Assembly (NCBI GenBank): GCA_025765595.1
Contig: JAIVFH010000084.1
Location: forward strand, 1 to 64,000
Source of the DNA: Obelidium mucronatum
Lineage: Eukaryota > Chytridiomycota > Chytridiomycetes > Chytridiales > Chytriomycetaceae
Direction: 5' to 3'
DNA: 64,000 nt
Shown here piece after piece: positions 1-64,000 of this stretch. The notes under the pieces were generated by a model. It was not told the DNA's origin and ran no database searches. It saw nothing but the letters and a program-made list of their open reading frames with translations. How positions within the stretch are numbered: the first letter of the stretch is position 1; every line of letters starts with the position of its first letter. Position numbers and translations under genes: made by a program.

Positions 1-3000
1 TGGTAACAATAAGAGTGGCAGATTGATGGGGAAAGTGTTTACATTATCGATTCCACCCTTTCTTGCTTTCGTAAGTTGGTGATATCGTTCAACTTCTAGC
101 GCGGCTAACACGTAAAACTTTTTGATTCGAAGAGGGTTCTTTCCGTTCTTGGCTTCCTCTTCAGCAAGCTATTTAAAAAGGGGGTTAGGCATATCCACGA
201 ACATCAAAAATAGAAAAAATAGAAGAAAAAAAAAGAAAAAAAAAAAAACACAAGCCCCACATCATATAACAATCTCGCCGACTTTTGACAATAATTTGCT
301 TTCCTGTATAACTCGATAGCAGTCAGTGGTTTATTCTTTTCAAGCAATTCGGCAGCATATTTGGCCAGGAGAGCTTCAATTCCTTGGAATCGATGCGCCT
401 CCGCCAGTTCGACAGCCATGTTCCATTTATTTAGCTGTACGCAAATGTCGATTACTGATTTAACGTCGCCGGCTTTGATGTATGCGGAAACGGCTTGGTC
501 GCAAAGGCCTACCGTGACAAACTTTTCTGCAATGTTCTGATCAAGGAGAAAAAAAAATTAATGCGTTGGATATACTATGGAAAGCAGCTGGGTAACACTT
601 ACAACGAGCAATGGACTGGTCTCTGACAGCGTGTATATGATCTTTTCGAGACTTTCGTAGTCTTCAACCATATAATGGCACTCAATAAGTTTCTCAACGT
701 TTCTCCCTTGTAGGTAGTATGTAATTGCTTGCGCCCTTGTTCAGCCGAAAAAAATAATAGAGACGTATTAAAACCCAAGTTGCAGCACAAAAAAAAACTC
801 ACCATCTCTGTCTTTCATAATAATAATCTCCGATAGAGTTCCACGCTTTTTCAAGCATAACATCATCTCCACTGCCACCGCTTTTAATCAACTGTACAAC
901 ACGGAACCAATCGCCCATTTGTGTGCGTAGACCAATCGCCAAATCTTTACGATCCATTTCCAAATAAATCTTTTCGGCGACTTCGATATGTCCAAAGTAA
1001 GCAGCAACTTCCGCTCGTTGCTTGTCCTTATCCTGTAGATGTACCGTTTGGCGAAGAAGAAACAAATGGAAACAAAACAAAAATGAGATACTCACGTCAA
1101 GTTTTTCAATCTTTTTCAAAAACTGCAACCCCTTGTAATCCAAGACTCGCACAAAGGCTTTCTGAGCAATTCCAAGCTCCAGTTTTTCTAATGCGCTATC
1201 GCTAATGAGTTTCCATAGACGTGGGTGCGGGTTTTCTTCCACATAGTTTAAGGCTTCTTGAAGACTCACGTTTGTGAGAATGGCTGCAGGGGGGGAGTTT
1301 AATTATAGTTGTATCAATTTTTAAAAGAGTGATTCTTTCGACTCTAAACCTCTCGCTTCACGCAAAGATCTGGAATCTAGAGATACAACGTGCTCTCGGG
1401 AAGGAGATTCGGGTTCCTTGAATAATTCATCGAGCATAATGGATTTGATTTGCAGGTTATCAAAAGATCCAATGTCTGAACAAGGAATTTGATTTAATTT
1501 TATACTCTCTAGGAGCGCTATTCTTACATCCAGAACAAGTTATGGGCTCCTCTGGAACATTGTTCTCAAATATAAACAATCTTGTTTTCTCCATGATTGC
1601 AAAAGATTCTGGATTGTCGGTCGCCCTGCAAAAAAAAAAAAAAAAAGATCGTTTCACATGTTGATATTTGAATATCTATGTTTTTGTTTTTTGTTGTTTG
1701 TTTCTTACTTACCATTCAATATCCCAAACATCCTTTCTCTCAAAGTCAAACAGCTTTCCGCCTTCCACGACGCTGTTGGCTGCAACATAGCTTCCATTAT
1801 TACCAGCACCCGCGCGTTTTCCAAGCTCCAGCATTTTCAACACGCCAGACACATCCAGCATCGCCAACCGGCTGCTATTGCAGTTCAATGATATAAATTG
1901 TGGACGAATGGGGATCGCGTATTTGGTTTCTAAACTGATGGATTGGAGGGCGATTTGTAGGAACGTTCCGCTTTGCCGAGCGACAATAAGCAGGCTGTCG
2001 CTTACAGATATCGCAGTGACAGGATCGGATGTATTTCTATTACCCAGTTTTTTTTTCAAAAAAAAAAATGTTGCAGTGCATGGTGAGAAAAAAAAAAAGT
2101 CGGTTACCTGTTCTTTGTGGTTTCCAAATTCAGCAAGGGAATTTCGAGGTTCACTGTGTCGCCAACATCGTCAATATGAAACATTCGATCTTTAAGCCCT
2201 CCTTCCTTTTTTCTGATGACTGGTTTTTGTTTGTTTGTTTGTTTGTTTGTTTGTTTTAATACACTTCCAACTTGATTTTGTTTGTGGGATGTTTTTTTTC
2301 CAACCTTCGAGTGCGCCAGATTTCTTGGGAGGCATCCTAAACTGCCAGCACAGAATGATTTCTGCTGACGCGGCGACAACGTGAGTTTTGGTGATGCGAA
2401 CGATTTTTGGAGCAAATGGAATGTGCCTTGTTTCAATGGCAGTTCCAATTGAGTTTGCGACCGTAAGAATATGGCTGAAAAGCGTTTTAAAGTTTAATCA
2501 GTGTCGATTTGGGGTTGATTTCAACTGTTTGCTCACTTTTCGCCATCATCAGCTTTGGAGACCAACAAACAATATTCACCGTGAGCCGTCATGATTGAGA
2601 GCTTATTCACTAATCTTTTATGAAAGAACATGTGGTTTTTTTAATGTACTTTTCATTTTAGAAACAAATACTCACTTCACGTGTCTCTCATTTGTTCTTG
2701 TATTCCAATACACAATTGTTGTCTCTGGCTGATCATACTTTTGAAACCCGTACGCAAGAACATCTTGAGCAAAGAAGCACCATTTATAGTCGGGGCGAAT
2801 ATTCGCAAAGTAGATGAACGAATCCACAGCGAGTGCGATCCGGAGGCCGCCATGTTCCCATGAAAGTGATGTTATTTTCTTTCCGGGAACTTTCAACGAT
2901 CTCAGATACTGTGAAGGGTATAATCAGCTTTTTTGTGAAGGTATGGCATTCTCTGTAAATACCTGGCCGAAAGGGTCATAAAATTGCACGACGCTGACTT

Positions 3001-4198
3001 CCTTTTCGTCTCCTTGGGCGCTTCTTGCAAACTGGATTCCTGATACAGCAAGGACCGATCCAAAATTATTCCATTTCACGTTGAGGAACCTCATATTTGT
3101 GTCAAGAACGAGAGGTGCTGGAAAAAAATTAAATGGAAATTTAGTCTGTGCAATTATTCGTCGAGAGATTTCGTACATTGATCTTTATCGTCTCTCATGA
3201 TTTGAATCTTTCCATTCTCAAAAGCTATCGCGAGACAAGGAGCTTTGGGCTCAACATATCCGTTGCTTCCATTATACCAATCCATGGCCGATATTTTCAA
3301 AGTTGTCGCTGTCTCACTGCAGTAAACAGGAAGTTTCGCCTGTGTTTTATTTTTCAGTTGTAATGCACAAAAAACCGCTCTTTGAAGGACAAACCAGAAA
3401 AGTTCCAGTTCCATCATAATAATGCAATTCTCCCGAACTTAATCCAAAGAGAATGCTTTTTCCATCCGGAGACCATTGAACATGTGAAAGGGTGACTTGT
3501 TTGAGCTCTTTGCCCCAAATTCGATTCCCATCCACAGATCCAACAATGACGGCACCTGCGTGAAAGAAAAGTTAAAGAGATTGTTCCAGCATTGGAGTTG
3601 TGAGATAGTCCATCATTTAAACTTGTACCATCTTCATAAATAATACAGATTCGAGACCCATCTTTGCTCCACTCCATATCCGCCACCACGCTTTTATTTC
3701 GGTTATTGATCATCTCTTCGTACCTAGATACAAAGACAGAGGTTTGCCGCGTCAGATGTCACTGCAAAAGATGTCGCATGAAAATTACCATACTCCTTTG
3801 TACAGAATCCAAACAATAATCAATCCATACTGATCTGAAGTTGTGAGTTTTCTGTGCTGCTCATTCCATTTGGAGACAACCACGGCGCCTGATGCATGTC
3901 GATGATGTCTTTAGCTTGTTGTAATAAAAAAGAAAGAATAAATAACAGCCTGACCAGTGTGCCCCTCGAGTGTTTGATTCATGCTCAAATTGCTAGTGGC
4001 CGCTGCCTCTGCCGGCTTCTTTCCATCGGCCGCAACAGCAGCTGATGCCGCAGCGGCTGGGGGGGTCTCGAGCTTCAGCACCTTCAGCAGTCCGTCTTCG
4101 CCCCCACACGCGATCCAGCCCTGGTCGTTGTCCCACGCGACGGTGCGCAGCTTGATTCCATTTGGAATCGCGATTTTCTTGGACAGAAACACAAACAT
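1..4198 (-). CDS. IFT121/WDR35: Intraflagellar transport protein IFT121 (WDR35), 3' end outside window
   Basis: Subunit of the IFT-A complex that carries cargo by retrograde transport in cilia and flagella. The N-terminus at 4198 begins MFVFLSKK and continues into a WD40 propeller ([16 protein letters not shown], then [18 protein letters not shown] blades), followed by the alpha-solenoid with landmarks [21 protein letters not shown] and [10 protein letters not shown]. These match the order of landmarks known in animal WDR35. At least fifteen exons are joined by GT-AG introns; downstream exons read as 1713-2036, 1528-1625, 1350-1475, 1096-1283, 803-1032, 603-735, 261-536 and 1-168, and each junction restores the expected frame. 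The exon at 1-168 is still mid-solenoid, so the C-terminus lies beyond the window. Its presence implies a flagellated cell stage. The start shares a 133 bp gap with the divergent NLR1 gene. Confidence 0.93.
2227..2256. repeat. (TTTG)n microsatellite in an IFT121 intron
   Basis: About seven tandem TTTG units lie inside an intron of the IFT121 gene, between the exon carrying the TKTHVVAAS block and the exon carrying the KDRMFHIDD block. It is a simple repeat with no evident function. A complementary CAAA-type repeat occurs near 25526. Confidence 0.8.
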
Positions 4199-4331
4199 TA
4201 TTTCTTTGCGAGAGAGAAGTTTGTCACGTTTTAATCCTCTGTGCAAGAAATCATTGTAACTGGAATGCGGATATTTATGCGTTATAAGTATATGTCCTTG
4301 TTCTAATTATAAGATCAACTTCAAATTAAAA
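4199..4331. promoter_or_regulatory. Divergent intergenic region between IFT121 and NLR1
   Basis: Only 133 bp separate the IFT121 start (4198, minus) from the NLR1 start (4332, plus), so both promoters must lie here or overlap the genes. It is AT-rich. I see no TATA box or known operator that I can name. Confidence 0.5.
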
Positions 4332-7300
4332 ATGCTCGGAACGCTTGAGACATTCATCTTCTCTCTCGTTGCTGTTCCTCAACAGGGCAAAGCTCGAATT
4401 AAGGTCTCTTACGATGGGGATACTTACATTATCGATCTTGAAGCCCAGACAATCGACTGTCTCAAGAAAGAGGTAATGATCTCATGGATCAATCATCACA
4501 CAACGCTGATCCACAGTTCCACACCTATTCAGATGAGTCGAAAGTTGGATCTCGATATTGGACAAGTGTTGATCAAGATAGAGTTCGATGGAGAGCTTTG
4601 CATTCTTGAAAGTGACTCCATGTTGGCTGAAACGATCGCACTTTCAAGTTCAACAAACAAACTTGCAAAAGTATTTGCATTTCAAAAGCCGCAAAAGACT
4701 TTGGCTTCTAGTCCTGTTCAAGGTGGTGGTGAACCAAAACCTGAAGTGTCTTTCAGAACTACAGTGGCAGTGACCTCTACAGCAGTATTAAATCCAAACA
4801 CTGTCACCGATTTGTTTCAGGAAAACGAGTTTGATGTTATGCTCTCATACCAGTTGAGTGGTGTTTTTCCACTTTCGCTCCACCAGCGGACTGAAATTTT
4901 GAATTAGGTGGGATTCACAAGCCAAGGTTCTTCTAATCAAGGAAGCATTGAAGACCCGCTACAATCTCAAAGTATGGATGGATATCGACAAAATGCGTGA
5001 TAACATCTTTCGTTCAATGGCCGAAGCCGTTGACAAGAGTAAAGTCGTTGCGGCTTTTGTCAACTCGAAATATCAGGTTTGTATTGCAGTATTTTTTTTC
5101 AGATCTGTAGTACTTAACATATTCCTTTTCAGAATTCTCCAAACTGCCTTTCGGAATTGAGTTACGCTCGTGATCGTAAAAAGAAGATTGCCCCTGCAAG
5201 AGACTTTCATGGCACAGAAGACGCCAAAGGCCCTGTCTATATCATGATTGCTGGAGCCTTATATTGCAACTTCACAGACAAGGAACCTGGTACCGCCGAC
5301 TTTGATTCCGAAATTGATAACCTCTACAAAAATATCCAACTCTATTTGGATGATATGGAGCGTTTAAAGAAGCAGCAGAATGAAGACAGCAAGCAGCAAT
5401 CGACTGCAGCTGTACCAAAGATTGCGGAACTGGAAAAAAGCAATCTCGAGAACTGGCTCAAACCAGTTGATTTCCAGGATGACGTTGGTTCGTACGCAAA
5501 TGCATATGTTAAGGGAACTCGTTTGTGGGCTGTTGAAATGGTCAACGAGTGGCTTCAAAATGAAGAGGAGCGCGTTTTGTGGCTTAACGGGGGCGCTGGT
5601 TTGGGAAAATCATTTATTGCCTGGCTCGTCAGTCAGAATCTACCGGCCACGTACCAACTGGGCTCCGCATTTTATTGCCGCCACAATGATGCTCAGAAAA
5701 ACAATGCCGAGAGCTTGGTAGCGACTTTGGCACATGATCTTTCAGTGGTTTTGCCAGAACTGCAGGCGCACCTTGAAATTGTCCGACTTGCTGATGAAAA
5801 ACGTGTTGCCGATGGAAACGTGAGCATTCTTTCAAACCCACGTAAGGCTTTCAAGAGTCTGCTGTTGGATGGTTTCAAGTCCATTCAAAATCCTCCACAA
5901 CGCAACATTTTGATTATAATCGATGCTTTGGATGAATGTGGAAAGCAAGGCGATGCTACTCGTGCAGCATTATTGGATTGGATCACCAAAGACGCTGCTC
6001 AATTCCCTGCATATATCAAGCTATTTGTGACCGCAAGGCCTGAAATCGACATTTTCGAGGCTCTTCAATCTCTGAAATCGTCCTGCTTGGTCCCATCGGA
6101 TGATCTTAATCAAGCCGATATTCGGACTTTCGTTGTGGATCGTTTCACCTGCGATTTCAATCCACAAGACAAGCAAGATGTCGAATCTGTTTCCGAATCC
6201 GCCAAAAAACTTGCAGAGAAGGCTGACGGTGTCTTTATCTACGCATCACTGGCGTGCGAGGAACTCAAACAACGTATTTTCACTTTGGCAGAAGCTAATG
6301 AAGGCCAAATCAATCTCAGCGTTCTACCAGAATTTGTCGAAGAATATCAAGGCGGTATTGATCAAGTTTACACGAAAGCGCTTGTTCGAGCCTTTGAGCA
6401 GGCTGACGCAACGTCCATCACTATGTTCCAGAAAGTCATGGGGGTTATTGTAGCAGCCAGAGAACCTCTCGCACAAGACACTATTGCAAGTCTTTTGGAT
6501 ATCAAGACTTTTGCAGTTGGATCCTTGATTATGCAAATTCGACCGATTCTGAAAATTGATGAAATGGGTCTAATCTCTGTTCTCCACAAGAGTCTGACTG
6601 ATATTCTGACGTCTCCTACTCGATGCGAGGATCCCCGCTTCCTCATCAATCTTGGACAAGTCCATTCCGATATAACTGTTCGAAGTTTCGATTTGATTCA
6701 GGAGCTCAACAGCACAACCCCCTCATCCAGTCACATCTACGCTTGCTCCTTTTGGGCTGATCATTTGAGTAAAACGAATCAACACGATTCTCGCGCTCTA
6801 TTAACCGCGTTGGAGAGATTCGTCCAAGATTCAATTGTGGATTGGGTTTTTGCTTTGGCTGTTGCTCAAAAATTAAATGCCACCCTTTCTCCAAGTCTGG
6901 AGTCCGCCATGCAATTCCTGAGCGCGCGGTTTTCTGTCGATGGCGGCAATGAAGTAGTTCCACGGCTGATCCACGCTCTTATGGATTTTTGTGCGGTCGA
7001 TGGTTTGGAGGAAACAGTCTTGAGTGAGGCGTGGCGAGCCGCCGTGAAACGAATTCACGAGCCTTATGCCGCCATTGGGGAAGTTGATTTCGAAATTAAA
7101 GACGAGGTGGACAGCTCAAAGACGGACGAATGCGAAGAAGATGAAGAAGAGGCTTTGGAAGGTACTGGCGAATCTCTTGAACTCAAACGCACCGAAGGTA
7201 AAAGCCAAAATCCACTTCATTTGCATTATTTGAATAAATTTAAATCAAAGTTATTCAAGACTTAGCGCTCCACTTGCCTGCTCCTGCTCCATCAAAGAAA

Positions 7301-8821
7301 AAACGGCAGCAACCAGTCGTGAAAGAGGACGACATTGTGCAGTCGGTGGAAGACTTTGATAGCAATATTCCTGACGAGAGTTGCATGCCTTTGAATTACA
7401 TTGAATCAAAAAGCGAAGGTACCGTTGAGTTGTACATCTTTGGGATTCTAATCCATGAGTAAAAGAGGGACCATCTGGCGAAGCGGAAAATGAAAAGAAG
7501 GAACGAATCCAGGAGCAAGTGGATGCAACTTTGCAGCAAATGAGTCTTGCTTTGAATCGCCAGGATAAGCTGGAAACACTTGTTCAACAATCGGAGGAGC
7601 TCTCGCAGACCGCCCAAAGTTTCAAGAAACAATCAAAGAAAGAGAGTATTTTCAGTCGCTTTTTCGGTGCCATTGGAGGTTTGTTGGTTGTTTCACAAAT
7701 ATTCTAAAAAGAAATGCTGAATACTTTGACTGTAAAGGGGGAGCAAAGCCGCCACCTGCGCCCGCACCTGCACCTGCCGTGGAAAGTAGTAAAATTCAGC
7801 CACAAGGGCCACTGGCAGAGGCAGCTCCTTTGGATGTGTCACTTCCGTCAGTTGGTTCTGCACAAGTCGCATCATCGATTATAGCTGGGGCACCCTTAAG
7901 GGCAGAATTTGGTAAGCTCGATCAATGACAAAAACAGCTGGTGCTGAATAAATTACCGAGATTCTTCATTGCCTCCAACGCGTCTCTCAAGTGGGCCGCG
8001 ACTTTCTCCTTCTCCAGGAACCGTATTGGAATCGTTACCGATGCCTGGTAAGGAATCGCATTGGATGAATATTCTTGTTTTACCTTTAATTGTGTTTTTG
8101 ATTTGAAGCCTCAGCGACCCAAACTTTGCCGCCGATTGGTAGTTCATTGCCGCCATCGCCGGCACAACAAATCCCAGCAACCAGTTCGTACTTACGCCCT
8201 CAGGCGCCAGGTTCTGCAGGCAGTTATTCGTCACCAGCGCCTCCTCCACCACCAGCCATAATTCCAACAAAACGTTCGTTCAACACCTCGATTCTTTTAT
8301 TTTCTTTGTTATTTAAATTGTTTTCCAGCAATTCAAGCACCACAGGCTCCTGCAACAATCAAACGCCATGGAACCACCAAAGTGTTTTTGTCTTTCCAGT
8401 TAAGTTCCCCAACAGCCCGCGCGATTCCCTCCTTTTTTTTTCTAAACTACAAAAAAAAAATAGCCCTGAATCATCCTCTTTCGTGACTTCTCTTTCCGCA
8501 TATCTTGTCGATACTTATGGAGTAAACATTCAAATCATTCAAGGACAATTCAAGGAAATGGATTCCTGCGATTTCGTGATTATCGTGCTTTCCCCAAAAT
8601 ACGAAACGTCAAAATGGCATCGCAAGGAAGCCGGTTACGCCGTCATGACCAAGAAAGAATTGATCCCGATTTTGGTGGACCAAGAAGGTGGTGTTGTTGA
8701 AGGGGATGAAATTCCTGGGTTGTCGATTGTGGGTGAAAGAGTTGTGGATTTGAGAGGAAGTAAGGCAGAGGATATTGCTGCCGAGGCGGTGGCTCGAATC
8801 GATGAAATGTCACTATTGTGA
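4332..8821 (+). CDS. NLR1: PB1-like/TIR/NACHT/R-SNARE-like/Pro-rich/TIR protein
   Basis: Predicted intracellular receptor of the NACHT NTPase class. Exons: 4332-4472, 4533-4852, 4908-5076, 5133-7197, 7266-7418, 7466-7678, 7738-7911, 7961-8047, 8109-8273, 8329-8398, 8464-8821. They total 3915 nt (1304 aa) with the frame closing exactly. Domains by residue: PB1-like fold about 18-100, with the acidic FDGELCILESDSMLAETI segment; TIR1 about 145-270, from ENEFDVMLSYQ to NCLSELSYA, where the E fits the TIR NADase glutamate; NACHT about 345-530 with Walker A GGAGLGKS and Walker B IIIDALDE, then a fungal winged-helix region; an R-SNARE-like helix about 962-1016; a Pro-rich linker; TIR2 about 1180-1304 (VFLSF, then SKWHRKEAGYA). 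I infer NAD hydrolysis triggered by NACHT oligomerisation. I see no signal peptide, membrane segment, WD40 or LRR sensor. A paralogue follows in tandem. Confidence 0.88.
7466..7678 (+). other. Exon 6 of NLR1: R-SNARE-like coiled-coil module
   Basis: This exon encodes a heptad helix reading VDATLQQMSLALNRQDKLET followed by LVQQSEELSQTAQSFKK. The spacing resembles the synaptobrevin/VAMP SNARE motif: a conserved Arg at the zero-layer position in the LxRxxKL context, then LxxxSExLxxxAxxFKK. The usual C-terminal membrane anchor does not follow; instead comes a short basic stretch (KKQSKKESIF) and FFGAIGG. The module is absent from paralogue NLR2. The call rests on motif resemblance only. Confidence 0.6.
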
Positions 8822-9359
8822 TTCAAAAAAGATTTTGACAGACATAATTATTTTGTGCAACCACTGACGATTCCATCGTCTATTTTGGTAATAACTTTTC
8901 GGTGGTACGCATATTACTACTAACTTAAACGAAGCGCACGTGTTTTCGATTAAGCGAGGATAGATTGCTTTGAATCCCTGCATTTGGCTACGAAAGTATG
9001 GAGCTCCCGTCACTTTTCCACTTTCAACTTGATCTGGGCTTCTCCCACAGGTCTCATATATCGTCGCAAGTATGACTTTTGTTTAGGATTTTTTGTGTCG
9101 CTGACTCTACTGTAGTACTTTGTTATGGCTGTTGCTTCTAGAAAATTAAACCACATTCCGCATTTAAGTTGCTGGCAGATCAACTTAATCCTTTAAGGCC
9201 TCTGGATCTTCGGAAGGGATATGGATGCGTCAGCTTGAATCTTTAAATTCTGCTGCGTAAGCCACGTGGAAGAATTCTTGAAAAGAGTCATCGTTACGCA
9301 GTTGCTCAAGGTCAGTCGGTATGAGTACAAGTCCGGTGAATTTTAATTTGATTTTGAAA
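8822..9359. other. Intergenic region between NLR1 and NLR2
   Basis: This 538 bp stretch holds no coding sequence I can support. It should contain the NLR1 3' UTR and the NLR2 promoter. An in-frame ATG at 9321 would add 13 residues to NLR2, but homology with NLR1 begins only at the ATG at 9360. Confidence 0.5.
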
Positions 9360-12300
9360 ATGCTAGGAACGCTCGAAACGTTTATCTTCTCGCTGATCGC
9401 TGCTCCTCTGCCGGGGAAAGCGCGTGTTAAAGTCGTGTACAATGGGGAAACTTATATTATTGATCTCGAAGCTCAGTCAATCGATTGCTTGAAGAAGGAG
9501 GTATTGTACTCAGCTAAAGAGAACAAAGGTCACGAAGCACCTAATCCACCAAATCTCAGATGAGTCGAAAATTAGACCTTGATACTAGCCAAGTGCTTAT
9601 CAAGATAGAATGCGATGGGGAGCTTTGCATTCTTGAAAGTGACTCTACGCTGGCTGAAACGATCTCTCTTTCAAATTCAACAAACAAACTTGCAAAAGTA
9701 TTTGTCTTTCAGAAGCAAGCTTTGATTTCTACAGACCATCCAAAGAATGAAATGTCGTCGCGTAGTATCGCTACAGTTACTACCCCAACCTCCCCAACAT
9801 TGGTGAATTCAAGCACAATCAATGATTTGTTTCCTGAAAATGAATTTGATGTGATGCTGTCATATCAGTTGAGTGTCACTTGTTGCATGATTGGAACGTC
9901 GCACTAATTGCTTTTCTCAGGTGGGATTCACAAGCCAAGGTTCTTCTGATCAAGGAAGCATTGAAAAGCCGATACAATCTCAAAGTATGGATGGATGTCG
10001 ATAAAATGCGCGACAATATCTTCCGTTCAATGGCCGAAGCCGTCGACAAGAGTAAAGTCGTTGCTGCCTTTGTCAACTCGAAATATCAAGTTCGTGTTGC
10101 CTTATTTTTGCATTGTCTCCTAAAAAAAGTTCCAATTTTCATTTTTAGAAATCGCCAAACTGCCTCTCTGAGCTGAGCTATGCTCGCGACCGCAAAAAGA
10201 AAATTGCTCCTGCTCGTGACTTTCATGGCGACGAAGAGGCAATGGGACCTGTCTATATTATGATTGCTGGATCATTGTATTGCAACTTTACAGGCAAGGA
10301 GCCTGGTACTGCCGCTTTTGATTCCGAAATCGATAGCCTCTACAAAAATATTCGGCTTTATTTGGATGATATGGAGCGTTTAAAGAAGCAACAGAATGAA
10401 GGCAGCAAACTTACGGCTCGAGTACCAAATGTTTTGGAATTGCAAAAGAGTGAACTGGAGATCTGGCTCAAACCAGTTGATTTCCGCTGCGATGTGGATG
10501 CCTATTCAAAAGCATATGTGAAGGGGACTCGTTTGTGGGCTGTTGAAATGGTGAATGGGTGGCTACAGAACGAAGATGAGCGCGTATTGTGGCTTAACGG
10601 AGGCGCTGGTTTGGGCAAGTCGTTCATTGCCTGGCTCGTAAGTCAGAGCTTACCTGTCACATATCAACTGGGCTCTTCATTTTATTGCCGCCACAACGAC
10701 GCTCGGAAAAACAATGCCGAGAGTTTGGTGGCTACCTTGGCATACGATCTTTCGTTGGTCTTGCCGGAACTCCGCACGCACATCGAAATTGTTCGACTTG
10801 CTGATGAAAAACGTGTAGCGGACGGAAACGTAAGCCTTCTTACAAACCCACGCAGGGCTTTCAAGAGTCTATTAGTGGATGGTTTTAAGTCCATTCAGAA
10901 TCCTCCGCAACGCCGTATTTTGATTATAGTTGATGCGTTGGATGAGTGTGGAAAGCAAGGTGATGCTACACGTACAGCATTGTTGGATTGGATCACCGAA
11001 GACGCTGCTCAATTCCCTGCGTATATCAAGCTATTTGTGACCGCAAGGCCCGAAATCGACATTTTACGAGGCTCTTCAATCTCTGAAATCGTCCTGCTTG
11101 GTTCCATCGGATGATCTCAATCAAGCCGATATTCGGAGATTCGTTTTGGATCGCCTTATTTGCGATTTCAACCCGCAAAACAAACAAGATGTCGAATCTG
11201 TTTCAGAATCTGCAAAACTACTAGCTGAAAAAGCCGATGGCCTCTTCATTTATGCGTCCTTGGCTTGTGAGGATCTGAAACGGCTGATTTTCGCATTAGC
11301 CGAACAAAATAATGGCCAAATCATTCTTAATCTTCTACCTAGCTTTGTTGAAGAATATCAAGGCGGTATAGACCAAGTGTATACAAAAGCACTTGTCAGA
11401 GCCTTTGAGAATACTGATACCGCATCAATCAGCCTATTTCAAAAAGTGATGGGTGTTATTATTGCAGCCAGAGAGCCGCTCTGTCAAGACACTATTGCAA
11501 GTCTTTTGAATATCAAGACTTTTGCAGTTGGATCCTTGATTATGCAAATTCGGCCGATTCTGAAAATTGATGAAATGGGTCTAATCTCTGTTCTCCACAA
11601 GAGTCTAAATGATATTTTGACGACTCCAACCCGCTGCAAAGACCCACGATTCTTCATCATTCTTGGTCAAATTCACTCAGATATCACGGTTCGCTGCTTC
11701 GAGTTGCTTCATGAGCTCAACGGCTCCTGCCCGTCTGCTACGGAAATCTATGCGTCTACTTTTTGGGCAGATCATCTGAGCAAATCAAATCTACAGGACT
11801 CCCGCACTCTTTTAAGCAAGATGGAGAGATTGGTTCAATACTCGATGGTCAAATGGGTGTATTGCTTGGCTTATACTCAAAGACTTGATGCTGTCCTTTC
11901 TCATAGTCTCGAATCTGCAATGCTGTTTTTGAGTTCACGTTTCTCCAGTGACGACAATAGTAATGAGAAAGTTCCAGGCCTGATTCACGCTTTTATGGAC
12001 TTTTGTCAGGTGGATAGCTTGGCGGAAGATGTTTTGAGTAAGGAATGGCGAGCTGCTTTGAAAAAAATTCATGAACCCTATGCTGCGGCGGAAGCGAAGC
12101 CAAAAGGAGGAGGATCCCACACCAGCAGAAGCTACTGAAAAAGATAAAATTCTTCAACATGGCCCCCTGCCTGGAGCGACACCTCATTTGAATGTATTTC
12201 TTCCATCCATTGGTTCTGTATCAATCCCGTCAATTACTACAACAGAGACACTTTCAGAAGCTGAAGCTGGTAATTTTTTTATATCATCATGAGCTTGTTC

Positions 12301-15300
12301 GGCTGAATGGATTGTGGTTTCGATCTCTGACAGGATCGGCGAAGGCTCACAAGCATCCATTGGTGTATGTGGTTCAAATAGCACCCTGGTCTTGTGATGT
12401 ATGCAGTGAAAAGAACGCCCCCTTGCGGTTCAGGTTAGATCCTGTTTCTGAGTGCTGGAAATTGGCTGATCCAGATACCAGATGTGCGCAGGGATGCAAC
12501 TGGGATGAATGCGGGACCTGTATCTCCAAAACCAGTTCCCAGATCGCCAACTCCGACGGCCATCTCCTTACCCGGAGAGACGGTACATCGCCCTACTATT
12601 GTGGGCAATCGGGTGTCACGTACTACAGCGAGTGCAAAGTGAGTATCGTTGCAGTCTTTTGTCTGGGTACATGTCTGACGCAAGTGGCTGGTACTTAGAG
12701 CTGTGGTGATCGCTGCGGTCCCACTGGTGGTTGCGACTGCATTGCTTGTCACAAAATCAATGGGCTGCTTGGACTCGCACAGAAAGTGATGCATGCTCAT
12801 CCACACGGGCTGATGCAGAAGCCAACTACAAGCACTATTGTTTGCAATGTTTGTTCGCAGACAATCACCAAGGGCCGTTTCTCGTGTGCATCGTGCAACC
12901 ACAACGAATGTCTCAGTTGCTCGGGTGAGTCTTTGTGAGCCGTGCAATACCCCATTAACTTCTTTGTTGCAGCGCTGACAGGCTCTGTGCTCTTCAACAA
13001 CGATCGGGTTATGATCAAAAAGTTCGCAAATGGCTACTTTTACTGCGGACGCAAGGCTGGATACTTCAACAACTGCAAGAAGTGCGACGGCACCTGTGGT
13101 CCAAACGGCTGCTGCTGCACATCTTGCCACGTGGCCAACGTTGCTAACGGCATCCGTGATTATGTCCATCCTGGCGGAGCCCGATGGCTATCGGAGGGAC
13201 AGTCCGACCAATGCAATCCACGCCAGTTATGCAGTCTAATCAATCTGCATCAAACAATTCAGGCCTACCAGCGACAGAACAATCAGATGAGTGCGTTGAT
13301 GAGTCGTTTCTTCAGACACCCAACTGCCAGTGGTGCTCCACCACCCAGCACCACGGCCAACCCCGATGATCCTCTCGTGTTGGCCCAGTTTGTAGGGATT
13401 GGGGCTGTAGTGTGTAAGAAGTGGTTTGTGCTTTTCATCTGAGCTGCTTTGTTTGATGTTGTACTTATATTTGTACGAATGCAGCCACAGCATGTCCTTC
13501 CCAGTGTGCCCAACTCACAACTACTTGCTCTGTAACCGTGAGCAAGAAAGCACTTCTTGTCCGATTCAGGAGTGTTCGATTTCCACTCCAGACAGCTGTA
13601 GTATATGCACCAAGTGCGGTGAATTTGGTCATATCGTTTCCAAGAAGCTGTTCATCTCGCGTGGAGAATCCAACTTTGCTGCCCGTGGAGCTGATGGTGA
13701 AAACTTGACCGTTATCCCAATGCTGCTTTTCAGTTGCCCCAGTTGCTGTACTCTGGAATTTCCAACATACCAAGACTCATTGATCACGTTGTTGGACATT
13801 ATGGCTGACGAAACGGCTCTACAAATTCTGAAGGCCAAATTGATCAAGTTTAAGCACCGTTGCACCAACTGTCCATCGAGCCCGACCATTATTTTGGCAC
13901 ACATTGAGAAGGCAGAAGCTTCCAACTTGGTATTTTTTTCTCTCTTTCTTCTTTATAGTTGTTGCCATTCATTGTCTGATGTGTCTGATGTTTTCATGTT
14001 AGAATCTCTACGTAGCCCACACCCTCAACAGAATGGGGCCGTCCGATACTCAGCTCTCGGTCGGAGAACTGCTCCTCAACACGGTGGACAATCTCGACGA
14101 GCTTGAATGGAATCCAAGTGCGTCCTCAGAGGCCGACGACGATGATAAGCCAGATGACAAGCCAGAGGAAAACTCGCAAGTCCAAACGATCCGTTCCATC
14201 AGTCAATTCCATCAATTTAGTGGCGGGATCAGCCCATGTCGCAGTCCTGTTCTGGGCGAATTGGTCGCAGCCCAGTAAGGTGTTTAAGCCCAGATTCGAG
14301 GATTTGGTGGGTTAATTTTTGTAAACTATGAGGCCAGTCAGCTAACTTGGTGATGGCCAGGCTTCTGGAACTAGCGCGCTTCGCTTCGCCACCTTCGATT
14401 GCTTTGCGCACAGCATTTCCGAATCAGACCGTTCCAAGATTCTCCAGCGCTTCTCCATCAACAATTACCCCACTACTATCGTGTTTGACAAGGGTGTTGA
14501 ACACGACCGTATCAATGGAGCTGGACAGGCGACTCTTTTGATCAACAACATTATCAACGATCTCGCTGGTGTGACACACAACGAGTTCACTGAACAGCTT
14601 GTAAAGCTTGGAAATTTGGAAAGTGCGAATGTTCAGATGAAGTTCCACAACAGTATGGGTGGAATGTATCCAGACCTCAAGTTCAAGGTGCTTGCAGTCT
14701 ACAAGGTTACCAACAAGACGTTGAGCGACCGGTTTGAGGCCAAAAGGGCCGCTCTCAAGTGTTTCCCTGCCGAGGCGTTCCATGCGACGAAGTCAGGCAA
14801 TGTTCAGTCCATCTGCAGCAACAACGTTTCTATGGGCAAGATTGGCCATACTGACAAGGGATGCTTTGGCGGCCGGTCTCTACTTTTCGCACTACGCGGA
14901 TTACACGTTTGCTTATGCCCACGATTCAACAGCCCGACCCATCAAGGCAGGTGAAAAGGGAACGGTCATTATGTTCAATGTTTTGCTGGGTAGGACATAT
15001 CGTGTGCAGAACTTGGCGCTTGTTGCATCAAAGGTGGATGGCTACGACAGTATTGTTTCGCCAAATGAGTGCGAGTGGATTATTTTTGATAACAGTCAAT
15101 GTCTTCCTGTGTATGTGTTCGAGTTTGAGGCCGAACACTCAGTGAAACCGAAGGTCGGCGGCGCGTGGGAAGAAGGAGGCAGTCATAAATGTGAGCTGCC
15201 CACCGCTGCAAAAAAATCCAAGAAACTATTTTTGTCTTTTCAGTTGAGTTTCAGTTTAATTTCATTGAGGAATACTTACACGCCTTAAATCTAGCCCTGA

Positions 15301-15652
15301 CTCCTCCATCTTTGCATCCCATATTGCCAAACTCCTATCAGCCACAAACAAAGCAGACATTCAAATTATCCAGGGACAATTCAAGGAAATGGATTCCTGC
15401 GATTTCGTGATTATCGTGCTTTCCCCAAAATACGAAACGTCAAAATGGCATCGCAAGGAAGCCGGTTACGCCGTCATGACCAAGAAAGAATTGATCCCGA
15501 TTTTGGTGGACCAAGAAGGTGGTGTTGTTGAAGGGGATGAAATTCCTGGGTTGTCGATTGTGGGTGAAAGAGTTGTGGATTTGAGAGGAAGTAAAGGAGA
15601 AGATATTGCTGCCCGGGCAGTGGCTCGAATCGATGAAATGTCTCTTTGGTAA
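9360..15652 (+). CDS. NLR2: PB1-like/TIR/NACHT/zinc modules/Trx-like/PARP/TIR protein (apparent frameshifts)
   Basis: Tandem paralogue of NLR1. Early exons 9360-9500, 9560-9867, 9921-10089 and 10149 onward keep the same junctions. PB1-like, TIR1 (NCLSELSYA), NACHT (GGAGLGKS, IIVDALDECG) and the winged-helix region follow as in NLR1. After a linker (LPSIGSVSIPS, like LPSVGSAQVAS in NLR1) come: a C1/ZZ-like finger (HKHPLVYV, CDVC, RFRCAQGC, DECGTC, joined across an intron at about 12435); two YxCG/CGP cysteine modules; a Cys-rich segment (13500-13760); a thioredoxin fold with WSQPS in place of WCxxC and YPT at the cis-Pro (14200-14560); a PARP catalytic domain with H (FHATKSGN), Y (GLYFSHYAD) and E (ECEWIIFD) positions; then TIR2, whose first strand lies in the same exon as the PARP end. 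Single-base insertions at about 11066, 12107, 14190 and 14872 break the raw frame. They may be assembly errors or may mark decay. A split into two genes near 12150 is possible but less likely. Confidence 0.75.
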
Positions 15653-15943
15653 TGTTGCACGCGTTAAAAGCCGAAACAAAGTTCACTGAGTTTGATTGTA
15701 TCTTAATCACCTGCTCGATGGCAGAATCTGTTCTTATACTTTTGAAGGTTGTACAACTTTGCAGGGGTGTCAAAATGTCAATGTCAAAAACTCCATTGGT
15801 CGACAAAATAGAAATCAAAAAAAAGGAGTTTGAGGGTTTCTGGCGTGGAAAGTCGTTGTTTAAACTTTCGAACGACACTGTAGGTCATTTCTCCCAAATC
15901 ATGCTTCCTCTAGAATTCTAAAGAAAAATGCAAACTTTTGGCT
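15653..15943. repeat. Downstream copy of a duplicated TIR-tail/3' flank segment
   Basis: After the NLR2 stop, about 80 bases to near 15735 resemble 17251-17335, which leads into the start codon of the chromate transporter (shared landmarks TGCACGCGT and GCAGAATCTGTTC against CCAGAATCTGTTC). An open frame at 15646-15921 shows no recognisable domain, and I leave it uncalled. Confidence 0.55.
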
Positions 15944-17002
15944 TTATTCTTTCAACATTCCATAAATCTTTCCAGCAATGCGCATCAGCGATTCAGGGTT
16001 TGGATGACCTCCGTCGGCAAGCTCCAATGAGCACTCCTCCAATTCAATACGTTCATCAAGACTACGAAGAAAGTTCCATTGAATGTAGTTTGTCACTATT
16101 CCCATCACCTCATCCAAATTGTCAAGCTCCGCTGCCACCTCACAACCCAACAAATCCTGTGCCATTCCCTGTTCAAAGTCATCCTTCTTCGCCGCGAACA
16201 ATACAAACGCGTTTTTTCCCTCGACGCAGTACAAATTCAAAGTGGCCATTCGCTTTGAGAATATCGCCGTCCATATCTTCTTCGACCTCGATGGTAACAT
16301 CTCCATTGAATAAGTTGGAAACACAAATAAGAATTGGGGCAATGAAATGAAGCCTTTGCGCTTCCTTGCCAGTGGTGAAAGGGCCGAAGCACCTCGTGGC
16401 CATTGTAAGATATTTGGCAAGAAGCTCAAACGCATCATTTGGGAGTGGTTCGACAGGCAGTATAAGCGGAGACGTCTTGAAGACCGATTTGACGTCATTC
16501 CAAGTTACATAGGAGTAGCCAACTGAGCCTCCTGCTTTCATCTTTTTCTGCGACAAAATTTTGTTCAACTGCTCCCATCGCCGCTTTCTTGAGGCGTGAG
16601 GTTGTTTGATAGGATAAGCTGGATTCGGAAGAACTGCTACTAGACGATGCTGGTTTGACTGTTGTTCTTATTAATTAATAATCGAATATCAAAAACAAAA
16701 CACTTGCAAGTCTTCTTTGGAACGACAACATACAGCGCAGTTGTTCTTCCTTTGCCCATTCCACTCAAAGAGACATCAAACTCAAGAGGCCCCTTCGTGG
16801 AGTCGGTGATGTCTTCTCTTGATGAGTAGACTTTGAGGGAAACCGCAGATACCCCGCTCAACCCCGCTTTGTTCTCCTGATAAACAGCGTCTCTGAAGTC
16901 CACCACATCCGCTTCAGAGCTGATAGAGACGGTGTCTGCACCGACTCCCTGGTACGCCTTTCCTTCTTCGTCAGTCAAGTAATACCATACCTTTTGATTC
17001 AT
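15944..17002 (-). CDS. Crinkler-type effector 1: ubiquitin-like header plus restriction-endonuclease-fold domain (frameshifted)
   Basis: Member of the Crinkler (CRN/CR) effector class, also known from chytrids such as Batrachochytrium. The first exon, from the ATG at 17002, encodes the header (VWYYLTDEEGKAYQGV, then PLEFDVSLSGMGKGRT and VVVPKKT). An intron with an apparent GC donor (gcaagt) follows near 16707. The second part carries RRWEQLNKIL and GYSYVTWNDV, then a nuclease-like core with a KKDD segment followed by GMAQD spacing, ending at 15944. Near 16200 the frame shifts by one inserted base next to the expected catalytic ExK position, and no Glu is obvious there. Another shift lies near 16590. 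So the gene is either inactive or affected by the same insertion errors as its neighbours. It lies between two copies of a TIR tail. No secretion signal is visible. Confidence 0.7.
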
Positions 17003-17011
17003 TTGAAAGAA

Positions 17012-17250
17012 AAGTGCTTTCTCCAAAATGCGAAACGTCAAAGTGGCATCGTAAGGAAGCCGGTTACGCCGTCATGACCAAGAAAGAATTGATCCCGATT
17101 TTGGTGGACCGAGAAGGTGGTGTTGTTGAAGGGGATGAAATTCCTGGGTTGTCGATTGTGGGTGAAAGAGTTGTGGATTTGAGAGGAAGTAAGGCAGAGG
17201 ATATTGCTGCCGAGGCGGTGGCTCGAATCGATGAAATGTTGCTTTGGTAA
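17012..17250 (+). pseudogene. 5'-truncated third copy of the C-terminal TIR segment
   Basis: The segment begins abruptly in the sequence shared with the NLR1 and NLR2 last exons (VLSPKCETSKWHRKEAG, where the intact copies read PKYET) and runs to the same terminal IDEM motif and a stop at 17250. It lacks the first TIR strands and any promoter, so I call it a relic. The break lies only about ten bases from the start of the antisense Crinkler 1. Confidence 0.8.
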
Positions 17251-17320
17251 TTGTTGTGCACGCGTGAACAAGCCTAAAAAAAGTTCGATGACCTTTCTTG
17301 TATCCAAATCCCCCGTGACG

Positions 17321-19088
17321 ATGCCAGAATCTGTTCAAGCTGCCTCTTCGGAGGACAGTGAACAACCACTCACCATCCCGCTGTCTGAGCGCATCAAGGA
17401 AGTAGTTGTAAACTACCTGCCATTAGGTTACATCACCTTTGGCGGTCCTCAGGTATAGTACTTAGGTTAGAGCACTAAACAGAGCCACGAGCTAAAAACA
17501 CACCACACATCCTGAACCAGGCACACATTGCACTGCTTTTAGATTTGTTTGTCGTTAAGCGGGGCTGGTTGAGTGAGGAGATGTTCACTGAGCTGTTTGC
17601 AATATCGAATGCCATGCCAGGGTAAAAGCTGTCAAAACATGTCCATTGATGTCTTCTGATGTACTTAACCTCAATTTTATTTCGAAATCTTTGAAATTCA
17701 GTCCTGCGTCGACCCAGCTTGCGTTTACCGTTGCTTTGATCCGAGGCGGGGTTGTTCCAGGAATCCTGGCTTTTCTTATTTGGAGGTTTGTTGTGCGGCT
17801 TTTTATTTTGCACACCTTCAAATGCAATTTTCATATCTGATCGCATAAATCCTGTAGTATTCCGGGTGGGATTGTGATGGGGGCTGTGGGATATGGAGTT
17901 GGGCAATTGGGAGCAACCAGTAGCCTTCCCACATCCGTGCTCTACATTGAACGAAGTCTCGCAGCAGCTTCTATCGCCCTTGTTAGCATAGCTGCTAAGC
18001 AACTCGTAGGGAAACTTATGACAGATAAAACCAGTTGCACACTGGCTGCCCTTGCAGTTGTCCTGGTCATTAATTTCGGTCACGTCCAGTGGCTTATTCC
18101 CCTTATCATGGTTATTGGTGGTATTGCGACTTATTTGGAAGGAGAAGTTCCTGTCTGGATCGCGGGATATAAGGAATCAAAAAAGAAGCGGGATGAAGAG
18201 AAGAAAATTGGAAGCGAATGAGGGAGCCAGCGGCAATGACACAACGAGTGGATTCGATACCGGAGCGGTCGCTGCCTCTAGTGAAAACCTGGTTCCGGAT
18301 TCCATTGAACTTGCGCCTTTAGTAGCTCCAACTCAGCAGGTCGCGGCTACCGCAACAGCACCAGCAACAAAACAACAACACTCTCTGCCCCCAAAAAAGA
18401 TCTCCATATTTACTTTACCTACAGCATGACAACCGGCGCAATCCTAATCGCCCTCTTCTTTATCCTCCTCATTCTCAGTGGAATCCTCCGATCCCAAGAA
18501 ATCAACCAACCAATCAACATCCTCTCCACATTCTACTTTGTCGGCGCAATCATTTTCGGTGGAGGCCCCGTCGTAGTCCCCCTCCTCTACTCGTACGTTG
18601 TTTCCGGAACCAATTGGTTAACAAGCACAGAGTTCCTCATGGGTTTCGCCGTCATCAACGTAATGCCAGGCCCCAATTTCAACTTTGCAGCTTATTGTGG
18701 CGCGTTGGCGTTTAGACAGACGGGGTGGACTTCGTTTGTCGGCGCCTTGTTGGCGTGGATTGGGATTTTCTTGCCTGGATTGTTGGTCAAGGCGGGAGTG
18801 TTGCCGATTTGGAGGCATTACAGGGATTTACCTGTTTTGAAGAGGGTTTTTAAAGGGTTGAATAGTGTGGCGGTTGGGTTGCTGGTTGCTGCAGTGTATC
18901 TCTTGTGGATGAAGGCGATTGCGTTGCCAGAGAATAAGGTGGCGAATTTGGGGGATTATACGGGATGGACGGGTGTTATGGTGGTTGCATTTTTGGCGAT
19001 GGATACTTGGAAAGTGCAGCCTTGGTGGGTTGTTGGGGCGAGTGCGATTGTCGGGGCTCTTGCATGGGTTATAGACGGGAAACCATAG
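17321..19088 (+). CDS. Chromate ion transporter family protein, two-domain
   Basis: Membrane transporter of the CHR family, which exports chromate in characterised members and probably other oxyanions. Exons 17321-17452, 17521-17621, 17702-17785 and 17858 onward encode the N-terminal half with the family motif FGGPQAH and the block ISNAMPGPASTQ. After a low-complexity linker, the second half (18426-19088) repeats the pattern as FGGGPVVVPLL and FAVINVMPGPNFNFAAY. This internal duplication is normal for long CHR proteins. Multiple hydrophobic helices are visible in both halves. Between the halves the frame moves twice (near 18200 and 18420): one shift fits an inserted base, the other an intron ending in ctacag at 18424. 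An alternative start is an in-frame ATG at 17288. Its 5' flank is part of the duplicated segment downstream of NLR2. Confidence 0.85.
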
Positions 19089-19178
19089 ATAAAAAAAAAT
19101 ATATTCCCACGACTTTACAAAGCAGTATGTGATGTATTTAAATTATTAGACATTATACAAGAAAAATGTGAAGGGGTT

Positions 19179-21268
19179 TCAAAAGAATCTGTTGTTTAGA
19201 TTCTGTTGCTGAGGTTGCTGAAGCTGCTGCATTGAATTTTGCTGCTGAATACCCATCATTTGCTGTTGCTGCTGCTGCTGTGGTGGCATCATGCTCCTTG
19301 GCACTTGTGATGGTTGCTGCTGCTGTATTCCAAAACCACCAAAAGGCGCCTACAGAAAAAAAAACGAGCTCCGATTTTAGTGGATCCCATCTTAAAAATA
19401 GCACATAACTGGTTGTTGTTGCGGTATCGCAGAGTAAGCCATATATTGTGGCTGTTGCTGCTGTTGCTGCATTGGTTGGCCCATCATTCCCATTTGTCTT
19501 TGTTGATTCACATTCATCATGGCACCAATCGGGACTTGTTGTTGCTGTTGAACCGTTGTTACATTGAAACTCTGCTGTGGCTGCTGTGGCATCATATTCG
19601 ATTCTTTAACCAAGGCCGCGAAAGGATCATTCTTGAGTTGGTGTTGCTGTGGGATTGGCTGCTGTTGTGGCCTTGTAAAGACAGAACCCGATGCATTCAT
19701 CATTACTTGTGGATTGTAGTTTGGTTTGAACGTTTGTTGTTGCTGCGGCTGTTGTTGTTGCACTGCAGATCCGAATGCGGATTGTTGGAGTTGCTGTGAT
19801 GGTTGTGATCCGAATGCAGCAGGTTGGGCAATCATTGCTGGCTGGAACTGACTCATGGGGTTCGAACCGAAATTGGCCATTTGTTGTTGAGGTTGGAACT
19901 GAGTTTGTTGAGGGGCTCGCTGTGGTTGCATTTGCATGAATAGTTGTTGTTGGTTTGGTTGGGTTTCCCAAGCTTGCTGCTGTTGCACTGGTTGGGCGGC
20001 AAACTGTTGAACATTTCCAAACTGATTGGCATTTTGATATTGATGAAACTCCTGCTGTTGATGCTGTTGTTGCTGCTGCTGCTGTTGAACAGGGGGTGCA
20101 GATTGAAAGAATCCTGCAAACGGATCGCTCGCACCAGAATTCAATATACCCACAACAGGAGCAGGATCATTCAAAGACAGCAAATCCAATCCGAAACTGG
20201 ACTGCGGATTATGAACTTGCTGCTGCTGTGATGGTGATGGGGCCTTCTGTGTAGATTGCAGTTGAACCAAGATATTCACAGCTTGATCGACATCGCCTTT
20301 GGACGTTCTCAATGCAGAAAGGCTTTCTTCTCTGTTGTTGAATCCCATCCCCGCCAAAAAGTTTAACGCATTTGCAAAGCTTTTGAAAGGTCTTGGTTTG
20401 TAGAAGCAGATTTGGCAGTTTGGTCGAGTTGGGTTGCAGGAGCCTGTGCAGAAGGGGAAGCGGCAACAAGCTCATCAGGCTTCGAAACCAAAAGCTCAAT
20501 CGCGGCATCCACACCCCCTTTCGACCTCTTTAACGCGACAAGACATTTAGTCGTGTCAGAGAAACCCATAGAGCCCAGTATTTTAAGCTGTCCAGAGAAG
20601 GTGACGTGATCATCAGGCTCGATAGTCACATTCTGTTGACGAGAACTACCCCCACTACCTCCGATGCTGCTAGAATTTGCCCTATTAGGGGACGATGACG
20701 ATGACGATGAAGATTTCCCACGATTCTCTCTTGATTCCTTCAACTCCAACTCCCGACGATCCTTATCACGCATATAGATACGCTTCTTGTACTTGTCCTT
20801 GATGAACCGATACATTTCTTTATCAGAACAGGAGGGAGCCCCTTGAGGCACCATCCCAGCGTTCAAGTAGTATTTGGCAATGTCCTTTTGGGATGGGGAA
20901 GGCGGACCGCCTGGACCATTTGCAAGATACAATGCGTTTGCTCTTCTGTTCCCCATGTTTGTCATTGTTTCAACTTCCTTCTCCGTCCAAGTGTCGAGGT
21001 TGATGCTTTTGATGACGCTGATTTCACGGCCCATATTCCGGTGTAGGCCAGCGCATCGGATACAGAGGAAAACTCCTATATTAGCAGAGGCCCACTTTGG
21101 TTCTGAAGAGGGAGGGGTTTTTTTAAGTGTATTCTTGTTTAGGAAGTTTTGGCGGGACTTACTGGAGTCATTGCAATCTGCACATTGTCGATTTTCAGGA
21201 ATATCCGCCAAAGTTTGAAGCTGGCGTTGGTTTCGTTCAGCGTCACGTTTCGATGGTTTTGAAGACAT
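19179..21268 (-). CDS. ArfGAP with two UBA domains and a Gln-rich tail (Gts1/Age2/SMAP-like)
   Basis: GTPase-activating protein for Arf GTPases in vesicle traffic. From the ATG at 21268 the ArfGAP zinc finger reads CADC, then WASANIGVFLCIRCAGLHR, with the intron (near 21105-21161) between the cysteine pairs. A Ser-rich region follows, then two UBA-like domains (LGSMGFSDTTKCLVALKRS and AGMGFNNREESLSALRTS), each ending in the VDxAxxxL pattern, then a long Gln-rich tail of tandem CAG/CAA codons and a final exon ending FGGFGIQQQQ to NNRFF with its stop at 19179. Yeast Gts1 has the same order with a single UBA. The frame moves between the two UBA domains near 20370, in the direction of a deleted base (or two inserted ones). 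That makes it the exception to the insertion pattern seen elsewhere. Confidence 0.85.
20038..20095 (-). repeat. CAG/CAA polyglutamine tract
   Basis: Dense glutamine codons (CTG/TTG on the plus strand) inside the ArfGAP gene encode runs of up to about eight Gln. They are part of the Gln-rich tail rather than a separate element. Confidence 0.8.
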
Positions 21269-21440
21269 CACGCTAGTTTGTATGTTCTTTTTATAGAGAT
21301 TAACCACCCCTTGGTTTTCACAAGAAAGGCGGCAAAACCGCTCCAAAAATAGCTTGAATCCCTCGAAAGAAAAAACAAGAAACCTGGATTCACTTAAATA
21401 AGAGGAATCGAAGAATCGAACATAAATTGTATTTTCTTGT

Positions 21441-22468
21441 TTAATGATCCGAGACTTGTGCAAACTTGTTGAAAGTTTCCACATTGATTGCAAAAGTTCG
21501 AAGAATATCTGCTTCCAAAAAGTGCATTTCCCCAGCAATCACAAGAGAGTGGAGTGGTTCTCCGAAATCAGCGTCGAGTAGTTCCTCCAATGTTCCTGCA
21601 ATGATTCGTTGATCTGGGGCACCTACGCGAGACATTCCGACGCCGATTGTGTTGCGACTGTACACTGTAACGAGAATTATAATTAAATTTGAGAATCAAT
21701 CTTCATGATTGAACGTTTTGGGCGATTGAATTCGCCCCAAGGTATTCCAACCTCAAACAAAGTAGAAAAGAGACTCACCACCCTCCTGTCTCTTATCCTC
21801 CACCTCCAACAACTGTTCCACCGCCTGATTCACAGTCATATACCGAGGCGGTTCATAAATCTTTCTCCCCCTCGCCATATTCTCCAAACTCTGTTCCTTG
21901 ACTTTAATATCCAGCAGACACAGTGTATGCAACTTAATGTTTCTGTTCAATTTGATCTTGTCGTAGAAGGAATCGGGTCTCCAGTTGTCCAGGAAAAAAC
22001 ACGATTGAGATTGTTTGGCCGTAGTTGTAGAGCTGGAGACCACAGCATCCGACATGCGTTCATGATGGAAGGCATTGTGGATCGAAGTTACGGGAATGTT
22101 GAGTTCTTTTGCGCGGAGGACAAGGTCAGTGTGGGTTGTAGCGCTTGTGGTAGGGCACAAATGTCAGCAAAAAGCTATGAAGTGATATGCAAACTGGTTT
22201 TCACTCACCCATACGGATCACCAACAACCAAAAAGGCAACATTGATCTTGTCTGCTCCTTCCAGAATTGCATTCAGATCCGATTCAACCATTTCGCGATC
22301 TGCCACAAGCACTGGCTTCCCATACAGCTTCTCCAGCTGTTCTTTCGGGACAGTCAGGATCGAAGTGTACGCTTCCAGGTAGATGCGGTCGCAGGACTTG
22401 ACTGCTTCGAGGCCCTTCACTGTAATGTCTTTTTCATCGCCGAGGCCAAGACCGACAATGTACAACAT
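21441..22468 (-). CDS. DPH5: Diphthine methyl ester synthase
   Basis: SAM-dependent methyltransferase of diphthamide synthesis on translation factor eEF2. From the ATG at 22468 it reads [20 protein letters not shown], then AYTSIL, ADREMVE and VVGDPYG, then ATTHTDL after an intron, [21 protein letters not shown] and the last exon 21441-21664 with [17 protein letters not shown]. All are hallmarks of the family. Between 21994 and 22070 the conserved SIMNA to GQTIS block is out of frame in the raw sequence. Three extra single bases (at 22069-22070, 22051 and in the A-run 21994-21999) explain it, and together they restore the frame without a stop. I regard these as sequence errors. The gene is divergent from ZPR1 with a 69 bp gap. 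Confidence 0.92.
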
Positions 22469-22537
22469 TTACTATGATTGTGATGGTTTTATCACTTCTT
22501 TTTTGTTTTCGAAAAGAAAAACAAAACAAAACAAATC
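22469..22537. promoter_or_regulatory. Bidirectional promoter between DPH5 and ZPR1
   Basis: Only 69 bp separate the two divergent start codons. The gap is rich in A/T runs, including an AAAACAAAACAAAAC stretch just before the ZPR1 ATG. Both products act on translation elongation factors (DPH5 on eEF2; ZPR1 binds eEF1A in other eukaryotes), so shared control is plausible. This is inference from spacing. Confidence 0.55.
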
Positions 22538-24231
22538 ATGGCTGATGAACAAGTCCCTCAGTCTGTTGAAGCAAAGCAAGAGCGACTTTTTAACGAAATC
22601 GGCGACTAACGTTGAAGAGGAAAGTCCAGTGACTGTGATTGAAAGCTTGTGCATGTACTGTCATGAGAATGTATGCTTCCCTTTAGTTCTCTGCCTTTTT
22701 CATTCTATTCAATGGTAGAGAGTATACAGGGAACATCCCGGATCATGCTTACACTGATTCCACACTTTAAAGAAGTCATTTTAATGTGCTTTGAGTGTGA
22801 TCACTGTGGCTTCAAGAACAATGAAGTGCAATCTGGGTCGGCTGTGCATGAAACAGGATCAATCCAAACATGTACTGTCAAGAACAAGGCGGTAAACGAC
22901 CAAAAAATGTATCAATCTTTGCTTGTTTGACCTGATGCCTCTCTTTCTTTTTTTTTTTTTTTCTTCCTTGCTGTTCCTTTTGCATTTATGTAGGATCTGA
23001 ACCGTCAAGTTGTCAAGTCTGAAAGCGCTTCAGTGAAATTCGTTGAACTTGATTTCGAAATTCCGTAAGTCTCTTTTTTATACATCTTCTTTCTTGTTGT
23101 TTTCCTAAACGGAACAAAAAACAAACAAAACAACCTAGTCCCGCCACCCAACGAGGCGTATTAACCACCATCGAAGGCCTGATTTCCAAATCCATCGAAG
23201 GCCTCAGCGCCGAACAACCATCCCGCCAAGAAAACGCCCCCGAAATCTACGAAAAAGTCCAACACGTAATCCAAACCTTGCAATCCTACTTGGACGGACC
23301 CTCCACCCCATTCAATATCGAAATCAACGACGCCGCAGGGAACTCATATGTCGAAAACCTGTGCGCTCCCAACAAGGACCCACAACTCAAAATCATCCAT
23401 TTCAAACGCACAGCCGAGCAGAATGAGGAACTTGGGTTACAACAGGAACAGGAAGAGCGTATGGATGCTGCGATTCAAGAAGCAGTGGATGATACTTTGG
23501 ATGATGAGCTTGCGAATGAAGTCCACGTGTTTCATGGAAACTGTTCTCGTTGTAATGCCCCAAGTGATACGAGGATGCATGTTATGGATATCCCGCATTT
23601 CAAGGAGGTTGTTATTATGGCGACGGATTGTGAACTCTGTGGGTACAAGTCGAATGAAGTCAAGGCTGGAGGCGCTATTTCTCCCTGTTGGAAAGAAAAT
23701 AACGCTCAAGATTCGTGATGTTGAGGATTTGAATAGAGATATTCTAAAGTCAGAGACTTGTGGTCTTGAGATTCCGGAAATTGAGTTGGATTTGACGACG
23801 GGAACGCTGGGGGGAAGGTTTACTACTGTGGAGGGTCTTCTTTCTCAAGTGTATGATGAGATTGAGAAAACGGCGGCGCCCTTTTCTTCTGGGGATTCTG
23901 GATCTATCGAGAGACGTGCTGCATTTGACAAGTTTTTGGCGAAATTGAAATCGGTAAGTTTTCTTTTTGTAAAGAGATGGATCCATCCAATTTCATCAGC
24001 CGCTTGTTCGTTTTTTTTTTTAAAACGTACTGTTCTCAGGTCTTGCGAGTTGAACAGCCGTTCACCTTAATTCTTGACGATCCTCTTGGAAACTCGTACC
24101 TACAAAACATTTACGCTCCAGACCCAGACCCAGACATGACTATTGAAAGCTACACGCGTACATATGAGCAAAACGAAGACTTTGGATTGAATGACTTGGT
24201 TCTTGAAAATTATGGTGAAAATCAGGATTGA
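22538..24231 (+). CDS. ZPR1: Zinc finger protein ZPR1
   Basis: Binds translation elongation factor eEF1A and shuttles between cytoplasm and nucleus in studied eukaryotes. Two homologous halves are visible. Each has a C4 zinc finger (CMYC with CDHCGF; CSRC with CELCGY) and an IPHFKEV strand, followed by the alpha/beta ZPR1 domain (ELDFEIP, LTTIEGLISK, GNSYVEN; then ETCGLEIPEIELDL, FTTVEGLL, GNSYLQN). The end is an acidic QNEDFGL tail. Introns follow GT-AG, for example at about 23067-23138 and 23953-24040. Two single-base insertions disturb the frame, at about 22608 just after the N-terminal IGD and at about 23685 in AISPVGKK. The surrounding conservation is high, so I treat these as sequence errors. 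Confidence 0.93.
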
Positions 24232-25599
24232 TTTGAGGGCAAATTTTTTTTGAAAGAGAATTGGAGAATTTTGTGTCAGAACAACGATCATATGATATAT
24301 ATTTGTGTGTGAATATTTCAGTAATGGGAGGGATATGCCAATGCATTATACCTGGAACGTTACTCGCCACGATTGCTTGCAACTCATGTAAAAACGCGCC
24401 TGGAAAGCCAATTATAAATTTAAAGTATGCGCTTGCTCGACTAGTGTGTATTGGAGAATCTGTATTGTGCTCTTTGAGATGGATTGGGAAATGGAAGTGG
24501 TGGCTCCAGTTGTTATGATTGGATCTTATCAACGGAATAAAAGCTTTTTGATGTTTTGTCAAGTGGAGAACTGAATATTTATTATTAAAAGTTTATATAC
24601 CAGGTTGATATAAAATGTTGCAGACTTTCAAACATGGAAACTGTGCAGGCCTGTGCCCTGTCACCGTAGCAACCGAAACCCCTGTTCTACTACTATCGTA
24701 ATGCGGTAACGCGAGTGGAGAATTGTTTCATCTGCAGGACAAGTGCAAAAAAATAAAGAATCCTGTCAACAACATCGCCGAGAGCCGCGGCCTGCTGACG
24801 GAACACAGGGCCCAGTCGGGAAGCATGACAATGGCCGTGTCCATTCCAGCGCACCCGTGGTCGTTGGACATGACCACGAGGACCCCCCGCCACTGCGATG
24901 CCGCGTGCTCCAGGACGCGCCAGGGACGTCCGCCTTGCCTCCGTCCGCAGTCCGGTGCCGCCGAAGACCGCCGTCAAGCTGCCAAGGAGCGAACGCAGAG
25001 ATGGGCTAGTTGTGTAATGAAAAACTTTTAGCTGCCATTTGTCGGGTTGGTAAGCAATTGAGACACCAGGTTACAACTTACCAGTCTCTGTGTTTGCAGA
25101 TTTTCCCAATCCCACACCAAGCGCAGCTGCTGTAGGATGCGGTGTGAGATTTCAGGAAGTTGGAGCTCGGCCACCTTTAGTCGTGCAATGATTTTGCCCA
25201 TAAGTCTGCAGTACGAAACCCTGACTTGGACAATTCAAAAATATTGAGTCGCGTTTATATCCAAAATACTGTATTAAACTCACAGATTGAATTTCAATCA
25301 TTTAACTTTCATTTAATTCTGCAGTTGTTGATGACGGGCAGAAAGCTCAGAGAGTTCAGAGAAGAGAAGGGATAGTAAAGAGAAGGTGAAGAGAAGATAG
25401 TATTCGAATACTGAAGGAGTTTGTTTTATTTTGTTTCTTTGCTCAAATCAGACAATGAAATACGTGACTGTTTTCAGGGGTCTTTGACAGTGTCCTCACA
25501 ACTCAGTCTCACCGAGTGACTGCAAACCAACAAACAAACAAACAAACAAACAACAAACAACAAACAAACAAATAAACTGAAAAAAAGACGATTGTAAAA
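24232..25599. other. Gene-poor region with a GC-rich patch (about 24770-25000)
   Basis: No gene is recognised here. The patch at about 24770-25000 is clearly richer in G+C than its AT-rich surroundings. On the minus strand it holds an open frame of roughly 75 codons containing VLVVMSNDHGCAGMD, which I cannot assign. It could be an exon of an unrecognised gene, a fragment of transferred DNA or contamination. The remainder is AT-rich. Confidence 0.4.
25526..25573. repeat. (CAAA)n microsatellite
   Basis: Tandem CAAA units with minor interruptions lie just beyond the 3' end of the HIT-RRM gene. Simple repeat only. Confidence 0.8.
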
Positions 25600-26619
25600 T
25601 CAATTTATTCCATCTATTTTGACTTTGCAGCTCACATTCTTTCCAAATCGTCTGAGATTGAGATGAACTGCTGCCTGAACAACGGCTTCCGGATCCTCCA
25701 TCATCACCAAGGCGTCCTCTTTTCTTTCATAATTAGTATCTCCAGGAATATAAACACATACAACTTTCCCAAATTCCGAAAACCTCTCAATCAACTCTTT
25801 TCGATCGCAATCGCCCTCAAAACACCCCTTTACAGTCAATCCAATATCCCCAACACACCCATCAAGAGATTTCCGCAATAAATCCGCTTTCGGAAGCTTC
25901 ATTAGCCGTCTCAGCTCATGCAACTGATTAAACAACTGCCTCCTCTCTCCCCGAATCATCCCTACACCATACCCCATCCACCACCCTCTCCAAAAACAAG
26001 GAATCTTCAAACCACACCTTCACATGAGCGTGTTCAATATTCCGAAACCGACCCGCATTCAAAACAACCTCCTTGAACTCACCCCATCCATACCCTTGAA
26101 TCACTTCCCCAACAACCCGCCACAAGGCACCTACTTCCTCTAGCACTCATTTCCTCCATTCCGCCAACGTGTCTTTTGGGAGTCACGACCAGCAGCGGCC
26201 GCGCCTGGGCATCCATCCAAACGCGAACTAGCTCGGGGTCACTGAACCCAAACAATTCGCACCTTGATGCTGTTAATTCGCGCAATTCGGCGGGTAAACC
26301 GCCTTCAGGGCCGCGTTGCGATTCCCCGCCGGAGTAGTTGCATTCTGCGATAGTTGCTTTCAATGAGGACGCGTCACAGCTGAGACAGCAATTCAAACTT
26401 CTTTGGTCCTATACGAGGATCGTTTGCATCGAATTGAGGTTGGGTTGGTGTTTGGTTCCGTTAAGTTGAGTTCCGTGGTTTCAAGTGAAAAGCCAGGCTA
26501 CTAGATGGACGTATTCGGATCCGGTAATCCACAAGTTTGCGTTCAAAGATGGTTTCGAATAGAGACTGTATTTGCTGGTCCGTGGATGTTGCTAGGTAGT
26601 TGGCAAGAGGGACGTTCAT
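25600..26619 (-). CDS. HIT-like domain plus RRM protein, unrecognised family
   Basis: A probable nucleotide/RNA-binding protein. The middle part resembles a HIT domain: RPLLVVTPKRHVGGMEEM, then a helix, then VVLNAGRFRNIEHAHVKVWF. In classic HIT proteins the motif is HxHxHxx; here the third position is Lys (HAHVK), so hydrolase activity is doubtful. The C-terminal part is an RRM-like fold (GLTVKGCF, ELIERFSEFGKVVCVYIPG, ALVMMEDPEAV). A start at 26619 (MNVPLANYLATS) joined by an intron near 26400-26460 is my best guess. Two single-base insertions, near 26150 and 26000, are needed to join the pieces. I do not know a named protein with this combination. Confidence 0.55.
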
Positions 26620-26761
26620 TTTTTTTTTTTGAAGCCATGCACCTATCCACGTAATGCTGACACAATACAATGCTTCAACATTAATAATACTACTGGAACT
26701 AAATCTCTTTATATTTCCTCTTAACTTGTTTTTATGAAAAAAAAATCACTTGAGTTTCACT

Positions 26762-28380
26762 TTAAAAGACGTTTCCACACACTTTTACATACTGATCAAA
26801 CCCAACCCCATCCATCAATGCGTTGAAATTCGTTTGGTACGGCACCAACTGACACACTGGCTTCCCAGAATAATCCGCAACCCAATACATTTCCGTTTTC
26901 CCTGCTGAACTGGACGAATCAAAAGCACCCATCCCTGCACACTTCAACACGGAACTCTTTGTATCCAAACCCATGTCCTTCATGAATGCAGTGTAGTAGT
27001 TGATTCGGTTTTGCGCAGCGTTGGAGGTGGAGCTGCCAGCGCATTCTCCGTTGATGATTTGGATTGTGGAGGGGAAATCGTTGACGCGGCCGGCTGAAAG
27101 GTCGGCGGCGTTGGGGACATAAGTTCCATCCATTACCCAGAGCATGGATGGTTTAGGGGGTTGTGGGTAAATGAAAAAGAAGATTGCTGAGGCAAGGTTT
27201 AACCACGTGTCGGCAACGAGTTCTGGCTTGTTTAGGAGGACTGTGGGGTCTCCGTTGAACATTACTTCAGAGAAGGGACCATAATTGAATGAATCTGTTC
27301 ACATAGTTATTTTAGACTTTCTGAGGTCTTCTGCAAAAAAAAAAGGAGACTGTGACTTACAAGAAAGTTGATGAGCACCACGCCCAAAGTAAGCCTTGAA
27401 CCCATTACTCGACCCCTTCCCACACGTGAAAACAGTATTAAACACTGGATTCGTGCAATCTCCGTTATAAAAACACCCAGAAATCGTGTTTGTCTCTGTA
27501 CAAGAAATCTCCCGCAAATACACAAGCGACTGCCTCCACTCTGGGATACTCGACTTTTTATCATGCGCCCCCGTTTCTTGAGCGAAATGGGCAAACATTG
27601 TGGCCAACAGCTTCTTGCATATCGTGTCCGAGTCTTTCCCAGGGTACGTGTCGCAGAATCCACTAAAGAAGGCGACGGACTTTAAGAAATTGGTGTACGT
27701 GTAGGCTGGGTCTGCCATGGAGAAGTAGTACTTCCATTTTGCTGGGGTTAGGATTTTCTCGACGCGTTTCACGTTTTCTGGGTTGGATGGGTTTCCGGGA
27801 GTGATTTTGTCAATGTTTGTGGGGTTGGTGCGGGTAGAGTGTTTTAACTGCTTGAGGACTGAGCTGGTGGATTTCGATGCGGCGTAGGCGCGATGCTGGG
27901 CAAGAGTGGTGGGTATTCCACCTGGCGGTGGTGGTGGTGGGGGGAGGAGCGGTTGTTTTCGTTGGTTTTGGGGTTGCCGTCTTCTTTTTGGTTGTAGTTG
28001 TTTTCTTTGACGTTTTCTTCGCTGTTTTAGTAGTCTTGGTTGGCTTTTTTGTTGGCGTCTTTTTGGGGGCCCTTTTTGTGGTAGTCTTGGCATGCCGCAT
28101 TTACAGCGTCCGAATTGTGTCCAGTTTCTGTAGTCTCTACACAAGCTGCTTGGGTAAGCCAGCCGGCATCACCGCTTTCCGGTCCAGGCTTGGATCCTGC
28201 GTTTTCCCACCATTTGGAAATGTAATTGATGTTGTTGAAACTGACGATCGAGTTTTGTTGGTAACTTTGTGAAGGGTTCCATGCCGGTGCGCAGGGGACT
28301 GTAACTGATTGACTGGTGCTCTGTTGGATATCAAAAGATAGAGCAGTAGCTGCTAATGTGACTAGAAGCAGCAGTATCAT
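26762..28380 (-). CDS. Secreted chitinase: CBM5/12-like module, Lys/Thr linker, GH19 catalytic domain
   Basis: Predicted to cleave chitin outside the cell. A signal peptide (MILLLLVTLAATALS) is followed by a CBM5/12-like chitin-binding module (APAWNPSQSYQQNSIVSF, KWWENAGSKPGP, GWLTQAAC). Then come a Lys/Thr/Pro-rich linker and a GH19 catalytic domain with FAHFAQETGAHD, where the Glu fits the catalytic acid, and FGRGAHQLS. After an intron (27300 to about 27355) come FNYGPFSEVMFNGDP, KPELVADTW and the cysteine-bearing C-terminus. Two single-base insertions, in the linker near 28050 and 27950, break the raw frame between the binding module and the catalytic domain. A truncated relative lies immediately upstream at 28594-28985. 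Confidence 0.85.
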
Positions 28381-28593
28381 CTTGATATCTGGATAATTTT
28401 TTTTTGTTTCAGTTGTTTTGTGCGGTGCGGAAAAGAAAAAATTCGTTTCACTCTGATGCCGTCCATAAAAAATTCCGTTTGTTGTGATGGCTAGCTATAT
28501 TCTTATTTTTTACCATGTGACAGGTAAATATTATTATTCTACTTAAACTCTATCCCTCTACGTTTTTCGTCATCTCAAAACCAAGCTTGAGTT

Positions 28594-28985
28594 TAAAAGA
28601 AGTCTCCACACACTTGACATACTGATCATACCCAACTCCATCCATCAACGCGTTGAAATTCGTTTGTTACGGCACCAACTGACAGACTGGCTTCCCAGAA
28701 TAATCGGCAGCCCAATACATTTCCGTTTTCCCTACTGCAGCTGGAGGAACTGGGCATTCCAGCGCATTTTAGAACGGACGCGGAAGTATCCATACCCATG
28801 TCTTCCATGAATCCAGAGTAGTAATTGAATGTTAATGCGGTTTTGCGGGGCATTCGAAGTGGAGCTGCCAGCGCATTCATCGTTGATGATTTTAATGGTT
28901 TCGGGGAAGTCGCCAAATTCCATCCGAAGTTTGTGTCGAAATAGTATGGCTGACGCACTTGACTAAAAAAGAGAACGGCCAAAGT
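28594..28985 (-). pseudogene. Relic of a GH19 chitinase C-terminus
   Basis: On the minus strand this stretch resembles the last exon of the neighbouring chitinase (FPETIKIINDECAGSS, GMDTSASVLKCAGM) but in several broken frames. It starts abruptly, without the catalytic half. The sequence near 28597-28730 closely follows 26765-26900. It is best read as the remains of a tandem duplicate. Confidence 0.75.
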
Positions 28986-29023
28986 AAAAACATGTCGCTT
29001 TTATTTGGTCCACAAGAATCTAG

Positions 29024-31074
29024 TTATAGTTCCAACAGCGAAACCATACAGTAAACAGCAGTAACCAATGCATTGAAACCAGGAACACCGGCGCCACTTT
29101 TTGCGGGTTTGGCTGGAAGAGAGGTTGGCCAATCTCCACTAGCAGAAGGTTGAATCGCAGAAACCGTTGTTGTTCCCTTGATTCTCGATGCAGGATTAAA
29201 TGGCGACACAGTGTTATTTCCGAAAAACTCGCTCATGTAATAAAGAGATTTCTTGGGTTCGCGTCTCAAGCTACCTTTGTCAGTATTTACTTTTCCGGTA
29301 GCTGGGTCCCAGTCTTTTGGAAAAAAAAAATCAATTCAGCTTATGACAATTTGGATGATTAAAGAGACTCACAATCGACAGCAACATGACCCCACCGAAA
29401 CTCATAGGTCTCGAACTCGTAGTTGTCGATAAGAGACCAGGCCAAAACAGCAGTGATCGGCACCTTGTCTTCTGTTGCAAGAGCAAGAATTTCTGGGCCG
29501 TTCACTTGCCAGAATTGAACGCGCAAATCATCTTGAACAGATTGCTCAAAGGTGCTCTCAACAGCTCTGGGAACATGGTATCCTGGATGTGAGACGAGTA
29601 AAAAACGTCAAACAAAGCAAAATGCACAACTGAAAAAAAATAGCGTACCAAGTTCAGTAATAACGACTTCCTTCTTGTAACGATCATATAAAAACTTTGG
29701 AAGCAATCGAGTGCCCTCCGGTCGCGGGTTTGGCCAATAAGTCAACGCAGTCGGGTCATCCGCTTCCTGAGCCAAATAGTTTTCGTTTTCTCCAGGTGGT
29801 AAGTCTGGCAGCCCAGCTGTGATTGAATTGTAGATATTAACTGCAATGAAATCGCAGCTTCCTTTCAACATTTCCTTCTGCGCAGTCGTGAAATGCAGGC
29901 AACGGATACAATGCTTTGATGTTGGGTCCATAGTCGCCCAAGAAGCACGGGTCAAAGTACCATTCCGTTTGCAGAAGAGTGGAGCTAGAGAAGGATGTTG
30001 GGTTGACGGGTTCGGGGTCGATCCAGTCTGTGATACTTGGGAGAGAGAATTTCCAATTTTTGCTGTTTGGCATTCGACGCGCATTTTGGACAACAAGTCC
30101 GTGTGCGAGGATCGAGTTATGCATGCATTTGTAAAAGACGGCTTCTGAAGTGGAAGTAAATGGTGCGAATTGTGGGCGATGAACGCAAAAGTCGCAATTG
30201 GCGCGTGGTTCGTTGAGGGTTAGCCAGTAGTTTACACGGTCTCCGTAGTGTGTGAGTAAGACGTTGGCGTATTCTGCAAAGGCTTCGACAATTTGATCGC
30301 TTTGGAATCCAGAAAATTGGTCTTGGCAGGCTGTTATTATTGTTTTTCGTTGGTTGGATGAGTTGAACAACAAGGGGTTGAACTTCTGGATCCAAAAAAT
30401 TTTTACCTTGTGGCAGGTCCCAGTGGAACATTGTTAGGAATGGTTCCGCTCCGTTCTTCAAGATCTCATCAATCATGTCCGAGTAAAATTGGATTCCAGC
30501 AGGATTAACGGCTCCAGTGCAGTTGGGCAAGATTCTTGCCCATGAAACGGAAAATCGATACGCAGTTGCACCAAACTGACCAAGAAAAGCCAAATCTTCC
30601 TTGTATCTAACCCAATAATGTAGTAGTTGGTACATTAGAAACCCGCGTTTTTCTTTGGCAAAACACAACAAAAGCGCACCTGTTATAATGATCAGCCGCT
30701 CTGAAGGGAGTTCCGTGTGAAGGACGAGCATTTGTATTCAAGTAGGCAGTATCAAACACATTTGGACCTTTACCATCCTGATCCCAACCACCTTCCATCT
30801 GCATCGAAGAACCTCCAAATCCCCAGGCGATTCTTACAGCAGCATCATTCACAGCAGCCAGAGAAGCAAAAGTGGTATTGACAATAGTTGGCAGTTGCTC
30901 CTGAGGTCTATGGTTGATGTTTGATTCGACGCCTGCCGCAATGCAGAGAGCAACGACTACCAGTGGCACTGAGTACCATAAACAGCTGTTGCTTTTCTTT
31001 GGTTTTTGCTGAGACTGGTAAGGATCGAGAAACTTATCCAAATTCTCAATCTTTGGCGGTGACGTTTCGTCCAT
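29024..31074 (-). CDS. GH1 family beta-glycosidase, membrane-anchored
   Basis: Retaining glycosidase of family 1, likely acting on beta-glucosides at the cell surface. The start at 31074 gives a short cytosolic N-terminus and one hydrophobic anchor (WYSVPLVVVALCIAAGV). GH1 hallmarks follow in order: WGFGGSSMQMEGGWDQDGKG, FGATAYRFSVSWARILP, MFHWDLPQ, WLTLNEP (acid/base Glu), FLGDYG, CDFIAVNIY, VVITELG (nucleophile Glu) and a C-terminal WSLIDNYEF-type exon near 29400-29500. The protein ends in a hydrophobic stretch (FNALVTAVYCMVSLLEL), which might be a lipid-anchor signal or a second membrane segment. Introns are short GT-AG. One inserted base near 29900 shifts the frame between the FLGDYG block and CDFIAVN. 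Divergent from PEX19 across 299 bp. Confidence 0.88.
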
Positions 31075-31373
31075 TTCGGCTCTATTACCAAAACACCAAA
31101 TAAAAAAAATCAAAGCGGTGAAATAGAATAATTACGCTAAATAGTAAAGAATATGTTGATGGATGATCTTATTTATACATCAATAGCAAGGCTGTACAAG
31201 TTGTAACCATTCTGTGATCCCATACAACGGATACTTGAGAGGGTTTACACTGTGACACACCGAAAGAATACTCTCTTTTATACAAAGATAATGCAATATT
31301 CTGCGACATCCCATATCGATACTGATTTCACGTCCAATCGAAAGAAGGTGAAAAAACTCTCACAGAATTGCAC

Positions 31374-32559
31374 ATGATGGCCTCAGATTCAAATGACGAC
31401 TTCCTCGACGGTACGCAACAAATCACAAAGTAACCACATCCACAATGCTCACAAAGCTCTTTTCCGCTTGTGTTTTTTAGACTTGCTGGATGACTTTGAC
31501 ACTCCTCCTTCGAATGCTTCGACAACTGTAAAACCCAAACCTACATCAACAACAGCAACAACAGACAACATCAAATCCATCGTTTGATTCAGACTTTGAA
31601 GCGCAGCTCGCTCTTGGAATGGAGCAACTCCTAGCTGGATTTGCACAGGCCAGTGCTTCAAAGTCAAATAAGAGCGATGTTGATATGGCGGACCAAGATG
31701 AAGAGGATTCGCTTCCATCCCAGGAATCAATGAAAGAAACTATGGAAGCTTTGATGGGAGCATTGAGTCGAGAGGCTGCTGCGGCAAAAAAGGGAACAAC
31801 TCGTGGAACCACAACAAATAGTAATAAGAGCGTGAAGGAGGGTGGTGCTGATTTCCATGCAGCCATCAATGATACCATGAGTCAATTAAAAGAATCAAAG
31901 GAAAAGGCACAGGTTTGTTGAATTGGCTTGAAAGCTTTGACAACACTAAAAACGGCTTCAGGCCGAAGTGGATGAAAGCGCAAATTCCACAGAAGGACCT
32001 GAAGATATGGAGGCAATGATGAAAGAGTTGGAAGACATGATGGGAAGTGCCGAGTTTGAGGAAATGTTTGGATCTGTTGTTGGACAGCTTATGAATCGCG
32101 ATTTGTTGTATGAGCCAATGAAGGATTTAGCGAAAAAGGTAATACTGGCTTTCTTTATATCAGTTCGAAGTGCTAATTATCTAATCACACTAACTTTTGT
32201 CAAGTATCCTGAATACCTTCAAGAAAACAAGGATTCCATCTCTTCATCAGATTATGAGCGATACACAGCACAGCACTTGATTGTTACTCAAATCATGCAA
32301 GTTTACGATGATACAAGTGTGACTGGAGACGAAGAACAGAAACGGGTTGGCGATCTGATGCAAAAGGTACCATCTAACATAACACATGTATTCAATGCGA
32401 GCTAACCCTTCTTGTAAAACGCACTAGATGCAAGAACTAGGAAATCCACCAGATGCTATTATGCAGGATTTGACGCCGGGAATGGAAATGGGCCCTGACG
32501 GAGTGCCCAAAATTCCGGGAATCGGTGCCGATGGGGTTCCAGATTGCAGTGTAATGTGA
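31374..32559 (+). CDS. PEX19: Peroxisomal membrane protein import receptor Pex19
   Basis: Cytosolic chaperone that delivers peroxisomal membrane proteins. It starts MMASDSNDDFLDDLLDDFD, the acidic N-terminus typical of the family, then a Gln/Thr-rich stretch, FEAQLALGMEQLLAGF, the Pex19 core (MMKELEDMMGSAEFEEMFG, LLYEPMKDLAKKYPEYL, DYERYTAQ) and a Gly/Pro-rich tail. The last four residues are CSVM, a CaaX box, which fits the known farnesylation of Pex19. The first exon is only 37 nt (31374-31410) and the second starts at 31481. One inserted base near 31570, in the CAA/ACA repeat, shifts the frame before the FEAQLALG block. Confidence 0.9.
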
Positions 32560-32636
32560 TTTCGGGTCATCAAATAAATATATGTATTTTAATGATTTAT
32601 TTTAAGTTATTATTCTCCTTTATTTATTTGTCCGAA

Positions 32637-35619
32637 ATGAGTACTTTTGATGGATCTATTCGAGAGGTCTGGTCTTAAGCCATATACCATAATCTAACAG
32701 GAACAACCAAACAAAGATACCCGGACTTAGAGTAGACTTCTTCAGCTTAAACACCAGCCACACCTTCTTTCTCTCTCACTGCCACCAGGTGACATTGTCT
32801 CTTCCAAACATTGAAACCTAAAACGCCATCAGGATCACATGCGAGGCCTCGACAATCCCTCATTCTGCTCAACGATTTATTGCTCTGAAGTAACTGGACG
32901 AATGCTTCCGTTTGTCAAAACAGGGAAATATGAGCATCTCCAGTCAAATATTGTGAGGTGAAACACCCAAAGTATTCGACAATTGACTCCGTATCTGCAC
33001 TTCAAAGAAATACATTCCAATGTTTGAGTCAATAACAATACGGACCCATCAAGGGGATTGTGTTCTTGTAACTGCTTTCCCTGCAAATCACTGTGCTGGT
33101 TCTACAATGTTCCTGTTTGAATTCAAGGGTCGTCGCGTGTTGTACACTGGTTAGTTGCAGCTCGAAAGAGAGGAAGGCAAAAGGTTATTGCTAAATCAAC
33201 TCGAAACAGGAGATTTGAGGGCCGATGATTCCCTCATGAGTGACATTTTATCCACTTCAGATGTGTTTTGCAATTCCTTCGGAAGCGTAAAACAAATAGA
33301 TACGGTGTATATCGATACCACCTTTTGTGACAAGAAGCTTCGAGTGTTTCCATCAAAGGTATTTTTTGATTTTTCGTTTTATTAGTGATTTCACCATCCT
33401 TTCAGAACCAATCTCTCGCTGCTCTTTTAACGGCGATATCGAGTCGCTCTTCAACGGCCACATTTTCCCTGAATTTTCTGTCTCTTGGATACGAGCACCT
33501 CGTTGTTGGAATCGCGAATCGTTTTCCAAACCAAAATACATGTTTCGCAAGAACAGTATGCTCTATATGCTTCTTATTCGTCAACCCACCCTTCGCCGCC
33601 GGATGAGAACATGTTGAAATATGTTACAAAGTAAGCCACCCTCTTCCTGTTGAAACAGTCACCTGATTTTTTTTTGTTCAAAGAAACCCATCAGGTGCAC
33701 GTTTCCATTTCCGATGCGATTGCTGGAAAACAGATAAATCAATGATAAGACTTAAAGCCACAACCATGCCGTGGTGTGAGTCACTGAGTCAATACTTGTC
33801 TAGTAAATCGACGAGTCCCGATAACCAAGAAACCTTGGATCCCGGGTTTTCTATTTGTGAAGAAACAGCATCAATGATTGTGAGTTTTTTTTTCATTTCG
33901 CGAACCAATCGTGCATTTGCTGACTTTTTTTTTCGGTTGAAAAACGATAAGCACGTCTTCTTTGCTATGCATAGCTCTTACAACGAACTCCGCAACCTCA
34001 TTCGCGTCATCAAACCGCACACTGTTCATGCATGTGTTCTTGACACAAGTAGTCCTTGGAATAACGCAGAAACGTTATGCGCATTCGATGACCTCTTGGG
34101 TTCACGGAAATCAACTTCTGCTATTCCGTTTTCACGAAATCGGAGTAGTGGTGGAGCAGCAGCGATTCAGCGCGGGAAAAGCGTCGCGGAACTGCTTCTT
34201 GAAGACTTATTGAACGGAAAAGTCCCACATGCTGAAACCAGTTCTGCAGAGATGGAATCAACTTGTGAAATGGAAGAGACTACGCAATCTTTGGAAATTA
34301 CACAGCCTTTGGATCCTGTTGTTGAAGAGCTTGGAAGTCTCTGGTTGGTGGTTTCAGCAGCTTCTGAGGAAGTCAAGAAAGATTCAAGTGGGGAATGCTG
34401 ATGCTGGAGTATTAAAAGCGGGAAAAGTGACATGTTATTTCTTCAGTGGAAACGGAACCATTAGTCTGCGCTTCCGTCGATATTTCCTCATCAGTTGAAC
34501 CAGTTGAATTGGATCCACCGGTCTACTCCTCAGCCGAGCCTCTATCGCAAAGTGATTCTGGGGATCATACAGTAGATTGTGAATATATGGAACGACCAAT
34601 TCATGAATCATCCAATGAATTCAACGGTGAAGAGGGCGAACCGATTGAAAACGCGGACTGTGAAGAAGTCTTGGTTCACGACTCTCTGCCAAATACTTTC
34701 TATCCTAAGCACAGAAACCTACCAAAGTGATATTATCGAGGATAGGACATCTATTTCACACTCAGAAGACGTTGGACTTGCGGATGGTACATCTATACGA
34801 TCAAAAGACGCTGCTATCGTGGGTCGCACTAGGTTCACAATTAGAAGAGTGTCGCAATCACGGATTCAGAACTTCAATGTACCACTCCACAGAAGCAGCC
34901 GCCCGTTCAAGAGGACGACTTTGACGACTCCATATTGATAATCGATTTGGACTGTGAAGATAGAGAGAGTTTATGCAGCAGCGTACCGCGGCGGTCTTCG
35001 ATTGTTACTGGATTTAGTGAATCTGATGAATACGCTTCATCGACCGAAACCGATGTCATCAACCTAATTACACCACGAAAAGAAAACTCTTGCACACCCA
35101 ATGCGAAATCCATCGCGAGATCGGCCCAAGTCTCCAGAGTCTCCCGACTTTATTGCTAGCAGCCCAATCTTGTCGACACCTGTGAAAAAACTCACAGCAG
35201 CTCCAAAAGCCATTGAAATAATAGATTTGACAATGTCTTCAGATGACGATGAACAAGAAGAAGCTGGGAAAAGGCTGATACTTGTTGTGCCAGATTCTCA
35301 GGAATCAACTCCAGTCAAAATCACCACGCCATTTTTGATTTCTGCTGCTTCTACTCCTACTCAGTTGCAACCGCCGCCACGATTGGAACAAAATAATTCG
35401 AACTTGTCTCGAACTGTACAGAAACAGAGTAAACGCTCAGTATCACCGTTCGATAGTGTAACAGCACCCTTATCGGCAGCTCTCGTACCGCCCCCGAAAA
35501 AGCAACGGGTCCAACAACGCAAGTCAGCATCAGGATCTTCTGACAGTCTAGCATGGATTCGAGATCTGAGTCGACGAAACTCGAGCGTTGTGCATCTGGA
35601 GCGGCAGGAAACTACTTGA
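32637..35619 (+). CDS. DCLRE1C-like: Artemis-like (SNM1C/DCLRE1C) nuclease with SUMO-interaction-like motifs
   Basis: Metallo-beta-lactamase/beta-CASP nuclease for DNA end processing. Exon 1 (32637-32666) reads MSTFDGSIRE, exon 2 (32717-32788) IPGLRVDFFSLNTSHTFFLSHCHQ, and exon 3, from 32833, DHMRGLDNPSF, building the HCHQDH metal motif in the Artemis rather than Pso2 form. Then come NHCAGSTMFLFEF, VLYTGDLRAD across an intron, and VYIDTTFCDKK. The beta-CASP part contains MHSSYNELRNLIRVIKP and HACVL. The C-terminal third is disordered and rich in Ser, Glu and Asp, with SILIIDLDCEDRE and IEIIDLTMSSDDDE, which fit SUMO-interaction motifs. Frame changes near 34410-34920 probably mix introns and inserted bases, so the tail structure is approximate. 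Confidence 0.82.
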
Positions 35620-36052
35620 AGCTGCCACTCTTTCGAATCAAGACGTGATAGGAGAAACGTAAACATATAGAGGCGGGCGGGGAATTTGTGTTGGAATGTA
35701 CTTATCCTTTCAAGAGGGAGAAAGCTGTTAATACAAAGTTCAAATAGCTAATTTAATAGACTTAATAAAACACGTAAATGATAAAGATGCACTGAGTCGC
35801 CAAGGCGTAGCCTCGAAAATGCCCAATTCCGATAATTACTGTCTCGAGTTGTTCAATTTTCTTATGAACAGGCTGTGTGGTACTTTCTGTCACTGGTAGA
35901 TGAAAGACGCCGCCCTGCCTTCAATGGGGCCCATGCTGATAGAGTCAAGTTTAACGTAGAGGAGGCTGAGATTGTTTGAGGTGTAAACTTGGTGATGAAT
36001 AATAACAAAAAGCCCAACAGAAGGTACATGATATTTCGGACACACAATTTAT
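35620..36052. other. Convergent 3' intergenic region
   Basis: 433 bp between the convergent Artemis-like gene and the C2H2 gene. AT-rich, containing AATAAA at about 35764 usable for polyadenylation. No gene seen. Confidence 0.5.
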
Positions 36053-36805
36053 TTACATTCGTATTCTTTTATCACACGAAGCAGTACAACTAACACGAAC
36101 ATGTCTCATCAATGCATCAGGCCGACTAAACCATTTCCCACAGATATGACATTCATGAATACATTCATCCACACTGGAAGGATGCAGACTCTGGTTATGC
36201 CGAGTAAGGTCATATTTCCTGCTAAACTTGACATCACAAAGCTTGCAATGAAGGTTCTCGGCGATGGGGCCTCCCTTTTTCCGGATATTGTATGTTCTTT
36301 TCTTTGGTATTTCAATTCTTGGTTTTGATTGGTTTTTGAGTGCAATGGTTGGATATACGGCGACGGATTGGGTGCTGGGAAGATGTAAGTCTGAATGTAT
36401 ATAAGGAGACTCTGGGGAGGCAAAGATTTGTGGTATAGATTGCGGGGATACTGGGGGTGGTTGATTGGCGTTGTGGGGAGTCCAAAGCAATGGCGGAGTG
36501 TCACATGCAGTGACACCTTGAAACGGAGATGGGAATGGAGAGATCGATGATCTTTGGGGGTGACTTGGAGGCGATAGTGTGCTGCTAAACTGCTGGAACG
36601 ATTCTGGGTGTTGTTGCAGAGGTGGTAGAGATGGGGAATCCAATGATGATGTGGAACAAGCATTGAATAATTGCCATACTGGCGGAAGCATCTTTGGCTG
36701 TGTCACATGTGGTTGATAAGCAAGATGATTTGGAGCAAGTGGTAGCCGCCCACTGTCTTGTCTTGGCTCCAAAGTAACGTAGTAATGGTTGTTGCACAGA
36801 TTCAT
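36053..36805 (-). CDS. C2H2 zinc-finger protein, probable transcription factor
   Basis: A single-exon 250-residue protein. The first two thirds are rich in Pro, Ser and Gln, as in activation domains. A basic patch (KKRTYNIRKKGG) precedes two C2H2 fingers near the C-terminus: CKLCDVKFSRKYDLTRHNQ ending in LH, and CHICGKWFSRPDALMRH, whose last ligand is a Cys (RVSC). The paired-finger arrangement with FSRxxxLxRH helices resembles fungal regulators of the Msn2/Crz1 general type, but I cannot assign an orthologue. The reading frame is intact. Confidence 0.8.
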   Translation of the reverse strand: MNLCNNHYYVTLEPRQDSGRLPLAPNHLAYQPHVTQPKMLPPVWQLFNACSTSSLDSPSLPPLQQHPESFQQFSSTLSPPSHPQRSSISPFPSPFQGVTACDTPPLLWTPHNANQPPPVSPQSIPQIFASPESPYIHSDLHLPSTQSVAVYPTIALKNQSKPRIEIPKKRTYNIRKKGGPIAENLHCKLCDVKFSRKYDLTRHNQSLHPSSVDECIHECHICGKWFSRPDALMRHVRVSCTASCDKRIRM

Positions 36806-37096
36806 CTTTTGGTATTGACAAGTTCAATTTTAGTTGCGTGCCAAAAAAAAAACTCTCTCTTTCGTTTGAACCTTCGATTGAGGCGACAAAGTTCAAAATT
36901 CGCCACCCAAACGAAAATGCCAATCGCAAGCCGGAGAAAATTTAGTCGCGAATCAAATCAAGGTTCAATCTTACATAAGAAGTGAGAAGTTGAGATAACC
37001 AGACTATAATACTCTGGCTTTGGGTTCGAAAAAGAACTGAACTACAGAGCTGGACTCTAGAAATACGAGTCGGACGGATATATCTTGTGTTTTTTA

Positions 37097-38022
37097 TTAA
37101 CCCATCTTTTCCTGCTTAATGTTTCGTGATGCACTTGGGATTCGAATTGTCATTCCATCCAAATCTTTACTCATTTCTACTTGGCATCCGAGCCGAGATC
37201 TGTTTGATGTTTGTTGTTTCATGTTATTTGGAAAAGTTACTAAAAGAAATAAAACCACCCACGTTTCAGTCAGACCGAATGCAAGATCAAGCATATCGTT
37301 TTCTTCATCCGTAGGTTCTTCTAGTTTCTCGTAAAACTTCTTTTCCATCACGACGTGACCTATTATTAGATTTCCCCAGCAGTCAGTACAAAACACCCAT
37401 CTTAAAAAAAAGAAAAACTTACACGTTGAGCATGCAAGAGATGCTTCGCAAGCACCTATCGGACCATGCCATGAATTCGATTTTAGAAAACAAATACTAA
37501 AGCTTATTTGATTGATCCACCAGACAAACTCAGCGTAAGCATATCATTGAATCCCACATGCTCCCAGATTGACAGAGATTCGTTTCGAATATGCCTTACT
37601 AATTGCCCCCCCAACCGAATTCCTCACCTTCCAAGTCAATGTTATTCGAATGCGCCAAGTCAAGCAAGTTCCATCCATCCTTTGCATAAACAGTCTTTTT
37701 GCTTCCATCTTGAAGAACGTAAGTGACTGCGTATCTGTTGAGGACCCGACAACAAAAAAAAAGGAAGAGTCCAGTGTCAGTCAAAAGTAACCAACACCTC
37801 AGAAACTGTGTTCATTCTCACCCTTCGCCTTCTTTCAATCTTTTAGTAGCATTGGTGTGAAGTGATACTGTTTGTTGATCCGTCCATTAGCTGATCCACT
37901 TTGAATGCAACATGACAATCTGCACCTGGAGTAGATGCAAACGATCTAGACAATGGCACAATCCGAGAATGTAATGTTGCTTGTGAAATCCTTCGCTGAA
38001 GTTGACGTTGGATCTGAATCAT
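37097..38022 (-). CDS. Mitochondrial [2Fe-2S] ferredoxin (adrenodoxin/Yah1 type)
   Basis: Electron carrier for iron-sulfur cluster and heme A synthesis in mitochondria. The start at 38022 gives a basic, Ser/Arg-rich presequence ([20 protein letters not shown]). The core reads [20 protein letters not shown], then a 33-nt exon (37423-37455) encoding [11 protein letters not shown], then [13 protein letters not shown] across the next junction, [16 protein letters not shown] and SRLGCQVEM. This gives the Cx5Cx2C plus distant C ligand set of vertebrate-type ferredoxins. The stop is at 37097. The join between the presequence and the core near 37800-37900 is uncertain. The small exon splits the third cysteine codon. 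Confidence 0.85.
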
Positions 38023-38107
38023 TATTTTTTGTTTTTAACGGAGTGACCTAACACCCAACCATTTAAAGAAAGGGGCTTAATAACAACGATTTATTTTCCT
38101 TAAATGC

Positions 38108-39775
38108 TTATGGCTTTACAACGACAGACCATTCGTGCTCAATCTCACCGTATTGAATACCCATAATAGTGTCAGCAAACTTTTTGGTCAAAGCTCCCGC
38201 TTGACTGCTTGGGTCCTTTGGATCCAAAGGAATAGCCCAATCTTTACCCTTGTAAAAGATGTTCTTGATTGGCGAGACAATGGCAGCAGTTCCAGCACCA
38301 AACATTTCCACAACACGCTTCTCCTGAATCGCCTGCACCAACTGTGGCATGGTCACCTTCTTTTCAGACACCTTGAACTCTCCCCAAGTTTTAGCAAGTG
38401 ACAAGATGGAGTCTCGAGTCACACCAGGCAAAATGGTTCCATCCAAAGGTGGAGTCACAAGCTCCAACTCTCCTTCCGCATTTTTCCAAAACACAAACAA
38501 GTTCATGGTTCCGACTTCAGTCAGGTAGTCCTCTTCGCCAAAGAGCCACAGGTTTTGCGCGTATCCCTTTTGGGCCACTTCGACTTGTGGACGGATTCCT
38601 GGAGCGTAGTTTCCTCCAACCTTGGCGTCTCCGGTGCCGCCTGGCCAGGCACGGACGTAGTTACTTGTCGCGCTTAAGCTCACGGCGGCGAATCCGGTTT
38701 TGTAGTATGGTCCCACGGGGCAGTTGATGACAAAGATTTTGGCCTTGTTTGAAGGGCCGACACCTTTTTTGTTTGGAATATGGTGGGTTACAAAAAATGC
38801 GATGCTTAAGAATAAGAACAAAAACACCAACCAAGAGATTCTTGAGTTGCAATGGCGGTGGGTCGAAGGTACAAACTGTATCCCCTTTCACTTGGAATCC
38901 ATCTCTCGTCTACCAAAAGAAGCTTCTTGATGCATTCAAGCAATTGAACCTTGTCGAATTCAGGAAGAGTCAAACGCTGACACGATCGAAGGAGACGGTT
39001 CATGTTCATGTCTGGACGGAACATTCGGATGGTTCCGTTCTTGTCCTTGTAACTATAATTCACAAAAAATAAAAATAAAAATTAGGTTTCTATAGCCGGT
39101 ATTTTTCGATTTTGAAGGCACGAGAAACGGTCGTTGATGCGTATTCCAATTCTGTCTCTTTTTTGGAGTCCAAAATATCTTATCAGGTTCTTGTTTGATA
39201 ACGCGCCCAATTGCTAGATGACATCATACGGGAACTTGAGGAAAGAGCCCAAAACTTACGCTTTCATTCCCTACAAATAAAAAGGATAGGCAGAGGGTTA
39301 GATACTAATAAACTCAGTGGGCTTTGTGTTGATTTCTTTCATCGGATCGGATCGGGACAGACGCCTACACCCTGGCCTGCTCCCTCCCCCACTGTTCCTC
39401 CAGCTGATAGATCTTCGTATAATAAAGCACACAGCCTCCAAATCCAAGCATTGCCCATCCATAACATAAAGTAGAAAAAACAAGTACCTCAAAACACTCC
39501 AATCCATAGTGAAACACAGTCGCCGACGGTGAAATGCTCAAGTTTCCGTAAGGGTGGATTTGCGGCTGTTCCCATCCAGACTTGTTGTTCCAGTTGACTT
39601 CCAACATGTGATCCGCAAAAGTAGCTCCAAACACCAACTGGTTGTTTGGTGGGATCTCCTTCTGGGCCGAAGTCAGAGTGATTTTCGTGTTTGCAGCAAC
39701 AATATCAGCCAGCTTTGCGCCTGAAGAGTAGAAGCGGGTTTGTGTGAGAGACGTGAGTCTCCGAAGGGCCAACAT
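38108..39775 (-). CDS. BAT1-like: Mitochondrial branched-chain amino acid aminotransferase
   Basis: PLP enzyme of fold type IV that interconverts Leu, Ile and Val with their keto acids. It begins MLALRRLTSLTQTRFYSSG, a plausible mitochondrial presequence. Conserved blocks are FGATFADHMLEV, ATVFHYGLECFEG, MFRPDMNMNRLLRSC, LYLRPTAIATQESLG, GDAKVGGNYAP (the PLP-binding Lys fits the KxGGNY position), TEVGTMNLFVFW and EMFGAGTAAIVSPI. An 11-nt micro-exon at 39260-39270 supplies the G-M-K-A of the family block GMKAY, joined to exon 38810-39052 region and to the upstream exon ending FE. All junctions keep frame and the C-terminus EHEWSVVV is complete. Confidence 0.92.
39260..39270 (-). other. 11-nt micro-exon of the aminotransferase gene
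   Basis: On the minus strand the bases GGAATGAAAGC are flanked by a 3' splice AG (39271-39272) and a GTAAGT donor (from 39259 down). Without them the conserved GMKAYKD block cannot be formed and the frame breaks. Its size makes it easy for gene finders to miss. Confidence 0.8.
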
Positions 39776-39954
39776 TTTGAAGCTTTTTTTGTTCTATTTG
39801 CAACAATACATTTGCAATTGCCAAAACTATGATAATAATATGCACGATTTGCTTAAGAGTGATTCATTTGATATCAGGAAGATTAGTGGATGCTGAGTAC
39901 GTGACTTCAGATCCAAACGAAAACAAACAAAAAAATAGTAAAAAAACAAACAAA

Positions 39955-41382
39955 TTAAACGGGAAACACCCTTGATCGTCTTCTGTTTGTCGTATCATCT
40001 TCCTTGGAGATTGTTCGACAGACGCGTTCCGCAGCAGCCTTTCTCCTGTAGTACATGGAGACAACAATGCCCAACATTATCGACACCAAAGATACCACTC
40101 CCACCACTATTGCAACAGTTTGTCCGCTTTTAGATTCACTGCTTGTCTCTTGTTCAGCTTGTGTTTCAGCGGCTATCTGGTTCTTCGAAGATTGGCTGTT
40201 TGTTGTGGGAATGGGAACTTGTCCAGTTGCACTTGCTGACGCGCTAAAAGTACTGGTAGGATTACTTGCCGTCAAAATTGAAGAGAGTTTTTCTGTTCGA
40301 GGTTCAGCAGCGACTCCTGCTGAAGATGAAGCAGACTGAGAAGGGATTGAAGTATGTGCCACGCCATTCCAAGTTCTTAGTAACAGGCACTACGGGTGGT
40401 GCAGATGTAGTCGCTGGCAAAACCAAAGCAGAAGTGGGATTTTGAACCTGAACTGATTTCGCAGGCGGAGATGGTATTGTAGGAGCCGCGTGCAGGAATC
40501 ACAGCTTCTCCCCCACACAAAATCTTGCCCAACACTCCACGTGAAGGATCCGAGACAACCGTCTGAATGCATCCAACACCGACAGGACAACTCTTTTGGA
40601 ACCAAATCCCAACCCCTTGTTTATTGACTGCAGCGCATTGTTGGAATCCTGAATCTTTGCTAGGTTCCTGTGCATTGCATGTCGTCGCTTTGAACGCATG
40701 ACGTGAAGCCAATTGTATCTGCCGTGTGAGAGTTTGTTCCGGAAGATGAAACAGTGATATCTGAACTGTGGTGATGACAATATTTTAAGACACTTGTGTT
40801 TCAAACGTGTTTCCAAGCAAGAATTTCGTTTCTTTACCAGGTGTTGAACTGTTCACCGGAACAGTTGGCTGTTTCATAATGCCATCTGATAACAGCTTTG
40901 TAATCTCCTGACGGAATATTTACTTCTATTTTCCCGATATGATGCTGTATTCCCACAAGTTGGGTTAGTTCCGATAACCTTCGAAGATTACGTGTCAGCT
41001 TAAAGAAGGATTCCGAACAAAGAAGATTACGCTTACCTCCCACCCATTTCCTCTATCGAGATAAACGGTACATCCACCTGAAAATAGTATGTCATTGGTG
41101 AATACTTCCAATCGATTTGAACCAAACTAAACCAATAAACATCCTGTACTCACCCATATGGTAAGCTGTCACTGCATAATCAATCGAAGCAGCTCCACCC
41201 GTCATTTGTGGTGTCAAAACCGGTCCTGCTGAAAGCCCATGACATGCATCGAAGCTTGCTGACCGCGCGATAGAGAACCCATTCACAGCATCTCCTGGAA
41301 CAAGTCTAGGTTTCGGCCAGAACATGAATCCGTGCGCTTGAACAAGACTGATCAAAGCTAATCTCGTAATCAACAGCAACAT
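39955..41382 (-). CDS. LPMO-like membrane-anchored protein 1 with cysteine-rich module
   Basis: A signal peptide (MLLLITRLALISLVQA) is followed directly by HGFMFWPKPRLVPGDA. An N-terminal His after cleavage is the copper-brace hallmark of lytic polysaccharide monooxygenases. Further shared blocks are FSIARSASFDACHGL, YLDRGNGWE-type sequence near 41030-41060, VNIPSGDYKAVIRWHYETA and GEQFNTW. A downstream module (SKDSGFQQCAAVNKQGVGIW, KSCPVGVGC, GVLGKILC) looks like a small carbohydrate-binding domain, perhaps CBM19-like. A Ser/Thr-rich stalk and one membrane helix (TVAIVVGVVSLVSIMLGIVV) with a basic cytosolic tail complete it. The junction near 40365-40380 shifts frame and is uncertain. Which LPMO family applies cannot be decided here. 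The paralogue at 45627 has the same layout. Confidence 0.68.
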
Positions 41383-42232
41383 TTTTGATGGTACAATTTT
41401 TTTCGTAACTTTCGGAGAATATTCTGGTACCTGTAAAAAAAAAAAACGAATAACGAAAACCAAGCTGAAACATGACTCTTATGTTTCATATCTCCTCTTT
41501 TTGCAAAAGCGAATCAGTTCAATGTCATTTGTTGTGTCTCAACCTGATATTTGTCAGGAATTACTGGCTTCAGACACAACTGTTTGAAGTTTAAAGGTCC
41601 ATGACTAGTGGGTAAATGAATCTAGGAAGATACCCTTTCGAAGTTTTCTTCAAATCAGCTGCAAGTTGCCGAAGTCATACCACGTCCAGTCACATCTGTG
41701 CCGAGTCAACGACTCTGCCTGTAAGAGTACCAGCAAGACGAAACAATTCTTTAATGATTGGATAGACACGGCGGTTGTTAAATGCAAATCCGATACATTT
41801 TTATCTGTTGCGTGAATCCCAGTGTCCGTTGCGCCGGCTGGGTCAGAAACAAAATGATGTGATTAAAACACAGATACAAGCAATCAAAATTGTCCTTTAA
41901 TTTCAAGAGATACAAGATGGATACGAGCCAAATTCGATTTATGTAATTGGCTCTTCAGTGCCCCCCAAAGTTGTATCCTTCTCTTGCAAATCTTTCCAAG
42001 CTGCAAATACCCAACGACAGCTTCTAAATCCGTCCCGTCCGGCGCTTCAACCTTTATTCTTTTTGGACAGCGTGCCCCTTTGTCATCTGCGTGCCTCAAA
42101 TCCAGTGGGAAGATCCATTTCCATTGGCTTGATTTTGGCGTGTGCCCTTTCCATTTGAAGAAAATCTGTTCCAAAAAAGGATATAAATACCCAACTATTT
42201 CGCTGAACGAGAAAAAAACAAAAAAAAGAAAG
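41383..42232. other. Intergenic region upstream of the phosphate transporter
   Basis: 850 bp between the LPMO-like gene (minus) and the phosphate transporter (plus). An open frame on the minus strand (41884-42258) overlaps the transporter start and has no recognisable domain, so I do not call it. The stretch should hold the transporter promoter. Confidence 0.5.
42182..42189 (+). promoter_or_regulatory. TATA-box-like element upstream of the phosphate transporter
   Basis: TATAAATA lies about 45 bases before the start codon at 42233. The leader between them is A-rich (GAGAAAAAAACAAAAAAAAG), as is common just before highly expressed fungal genes. Confidence 0.5.
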
Positions 42233-43874
42233 ATGGCAATCGTTCCTCTTCCAATCAACTCCTACACTGGAATCTTTGTTATCACGCTCCTCTTTGCGTT
42301 CCTTGACGGATACTCTATTGGTGCCAACGATGTTGCCAACTCATTTGCCACTTCTGTCGGATCCCGTTCCTTGACTTACACTCAAGCCGTATGCATTGCC
42401 TTGTTCACTGAATTCGGTGGTGCTGTTCTTTTGGGAGCTGCCAACACTGGTACCTATCAAGGACAACATTGTCAACTCTGCCTACTTTGCCGCTCGTCAA
42501 GATTTGCTTATGACTGCTTTCATGTGTGCCTTGATTGCTTCCTCTCTTTGGATTATGGGTTGTATCCGTATCGGAATGCACCCATCTACTACCCACTCTA
42601 TTGTCTGTGCCTTGGTCGGTGTCGGTGTTGCTGCCTACGGTACTGAAGCCGTCAACTGGGGCTGGAACGGTCGTGGTGTCGCTTACGTTGTCTCTGGTTG
42701 GGTTCTCGCGCCAACTCTCTCTGCTATTCTCGCTGGTACCATCTACGGACTTACTCGGTTCATTGTCTTCTCCAACCCTGAGCACTCACTTACCCGTGGT
42801 ATCTACTCTATTCCTGTCTACTTCACCTTGACTGGTTTCATTGTCTCCTTCTTCGTTATCATGAAGAACGGTCGTGGTGACTGGGGTATCGCTGTCGGTG
42901 GAAACAACCCAGGTGGTGCCGTTACTCTTAACGGAGACCTTACCAAGGCGTTCACCATCATTGGATGCATGACTGGGGTCATCTTGCTCTTCTGTGTCGC
43001 TTTCGCTATTCCATTCTTCATGAGACGTTTGGTCAAGGAAGAGAACTTGAAATGGTACCACATCTTCTACATCTGGTTTGTCCCCACTCAACCACGTGAC
43101 GAGAACTTGGCTGCTTCCTTGAACGAAGCCATGACCCCACACATCAAGTTGGAAGGCGTTGAAACCACCACTGAAGTCGTTGAAGCCAAGGAAGCTGAAG
43201 CCGAAGCTCTCCCAGAGAAGGGTCACCCAGCCTGGATCAAGTTCAAGAAGGTTGCCTTGAAGGGTTTCTACAACGACATTGCCAAGGACCAATACGAATC
43301 TGCCAAGCACTTGCACGAGAACGTTCGTTTGTACGACAACAAGACTGAATACCTCTTCTCGTTCCTCCAAGTTATGACCGCTTCTTTCGCGTCCTTCTCC
43401 CACGGTTCCAACGATGTTGCCAACTCTGTCGGTCCCTTCGCTGGTGTGTACAGTATTTGGGCTAATGGTCAACTTGCTTCCAACGCCAAGGCCCCAGTTC
43501 CAGTTTGGATGTTGGCTTTCGGTGGTGTTGCCATCAACTTTGGTCTTGCTTTCTACGGATACAACATTATGCGTAACTTGGGTAACAACTTGACCTACCA
43601 CTCCCCATCCCGTGGTTTCGCTATGGAACTCGGTGCTGCCTTGACTGTCATTACTGCCGCTTTCTTGGCTCTTCCAGTTTCTACTTCCCAATGCATTGTC
43701 GGTGCCACTCTTGGAGTCGGTATTGTTGGTGGTAACTACAAGGCTATCAACTGGAAGATGTTTGGTTGGATCGCTCTTTCATGGGCTTTGACTCTGCCAG
43801 TGGCTTCTATTACTGCTGGTGGTCTCTTCTGGCTCTTGACGAACGTTCCATCTTTCACTGTTGCTCCAAAGTGA
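42233..43874 (+). CDS. Sodium-phosphate symporter, PiT family (Pho89-like)
   Basis: Plasma-membrane inorganic phosphate transporter. The N-terminal signature reads FAFLDGYSIGANDVANSFAT and the C-terminal one FASFSHGSNDVANSVGPFAG. Together they are the duplicated PD001131 signature of PiT proteins, with about ten hydrophobic helices and a central hydrophilic loop (EVVEAKEAEAEALPEKG). The gene is intronless and uses a narrow set of C-ending codons, unlike its neighbours, suggesting strong expression. A single inserted base near 42453 (in GGTACCTATCAAGG) breaks the frame between NTGT and IKDNIVNS. Since everything else is perfectly conserved I regard it as a sequence error. Yeast Pho89 is induced by phosphate starvation; regulation here is not visible. 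Confidence 0.93.
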
Positions 43875-43990
43875 GAGACCGTTGATGGGAATTGAGGGGA
43901 ATAATCCCCTAACAACCTTAATATTATTGCATATTTAGAATGATGGATGAATGGAAATAGATATTCAATTCGTTTAACTTAAAATAATTA

Positions 43991-45579
43991 TTATGCTTTG
44001 CGCACTAACCCAAGAAAACAGTTTTGATACTGAAACGTATCTGGTGCGCATGTTTCCAAGATTGGAACAAGGGATCGATATGGATTCAAGAGCTCCTTCG
44101 CAATGAACAGGCTTGTACTTGATTCCTTTCTCCGTTTGGATTTCTTTCTCTTACAGACCATCCCAAAGACTCGCTCCACAATTTCACAATCTCGTTTCGC
44201 TTCGTCCAAATTAAAACTTGTGAAGCAAAGTGGAACTCCGATCGATTTGATGACTTTTAAGCGCGGGTTCCCATTCATCAGGAGTGTCGTGAAAGCCACA
44301 GTTAAAAGCAACAATCAAATCAGGCTTTCCCACGATACCACGCGAATAGTCTTGATACGATCCAGAGTAAAACGAGAACTGCACTTGATTTCCTGCCGCA
44401 GCGCATCTATCGCAAAGGGTTTCCAACAGATTGGTGTTTTCAAATCTTTTGGGAATCACAACATCGGGTCCCACAAACACAACTGAAAGGCGAAACCCGT
44501 TGTGTGCATCAGGCTGCACCATGATCTTCATGCAGCGACAAGAAATGTAACACTTCTTCCCATCCGCTGCCAATATTCATTTCATACTCCCCAGCTCCCA
44601 CAATATGAACAAGAAATCCTTTCCTCCGGGGAGAATTAGCGGTGTCTACGACATCTTCAAGAATTCCCAAAGTACTCTATCGCATATAAAACAGTACAAG
44701 CCTTCGACAGATGCTCTGTATTAGCCAAGAACAAGTCCCCGTCCTGATGATTGCTCCATCTCAATGCATGATACGCGCTCCATCCACCCTCCAAAGGGAA
44801 TCGCATTCCTGATAACCCATCGACCCACGGTGGAACCATTTCCAAATGCTGTGCCATCCACAGATTCCTCCCACCACTGCGCAATAGAGTTCTCAACTTC
44901 ACGAAATCAGCGTATTCAGGACAAAACCTTCGCGTGGATCTTTTCAACTTGTTTTATACATTTTTGGTTATCTCTGCATCGCCATCCGTATAAGCATCTT
45001 GAACAGTTTATCAGGTTTGTGTCTGACGGAGATTTGATTGCCAGACAGGAGCCGCAGTGGGCTTCCAAGAGGAGCGGCAGCCGAACATCATATTCAAGAG
45101 AGGTGAATTCATTGTTTGTTTGAAAGAGGTTGAAGGAATGTGTTTGTGGAGGGATTTGATAGCTTTCGTAGACGTTTGAAGGCTCTTTTTAAAAAAAAGT
45201 AGTTTGTTGGTCACTCAGTCAGTCAGGAAGTATGCAAAAAGTAGACTCAACTCTTTGATTTTGAGACAATGCAGATTGTGTATTTCTGCGTCCTTGTGGA
45301 GACAGGGAAGGGAGCAGTAGAAACTGTGTTGACAGTCCAAACAAGTTACGGTGGACATTGTATTGAGGACTTGACCGCAATGGAAGCAAGCAGCTCCTGA
45401 AATCCGTATTCGTTAAATCTAGGTCTGAATGCTGGGCCAGCGTAGATCCCACCTGAATAGGCCCAGTGTGGCGGAACACTAAACACATTCCTTCCATAAT
45501 TTTGAGACATCTTATAAAACAGACGAAATCGATTTATATAAGTTTCAGACAGGTCGTTCATCCTGTTGGTATCCTCCAT
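43991..45579 (-). CDS. MYND zinc finger/MSS51 C-terminal domain protein
   Basis: Resembles Mss51 and ZMYND15/17 proteins; yeast Mss51 is a mitochondrial translational activator for COX1. An N-terminal segment (MSQNYGRNVFSVPPHW) precedes a MYND finger at 45270-45390 with CFHCG, CLDCQHSFYC and LHKDAEIHNLHC ligands. A middle region (LWMAQHLEMVPPW, LRWSNHQDGDLF) follows, then the MSS51-type core: FLVHIVGAGEYEM, LSVVFVGPDVV, FSFYSGSYQDYSR, DLIVAFNCGFH, then VPLCFTSFNLDEAKRD and a PYRSLVPI end. Several short introns are present. A single inserted base near 44525 shifts the frame before DAHNGFRL, and the entry into MYND near 45400 also changes frame. Start at 45579 is provisional. Confidence 0.72.
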
Positions 45580-45626
45580 CTATCCCTTTACACCAACCGT
45601 TAAACTAACACTTACAGCCCTGTTCA

Positions 45627-47309
45627 TCACGCCAACCTGAAGGAAGCGGATTCTCCCAGAGTCTCCCTCCCATTTTTATCGCTTCTCCCGGATTTTTTTC
45701 TCCGTTGAATAACCAAAACCCCACCAACGACTCCAGCAATGGCCACAGCCGCACTTGCACCCGCAATACCAGCGACGGTACCTCCAGATAATGGAGTGCT
45801 ACTACCAGATCCCCCATTTCCGACATTTGCTTTATCAGCGGCTGGCCCTGCAGTAGTTGTTGCCGTTAAGGAGTCTCCAAACGCTTCACCAAAATCATTC
45901 ACAGCTCCATTATTTGTGGCAACTGCTGAAGTTTCTGTTGAAGCAGAGGTCAGCTTAGTTGCACTAACCGTAATTGATGAAATGAGTGTAGTGTTTGCAC
46001 TTGTTGCCGTTGTTATCGGGGTTGTTGTACCGGTGATAGGGTTGTTTGTGGAGCTGGAGGCTTGAAAGCGGTTACCAGTTGTGGTAGAATAACTGGTAAA
46101 AATAATCGATCGAATTGATTGATCTTGTGTCGATGTTGAAGAAGTTGTCGTTGTTGAAGAAGCCGTCGTTGTTGAAGAAGTTGTCGTTGTTAAAGAAGTC
46201 GTCGATGCGGGAACGTCAGTTGAGGTTGTAACATCAATTGTCCTAGTCGACGGGTCTTGCGTAGTTGCCTCCAAAATCATGGTGGTTTCCTCCACTTTTG
46301 AATCGATCGTCGGTTGAGGGAGGTCAGGGTCAGTAGCAATTATTCTCAATCCAGCTGAATCTTGAGATGACGGTATTTTTTCCGACACAGTTACAGGCTG
46401 TTGAATTGTTGTAGCCGTCGCAATAGGTGCTCCGACTGGAACTTGAACAATCGAATTACCCCCTTGGGCCACGCACGAAATCTTGCCGAGTACTCCTCTA
46501 GCAGGATCTGACGCAACATTTTGAAGGCACGCCTGTCCAGTCGGACAAGATTTTTGAAACCACGTTCCAACACCTTGTAGGTTAACTGCAGCACATTGTT
46601 GAAATCCGGGATCTTTGCTTGTTCCTGTGCACTGCATGTCATCACTTAAAGTACATGAAGAAAAACTGGCTATCGGTTGAGTATGTAAGTTGGTACCAGA
46701 CGCAGTCACAGTGATGTCAGAACTGTTAATAGGGTTTTTTGTCAGTTCAAGTTTCGAACGGCAAACTGTCGCTTTACCAAGTATTAAACTGCTCTCCTGA
46801 TCCATTATCGGACTGATAGAGCCATCTCATCACAGCCTTGTAATCGCCAGAAGGTATGTTAACTTGTATCTGACCTGAGTGCGCAGATGTTCCGCAGTTT
46901 GGATCAGAACCAATCGACTGCATGAACAGTTAAAGCAAAATAGCATTTGATGAAAAACTCAAGTCAAGGAACTCACCTCCCATCCGTTGCCTCTGTCGAT
47001 GAACACGACACATCCACCTGTCAACAAGTTGTCACTATCAGCGCGGCACATTCACGGAGTTACTAGTACAAAACACAAACCTCTATGTGCTGCGGTAATA
47101 ACATAGTCAATAGTTGCAGATCCCCCAGCCAGTGGAGGAGTCAGAACTGACGCAGGCGGAAGACCATGACACGGGTCAGAGCTTGCTGATCGCGCAATCG
47201 AGTATCCATTGATCGCATCACCAGGCGCCAAGCGAGGCAGTGGCCACTGCATGAATCCATGGGCCGCTGCAGTCGAAGCGGCAGCGAGGAGAGTGGAGAT
47301 AAATCTCAT
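45627..47309 (-). CDS. LPMO-like membrane-anchored protein 2 with cysteine-rich module
   Basis: Paralogue of the gene at 39955. The signal peptide MRFISTLLAAASTAAA ends at HGFMQWPLPRLAPGDA, placing a His at the mature N-terminus. Then come YSIARSASSDPCHGLPPAS, CVVFIDRGNGWE, a segment with AHSGQIQVNIPSGDYK, then RWLYQSDNGSGEQFNTW. Where paralogue 1 has WHY this one has WLY, so the second copper ligand may be the His in AHSGQ, which has a counterpart in both. The cysteine-rich module (SKDPGFQQCAAVNLQGVGTW, KSCPTGQAC, GVLGKISC) is followed by a long Thr/Ser-rich stalk of about 200 residues, one membrane helix (VAGIAGASAAVAIAGVVGGV) and a basic tail. It is probably a glycosylated surface protein. 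Confidence 0.72.
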
Positions 47310-47460
47310 TTTTTTTCTTCTCTTTTTCCCTTTTCGGCACTGAAGCGACCAAACAAGTTCCAATCTCAGCCACCAAAAAGAGCTTCTCCTTTTATGCTTC
47401 CCAGGAAAATACGATAAATCGCTTTATTGCAGCGAATGCATCTGCAAACAATCCTTTTTT

Positions 47461-48426
47461 CTATGCCTTCAAACCAGCTTGCTTTGCAACTTCTTCAGCA
47501 AAATTGGATTCAACGACTTCAATTCCTTCACCAACTTCCAATCGACGGAATTCAACAATCTCTAGATCCGTCAACGCGTGATTTTGCTTGAAGGTATTCA
47601 ACACCTCCTTCACAGTGCCGCCTCCAGCCAAAAACTGTTGTCTTTCAAGAACAAGCGATTCGAGTTCGTCTTTTGATTTGGCAAGGGTAGAAACGATATC
47701 AGAATCTCGCACTACGGATGGAGAGAATCCAACGACTTGCTGAGCCAGTTGCTTGACGAGTTTATCAAGAGCAGGTTTTGAAGACGCAGAAACTGGATAA
47801 GGAGCCACGCGGAGAGCAACAAGGGCAGCAATCTTTCCCATTTGAAAGTCACTTCCTCCGTGAGTGTATCCACCAAAGACAACATTATTGGATTTTTCAG
47901 AGGTAACTGCTGTGATTGCCTTTCGAATTCGGATATTTTCGCCCAGTTTAGCAATCGCTTCGACAGTGCGTTCCTTGACAGTAATCGATGTTCCAGGAAC
48001 GATGGCAGAATCAACCCACTTTGCCAAAACATCAGCATCTACATCTCTAAACAACGACGATGATGATCCAGTAGCATCCGCTGACAGACTCCCCTCACAT
48101 GCTCCAGCAACATCCTTCACAGCAGCCCTAAACAAATCCGCCCGTTGAACAAAGTCTGATTCACAGTTGACTTCGACCATCCCCGCATTAAAGAGAGCCA
48201 CGAAGCCTTCTTTCGTGGTTCGATTTGCCACTTTTTCGCTTGTTTTCTGTGCACTTTTCTTTAAAGAAACAAGCGCTTTTTCAAAGTCAAAGTTTGATTC
48301 TTCCAGCGCCGCTTTTGCTTTTGCGATTGGCGCAGAAGTTTCTTTACGAAGTCTGGCTACGAGTTGCGCTACTGATGGCTTTGGAGCGGTTGCTGTTGAC
48401 AGGAAACGGCGCAGGAATGTTGACAT
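47461..48426 (-). CDS. TSFM/EF-Ts: Mitochondrial translation elongation factor Ts
   Basis: Guanine-nucleotide exchange factor for mitochondrial EF-Tu. The 321-residue frame is open and intronless. A presequence (MSTFLRRFLSTATAPKPSVA) precedes the UBA-like N-terminal domain (LVARLRKETSAPIAKAKAAL) and the core (VEVNCESDFVQRADLFR, NIRIRKAI, GKIAALVAL), ending in a second half with the VLNTFKQNHALTD block. The usual EF-Ts motif TDFVAR appears as SDFVQR. The first roughly 80 codons are duplicated at 50960-51199 as the N-terminus of a Crinkler gene on the same strand. Confidence 0.93.
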   Translation of the reverse strand: MSTFLRRFLSTATAPKPSVAQLVARLRKETSAPIAKAKAALEESNFDFEKALVSLKKSAQKTSEKVANRTTKEGFVALFNAGMVEVNCESDFVQRADLFRAAVKDVAGACEGSLSADATGSSSSLFRDVDADVLAKWVDSAIVPGTSITVKERTVEAIAKLGENIRIRKAITAVTSEKSNNVVFGGYTHGGSDFQMGKIAALVALRVAPYPVSASSKPALDKLVKQLAQQVVGFSPSVVRDSDIVSTLAKSKDELESLVLERQQFLAGGGTVKEVLNTFKQNHALTDLEIVEFRRLEVGEGIEVVESNFAEEVAKQAGLKA

Positions 48427-48597
48427 TTTCGATAAGAAAAAGAAAGAAGAGAGAGAAAAATACAATAAAATTAAAATCATGCGTTTAATTTAATATTTAA
48501 TTAAATTTGGGTTCTTCATTTCTTCACCTTCCGCAAAGAAAACAAGCAACAAACACAAAAAAAGAAAGTTACAGCAATCTCTCAAGTTTATTTCACT

Positions 48598-51199
48598 TCA
48601 CACCTGTTGGTACTCCACTTCCGCCTTTTCAACAACATTCTCCACAAATCCTGATAATTCACTTCCAACTCCAACTCCAAAGAATTCTTGTCGGAGATTC
48701 TTGTTATTCAAGTTGAGAAGTATAATTTCATCAATGTTTGGATGATCATCACTGTGGTAGACAAAGGAACCACCCTCATTGGATTCGGCCATTACCTTGC
48801 TGTCGTAATGGGTACAGCAGATGAACAATACCCTGCGATGTCCTTTCCGAGGAGTCCCGTGAAACATTCGGTCGAAAAGTCGACATTCCTGCGAGAGATG
48901 GGCCCATGAGAATGCTGTACGGCCGTAATTCTTTACAGCAAGACCTATGGTGAGGACTATTGAATCTGACTGGTCAGTTGCCGAACCAATCAAAATGGCA
49001 TCAGATGAAGAAGACTTTGGCAATGGCTTCAAACAAATTGGACCAGGCATGATTCGATCAAGCAACTTAGGCCAACAGTCTGGATGAATAGTGCTTGAGT
49101 TCATCTTCATTGTCTTCTGTGAGCCTAATTTTGTGATTCTAGGCATTGGGCGGACAAATGAAGAGAAAATCACGGATTGATAAGTTCCAAAGTTTGCGTT
49201 TTTGAAGAACTTTGGAAGAACAAGGCCTGGACTCTGCGGATGACTGAACATGTCTTGAAACCGTTTCAGGAACATCCACTCAAAGACATTTGCGTAATTG
49301 ACAGACACTCGAGTGAAATTGCCAACATGCTGAATGTATTCTCTGAATGGCAATAAATAGCTCTCCATATATGTTTTCACGAAAGGATGTACAAACAATC
49401 TTGCTTTTTCGATAGTTCCATCCCAGCCAAAGTTTGAATTGTATGCAAGGCTATCAAGTGTGAGATTTCTACCACCGGCATCCTTAATCACTTCTCTGAG
49501 ATTCACTTCAGTCCCGGATTCCGCATATTTCAGGAGCCGAACTACATCGCCTTTAAAATTGTCCAAAGCAAGTTTATCGTAGAATTGCTCCCAATCTGGC
49601 ATTTCGGGAGGTTCATTGAGTTGGAGGATTTCATCATAAGATTTGCACTTTTTGAAAGCTGTAAGAAGAGATCGAGGGTGACCATTTGTCTGAAAAAATA
49701 AATGATTGGCAACAACTTGGGATAGCTCCGGTGTAAGACCAAGGCGCGTAGATATTGTATCCGTTCCGGCAGATGAAATCAACGTCCTTTCCATGATCTC
49801 TTCAATCGCCTTTGGACGAAGGCGGTGGATATTTAAACGCTCGAAATTCAATCTGTTGAATGCAATGCCCAAAGGTCGCACCCCAAGGTAGTTGAGATAT
49901 GACGAACGACCGAGAACCACAAAAAACACATTTTTCAAAGGGAGCCATGCGTCAAGAATATCTTCACTGAACCGGAGAAACTCGTCGCGCTGTTGAAAGT
50001 CATTAAGCTCTTTTGATAAGAAAGCTTTTCCAATTTCATCCAGCACAATGAACACAGGACCGCAGACATCAGTCAGATCTTTCAGGAAGTCACGGGCAGT
50101 TTTCGGCGGTTTTGAAAGTATAGCTGGGGGGGTATCGAACATGTCCTTCAAAGCCCCAGACAAGAGCTCGATCATGACAGCATCAAACGAGTCTGTCAAT
50201 AGAGCTCCACGGCGAAACTCAATTGCGACAGTGTGACAGCCACAGAGAGTTTTCTGAAACTCATTTCTCGCCGCAACATTGGGCCACGTTTCCCTCGATT
50301 TGTGGATATAGAGTCTTCCAAACGCAGACTTGCCCAAACCAAAATCATTGTCGGCAATAGGGATAATCCACTCTGCACCTATTGTAGAAACAGCACGATA
50401 GAATTTGGACTGATGGATTGTTTGAAGTTGCTTGATAGCGTCCGTTCGATTGACAAAATGCAGTGAACCGTTCTCAAGATAATGGACCCGAGGCACTTCG
50501 TCCTTCCACCTTACATCGACATCCTTGGACCGAGACTGCAGAGATTCCAGAGAGCCAGGCGGAGCTGGACGATGCGATGATTAGCTCCAAATGAAGTCAA
50601 AACTGAAGTTTGACTTACATGTCTTCTTTGGAACGACAACATACAGCGAAGTTGTTCTTTCTTTGCCCATTCCCTCTAAAGAAACATCAAACTCAAGAGG
50701 TTGCTTCGTGCAGTCGGTGATGTCTTCTTTTGATGAGTAGACTTTCAACTTTGGCGCATCGATTCCAGCAGCCTCCAACGACAACTTATTCTCCTTCCAC
50801 ACCTCCTTTCTCAAGTCAGCTACACCCACTTCAGACCGGATAGAGATAGTGTCTGCACCGACTCCCTGGTACGCCTTTCCTTCTTCATCAGTCAGGTAGT
50901 ACCACACAGCGCGGCCGAAAGCAAGCGATTCATCACTCGCTGCATTGGAAAGGGTCTTCAAACTCTCCTTCGTGCTTCGATTTGCCATTTTTTTCGCTTG
51001 TTTTTTGTGCATTTTTCTGAAAAGAAACAAGAGAAACAAGCGCTTTTTCAAAGTCAAAGTTTGATTCTTTCAGCGCCGCTTTTGCTTTTGCGATTGGCGC
51101 AGAAGTTTCCTTACAAAGTCTGGCGGCAAGTGTCGCCACTGATGGCTTTGGCTTTGGGGCAGTTGCGAAGAAACGGCGTAGGAATGACAATGTTGGCAT
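48598..51199 (-). CDS. Crinkler-type effector 2: EF-Ts-derived N-terminus, header, P-loop NTPase, nuclease-fold domain
   Basis: From 51199 the first part copies mitochondrial EF-Ts (FLRRFFATAPKPKPSVA, LCKETSAPIAKAKAAL, then NRSTKESLKTLSNA) including its presequence. It passes directly into a Crinkler header (VWYYLTDEEGKAYQGV, PLEFDVSLEGMGKERT, VVVPKKT). An intron at about 50522-50622 sits at the same codon as in Crinkler 1. The large exon encodes a P-loop NTPase (Walker A within NDFGLGKSAFG, Walker B VFIVLDEIGKAF) and a C-terminal domain with DAILIGSATDQS and IGLAVKNY, fitting the D and K of a restriction-endonuclease fold. An extra A in the run near 50990 breaks the frame between the EF-Ts part and the header. 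If real, translation would start at a downstream ATG (51012 or 50987). The start lies two bases after the stop of the upstream gene. Confidence 0.75.
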
Positions 51200-51201
51200 T
51201 T

Positions 51202-51531
51202 CTACTTCAAGTTCTTATTTATTTGCCCTTTTATCCACTTCCTCTCTCCATCTTTTCCACGAAGAATAAAAACGAGTGCAATCACTCCTGGAATCACGGT
51301 ACAGGCAACATAGCATCCAAGCATATGCCAGACAAGTGGAATACCAAAAGAAATCTGCACAATTGCTCTTCCGCTTGGATCTTCATCGGAAAACGATCGC
51401 AAATAAGTGCCCACTCCTTTGAATGTGTTTAGATTTGGGTTTGGGCTTCCAGCGGGCGGTGTGTAGGCTTGAGCTTCACAGAGAACAGTTTGGGCTGCTA
51501 CTATTTTACACACTGTTGCAAAGAACCCCAT
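51202..51531 (-). CDS. Small membrane protein A, unrecognised family
   Basis: 109 residues, uninterrupted. The N-terminus (MGFFATVCKIVAAQTVLCEA) is hydrophobic like a signal peptide or anchor. A DEDPSGRA motif follows, then one strong membrane helix (LGCYVACTVIPGVIALVFIL) and a Lys-rich end. A tandem paralogue lies at 52051. I do not recognise the family. The stop codon is two bases before the Crinkler 2 start. Confidence 0.7.
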   Translation of the reverse strand: MGFFATVCKIVAAQTVLCEAQAYTPPAGSPNPNLNTFKGVGTYLRSFSDEDPSGRAIVQISFGIPLVWHMLGCYVACTVIPGVIALVFILRGKDGERKWIKGQINKNLK

Positions 51532-52050
51532 TCGAATTCTTTTTGGTCCCTTTTAGTTCTTCCGGGAATGGTCTGCTTTTATTTATTCCCTGAGCGTTCA
51601 TTCGTCTTCTTCATTACGTGCTTCATTAACCATACTTGTTTTGCTTCTTTTCTTGGTCAATGTGAGTCAAGTTTAGGCCACCAGAGTATATTCTGCGTCA
51701 CCGTGACATGGAATGCACTTGTTTTGATAAAATTGTAATTATTACTCTCACCAAGCTCGAAAACTCAACAGAAAATGAGCTGAACTTGGTTTAGCCGGAT
51801 TCCATAAAACCACTAAATATTACTGCGATAGTTTGTTCCTCTAGCGCCGTTGTAGCAATCATGCGTTAGCGAGGAATATTCCATGCATTCAGTGAGTTCC
51901 GCAATGTTACAGAAATCGAATTACGTAGCTATTAACTATTTATATATGCGGTTTATTTTCACTAGATGCTGATGCCAAAGAAAGAAAGGAAGTTGGGAAG
52001 TTGGAAACATGGATACTTGAAACCACTGACAGTGACAACCGTTTCACCTT
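51532..52050. other. Intergenic region between the two small membrane protein genes
   Basis: 519 bp of AT-rich DNA with no supported gene. An open frame at 51469-51738 on the plus strand overlaps the small protein gene and has no family features. Confidence 0.45.
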
Positions 52051-52380
52051 CTAGATGTTGGCTTTGACCGATCGATATATCTCGCCTGCACATCTTTTCC
52101 CACCAAAGATGAAAACAAAAAGTACAATCAAGCCAGGCACAACAGTGCAAACAATGTATGCAAACAGACTCTGAAACACGAACGGTATTCCATTACCGAG
52201 CTGATTCAATGCCTTTCCTGATGGATCTTCATCGGCAAATGACTGAAGCAGAACTGGAATCCCCTTCATGAGTGCGTCTTTGGCCAGCATGGCTCCAGGA
52301 GGAGGAGTGTAGCTTGGCTGCAATTCACAGAGGATTGTTTGGGCACCGACGAGTTTGCATACTGAACCAAGGAATCCCAT
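52051..52380 (-). CDS. Small membrane protein B, paralogue of A
   Basis: 109 residues, the same length as protein A. Shared positions include MGF, CKLVGAQTILCELQ, DEDPSGKA, a GIP motif and CTVVPGLIVLFVF in the membrane helix, with a basic cytosolic-type end. Matching length and motif order show that both frames are genuine coding sequences under constraint. The function is unknown. The segment before the helix (KALNQLGNGIPFVFQSLFAY) may form a second hydrophobic segment. Confidence 0.7.
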   Translation of the reverse strand: MGFLGSVCKLVGAQTILCELQPSYTPPPGAMLAKDALMKGIPVLLQSFADEDPSGKALNQLGNGIPFVFQSLFAYIVCTVVPGLIVLFVFIFGGKRCAGEIYRSVKANI

Positions 52381-52619
52381 TGTAGCGTTTTTCGAGTTTG
52401 TTTTTCGAGTGAGGTTGATGTTTGTTGCTCCGTTTTTTTTAGTTATGAAAGAGTAATGACGCTGAAGATGAAATTTTCTTGAGAATTGTTACAACTGATA
52501 AACTCGCATAGACAAAATCCTAAAAAAAGGCGAAGACTTCTTCACGCGAATTTTCATGCGGTATCTGCATTCTTTAGCCTGGAGAAAGGCGGGTCAAGAT
52601 TAAAAACAGGGAAGGTTTT

Positions 52620-55600
52620 TCATAAAGCTAAGGGCCAACTTAACGCATCAAGAAAAACGTCCTCTAAATTTGGCTGAGATATTCCCCACGCCTTGACAAT
52701 ATTTAAATCCGCTTCATTTTCCAAATACCAAACAACTTTCTTGACAACATCCATGACATATCACCCCCTTCTTTACCGCTTTTGACCCGAAAGACAAGAG
52801 ACCCAGCGCCACCCTCTTCCAAAACAATCAATGGACTTAATCCTAAAACTGCAGCCCGAACATTTGCTACAGCAGCTTCCCCTCCCGCCACAGCTATAGA
52901 AACCCTTCGATAACCTTTCCCACAACTAAAAAACTCCCTTTTCAGCTTCCATGGTTCTCCACGAGCCACGAGTCGCCCCCTCACCATGATTCCGACTTGG
53001 TCTGCGAGAATATCTGCTTCTTCCATGCTATGCGTGGTGAGAATAACAATTCGATCCTTTTTCAAGGTTTGAATGAATTTTTGAACGTGCTTTCGGTTTT
53101 GTGGATCCAAGCCTGTTGTAGGTTCGTCAAGAAATAGGATCCGCGTGTTTCCAATGGTGCTGAGGGTCAAGGATAATCGCCGTTTCATTCTTTTAAAACG
53201 GTAAAATAAAGAGATTAGAACCAAAAAAATGATGGGTAAAAAGAGATATATTACCCTCCCGAATAAGTTCCCACACGAGAATCCGCAACCTGCTCCAGAT
53301 TCACAGCCTTCAAGAATGCATCCCCACGATCAACCAGAGGAACATTCTTGATGCACGAATACAAGAAGATATGCTCACGGGCTGTCATTTCAGGAAACAA
53401 GACATCGCGTTGTGGACAGACTCCAATCAAATCACTTAGAACCCCCGTCTTTCCCGTCGCTCCCTCATTGTCTTGCTCCTCCCCTTCTCCAATGGTGGAA
53501 ACAATCCGTATCGTACCCGAAGATTGAACTGTTTTCCCACATAAGATATTGGTGACAGTCGTTTTCCCTGCACCACTCTGTCCCAATAGTGCAAATAGAG
53601 TTCCAGATTCGAGCGTCAAAGAAAAACTGTCGACTGCTTTGAATTTCTTGATCCACCCTCTGTCCCCACCAGACCAAGGGAATTTGAGAGATGTTGAATA
53701 GGTTTTACAAAGGTCCTTGATTTCGATCGTCACGGGGGGTGGCTTCGGTGGTTCGAATAAATCGATAAGACTAGACTGGAATGACTTTAACACGTTTGAG
53801 ACAAGGGATGGTCTTTTGCCTTCTTGTAGAGTTTTTGTGCCTGGAGGAAAAACAATTGTTTCTTCCGAAGAGAATGCAGTGGTGGGTTTGGTTTCAATGA
53901 TGGATGGAAACCAATATCTTTTCGTCAAGAGAAACCTTGAATAGTAAATCGAAATGAGAAAAGGAGGAGATATAAGTGCCGAAGAGCGTATTTTTCTAAT
54001 TTTACCATGGTTTTTGTTTTGCTCCAGCTTCAGTTGGAATCACCTTATCAAAGTACCAGGCTGCAACAAAAAATACAAGCACGTTCATACACAGCAAGCG
54101 CAATGATTCTGATGGCGGTGGGATATCGGGGATTGTGTTATCAGAATACACTGGGCGTAAGGACACATGGAATTGCAGTATTTAGAGCTGACAGAGGGAA
54201 CCCAGGCCCTTGCACAAAAGCTCCCGTGATGGGATTAAGTTTCCCAGTTGTGTAAACTGAAATATCGAGAAATAATTTCCCGAAATTGAAGAACGGAAAG
54301 ATGGAGAAGACTGCCAACCAAAAAAAAAGTGTGTCATTAAAGAACACTTTTTTTGAGAAACGAAAGGGCGTACCTTTCCACAACGATTCGTCAGCTGCCT
54401 TACTCCACCAAATATATCCAAACTGCTCCCCCGAAAACAAAAAGGTTTGACACAAGATTCCAATAACCAAAACAAACACACCCAGTACTCCAGCCCCAAA
54501 TTTTGTATGTACAAAGCATGACAAGAAGATGGAAAGTGCAATCATAGCTTCTCCAAACATGATAAATGTCAAGAGGAGAATTAGAGTTGAGGTTCTAACA
54601 AAACAGTCAAATTTAAAGATAAACTGTCCAAGGACTGTTGTTGTGAGAGCATTTAATATAACCAGGATGCTGCTCGCAATCAAGTGAGCAAGGAAATAGG
54701 TTCCAGGCTGTAGACCAATGGTCTCCAATGTTGGTCTGATGTGAGATTCTTTTTCCGACACCAAATTCGAGAGGGATGCAATGAAAAGAACAATCTTTTG
54801 AAAAGGGCACTTAATTATTTCACTTTGAAGTAATGGAAAAAATTAGAACGCGGCCCAAAAAAAGAAGTACCACAGTGCAAAAGGAAAATGCAGGCCCAAC
54901 ACTTTGAACGACACTATCGGAAATCGGTCCCACAGTAAACTTTCGGCCAGTCATGCAGCGTCACGTTTAATTCTGGGTGCTCCGTTTGTTCCGGGTTCAG
55001 ATATGAAATAATGGCTTCATCCATTCCACGAATCAATTTCAAAACCCCATCACCAAGCAATCCAGCCCCACTTGAAGCGACTCGGTTTGTTGTTGCATTG
55101 TACCAGACTGTGTATTCGATATTCCGTGTTTCTGTATCAGACGCGTCAAAAAAGATGCCATAGGTGGTTGTGTTTGGATGGTGTAGAATGTAGTTGTAGA
55201 AAAAGTCAGCGTCTGGGACTTTGATGATTCCCAATTGAGACTGAGGAGCAAACGATATGTCTGAATGAGTTTTATATTGAAGTTAAGTTGGCGCGTTTTG
55301 TGTGTGAGGGACTGGTGGTTTCAAAAAAACAAACCTGTTATCGTCATGTTTTCCATCTCTAGTTGGACACTGTCTTTGACGCCACCAGCCAATAGCCGCT
55401 TTCGATTCAAGTTCGCAAACTCGGTCATGATGCCATCATATGTCTCTGGGTCATACCATCCCTCCAAGTCCCAGTCTCCGGACACCGCCTGAGACAGGGA
55501 CGAATAGCTGGGCTCTGCATACATGACAGTTATACATGGCGCTCCAGCCTTTCTGTTCACATCTTGATATTCCGCCCAGCACTCGTCCTTGTGTTTCGCC

Positions 55601-55807
55601 AATGTTGCTTGCTTCATTTTTTAGAATATTCTGATTCTCAATGTCCACATGCTGCAGACACTTCAAGACTGCCAAAAACAACAGCGGCGCTAAAATGGTC
55701 TGAAAAAGAACGGAAAAGGGCCGTCTTTGATGGTAGAGTAGGTTTTTGTAGAGCAGAAGCCCTATCAGTTGAGACACGAAAACGGGCCGCGACTGGAATT
55801 GTCGCAT
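52620..55807 (-). CDS. Half-size ABCA-type ABC transporter
   Basis: Membrane transporter, probably for lipids, with one transmembrane domain followed by one nucleotide-binding domain. From 55807 come an N-terminal helix (FQTILAPLLFLAVLKCL), a large extracellular loop with NTT and NVT glycosylation-type sites, then helices with SEKESHIRPTLETIGLQPG and the ABCA-typical run to about 54150. The nucleotide-binding domain has Walker A (LLGQSGAGKTT), Q-loop region (GVCPQRDVLFPEMTAREH), signature TYSGGMKRRLS (Tyr in place of the usual Leu), Walker B RILFLDEPTTGLDP and the H-loop LTTHSMEEAD. The C-terminal WGISQPNLEDVFL block reads after a frame change near 52740, giving a stop at 52620. The stop at 52703 in the other frame would truncate it. 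Plant and protist half-size ABCA proteins have this layout. Confidence 0.85.
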
Positions 55808-55924
55808 TTTTTTTGGTTACTTCTTTATTACTGCGAATAACTATATATCGGAGAAACACTGCACTGAAAAAATACTTCAAAAGGGAAGTCTCAAAGATTG
55901 AAGAGCAAAAAGAAAAGCGGCAAA

Positions 55925-57151
55925 TCAACACTCAGTTCCTTCATCATGGTACCCAAGCCAACCGTCTTGAAAACATTGAATCAATGCAACACGATCCCAA
56001 TTCGTGCTTCCGCCCCTGGAGGCGCAGTTCTCGTCTGGATCAATCGCAAGAACACTTGTGCTTAAACTAAGGCCGCGTTCCCAAAACAGGGGCTGAACGC
56101 GATCCGTCCAATAAAAAAGCACAGTCTTCCAATTCACCACTGGATCGTTTGCCACCTGATCCGGGTCGTTCACAATATCGATTCCGATTGCATTTGCCGC
56201 GCGGGCATAGTTATCATAGCCGGTAAGTTGGATGTAGCCTCGACCATAGTAACGGTCACACCATTCTGGGTGCCAATCACATCCCCATCGGTGAGTAGCT
56301 GTGAATTTGATGCTTTCCAAGGCCAGGTTTCCCATCATAATGGCAAGCTCGTTGAGTCCCCCTGGTAGTGGCGTTGTTCCAAAAGCAGCAGTCATGGAGT
56401 CGTAGAGGTCAACGTGGACGTTGCATTTGGCACTGACAGAGTTGAACCACTCACGATTGAGGAGTGATGGAATTGTTTCCGCTGGCACTTGATACCATTC
56501 GCCTTCAGGTGTTTGATACCATTTCGCTTCCGCCGCCAAGACAACCTCCTTGACCCTTCCGCCCTGAACTTGGGGTATCATTCTTCTTTGAAGCCCAAAC
56601 TCCAACCCCAATCGCAGAGGCCAACATGATGAGAAAGAAACCGAAAAACGCGTATCGGTACTTGCGGAAAAGGTGCATTGCTTTGTTGCCAGGAAGTGTC
56701 TGCGGCTTGGAACCTTGGCAGTCAAGCCCAGTTGTAGATGTGAGAAACTTGTCTTCTGGATCACTCTTGCTATTTGCAGCATTTGCAACGGTATTGGAGA
56801 GATTGGACTCTGTACTTTGATTGTACTAGAAAATATGGAAACACGACATTAGTCAAATGTTGCAGACACAGCAAGTAATATAGAGAACTCAGACACAGCA
56901 CATACCCCAACGCCATGGCTGCATGTCTTAGCATCCTGGTCCTTGCTGCCGCTAAAAGAGCTTGGTGCCTTGTCCTGGTGCTCTGCAGGGGTAACCAAAC
57001 GCGATGATGCGTTGACCTTGCTTGTATCCATTTCGGCTCCACTGGCGATCGCATGCGGTGGCATTGGATGCATCTTAGATTCTTCTCGCTGGTTCATGGC
57101 TGTGATGGTATTGTCCTTGCTTCTAAATGGATCGCTGACTAGCCTGGTCAC
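55925..57151 (-). CDS. GH19-like protein 1, type II membrane anchored
   Basis: The protein has a cytosolic N-terminus (57151 start, DPFRSKDNT, Ser-rich), an intron near 56828-56905, then PEDKFLTSTTGLD, a single membrane helix (YAFFGFFLIMLASAIGVGVW) and an outer GH19/lysozyme-like domain. The domain reads [32 protein letters not shown] (Glu in the expected catalytic context), CDRYYGRGYIQLTGYDNY, VVNWKTVLFYW, and a cysteine-bearing end at 55925. A frame shift in the linker near 56560 separates helix and domain. Its tandem paralogue (57326-59080) shares every segment, including the cytosolic part. Likely role: cell-wall chitin or related polymer remodelling at the surface. Catalysis is not proven. 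Confidence 0.78.
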
Positions 57152-57325
57152 TTCAACTGGTGAGGATTTTGTTGGAAATTAATTGAAGGAAAAAAAGGCC
57201 AAGCACCAAAGAAAAAAAGTGGCTAAAAATGATCTTGTACTTGTTTGCTTTAGCTGGACGTCTATCTTAGGGTTTATTACAAGCAGTCAAGCACGAACCC
57301 GTACAAAGAGGAGAGTCTAAAGAAA

Positions 57326-59080
57326 TCAACAGTCGATTCTCGTGTCATGGAATCCAATCCAATGATCTTGAAAACACTGAACCAGCGCAACTCGGTCCAT
57401 ATTTGTATATCCACCCCTCGAGACACAATTTTCATCGGGATCAATCGCCAACACACTTGTACTCAAACTAAGCCCATACTGTCCGAAAAAGGGCTGCACT
57501 CGACTCGTCCAATACCAAATCACAGTCTTCCAATTCACAACTTGGTCCTCCGCAACCAAATCCGGGTTATTCACAATATCCACGCCAATCGCGTTCCCGG
57601 CATTCTGGTAATTCTCCAATCCAGTGAGTTGAATAAACCCACGACCATAGTACCGCTGGCAGCTGCCTGGATTTTTGTCGCATCCCCATTGATGCGTTGC
57701 TGTAAATTTTATGCTTTCGAGAGCAAGGTTTCCCATCATGATGGAGAGCTCGTTGAGTCCACCTGGAAGAGGGGTTGTTCCAAAAGCTGCTGTCATTGAA
57801 TCGTAGAGGTCTACGTGAACGTTACATGCGTCGCAAGCAGAGTTGAACGCGTCGCGGTTTATCAGAGAAGAAATAGTCCCAGATGCTGACGACGCAGCAG
57901 CTGCAGCTGCCTTTGCTGGTGGAACTTGCGGCACTTGTTCCAAGACTATTGGTTCAGGAGATGGAGATGGTGGAGCTGGTGGTGAAGGGGCATCGACAGT
58001 TGTGGCTTCATTTGCTGGAACAGAAGCAGTTGGTGATTCGCCATCTGTATTTGTATTCTCCGTAGAAGTGGCGGTTGCTACATCGCTCGATGTATAAGAC
58101 TTATCGTCGGTCGTCGTCGTTGATGCGTTAATAAAAGAGGAATTACGAGAGGCAGATTCGGAAAGTGTTCGAATTGAAGTTGAAGAGCTATTGGATGCGC
58201 GTCTGGTGCTGGTAGTACTGGTCAATGTCCTTGTTCGCGATTGGCTCAAAGAAACGGTTGTTGTCGTCGGGGTTAGAATTGGGACAACCAACGGTTTGTT
58301 GTTGGCTACAACATCAAACGTGGCGGTTGAAGCAGTCCCGCGACTGTTACTTCCGTTCGAATTCCCCAGAGCTGGCGAAGCTCCATCCGCAAGACCTGAC
58401 GCTCTCTTCGCCGCCCAAACACCAACTCCGATCGCCACCGCCAGACTAACGGCTAAAACAACACAGAAGATGCATCTAAATCGGTATAGAAACATCATCT
58501 TCTTGCGAATCGGTTTCGGCGGCTTGGAATCTTGTCCATTCAGGTCCATTGTGGAAACTATAAACTTCTCTTCAGGATTTCCCTTGAATGCATCGTCTTC
58601 GAGTATTTTGGAGATATTTTGACTTGTTCGCGGTCTATATCCCTGTTGGTCAAACAACGATTAGTCACCGCTCAACATCATCTTGACAACAAAATACACC
58701 TCAATCACATTGCTGCATGCATCATAGTTCTGATCCTTGCTATAATGATAAGAGTTGATAACTTTGCTGAGTTTGACTGAATCCGAGCTCTTGGTTGTTT
58801 TTGATCCTTTGGACATCCAACGCCTCAGGTTGGATGACGAACCAGCCCGGGACCCTTCTTCCTCCTCCCTAACATCGTCACTGTCTTCGTCAGAGCTGTA
58901 TTCATATGCCTCCATGACATCAAAGTGCATCGATCTTCTGTTGTCTGGTAAGAAAGCGGCACTTAAGCGCGATGTAACGGATCGTCTCTGGGTTTCATCG
59001 CGGGTGTTTAGAGTGTATCCACCACTTCCTGATACTGGTCTCGGGTTAGTTGTCTGGTTGGACCGAAATGGGTGGGGCAT
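57326..59080 (-). CDS. GH19-like protein 2, type II membrane anchored
   Basis: Two exons. The first (58701-59080 region) encodes an acidic cytosolic tail with [15 protein letters not shown] and ends in CSNVIE. The second continues [35 protein letters not shown], a membrane helix ([20 protein letters not shown]), a long Thr/Ser/Pro stalk and the GH19-like domain ([62 protein letters not shown]). The frame is open throughout. The stalk is much longer than in paralogue 1. Together with the secreted GH19 at 26762 and the LPMO-like pair, it gives this region an unusual concentration of surface polysaccharide enzymes. Confidence 0.82.
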
Positions 59081-61165
59081 TGGATTTATGGAGATGAAAA
59101 AAAAAACACCGCCCAAAGTCGCCGAAGGAGCCGAAAATATAACAACATTGAAATGAATCTGGTAGCTGACGTATCATGATATTTATGAATACTGAGTGAT
59201 ATTTTCAGCGAATTAGATAAACAGAGACCATTTCTGAGGTCTCCGTGGTATTATTTATCTTAACCACTCTCCGAATTCCACCCAAAGTCGGCAAAGAAGC
59301 CGAAAAATCGAGCTAACTTCAGCAATTCACCAAGACACCGACGTGTATCACATCTCTGGAACTATTACATTGGATGGCAGTTCATTTATTACGTAAGTTA
59401 TTATCTTGAAGATGTGCCCGGGCCCCCTCATTTTCGAGCATCTTTTGTCTGTCCCCCGATGTTGCTTTTTTTTAATGTGTCTGTTTTAAGTTTGGTATGC
59501 TTCTTGAAATTACTTGCACGCAGGGTAAAAAACAAAACCCAATACCTCATCAAAACCCTGGAATATCTGCGATTCTTTAATAAAGAGGATTACACCACTT
59601 GGATATATTGGAATAGGAATTCCCCAATCTCTGAAATTTCCAACAGGTCAATACCAAGATCCACTTTGCATACGGCCAATTGTTCTGAATGTCGCCTAAC
59701 AGCTGCTGCATATTCCACTGTTGAAAAATTTGCTTTCTGGAGTTTTCTCACAAGAACAATGTGAAGTTTGAATCAATTGGTGTTCGCAAGATGATTTCGG
59801 CCAAGGCGCTAAGTGGGGCTGTCCAGTCTTTGACTTCTACAGACAGTTTGCAAGATGCCAAAATGTCAATCATATCCTTGTTTTTTGCCCCCTCCAAAGA
59901 TTGGCAAAAGTTCCGCATGACTTGACAAACAATGGCCATGGGCTGTTTGGGGGAGACAGAAACGGGACTCTATATCCTTGGAGTGAAGAAAGATTTGATG
60001 TGTAAGATTCACCCTGAAGACAGAAGTCGGAACTGTTTTTAGCTTAAGATTTGCTGTGGAGAAGCACGGAACTGTGCTGCCATTGCCGCAGAGGCAAAGG
60101 TGCAATGAATTAAAGTATTTTTGGGTGTGAAATAATTGGGCCTTTTTTCTTTTGATTTTGGTATCTGAAGAAGAGGCCAGCAGATGGTTGCCAAATTAGT
60201 TGAATCAATTGTCAGGGGTTTTTTACGTATCAAAACAAAGCTTTTTTTGGCGCCACATTGTGTGTTGAATAGTTGGACCACTTTCTTTTGGCCTGATAGT
60301 CGCGATTTTCTGCCCTTGCACCGTTTGCGAAGGTCAATGCACAACCATAATCTCCATCACTTCAGAATGTTGAGGACTCGAATATTCTCTTTTTTTTATT
60401 CACGTGAACCATTAAATTGTTAAAATGATGATGATTCTGAATTCACGATTTCTTTTTTCAAATTTAATTATTTATTCTTTAAGAGAGTAAGAGAGTTTTT
60501 TTAATCCTGGTTATGCCATTAATGATGTTCATCAATATTAGTAAGTAATGAGGAAATTTCTGGAAGTACCGTATGCGATCACCAACAAACAACCTTCTGT
60601 CAATACCTTGGCTTCCGTTTACGACTGAGAGATCAGGTTCTTTCAGGAAGAAGCCAGGGACCTTCGATTCTGATGGGCTGATTGGAGGCAAGTCTTGGTT
60701 CCTTTACGTTAGACACAGCAATATCTCCACAAAGCGATGGAAATACGACGCCAACAAAAACACTGGATAAAGTCTATATATGAATACTCGGTATGGACGA
60801 GTGCTCGGTTTATGTCTGGGGCCTCGTAAATCGTAAGGGGAGGGATGCCATAGCGGACATCGCTACGAGCCGCCCATCTTCAAAGCCAGAGAGTGTGACT
60901 CGGTTTTCGAACTATACCCATATAATATAAGGCTTATGGTCTTGATGGAATGGGTTAATCAGTATTTATGAACGAGGCGCAAAGTTGATGTGATTGTGGT
61001 ACCACCACCATGCCATCAGAATGCCAGAGTCTCCTCATACAGTTATGAGAACAGGCCATTCGGCATGCATTCTTTCTATCGCTGTTACGAAAGCGGGCTG
61101 AATATCAAACCGATAACAAAACCTTGGGGAGTGAAGCACAATGTAGACAAAATGATGGAGTGTTT
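59081..61165. other. Gene-poor region
   Basis: About 2.1 kb without a gene I can support. Scattered open frames under 120 codons show no family features. Two similar segments, about 59107-59142 and 59279-59314 (CCAAAGTCG, then AAGCCGAAAA or GAGCCGAAAA), form an imperfect direct repeat upstream of the GH19-like gene and could be regulatory. No tRNA or rRNA was recognised. Confidence 0.4.
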
Positions 61166-61835
61166 TTATTCCAGAATCAGCCGACTGCGTTTGCTACGCC
61201 TCGGTGTAAACTCTACAATACTTTGAGGCCGACTATTTATCCCAACTTCAAGACTTTCATTTGCATGCCGTAGATGCTCTGGAATTTTGCCCACAGCAGT
61301 CCACCCAATATGTCCAGACTTTTGCATCCCCTTCATGAACAAGTCATCCAACAAATCCTTCTCTCTGTTATATTGGAGCTCCAAAATTCGATTCACCGAA
61401 TCTGCGACGAATTGTAACGCTTTTGATGTGTTATCTTGGATCAACTCGTTCACCAAAGAAGTTACAATGTACGTCAGTAAATCCGACGGCGTTTTTCCAT
61501 CGTATATTCGGTATCCGGGCTGTCGTTTTGTTCCCCCAGTATGGTTTTGGACTAGATGGTTTAAACAGCAAACCGCCAAGAATGTACAGCAGTCTAAATT
61601 TATGTACTCGCGTGGAGTTTAAAGCGTATAGAATAATTTTCTCAGTGGATTGCATGAGCATAGTGGGTGATGGCGGGATGGCTGCTGACAATGTGGATTT
61701 GAGAAAATCTGGTGTTGCCGCAACTAACATCAGTTTTGCTCCGGGAGATGACTCAATTTTGAGGATTTCGATTGTTGATGAGCATATGTCGAGTGAACTT
61801 GATGATGAACCAGTGCTTGCGGCCGTACTTGTCAT
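61166..61835 (-). CDS. Unrecognised protein in two overlapping frames
   Basis: A Ser-rich N-terminal frame (from 61835: ILKIESSPGAKLMLVAATPD) passes near 61560 into a second frame (AVCCLNHLVQNHTGG, GYRIYDGKTPSDLLTYIVTS, then QFVADSVNRILELQYNREKD) that ends at 61166. The direction of the shift fits one inserted base, the error type common here. The second part is helical with regular hydrophobic spacing. I do not recognise the family and cannot exclude further exons upstream. Confidence 0.4.
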
Positions 61836-62258
61836 GAATCAACTCGTTTGAGGTAATCAAGGGAGGACCAGCGATTAATGAAATTGGCGCTTTAAACTAC
61901 GATTAAGCAAAGACGTTGAATAACAACAAATGAAATTTGATCAGTCAATTGGTAGTTGTTGAGACTGTGATGAAGCGATAGCAGACAGAAATACGCAAGC
62001 AGATAGGGAGGAGCTCCGATCACTGAAATGGGAATAAAGGCAGATTGAAACAATGTTAAGACGGAAGTAGTGTCTGTCCGGTGATGTGTGGCGGTTAGAC
62101 TCTGCGAAACCGAAGTGGCAGGTGTATTTTTTCCAAAGACCTTCTCACCACACCATAAACTAATTTAAAAACATTCAGCTTTATCATAGCCATTTCTTAA
62201 TTTTCTATATTAAGTTGTGTATACCAGTTCATTGCCATACTAAAATCTCAATTGCCAT
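61836..62258. other. Intergenic region
   Basis: 423 bp, AT-rich, no supported gene. It should contain the 3' UTR of the membrane protein gene and the promoter of the unrecognised gene. Confidence 0.4.
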
Positions 62259-64000
62259 TCAATGAGCAGCTGAAATTTCTTCAAACACACAAAAGAGAAG
62301 CATCAACAGCGTTGAACCACCTAGCACAATGAGGCCCTCCACATTCTCTACAATTTTCCAGCCTGCCCCGTCTATAATACTGGACCCTATTATCATTCGA
62401 TTTATCTCCAAATCCGATAGAAGAAATATCTATAGCGTTTCCAAGATTTCCAATGATGGGCGCGATTGAAGGAACAAGGTATTTCGAACATTGGAATCAA
62501 ACCAAGTACCATAGCTGGCGCGACCAGCCGGTAAATAAATTGAAGAAGAACGCGTCGGAATATCACTTCAATCTTTTTGCAATTACGGTTCCCATCGCTG
62601 ACTTTGCTTTTTATCTTCCTGACGAGCATTGATAACGCTTTCTTCACTTTTCGATCCTATTGCTTTATCCTCCGTTACTGATGCAGCTGTGTGCAAGCGG
62701 CGATGAAAGTGAACTGACGTTTTCCGAGGACTTTGGTAATGATTGGGTTTCATAGGAGGGGGGCATGGCGTAGATGGATACCCCGCCTGATCCCGAAAAT
62801 CTGCGTCCTCGCCTATACTTTTGATTGAGTTCTCTCTGGATCCATGTGGTGATTCCAACAATTTGCGCCAAAACTTGTCATCATTCTCCAAGGCGGTGAT
62901 TTGACTTTCGTCCACATTTGTTCTACTTCCTCTGAAAGAACTCGAGCGTCCAAGAGCTAAAAGAGATGGGGTTGGGGTTTTGATGGGTGCCCCTGTGGAG
63001 GTATTATTCACGACTCCATTGCGACTTGAAGTGACAACTGGGAAAGTCTGTCTCGAAGACCGATTATTAAAAGAAGCAGTATTCACTGCATTGGTCTGTA
63101 TTTTTCCCAGTATCAATCACAGATCTCGTTGATGATTCTCGATAACTTTGTGTTCTATATAGACTTGGTTTTCTATGGAGAGTAACTTCATCAAGTTCAT
63201 CAAGCTTTGAGTCTTCTTGGACTAGCGTATTCACCCCACAGTCATTGTCTAAAATGGACTGTGTCGCACGAAGATCCAATTTCGCGTGTCGGATCATCCG
63301 GCTTTGGTGGAATCGATGCATCTTCAGAGCAGATAGGGACGCTACAAATGCCGCTAAATTCGAAAATAACAGAATAGATGCAATTCCAGTGGACATCCAA
63401 ACTTTTGGTGTCGTGAAATCCCATAATTGGCCAATCGACCGAATGTCAACAAATTCGGTAGGCGTAAACGTTTTGTTGGATTCTGAAGTAATGCGAAGAT
63501 AATAATCCAGACTGCTTTGATTTTGTGTGTCGGCTTGGGTGAGGTAGTTTTTTGGTGGAATTGGTTGGAATCCTGCCAAACCAAGCCATTGGTTGAGCAA
63601 GTCTTGGAGGATGGTCTTCATTCCTGCACCCATGATAACGATTCCTGAATAAATGGGTATATGAAGCAGTCTCCATAAGACGGAGTAGGCGGGTGTGAGA
63701 AATATCGCGGGAGGTAGTTGAATTTGGAGCTTGTTCGTGCCAAATTGCAGGAAAACCCGCGACATTATTCATAATGCTCAAATTCCCGTTTGATATAAAT
63801 GTTTCCGTTGAATATCCTCTTTCTATGCTGTTTGGTTGTTGTTGAAGACAGTATAGCCAATAAACCGAATACAGCAACACTATCCCAAAAGTGGAAACCA
63901 CAAATGGCCCTATCACAAATTGAATTCCAGTTGTAGCATCTAGTTGCCCAACGCCAATTCTTATGGGCCATAGAGCCAGTGCCCCAATTCCGCCGAGTAA
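62259..64000 (-). CDS. Multi-pass membrane protein, unrecognised; 5' end outside window
   Basis: The frame enters at 64000 already coding (LLGGIGALALWPIRIGVGQL). Membrane segments: FVVSTFGIVLLYSVYWLYCL; a pair around AYSVLWRLLHIPIYSGIVIM; MSTGIASILLFSNLAAFVAS; then, after a long Ser/Asn-rich cytosolic region (63116-62600), a C-terminal pair around LVAPAMVLGLIPMFEI and VEGLIVLGGSTLLMLLFCVF, stopping at 62259. Pieces in adjacent frames join if single bases were inserted near 63740, 63105, 62600 and 62480. I cannot name the family; the large basic/Ser-rich loop suggests regulation by phosphorylation. The C-terminal pair could belong to a separate gene. Confidence 0.5.

Follow-up and report, generated by a model that had tools for sequence, protein, structure and literature searches.

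Does a single chytrid gene join two TIR domains, a NACHT ATPase and a PARP domain in one chain, and from what parts was it put together? This question is raised by a locus of Obelidium mucronatum, a chytrid of the family Chytriomycetaceae, within the stretch of 64,000 nucleotides analysed here (the window; contig C84, positions 1-64000, of an assembly of 48.3 Mb in 694 contigs). The original prediction placed at this locus an NLR-like receptor with NAD-consuming domains in an order not known to have been described. According to our analysis, the gene (gene B) probably encodes a TIR-NACHT-TIR receptor of NLR type belonging to a tandem pair, whose linker would act as an integrated-domain slot holding a captured Cys-rich/Trx/PARP unit.

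The tandem pair and the domains of gene B

Two tandem paralogs were annotated in the window, gene A at 4332-8821 and gene B at 9360-15652. Over the first half of gene B the two share 78% DNA identity, with 85% and 75% amino acid identity in two pieces. The features are the following:

4332..8821, + strand: gene A, open paralog, gene model of 11 exons and 1,304 aa (TIR-NACHT-SNARE/Pro-rich linker-TIR)
7492..7641 (also given as 7466-7678), + strand: R-SNARE motif of the gene A linker, profile match; none such in gene B
9360..15652, + strand: gene B, 11 exons as modelled; its ten introns (48-73 nt) were positioned manually on GT and AG borders
9360-9500, 9560-9867, 9921-10089 and 10149-12269, + strand: gene B exons 1-4 of the model, two frame breaks inside the last
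12334-12638, 12699-12924, 12973-13411 and 13485-13929, + strand: gene B exons 5-8 of the model
14003-14306 (one break), 14361-15242 (one break) and 15295-15652, + strand: gene B exons 9-11 of the model
9423..9712, + strand: PB1-like N-terminal segment, under cut-off (PB1 0.0033)
9851..10298, + strand: TIR1, over three exons (TIR_2 1e-14), putative catalytic Glu codon at 10170-10172 (SPNCLSEL)
10536..11060, + strand: NACHT/NPHP3_N ATPase (NPHP3_N 5.5e-25, NACHT 3.9e-8)
12137..12269, + strand: remnant linker, 84/130 bases matching the 3' part of gene A exon 7738-7911
12354..15179, + strand: cassette (2.8 kb), matched at 92.3% identity by a pair of inverted copies on contig C6 of this genome
12699..12749, + strand: CGP cysteine module 1 (SCGDRCGPTGGCDCIAC), motif only, from translation
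12795..12920, + strand: C1-like finger (C1_2 5.9e-5, under cut-off)
13077..13127, + strand: CGP cysteine module 2 (KKCDGTCGPNGCCCTSC), motif only, from translation
14217..14550, + strand: thioredoxin-like fold, borders carried over from the stand-alone protein P0001
14640..15129, + strand: PARP catalytic domain, borders approximate
15220..15649, + strand: TIR2 (C-terminal), profile match 9.2e-10
17014..17252, + strand: further, incomplete copy (the third) of the 3' end of TIR2, DNA match

The sequence establishes this domain order. Profile searches confirmed TIR1, NACHT and TIR2 of the original prediction, and the two CGP modules were seen in translation; Trx and PARP were recovered through the stand-alone relative, while the PB1 segment and the C1/ZZ fingers stayed below their cut-offs. 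Specifically, PB1 scored 17.8 bits in gene B against a cut-off of 23.6 (12 in Siphonaria), and the C1_2 finger 23.7 bits against 26, with ZZ reaching only 0.014. The NACHT translation contains GGAGLGKS and LIIVDALDE, which we take to be Walker A and Walker B. With a NACHT ATPase bearing both motifs and a TIR N-terminal to it, gene B belongs among the NLR/STAND proteins; the profile scan of its pieces showed no LRR, WD40, ANK or TPR repeats. The first strand of TIR2 (KKLFLSFH) is located in the exon that ends the PARP and is followed by an intron at 15243-15294, and its putative catalytic Glu codon lies at 15458-15460 (SKWHRKE). The putative catalytic glutamate is invariant in 6/6 aligned TIRs (genes A, B and Siphonaria) and is presumably the residue needed by TIR NADases. 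In TIR1 it aligns at CLMEL of the flax L6 TIR (E 0.023), and for TIR2 a sequence search gave no PDB match. No deposited protein of gene B was among the matches of searches restricted by length and shared words.

Concerning the cassette, the Pfam scan showed no family covering the whole Cys-rich part with its CGP modules. The Trx profile reached 2.7e-9 in P0001 and only 0.015-0.25 in pieces of gene B. Similarly, the PARP profile reached 2.5e-12 in P0001, above cut-off, and 0.0018 and 0.03 in two pieces of gene B, both under the Pfam cut-off. Both domains thus exceed the cut-off in P0001 and in the Entophlyctis protein P0007, and not in the broken pieces of gene B. At the CxxC site of the Trx fold all three proteins read SQPS, so that the CxxC redox motif is missing. 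The H-Y-E positions of the PARP are all kept in gene B, P0001 and P0007, as had been predicted; in gene B their codons are H 14781-14783, Y 14881-14883 and E 15073-15075, the last placed by aligning P0007 to PARP12 and PARP13 structures. Gene B and C6 carry HAT where Entophlyctis has HGT. A sequence search found PARP13, PARP12, PARP10 and PARP14 as the nearest solved structures of the P0007 PARP, and these human proteins are not known to carry the third-position glutamate. Comparison of the 882-base Trx/PARP stretch with phages and of P0007 with viral contigs revealed no relative.

Contents of the linker and origin of the cassette

Gene A has ten introns of 47-68 bases, a single open frame and an acidic, proline-rich linker with an R-SNARE motif. 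The Synaptobrevin profile matched an exon piece of gene A (6.8e-7, 29.5 bits, cut-off 26.4), while the whole gene scored 25.8 bits, just under the cut-off. A protein of Siphonaria sp. JEL0065 (P0003, 1,376 aa) shares the TIR-NACHT-SNARE/Pro-rich linker-TIR layout, aligns to 65% of gene A with 65% identity, and gives stronger matches (7.4e-10 and 39 bits for a piece against the same cut-off of 26.4; 6.1e-8 for the whole). Both keep an arginine at the position of the SNARE motif that we take to be the "zero layer", and the gene A linker, with its piece over cut-off and this arginine, is of R-SNARE type. A profile of the two SNARE segments found R-SNARE structures in 11/14 hits (best E 9.9e-7), comprising YKT6, VAMP4, VAMP8, endobrevin, VAMP7, synaptobrevin homolog 1 and VAMP2. 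Of 13 synaptobrevin matches in the genome listing, gene A accounts for one and its allele for another, and none falls in gene B. Profile scans of gene A found no PARP and no LRR, WD40, ANK or TPR family and did not list PB1, and its N-terminus had no PDB match. The deposited P0002 (965 aa) corresponds to the gene A model running into the intron after the exon closing at 7418, and lacks the SNARE motif and TIR2 because it reads into that intron. AlphaFold models made from two-sequence alignments had a mean pLDDT of 27 (P0001) and 36 (P0002), too low to be of use.

In gene B the slot holds the cassette. P0001 is O. mucronatum BDR26DRAFT_891409, its residues match contig C6, and gene B is 96% alike to P0001/C6 over a 170-aa Trx-PARP piece, which establishes by homology where the cassette comes from. 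The stand-alone Trx-PARP protein of Entophlyctis, P0007, is 53% alike to P0001. Both proteins share the Trx(SQPS)-PARP unit with gene B but have no NLR part and no TIR. Conversely, gene A and Siphonaria P0003 differ from gene B in having no PARP cassette, the SNARE motif filling the slot. The C6 gene ends in GGAWEK and a stop, whereas gene B reads GGAWEE and continues in the same exon into TIR2. Since both unfused states exist, namely two TIRs and NACHT without PARP (gene A, P0003) and Trx-PARP without NLR (C6, P0007), gene B would most simply be a derived fusion of a two-TIR NLR with a Trx-PARP gene.

Parts of this fusion have evidently been homogenised after its origin. Over 297 bases of TIR2 the copies are 95.6% identical. 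The cassette is a mosaic relative to C6, with dS of 0.03-0.10 over 14003-14870 and 0.23-0.44 around it, the middle reaching up to 98% DNA identity, and we read this pattern as probable gene conversion. C6 is not a perfect reference, as it shows a frame difference near its start, where the first residues of P0001 are read in another frame; additionally, gene B and C6 read a short stretch at about 13180-13270 in different frames. Contig C6 carries a large inverted repeat at 4583-17190, with two Trx-PARP copies head to head (98.6% alike), which may be a real duplication or an assembly artefact. Downstream of gene B, the partial TIR2 copy at 17014-17252 is joined to 16680-17014, which has further copies at 50613-50907 and on contigs C319 and C494.

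Continuity of gene B and its frame breaks

Continuity along the whole gene had been proposed in the original prediction, and the two junctions of the cassette fare differently in this respect. The end of the PARP and the start of TIR2 are located within one open exon (14875-15242), so that on the assembled sequence the PARP-TIR2 fusion is firm whatever the fate of the frame breaks. The TIR2 intron of gene B lies at the same place and in the same phase as the intron in the TIR2 of gene A and that in TIR1. Continuity from NACHT to the cassette, on the other hand, would need an intron at 12270-12333 and a crossing of the break near 12107. As an NLR with an integrated foreign domain, gene B therefore has one firm join (PARP-TIR2) and one inferred join (NACHT-cassette).

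Four frame breaks, at the places that had been predicted, are present in the assembly (near 11066, 12107, 14190-14217 and 14872), and all shift the frame by an identical step. The allelic contig C319 (96.4% identical to window 1-11573) is open across the break at 11066, with a short stretch at about 11143-11185 out of frame relative to the window, and C6 is open across those at 14190-14217 and 14872; for the break near 12107 no comparator is open. Because three of the four breaks are bridged by an open frame in an allele or in the stand-alone paralog, the concern about frameshifts is reduced. Since C319 stops short of the cassette, no second allele of the fusion was seen. Relative to the window, C319 carries 18 single-base extras, one two-base extra, one fifteen-base extra and no losses in the coding exons of gene A, 3 single-base extras and 6 losses in the coding part of gene B, and 18 single-base extras and 8 losses in noncoding sequence. 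These differences are indel noise of the long-read-assembly kind, with a clear bias only in gene A. As a side observation, C319:17080-28675 corresponds to window 1-11573 as a haplotig rich in single-base indels, and the contig pairs C7/C276 and C5/C215, which gave matching hits, look allelic too.

Substitution patterns demonstrate, as far as sequence comparison reaches, coding constraint on gene B in the past. Between genes A and B, dN/dS is 0.10-0.14 at dS of 0.78-1.22, and the final 97 TIR2 codons show 8 silent against 4 replacement changes. The cassette compared with C6 shows 0.32 over 795 codons, eight segments ranging from 0 to 0.64. Low values were found in the C-terminal half of the PARP (0.15) and the CGP1/finger exon (0.11), and high ones in Trx segments (0.64 and 0.56, on ten and three changes), in the CGP2 exon (0.54), where the two sequences partly use different frames, and, without any such excuse, in the first Cys exon (0.54 on 29 changes). 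Over 475 amino acid sites with Entophlyctis as outgroup (three pieces), 12 changes were found only in gene B and 8 only in C6, with 16 further sites differing in all three, so that the cassette appears about as constrained in gene B as outside it. Around the first and the last break dN/dS is low on both sides, which suggests that the breaks are recent or assembly errors; residual errors or very recent events are more likely than old decay.

Other readings of the locus concern the same junctions and breaks. A recent pseudogene, i.e., a formerly working fusion disabled by the four frameshifts, would agree with the number of breaks, four within about 5.7 kb of modelled coding DNA as against none in the 3.9 kb of gene A, and with the faster change of gene B in its first half (30 changed sites in B and 13 in A, out of 497; in the second half 24 and 19 out of 323, less uneven). 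We regard it as rather improbable, given that all four breaks make the same frame step, a relative or allele reads through three of them, dN/dS stays low on either side of the first and last, and the assembly carries indel noise such as the 18 single-base extras without a single-base loss in gene A. A split into two genes, with a truncated TIR-NACHT gene closing at 12138 and a Cys-rich/Trx/PARP-TIR gene starting at an ATG such as 12192, is unlikely. Frame 1 does run into a stop at 12136-12138, an open frame leads from ATG 12192 into the cassette with no intron needed, and constraint is absent from the linker remnant (pN/pS 1.07), although the gene A frame alone is stop-free there. However, the two genes would be spaced by only 53 bases, the linker past 12138 is homologous to the gene A linker exon and ends at a phase-1 donor identical in position to that of exon 7738-7911, and NACHT and TIR2 form one chain in gene A and Siphonaria. 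Finally, unrelated pieces could have been joined artificially in contig C84, as the assembly contains haplotig contigs and the large C6 repeat, and each junction was found only in C84, in a search that also missed the C6 stretch shared by the query ends. This is highly improbable: sequence specific to gene B crosses both junctions (12086-12354 and 15179-15357), neither cassette flank matching C6 or the rest of the window (E <= 1e-10), and a single exon holds the end of the PARP and the start of TIR2 and keeps the TIR intron position of gene A.

Related receptors and the possible role of the linker

A receptor with two TIRs and a PARP under a NACHT switch, as originally predicted, is thus encoded by the sequence, but its parts are less isolated than was stated. 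As far as the accessible text of the open-licence literature goes, neither a protein with the domain order of gene B nor a fungal NLR with an internal PARP or SNARE was found; the novelty of the order is nevertheless tempered by plant PARP-NLRs, chytrid TIR-NLRs and the shared two-TIR frame. In the available part of one survey, PARP is listed as an NLR-integrated domain in A. lyrata and T. urartu (PMC4759884). Gene B resembles these plant NLR-IDs, in which a foreign domain, PARP included, is fused to an NLR (PMC4759884), and differs in its fungal NACHT frame, its two TIRs, its internal slot and the Trx-like and Cys-rich parts that accompany the PARP. A PARP-NLR fusion is already listed for plants, and gene B is a variation on it. 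Fungal NLRs of the HET-E type, or with TIR/HET-like N-termini, also present a TIR-clan domain followed by NACHT in the accessible descriptions (PMC4986451, PMC9815663), but in gene B C-terminal repeats were not found and a second TIR stands at the end. A 2014 survey, in its available text, found no NLRs in chytrids (PMC4986451), and TIR-NLRs of Chytridiomycota are mentioned elsewhere (PMC9815663). In the RNA vault, TEP1 (a TIR-like NADase with NACHT) and PARP4 occur in one particle (PMC13174449, as far as accessible), although as separate proteins, whereas gene B would hold the three kinds of domain in one chain. Gene A recalls Neurospora PLP-1/SEC-9, a fungal NLR tied to a SNARE (PMC10197012); in Neurospora the SNARE is a SNAP-25-type protein in its own right, while the R-SNARE motif of gene A lies inside the receptor. 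Fungal NLRs, PLP-1/SEC-9 and HET/TIR have been reviewed (PMC10197012, PMC12881547); in the available main texts, "integrated" is absent from PMC9815663 and "decoy" from PMC10197012 and PMC12881547.

The two-TIR frame is common to gene A, Siphonaria and, judging from profile matches, at least one more locus of the genome with a weaker second TIR. Near 83.7-86.3 kb of contig C74 and on contig C278 a TIR, a NACHT and a second TIR follow in order, the second TIR under the Pfam cut-off; the ORFs of the two are alike enough for these to be possible alleles of a single locus. Near 116 kb of C74 a weaker second TIR was detected (0.007), and on contig C18 a TIR match lies upstream of NACHT and WD40.

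Returning to the receptor with a captured linker unit, the slot would be filled by the R-SNARE motif in gene A and Siphonaria, while gene B would have lost the SNARE exons and captured a copy of the separate Cys-rich/Trx-like/PARP gene without its stop codon. Presumably read as a single transcript, the protein would oligomerise through NACHT once a factor of an invader hits or binds the integrated module, and the assembly would join TIR1 and TIR2 for the predicted cleavage of NAD+. The PARP, with its intact H-Y-E, would serve as bait and perhaps also as an ADP-ribosylating co-effector. Alternatively, the PARP could be the main effector, NACHT triggering ADP-ribosylation and the TIRs acting as assembly modules, a reading compatible with any of the gene structures weighed above. 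It draws on the H-Y-E residues and on the nearest solved relatives of the P0007 PARP (PARP13, PARP12, PARP10 and PARP14), PARP7, 10, 12 and 13 being described as antiviral in the accessible text of PMC8718269. The TIR glutamate, kept in all six aligned TIRs, and gene A, which has no PARP, speak against it, and we consider it doubtful.

More tentatively, the two-TIR NLRs of chytrids may possess an exchangeable bait slot, occupied by an R-SNARE mimic in one copy and a captured Zn-Trx-PARP unit in the other, so that one locus would guard membrane fusion as well as ADP-ribosylation against invaders. In plants, integrated decoys hold a central place in NLR biology. Such a slot would be their fungal counterpart, and the genome would still contain the gene from which one bait derives; the NAD+ chemistry of TIR and PARP would also stand under a single NACHT switch. 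Whether the linker cargo decides what the receptor senses becomes a testable question because the tandem pair differs mainly in the linker, the donor gene persists and unfused relatives exist in other chytrids. Among further NACHT genes of the genome, two near-identical ones (L058 and L060) carry a second TIR, another (L059) a weaker second TIR, and one (L062) a leucine-rich-repeat stretch downstream.
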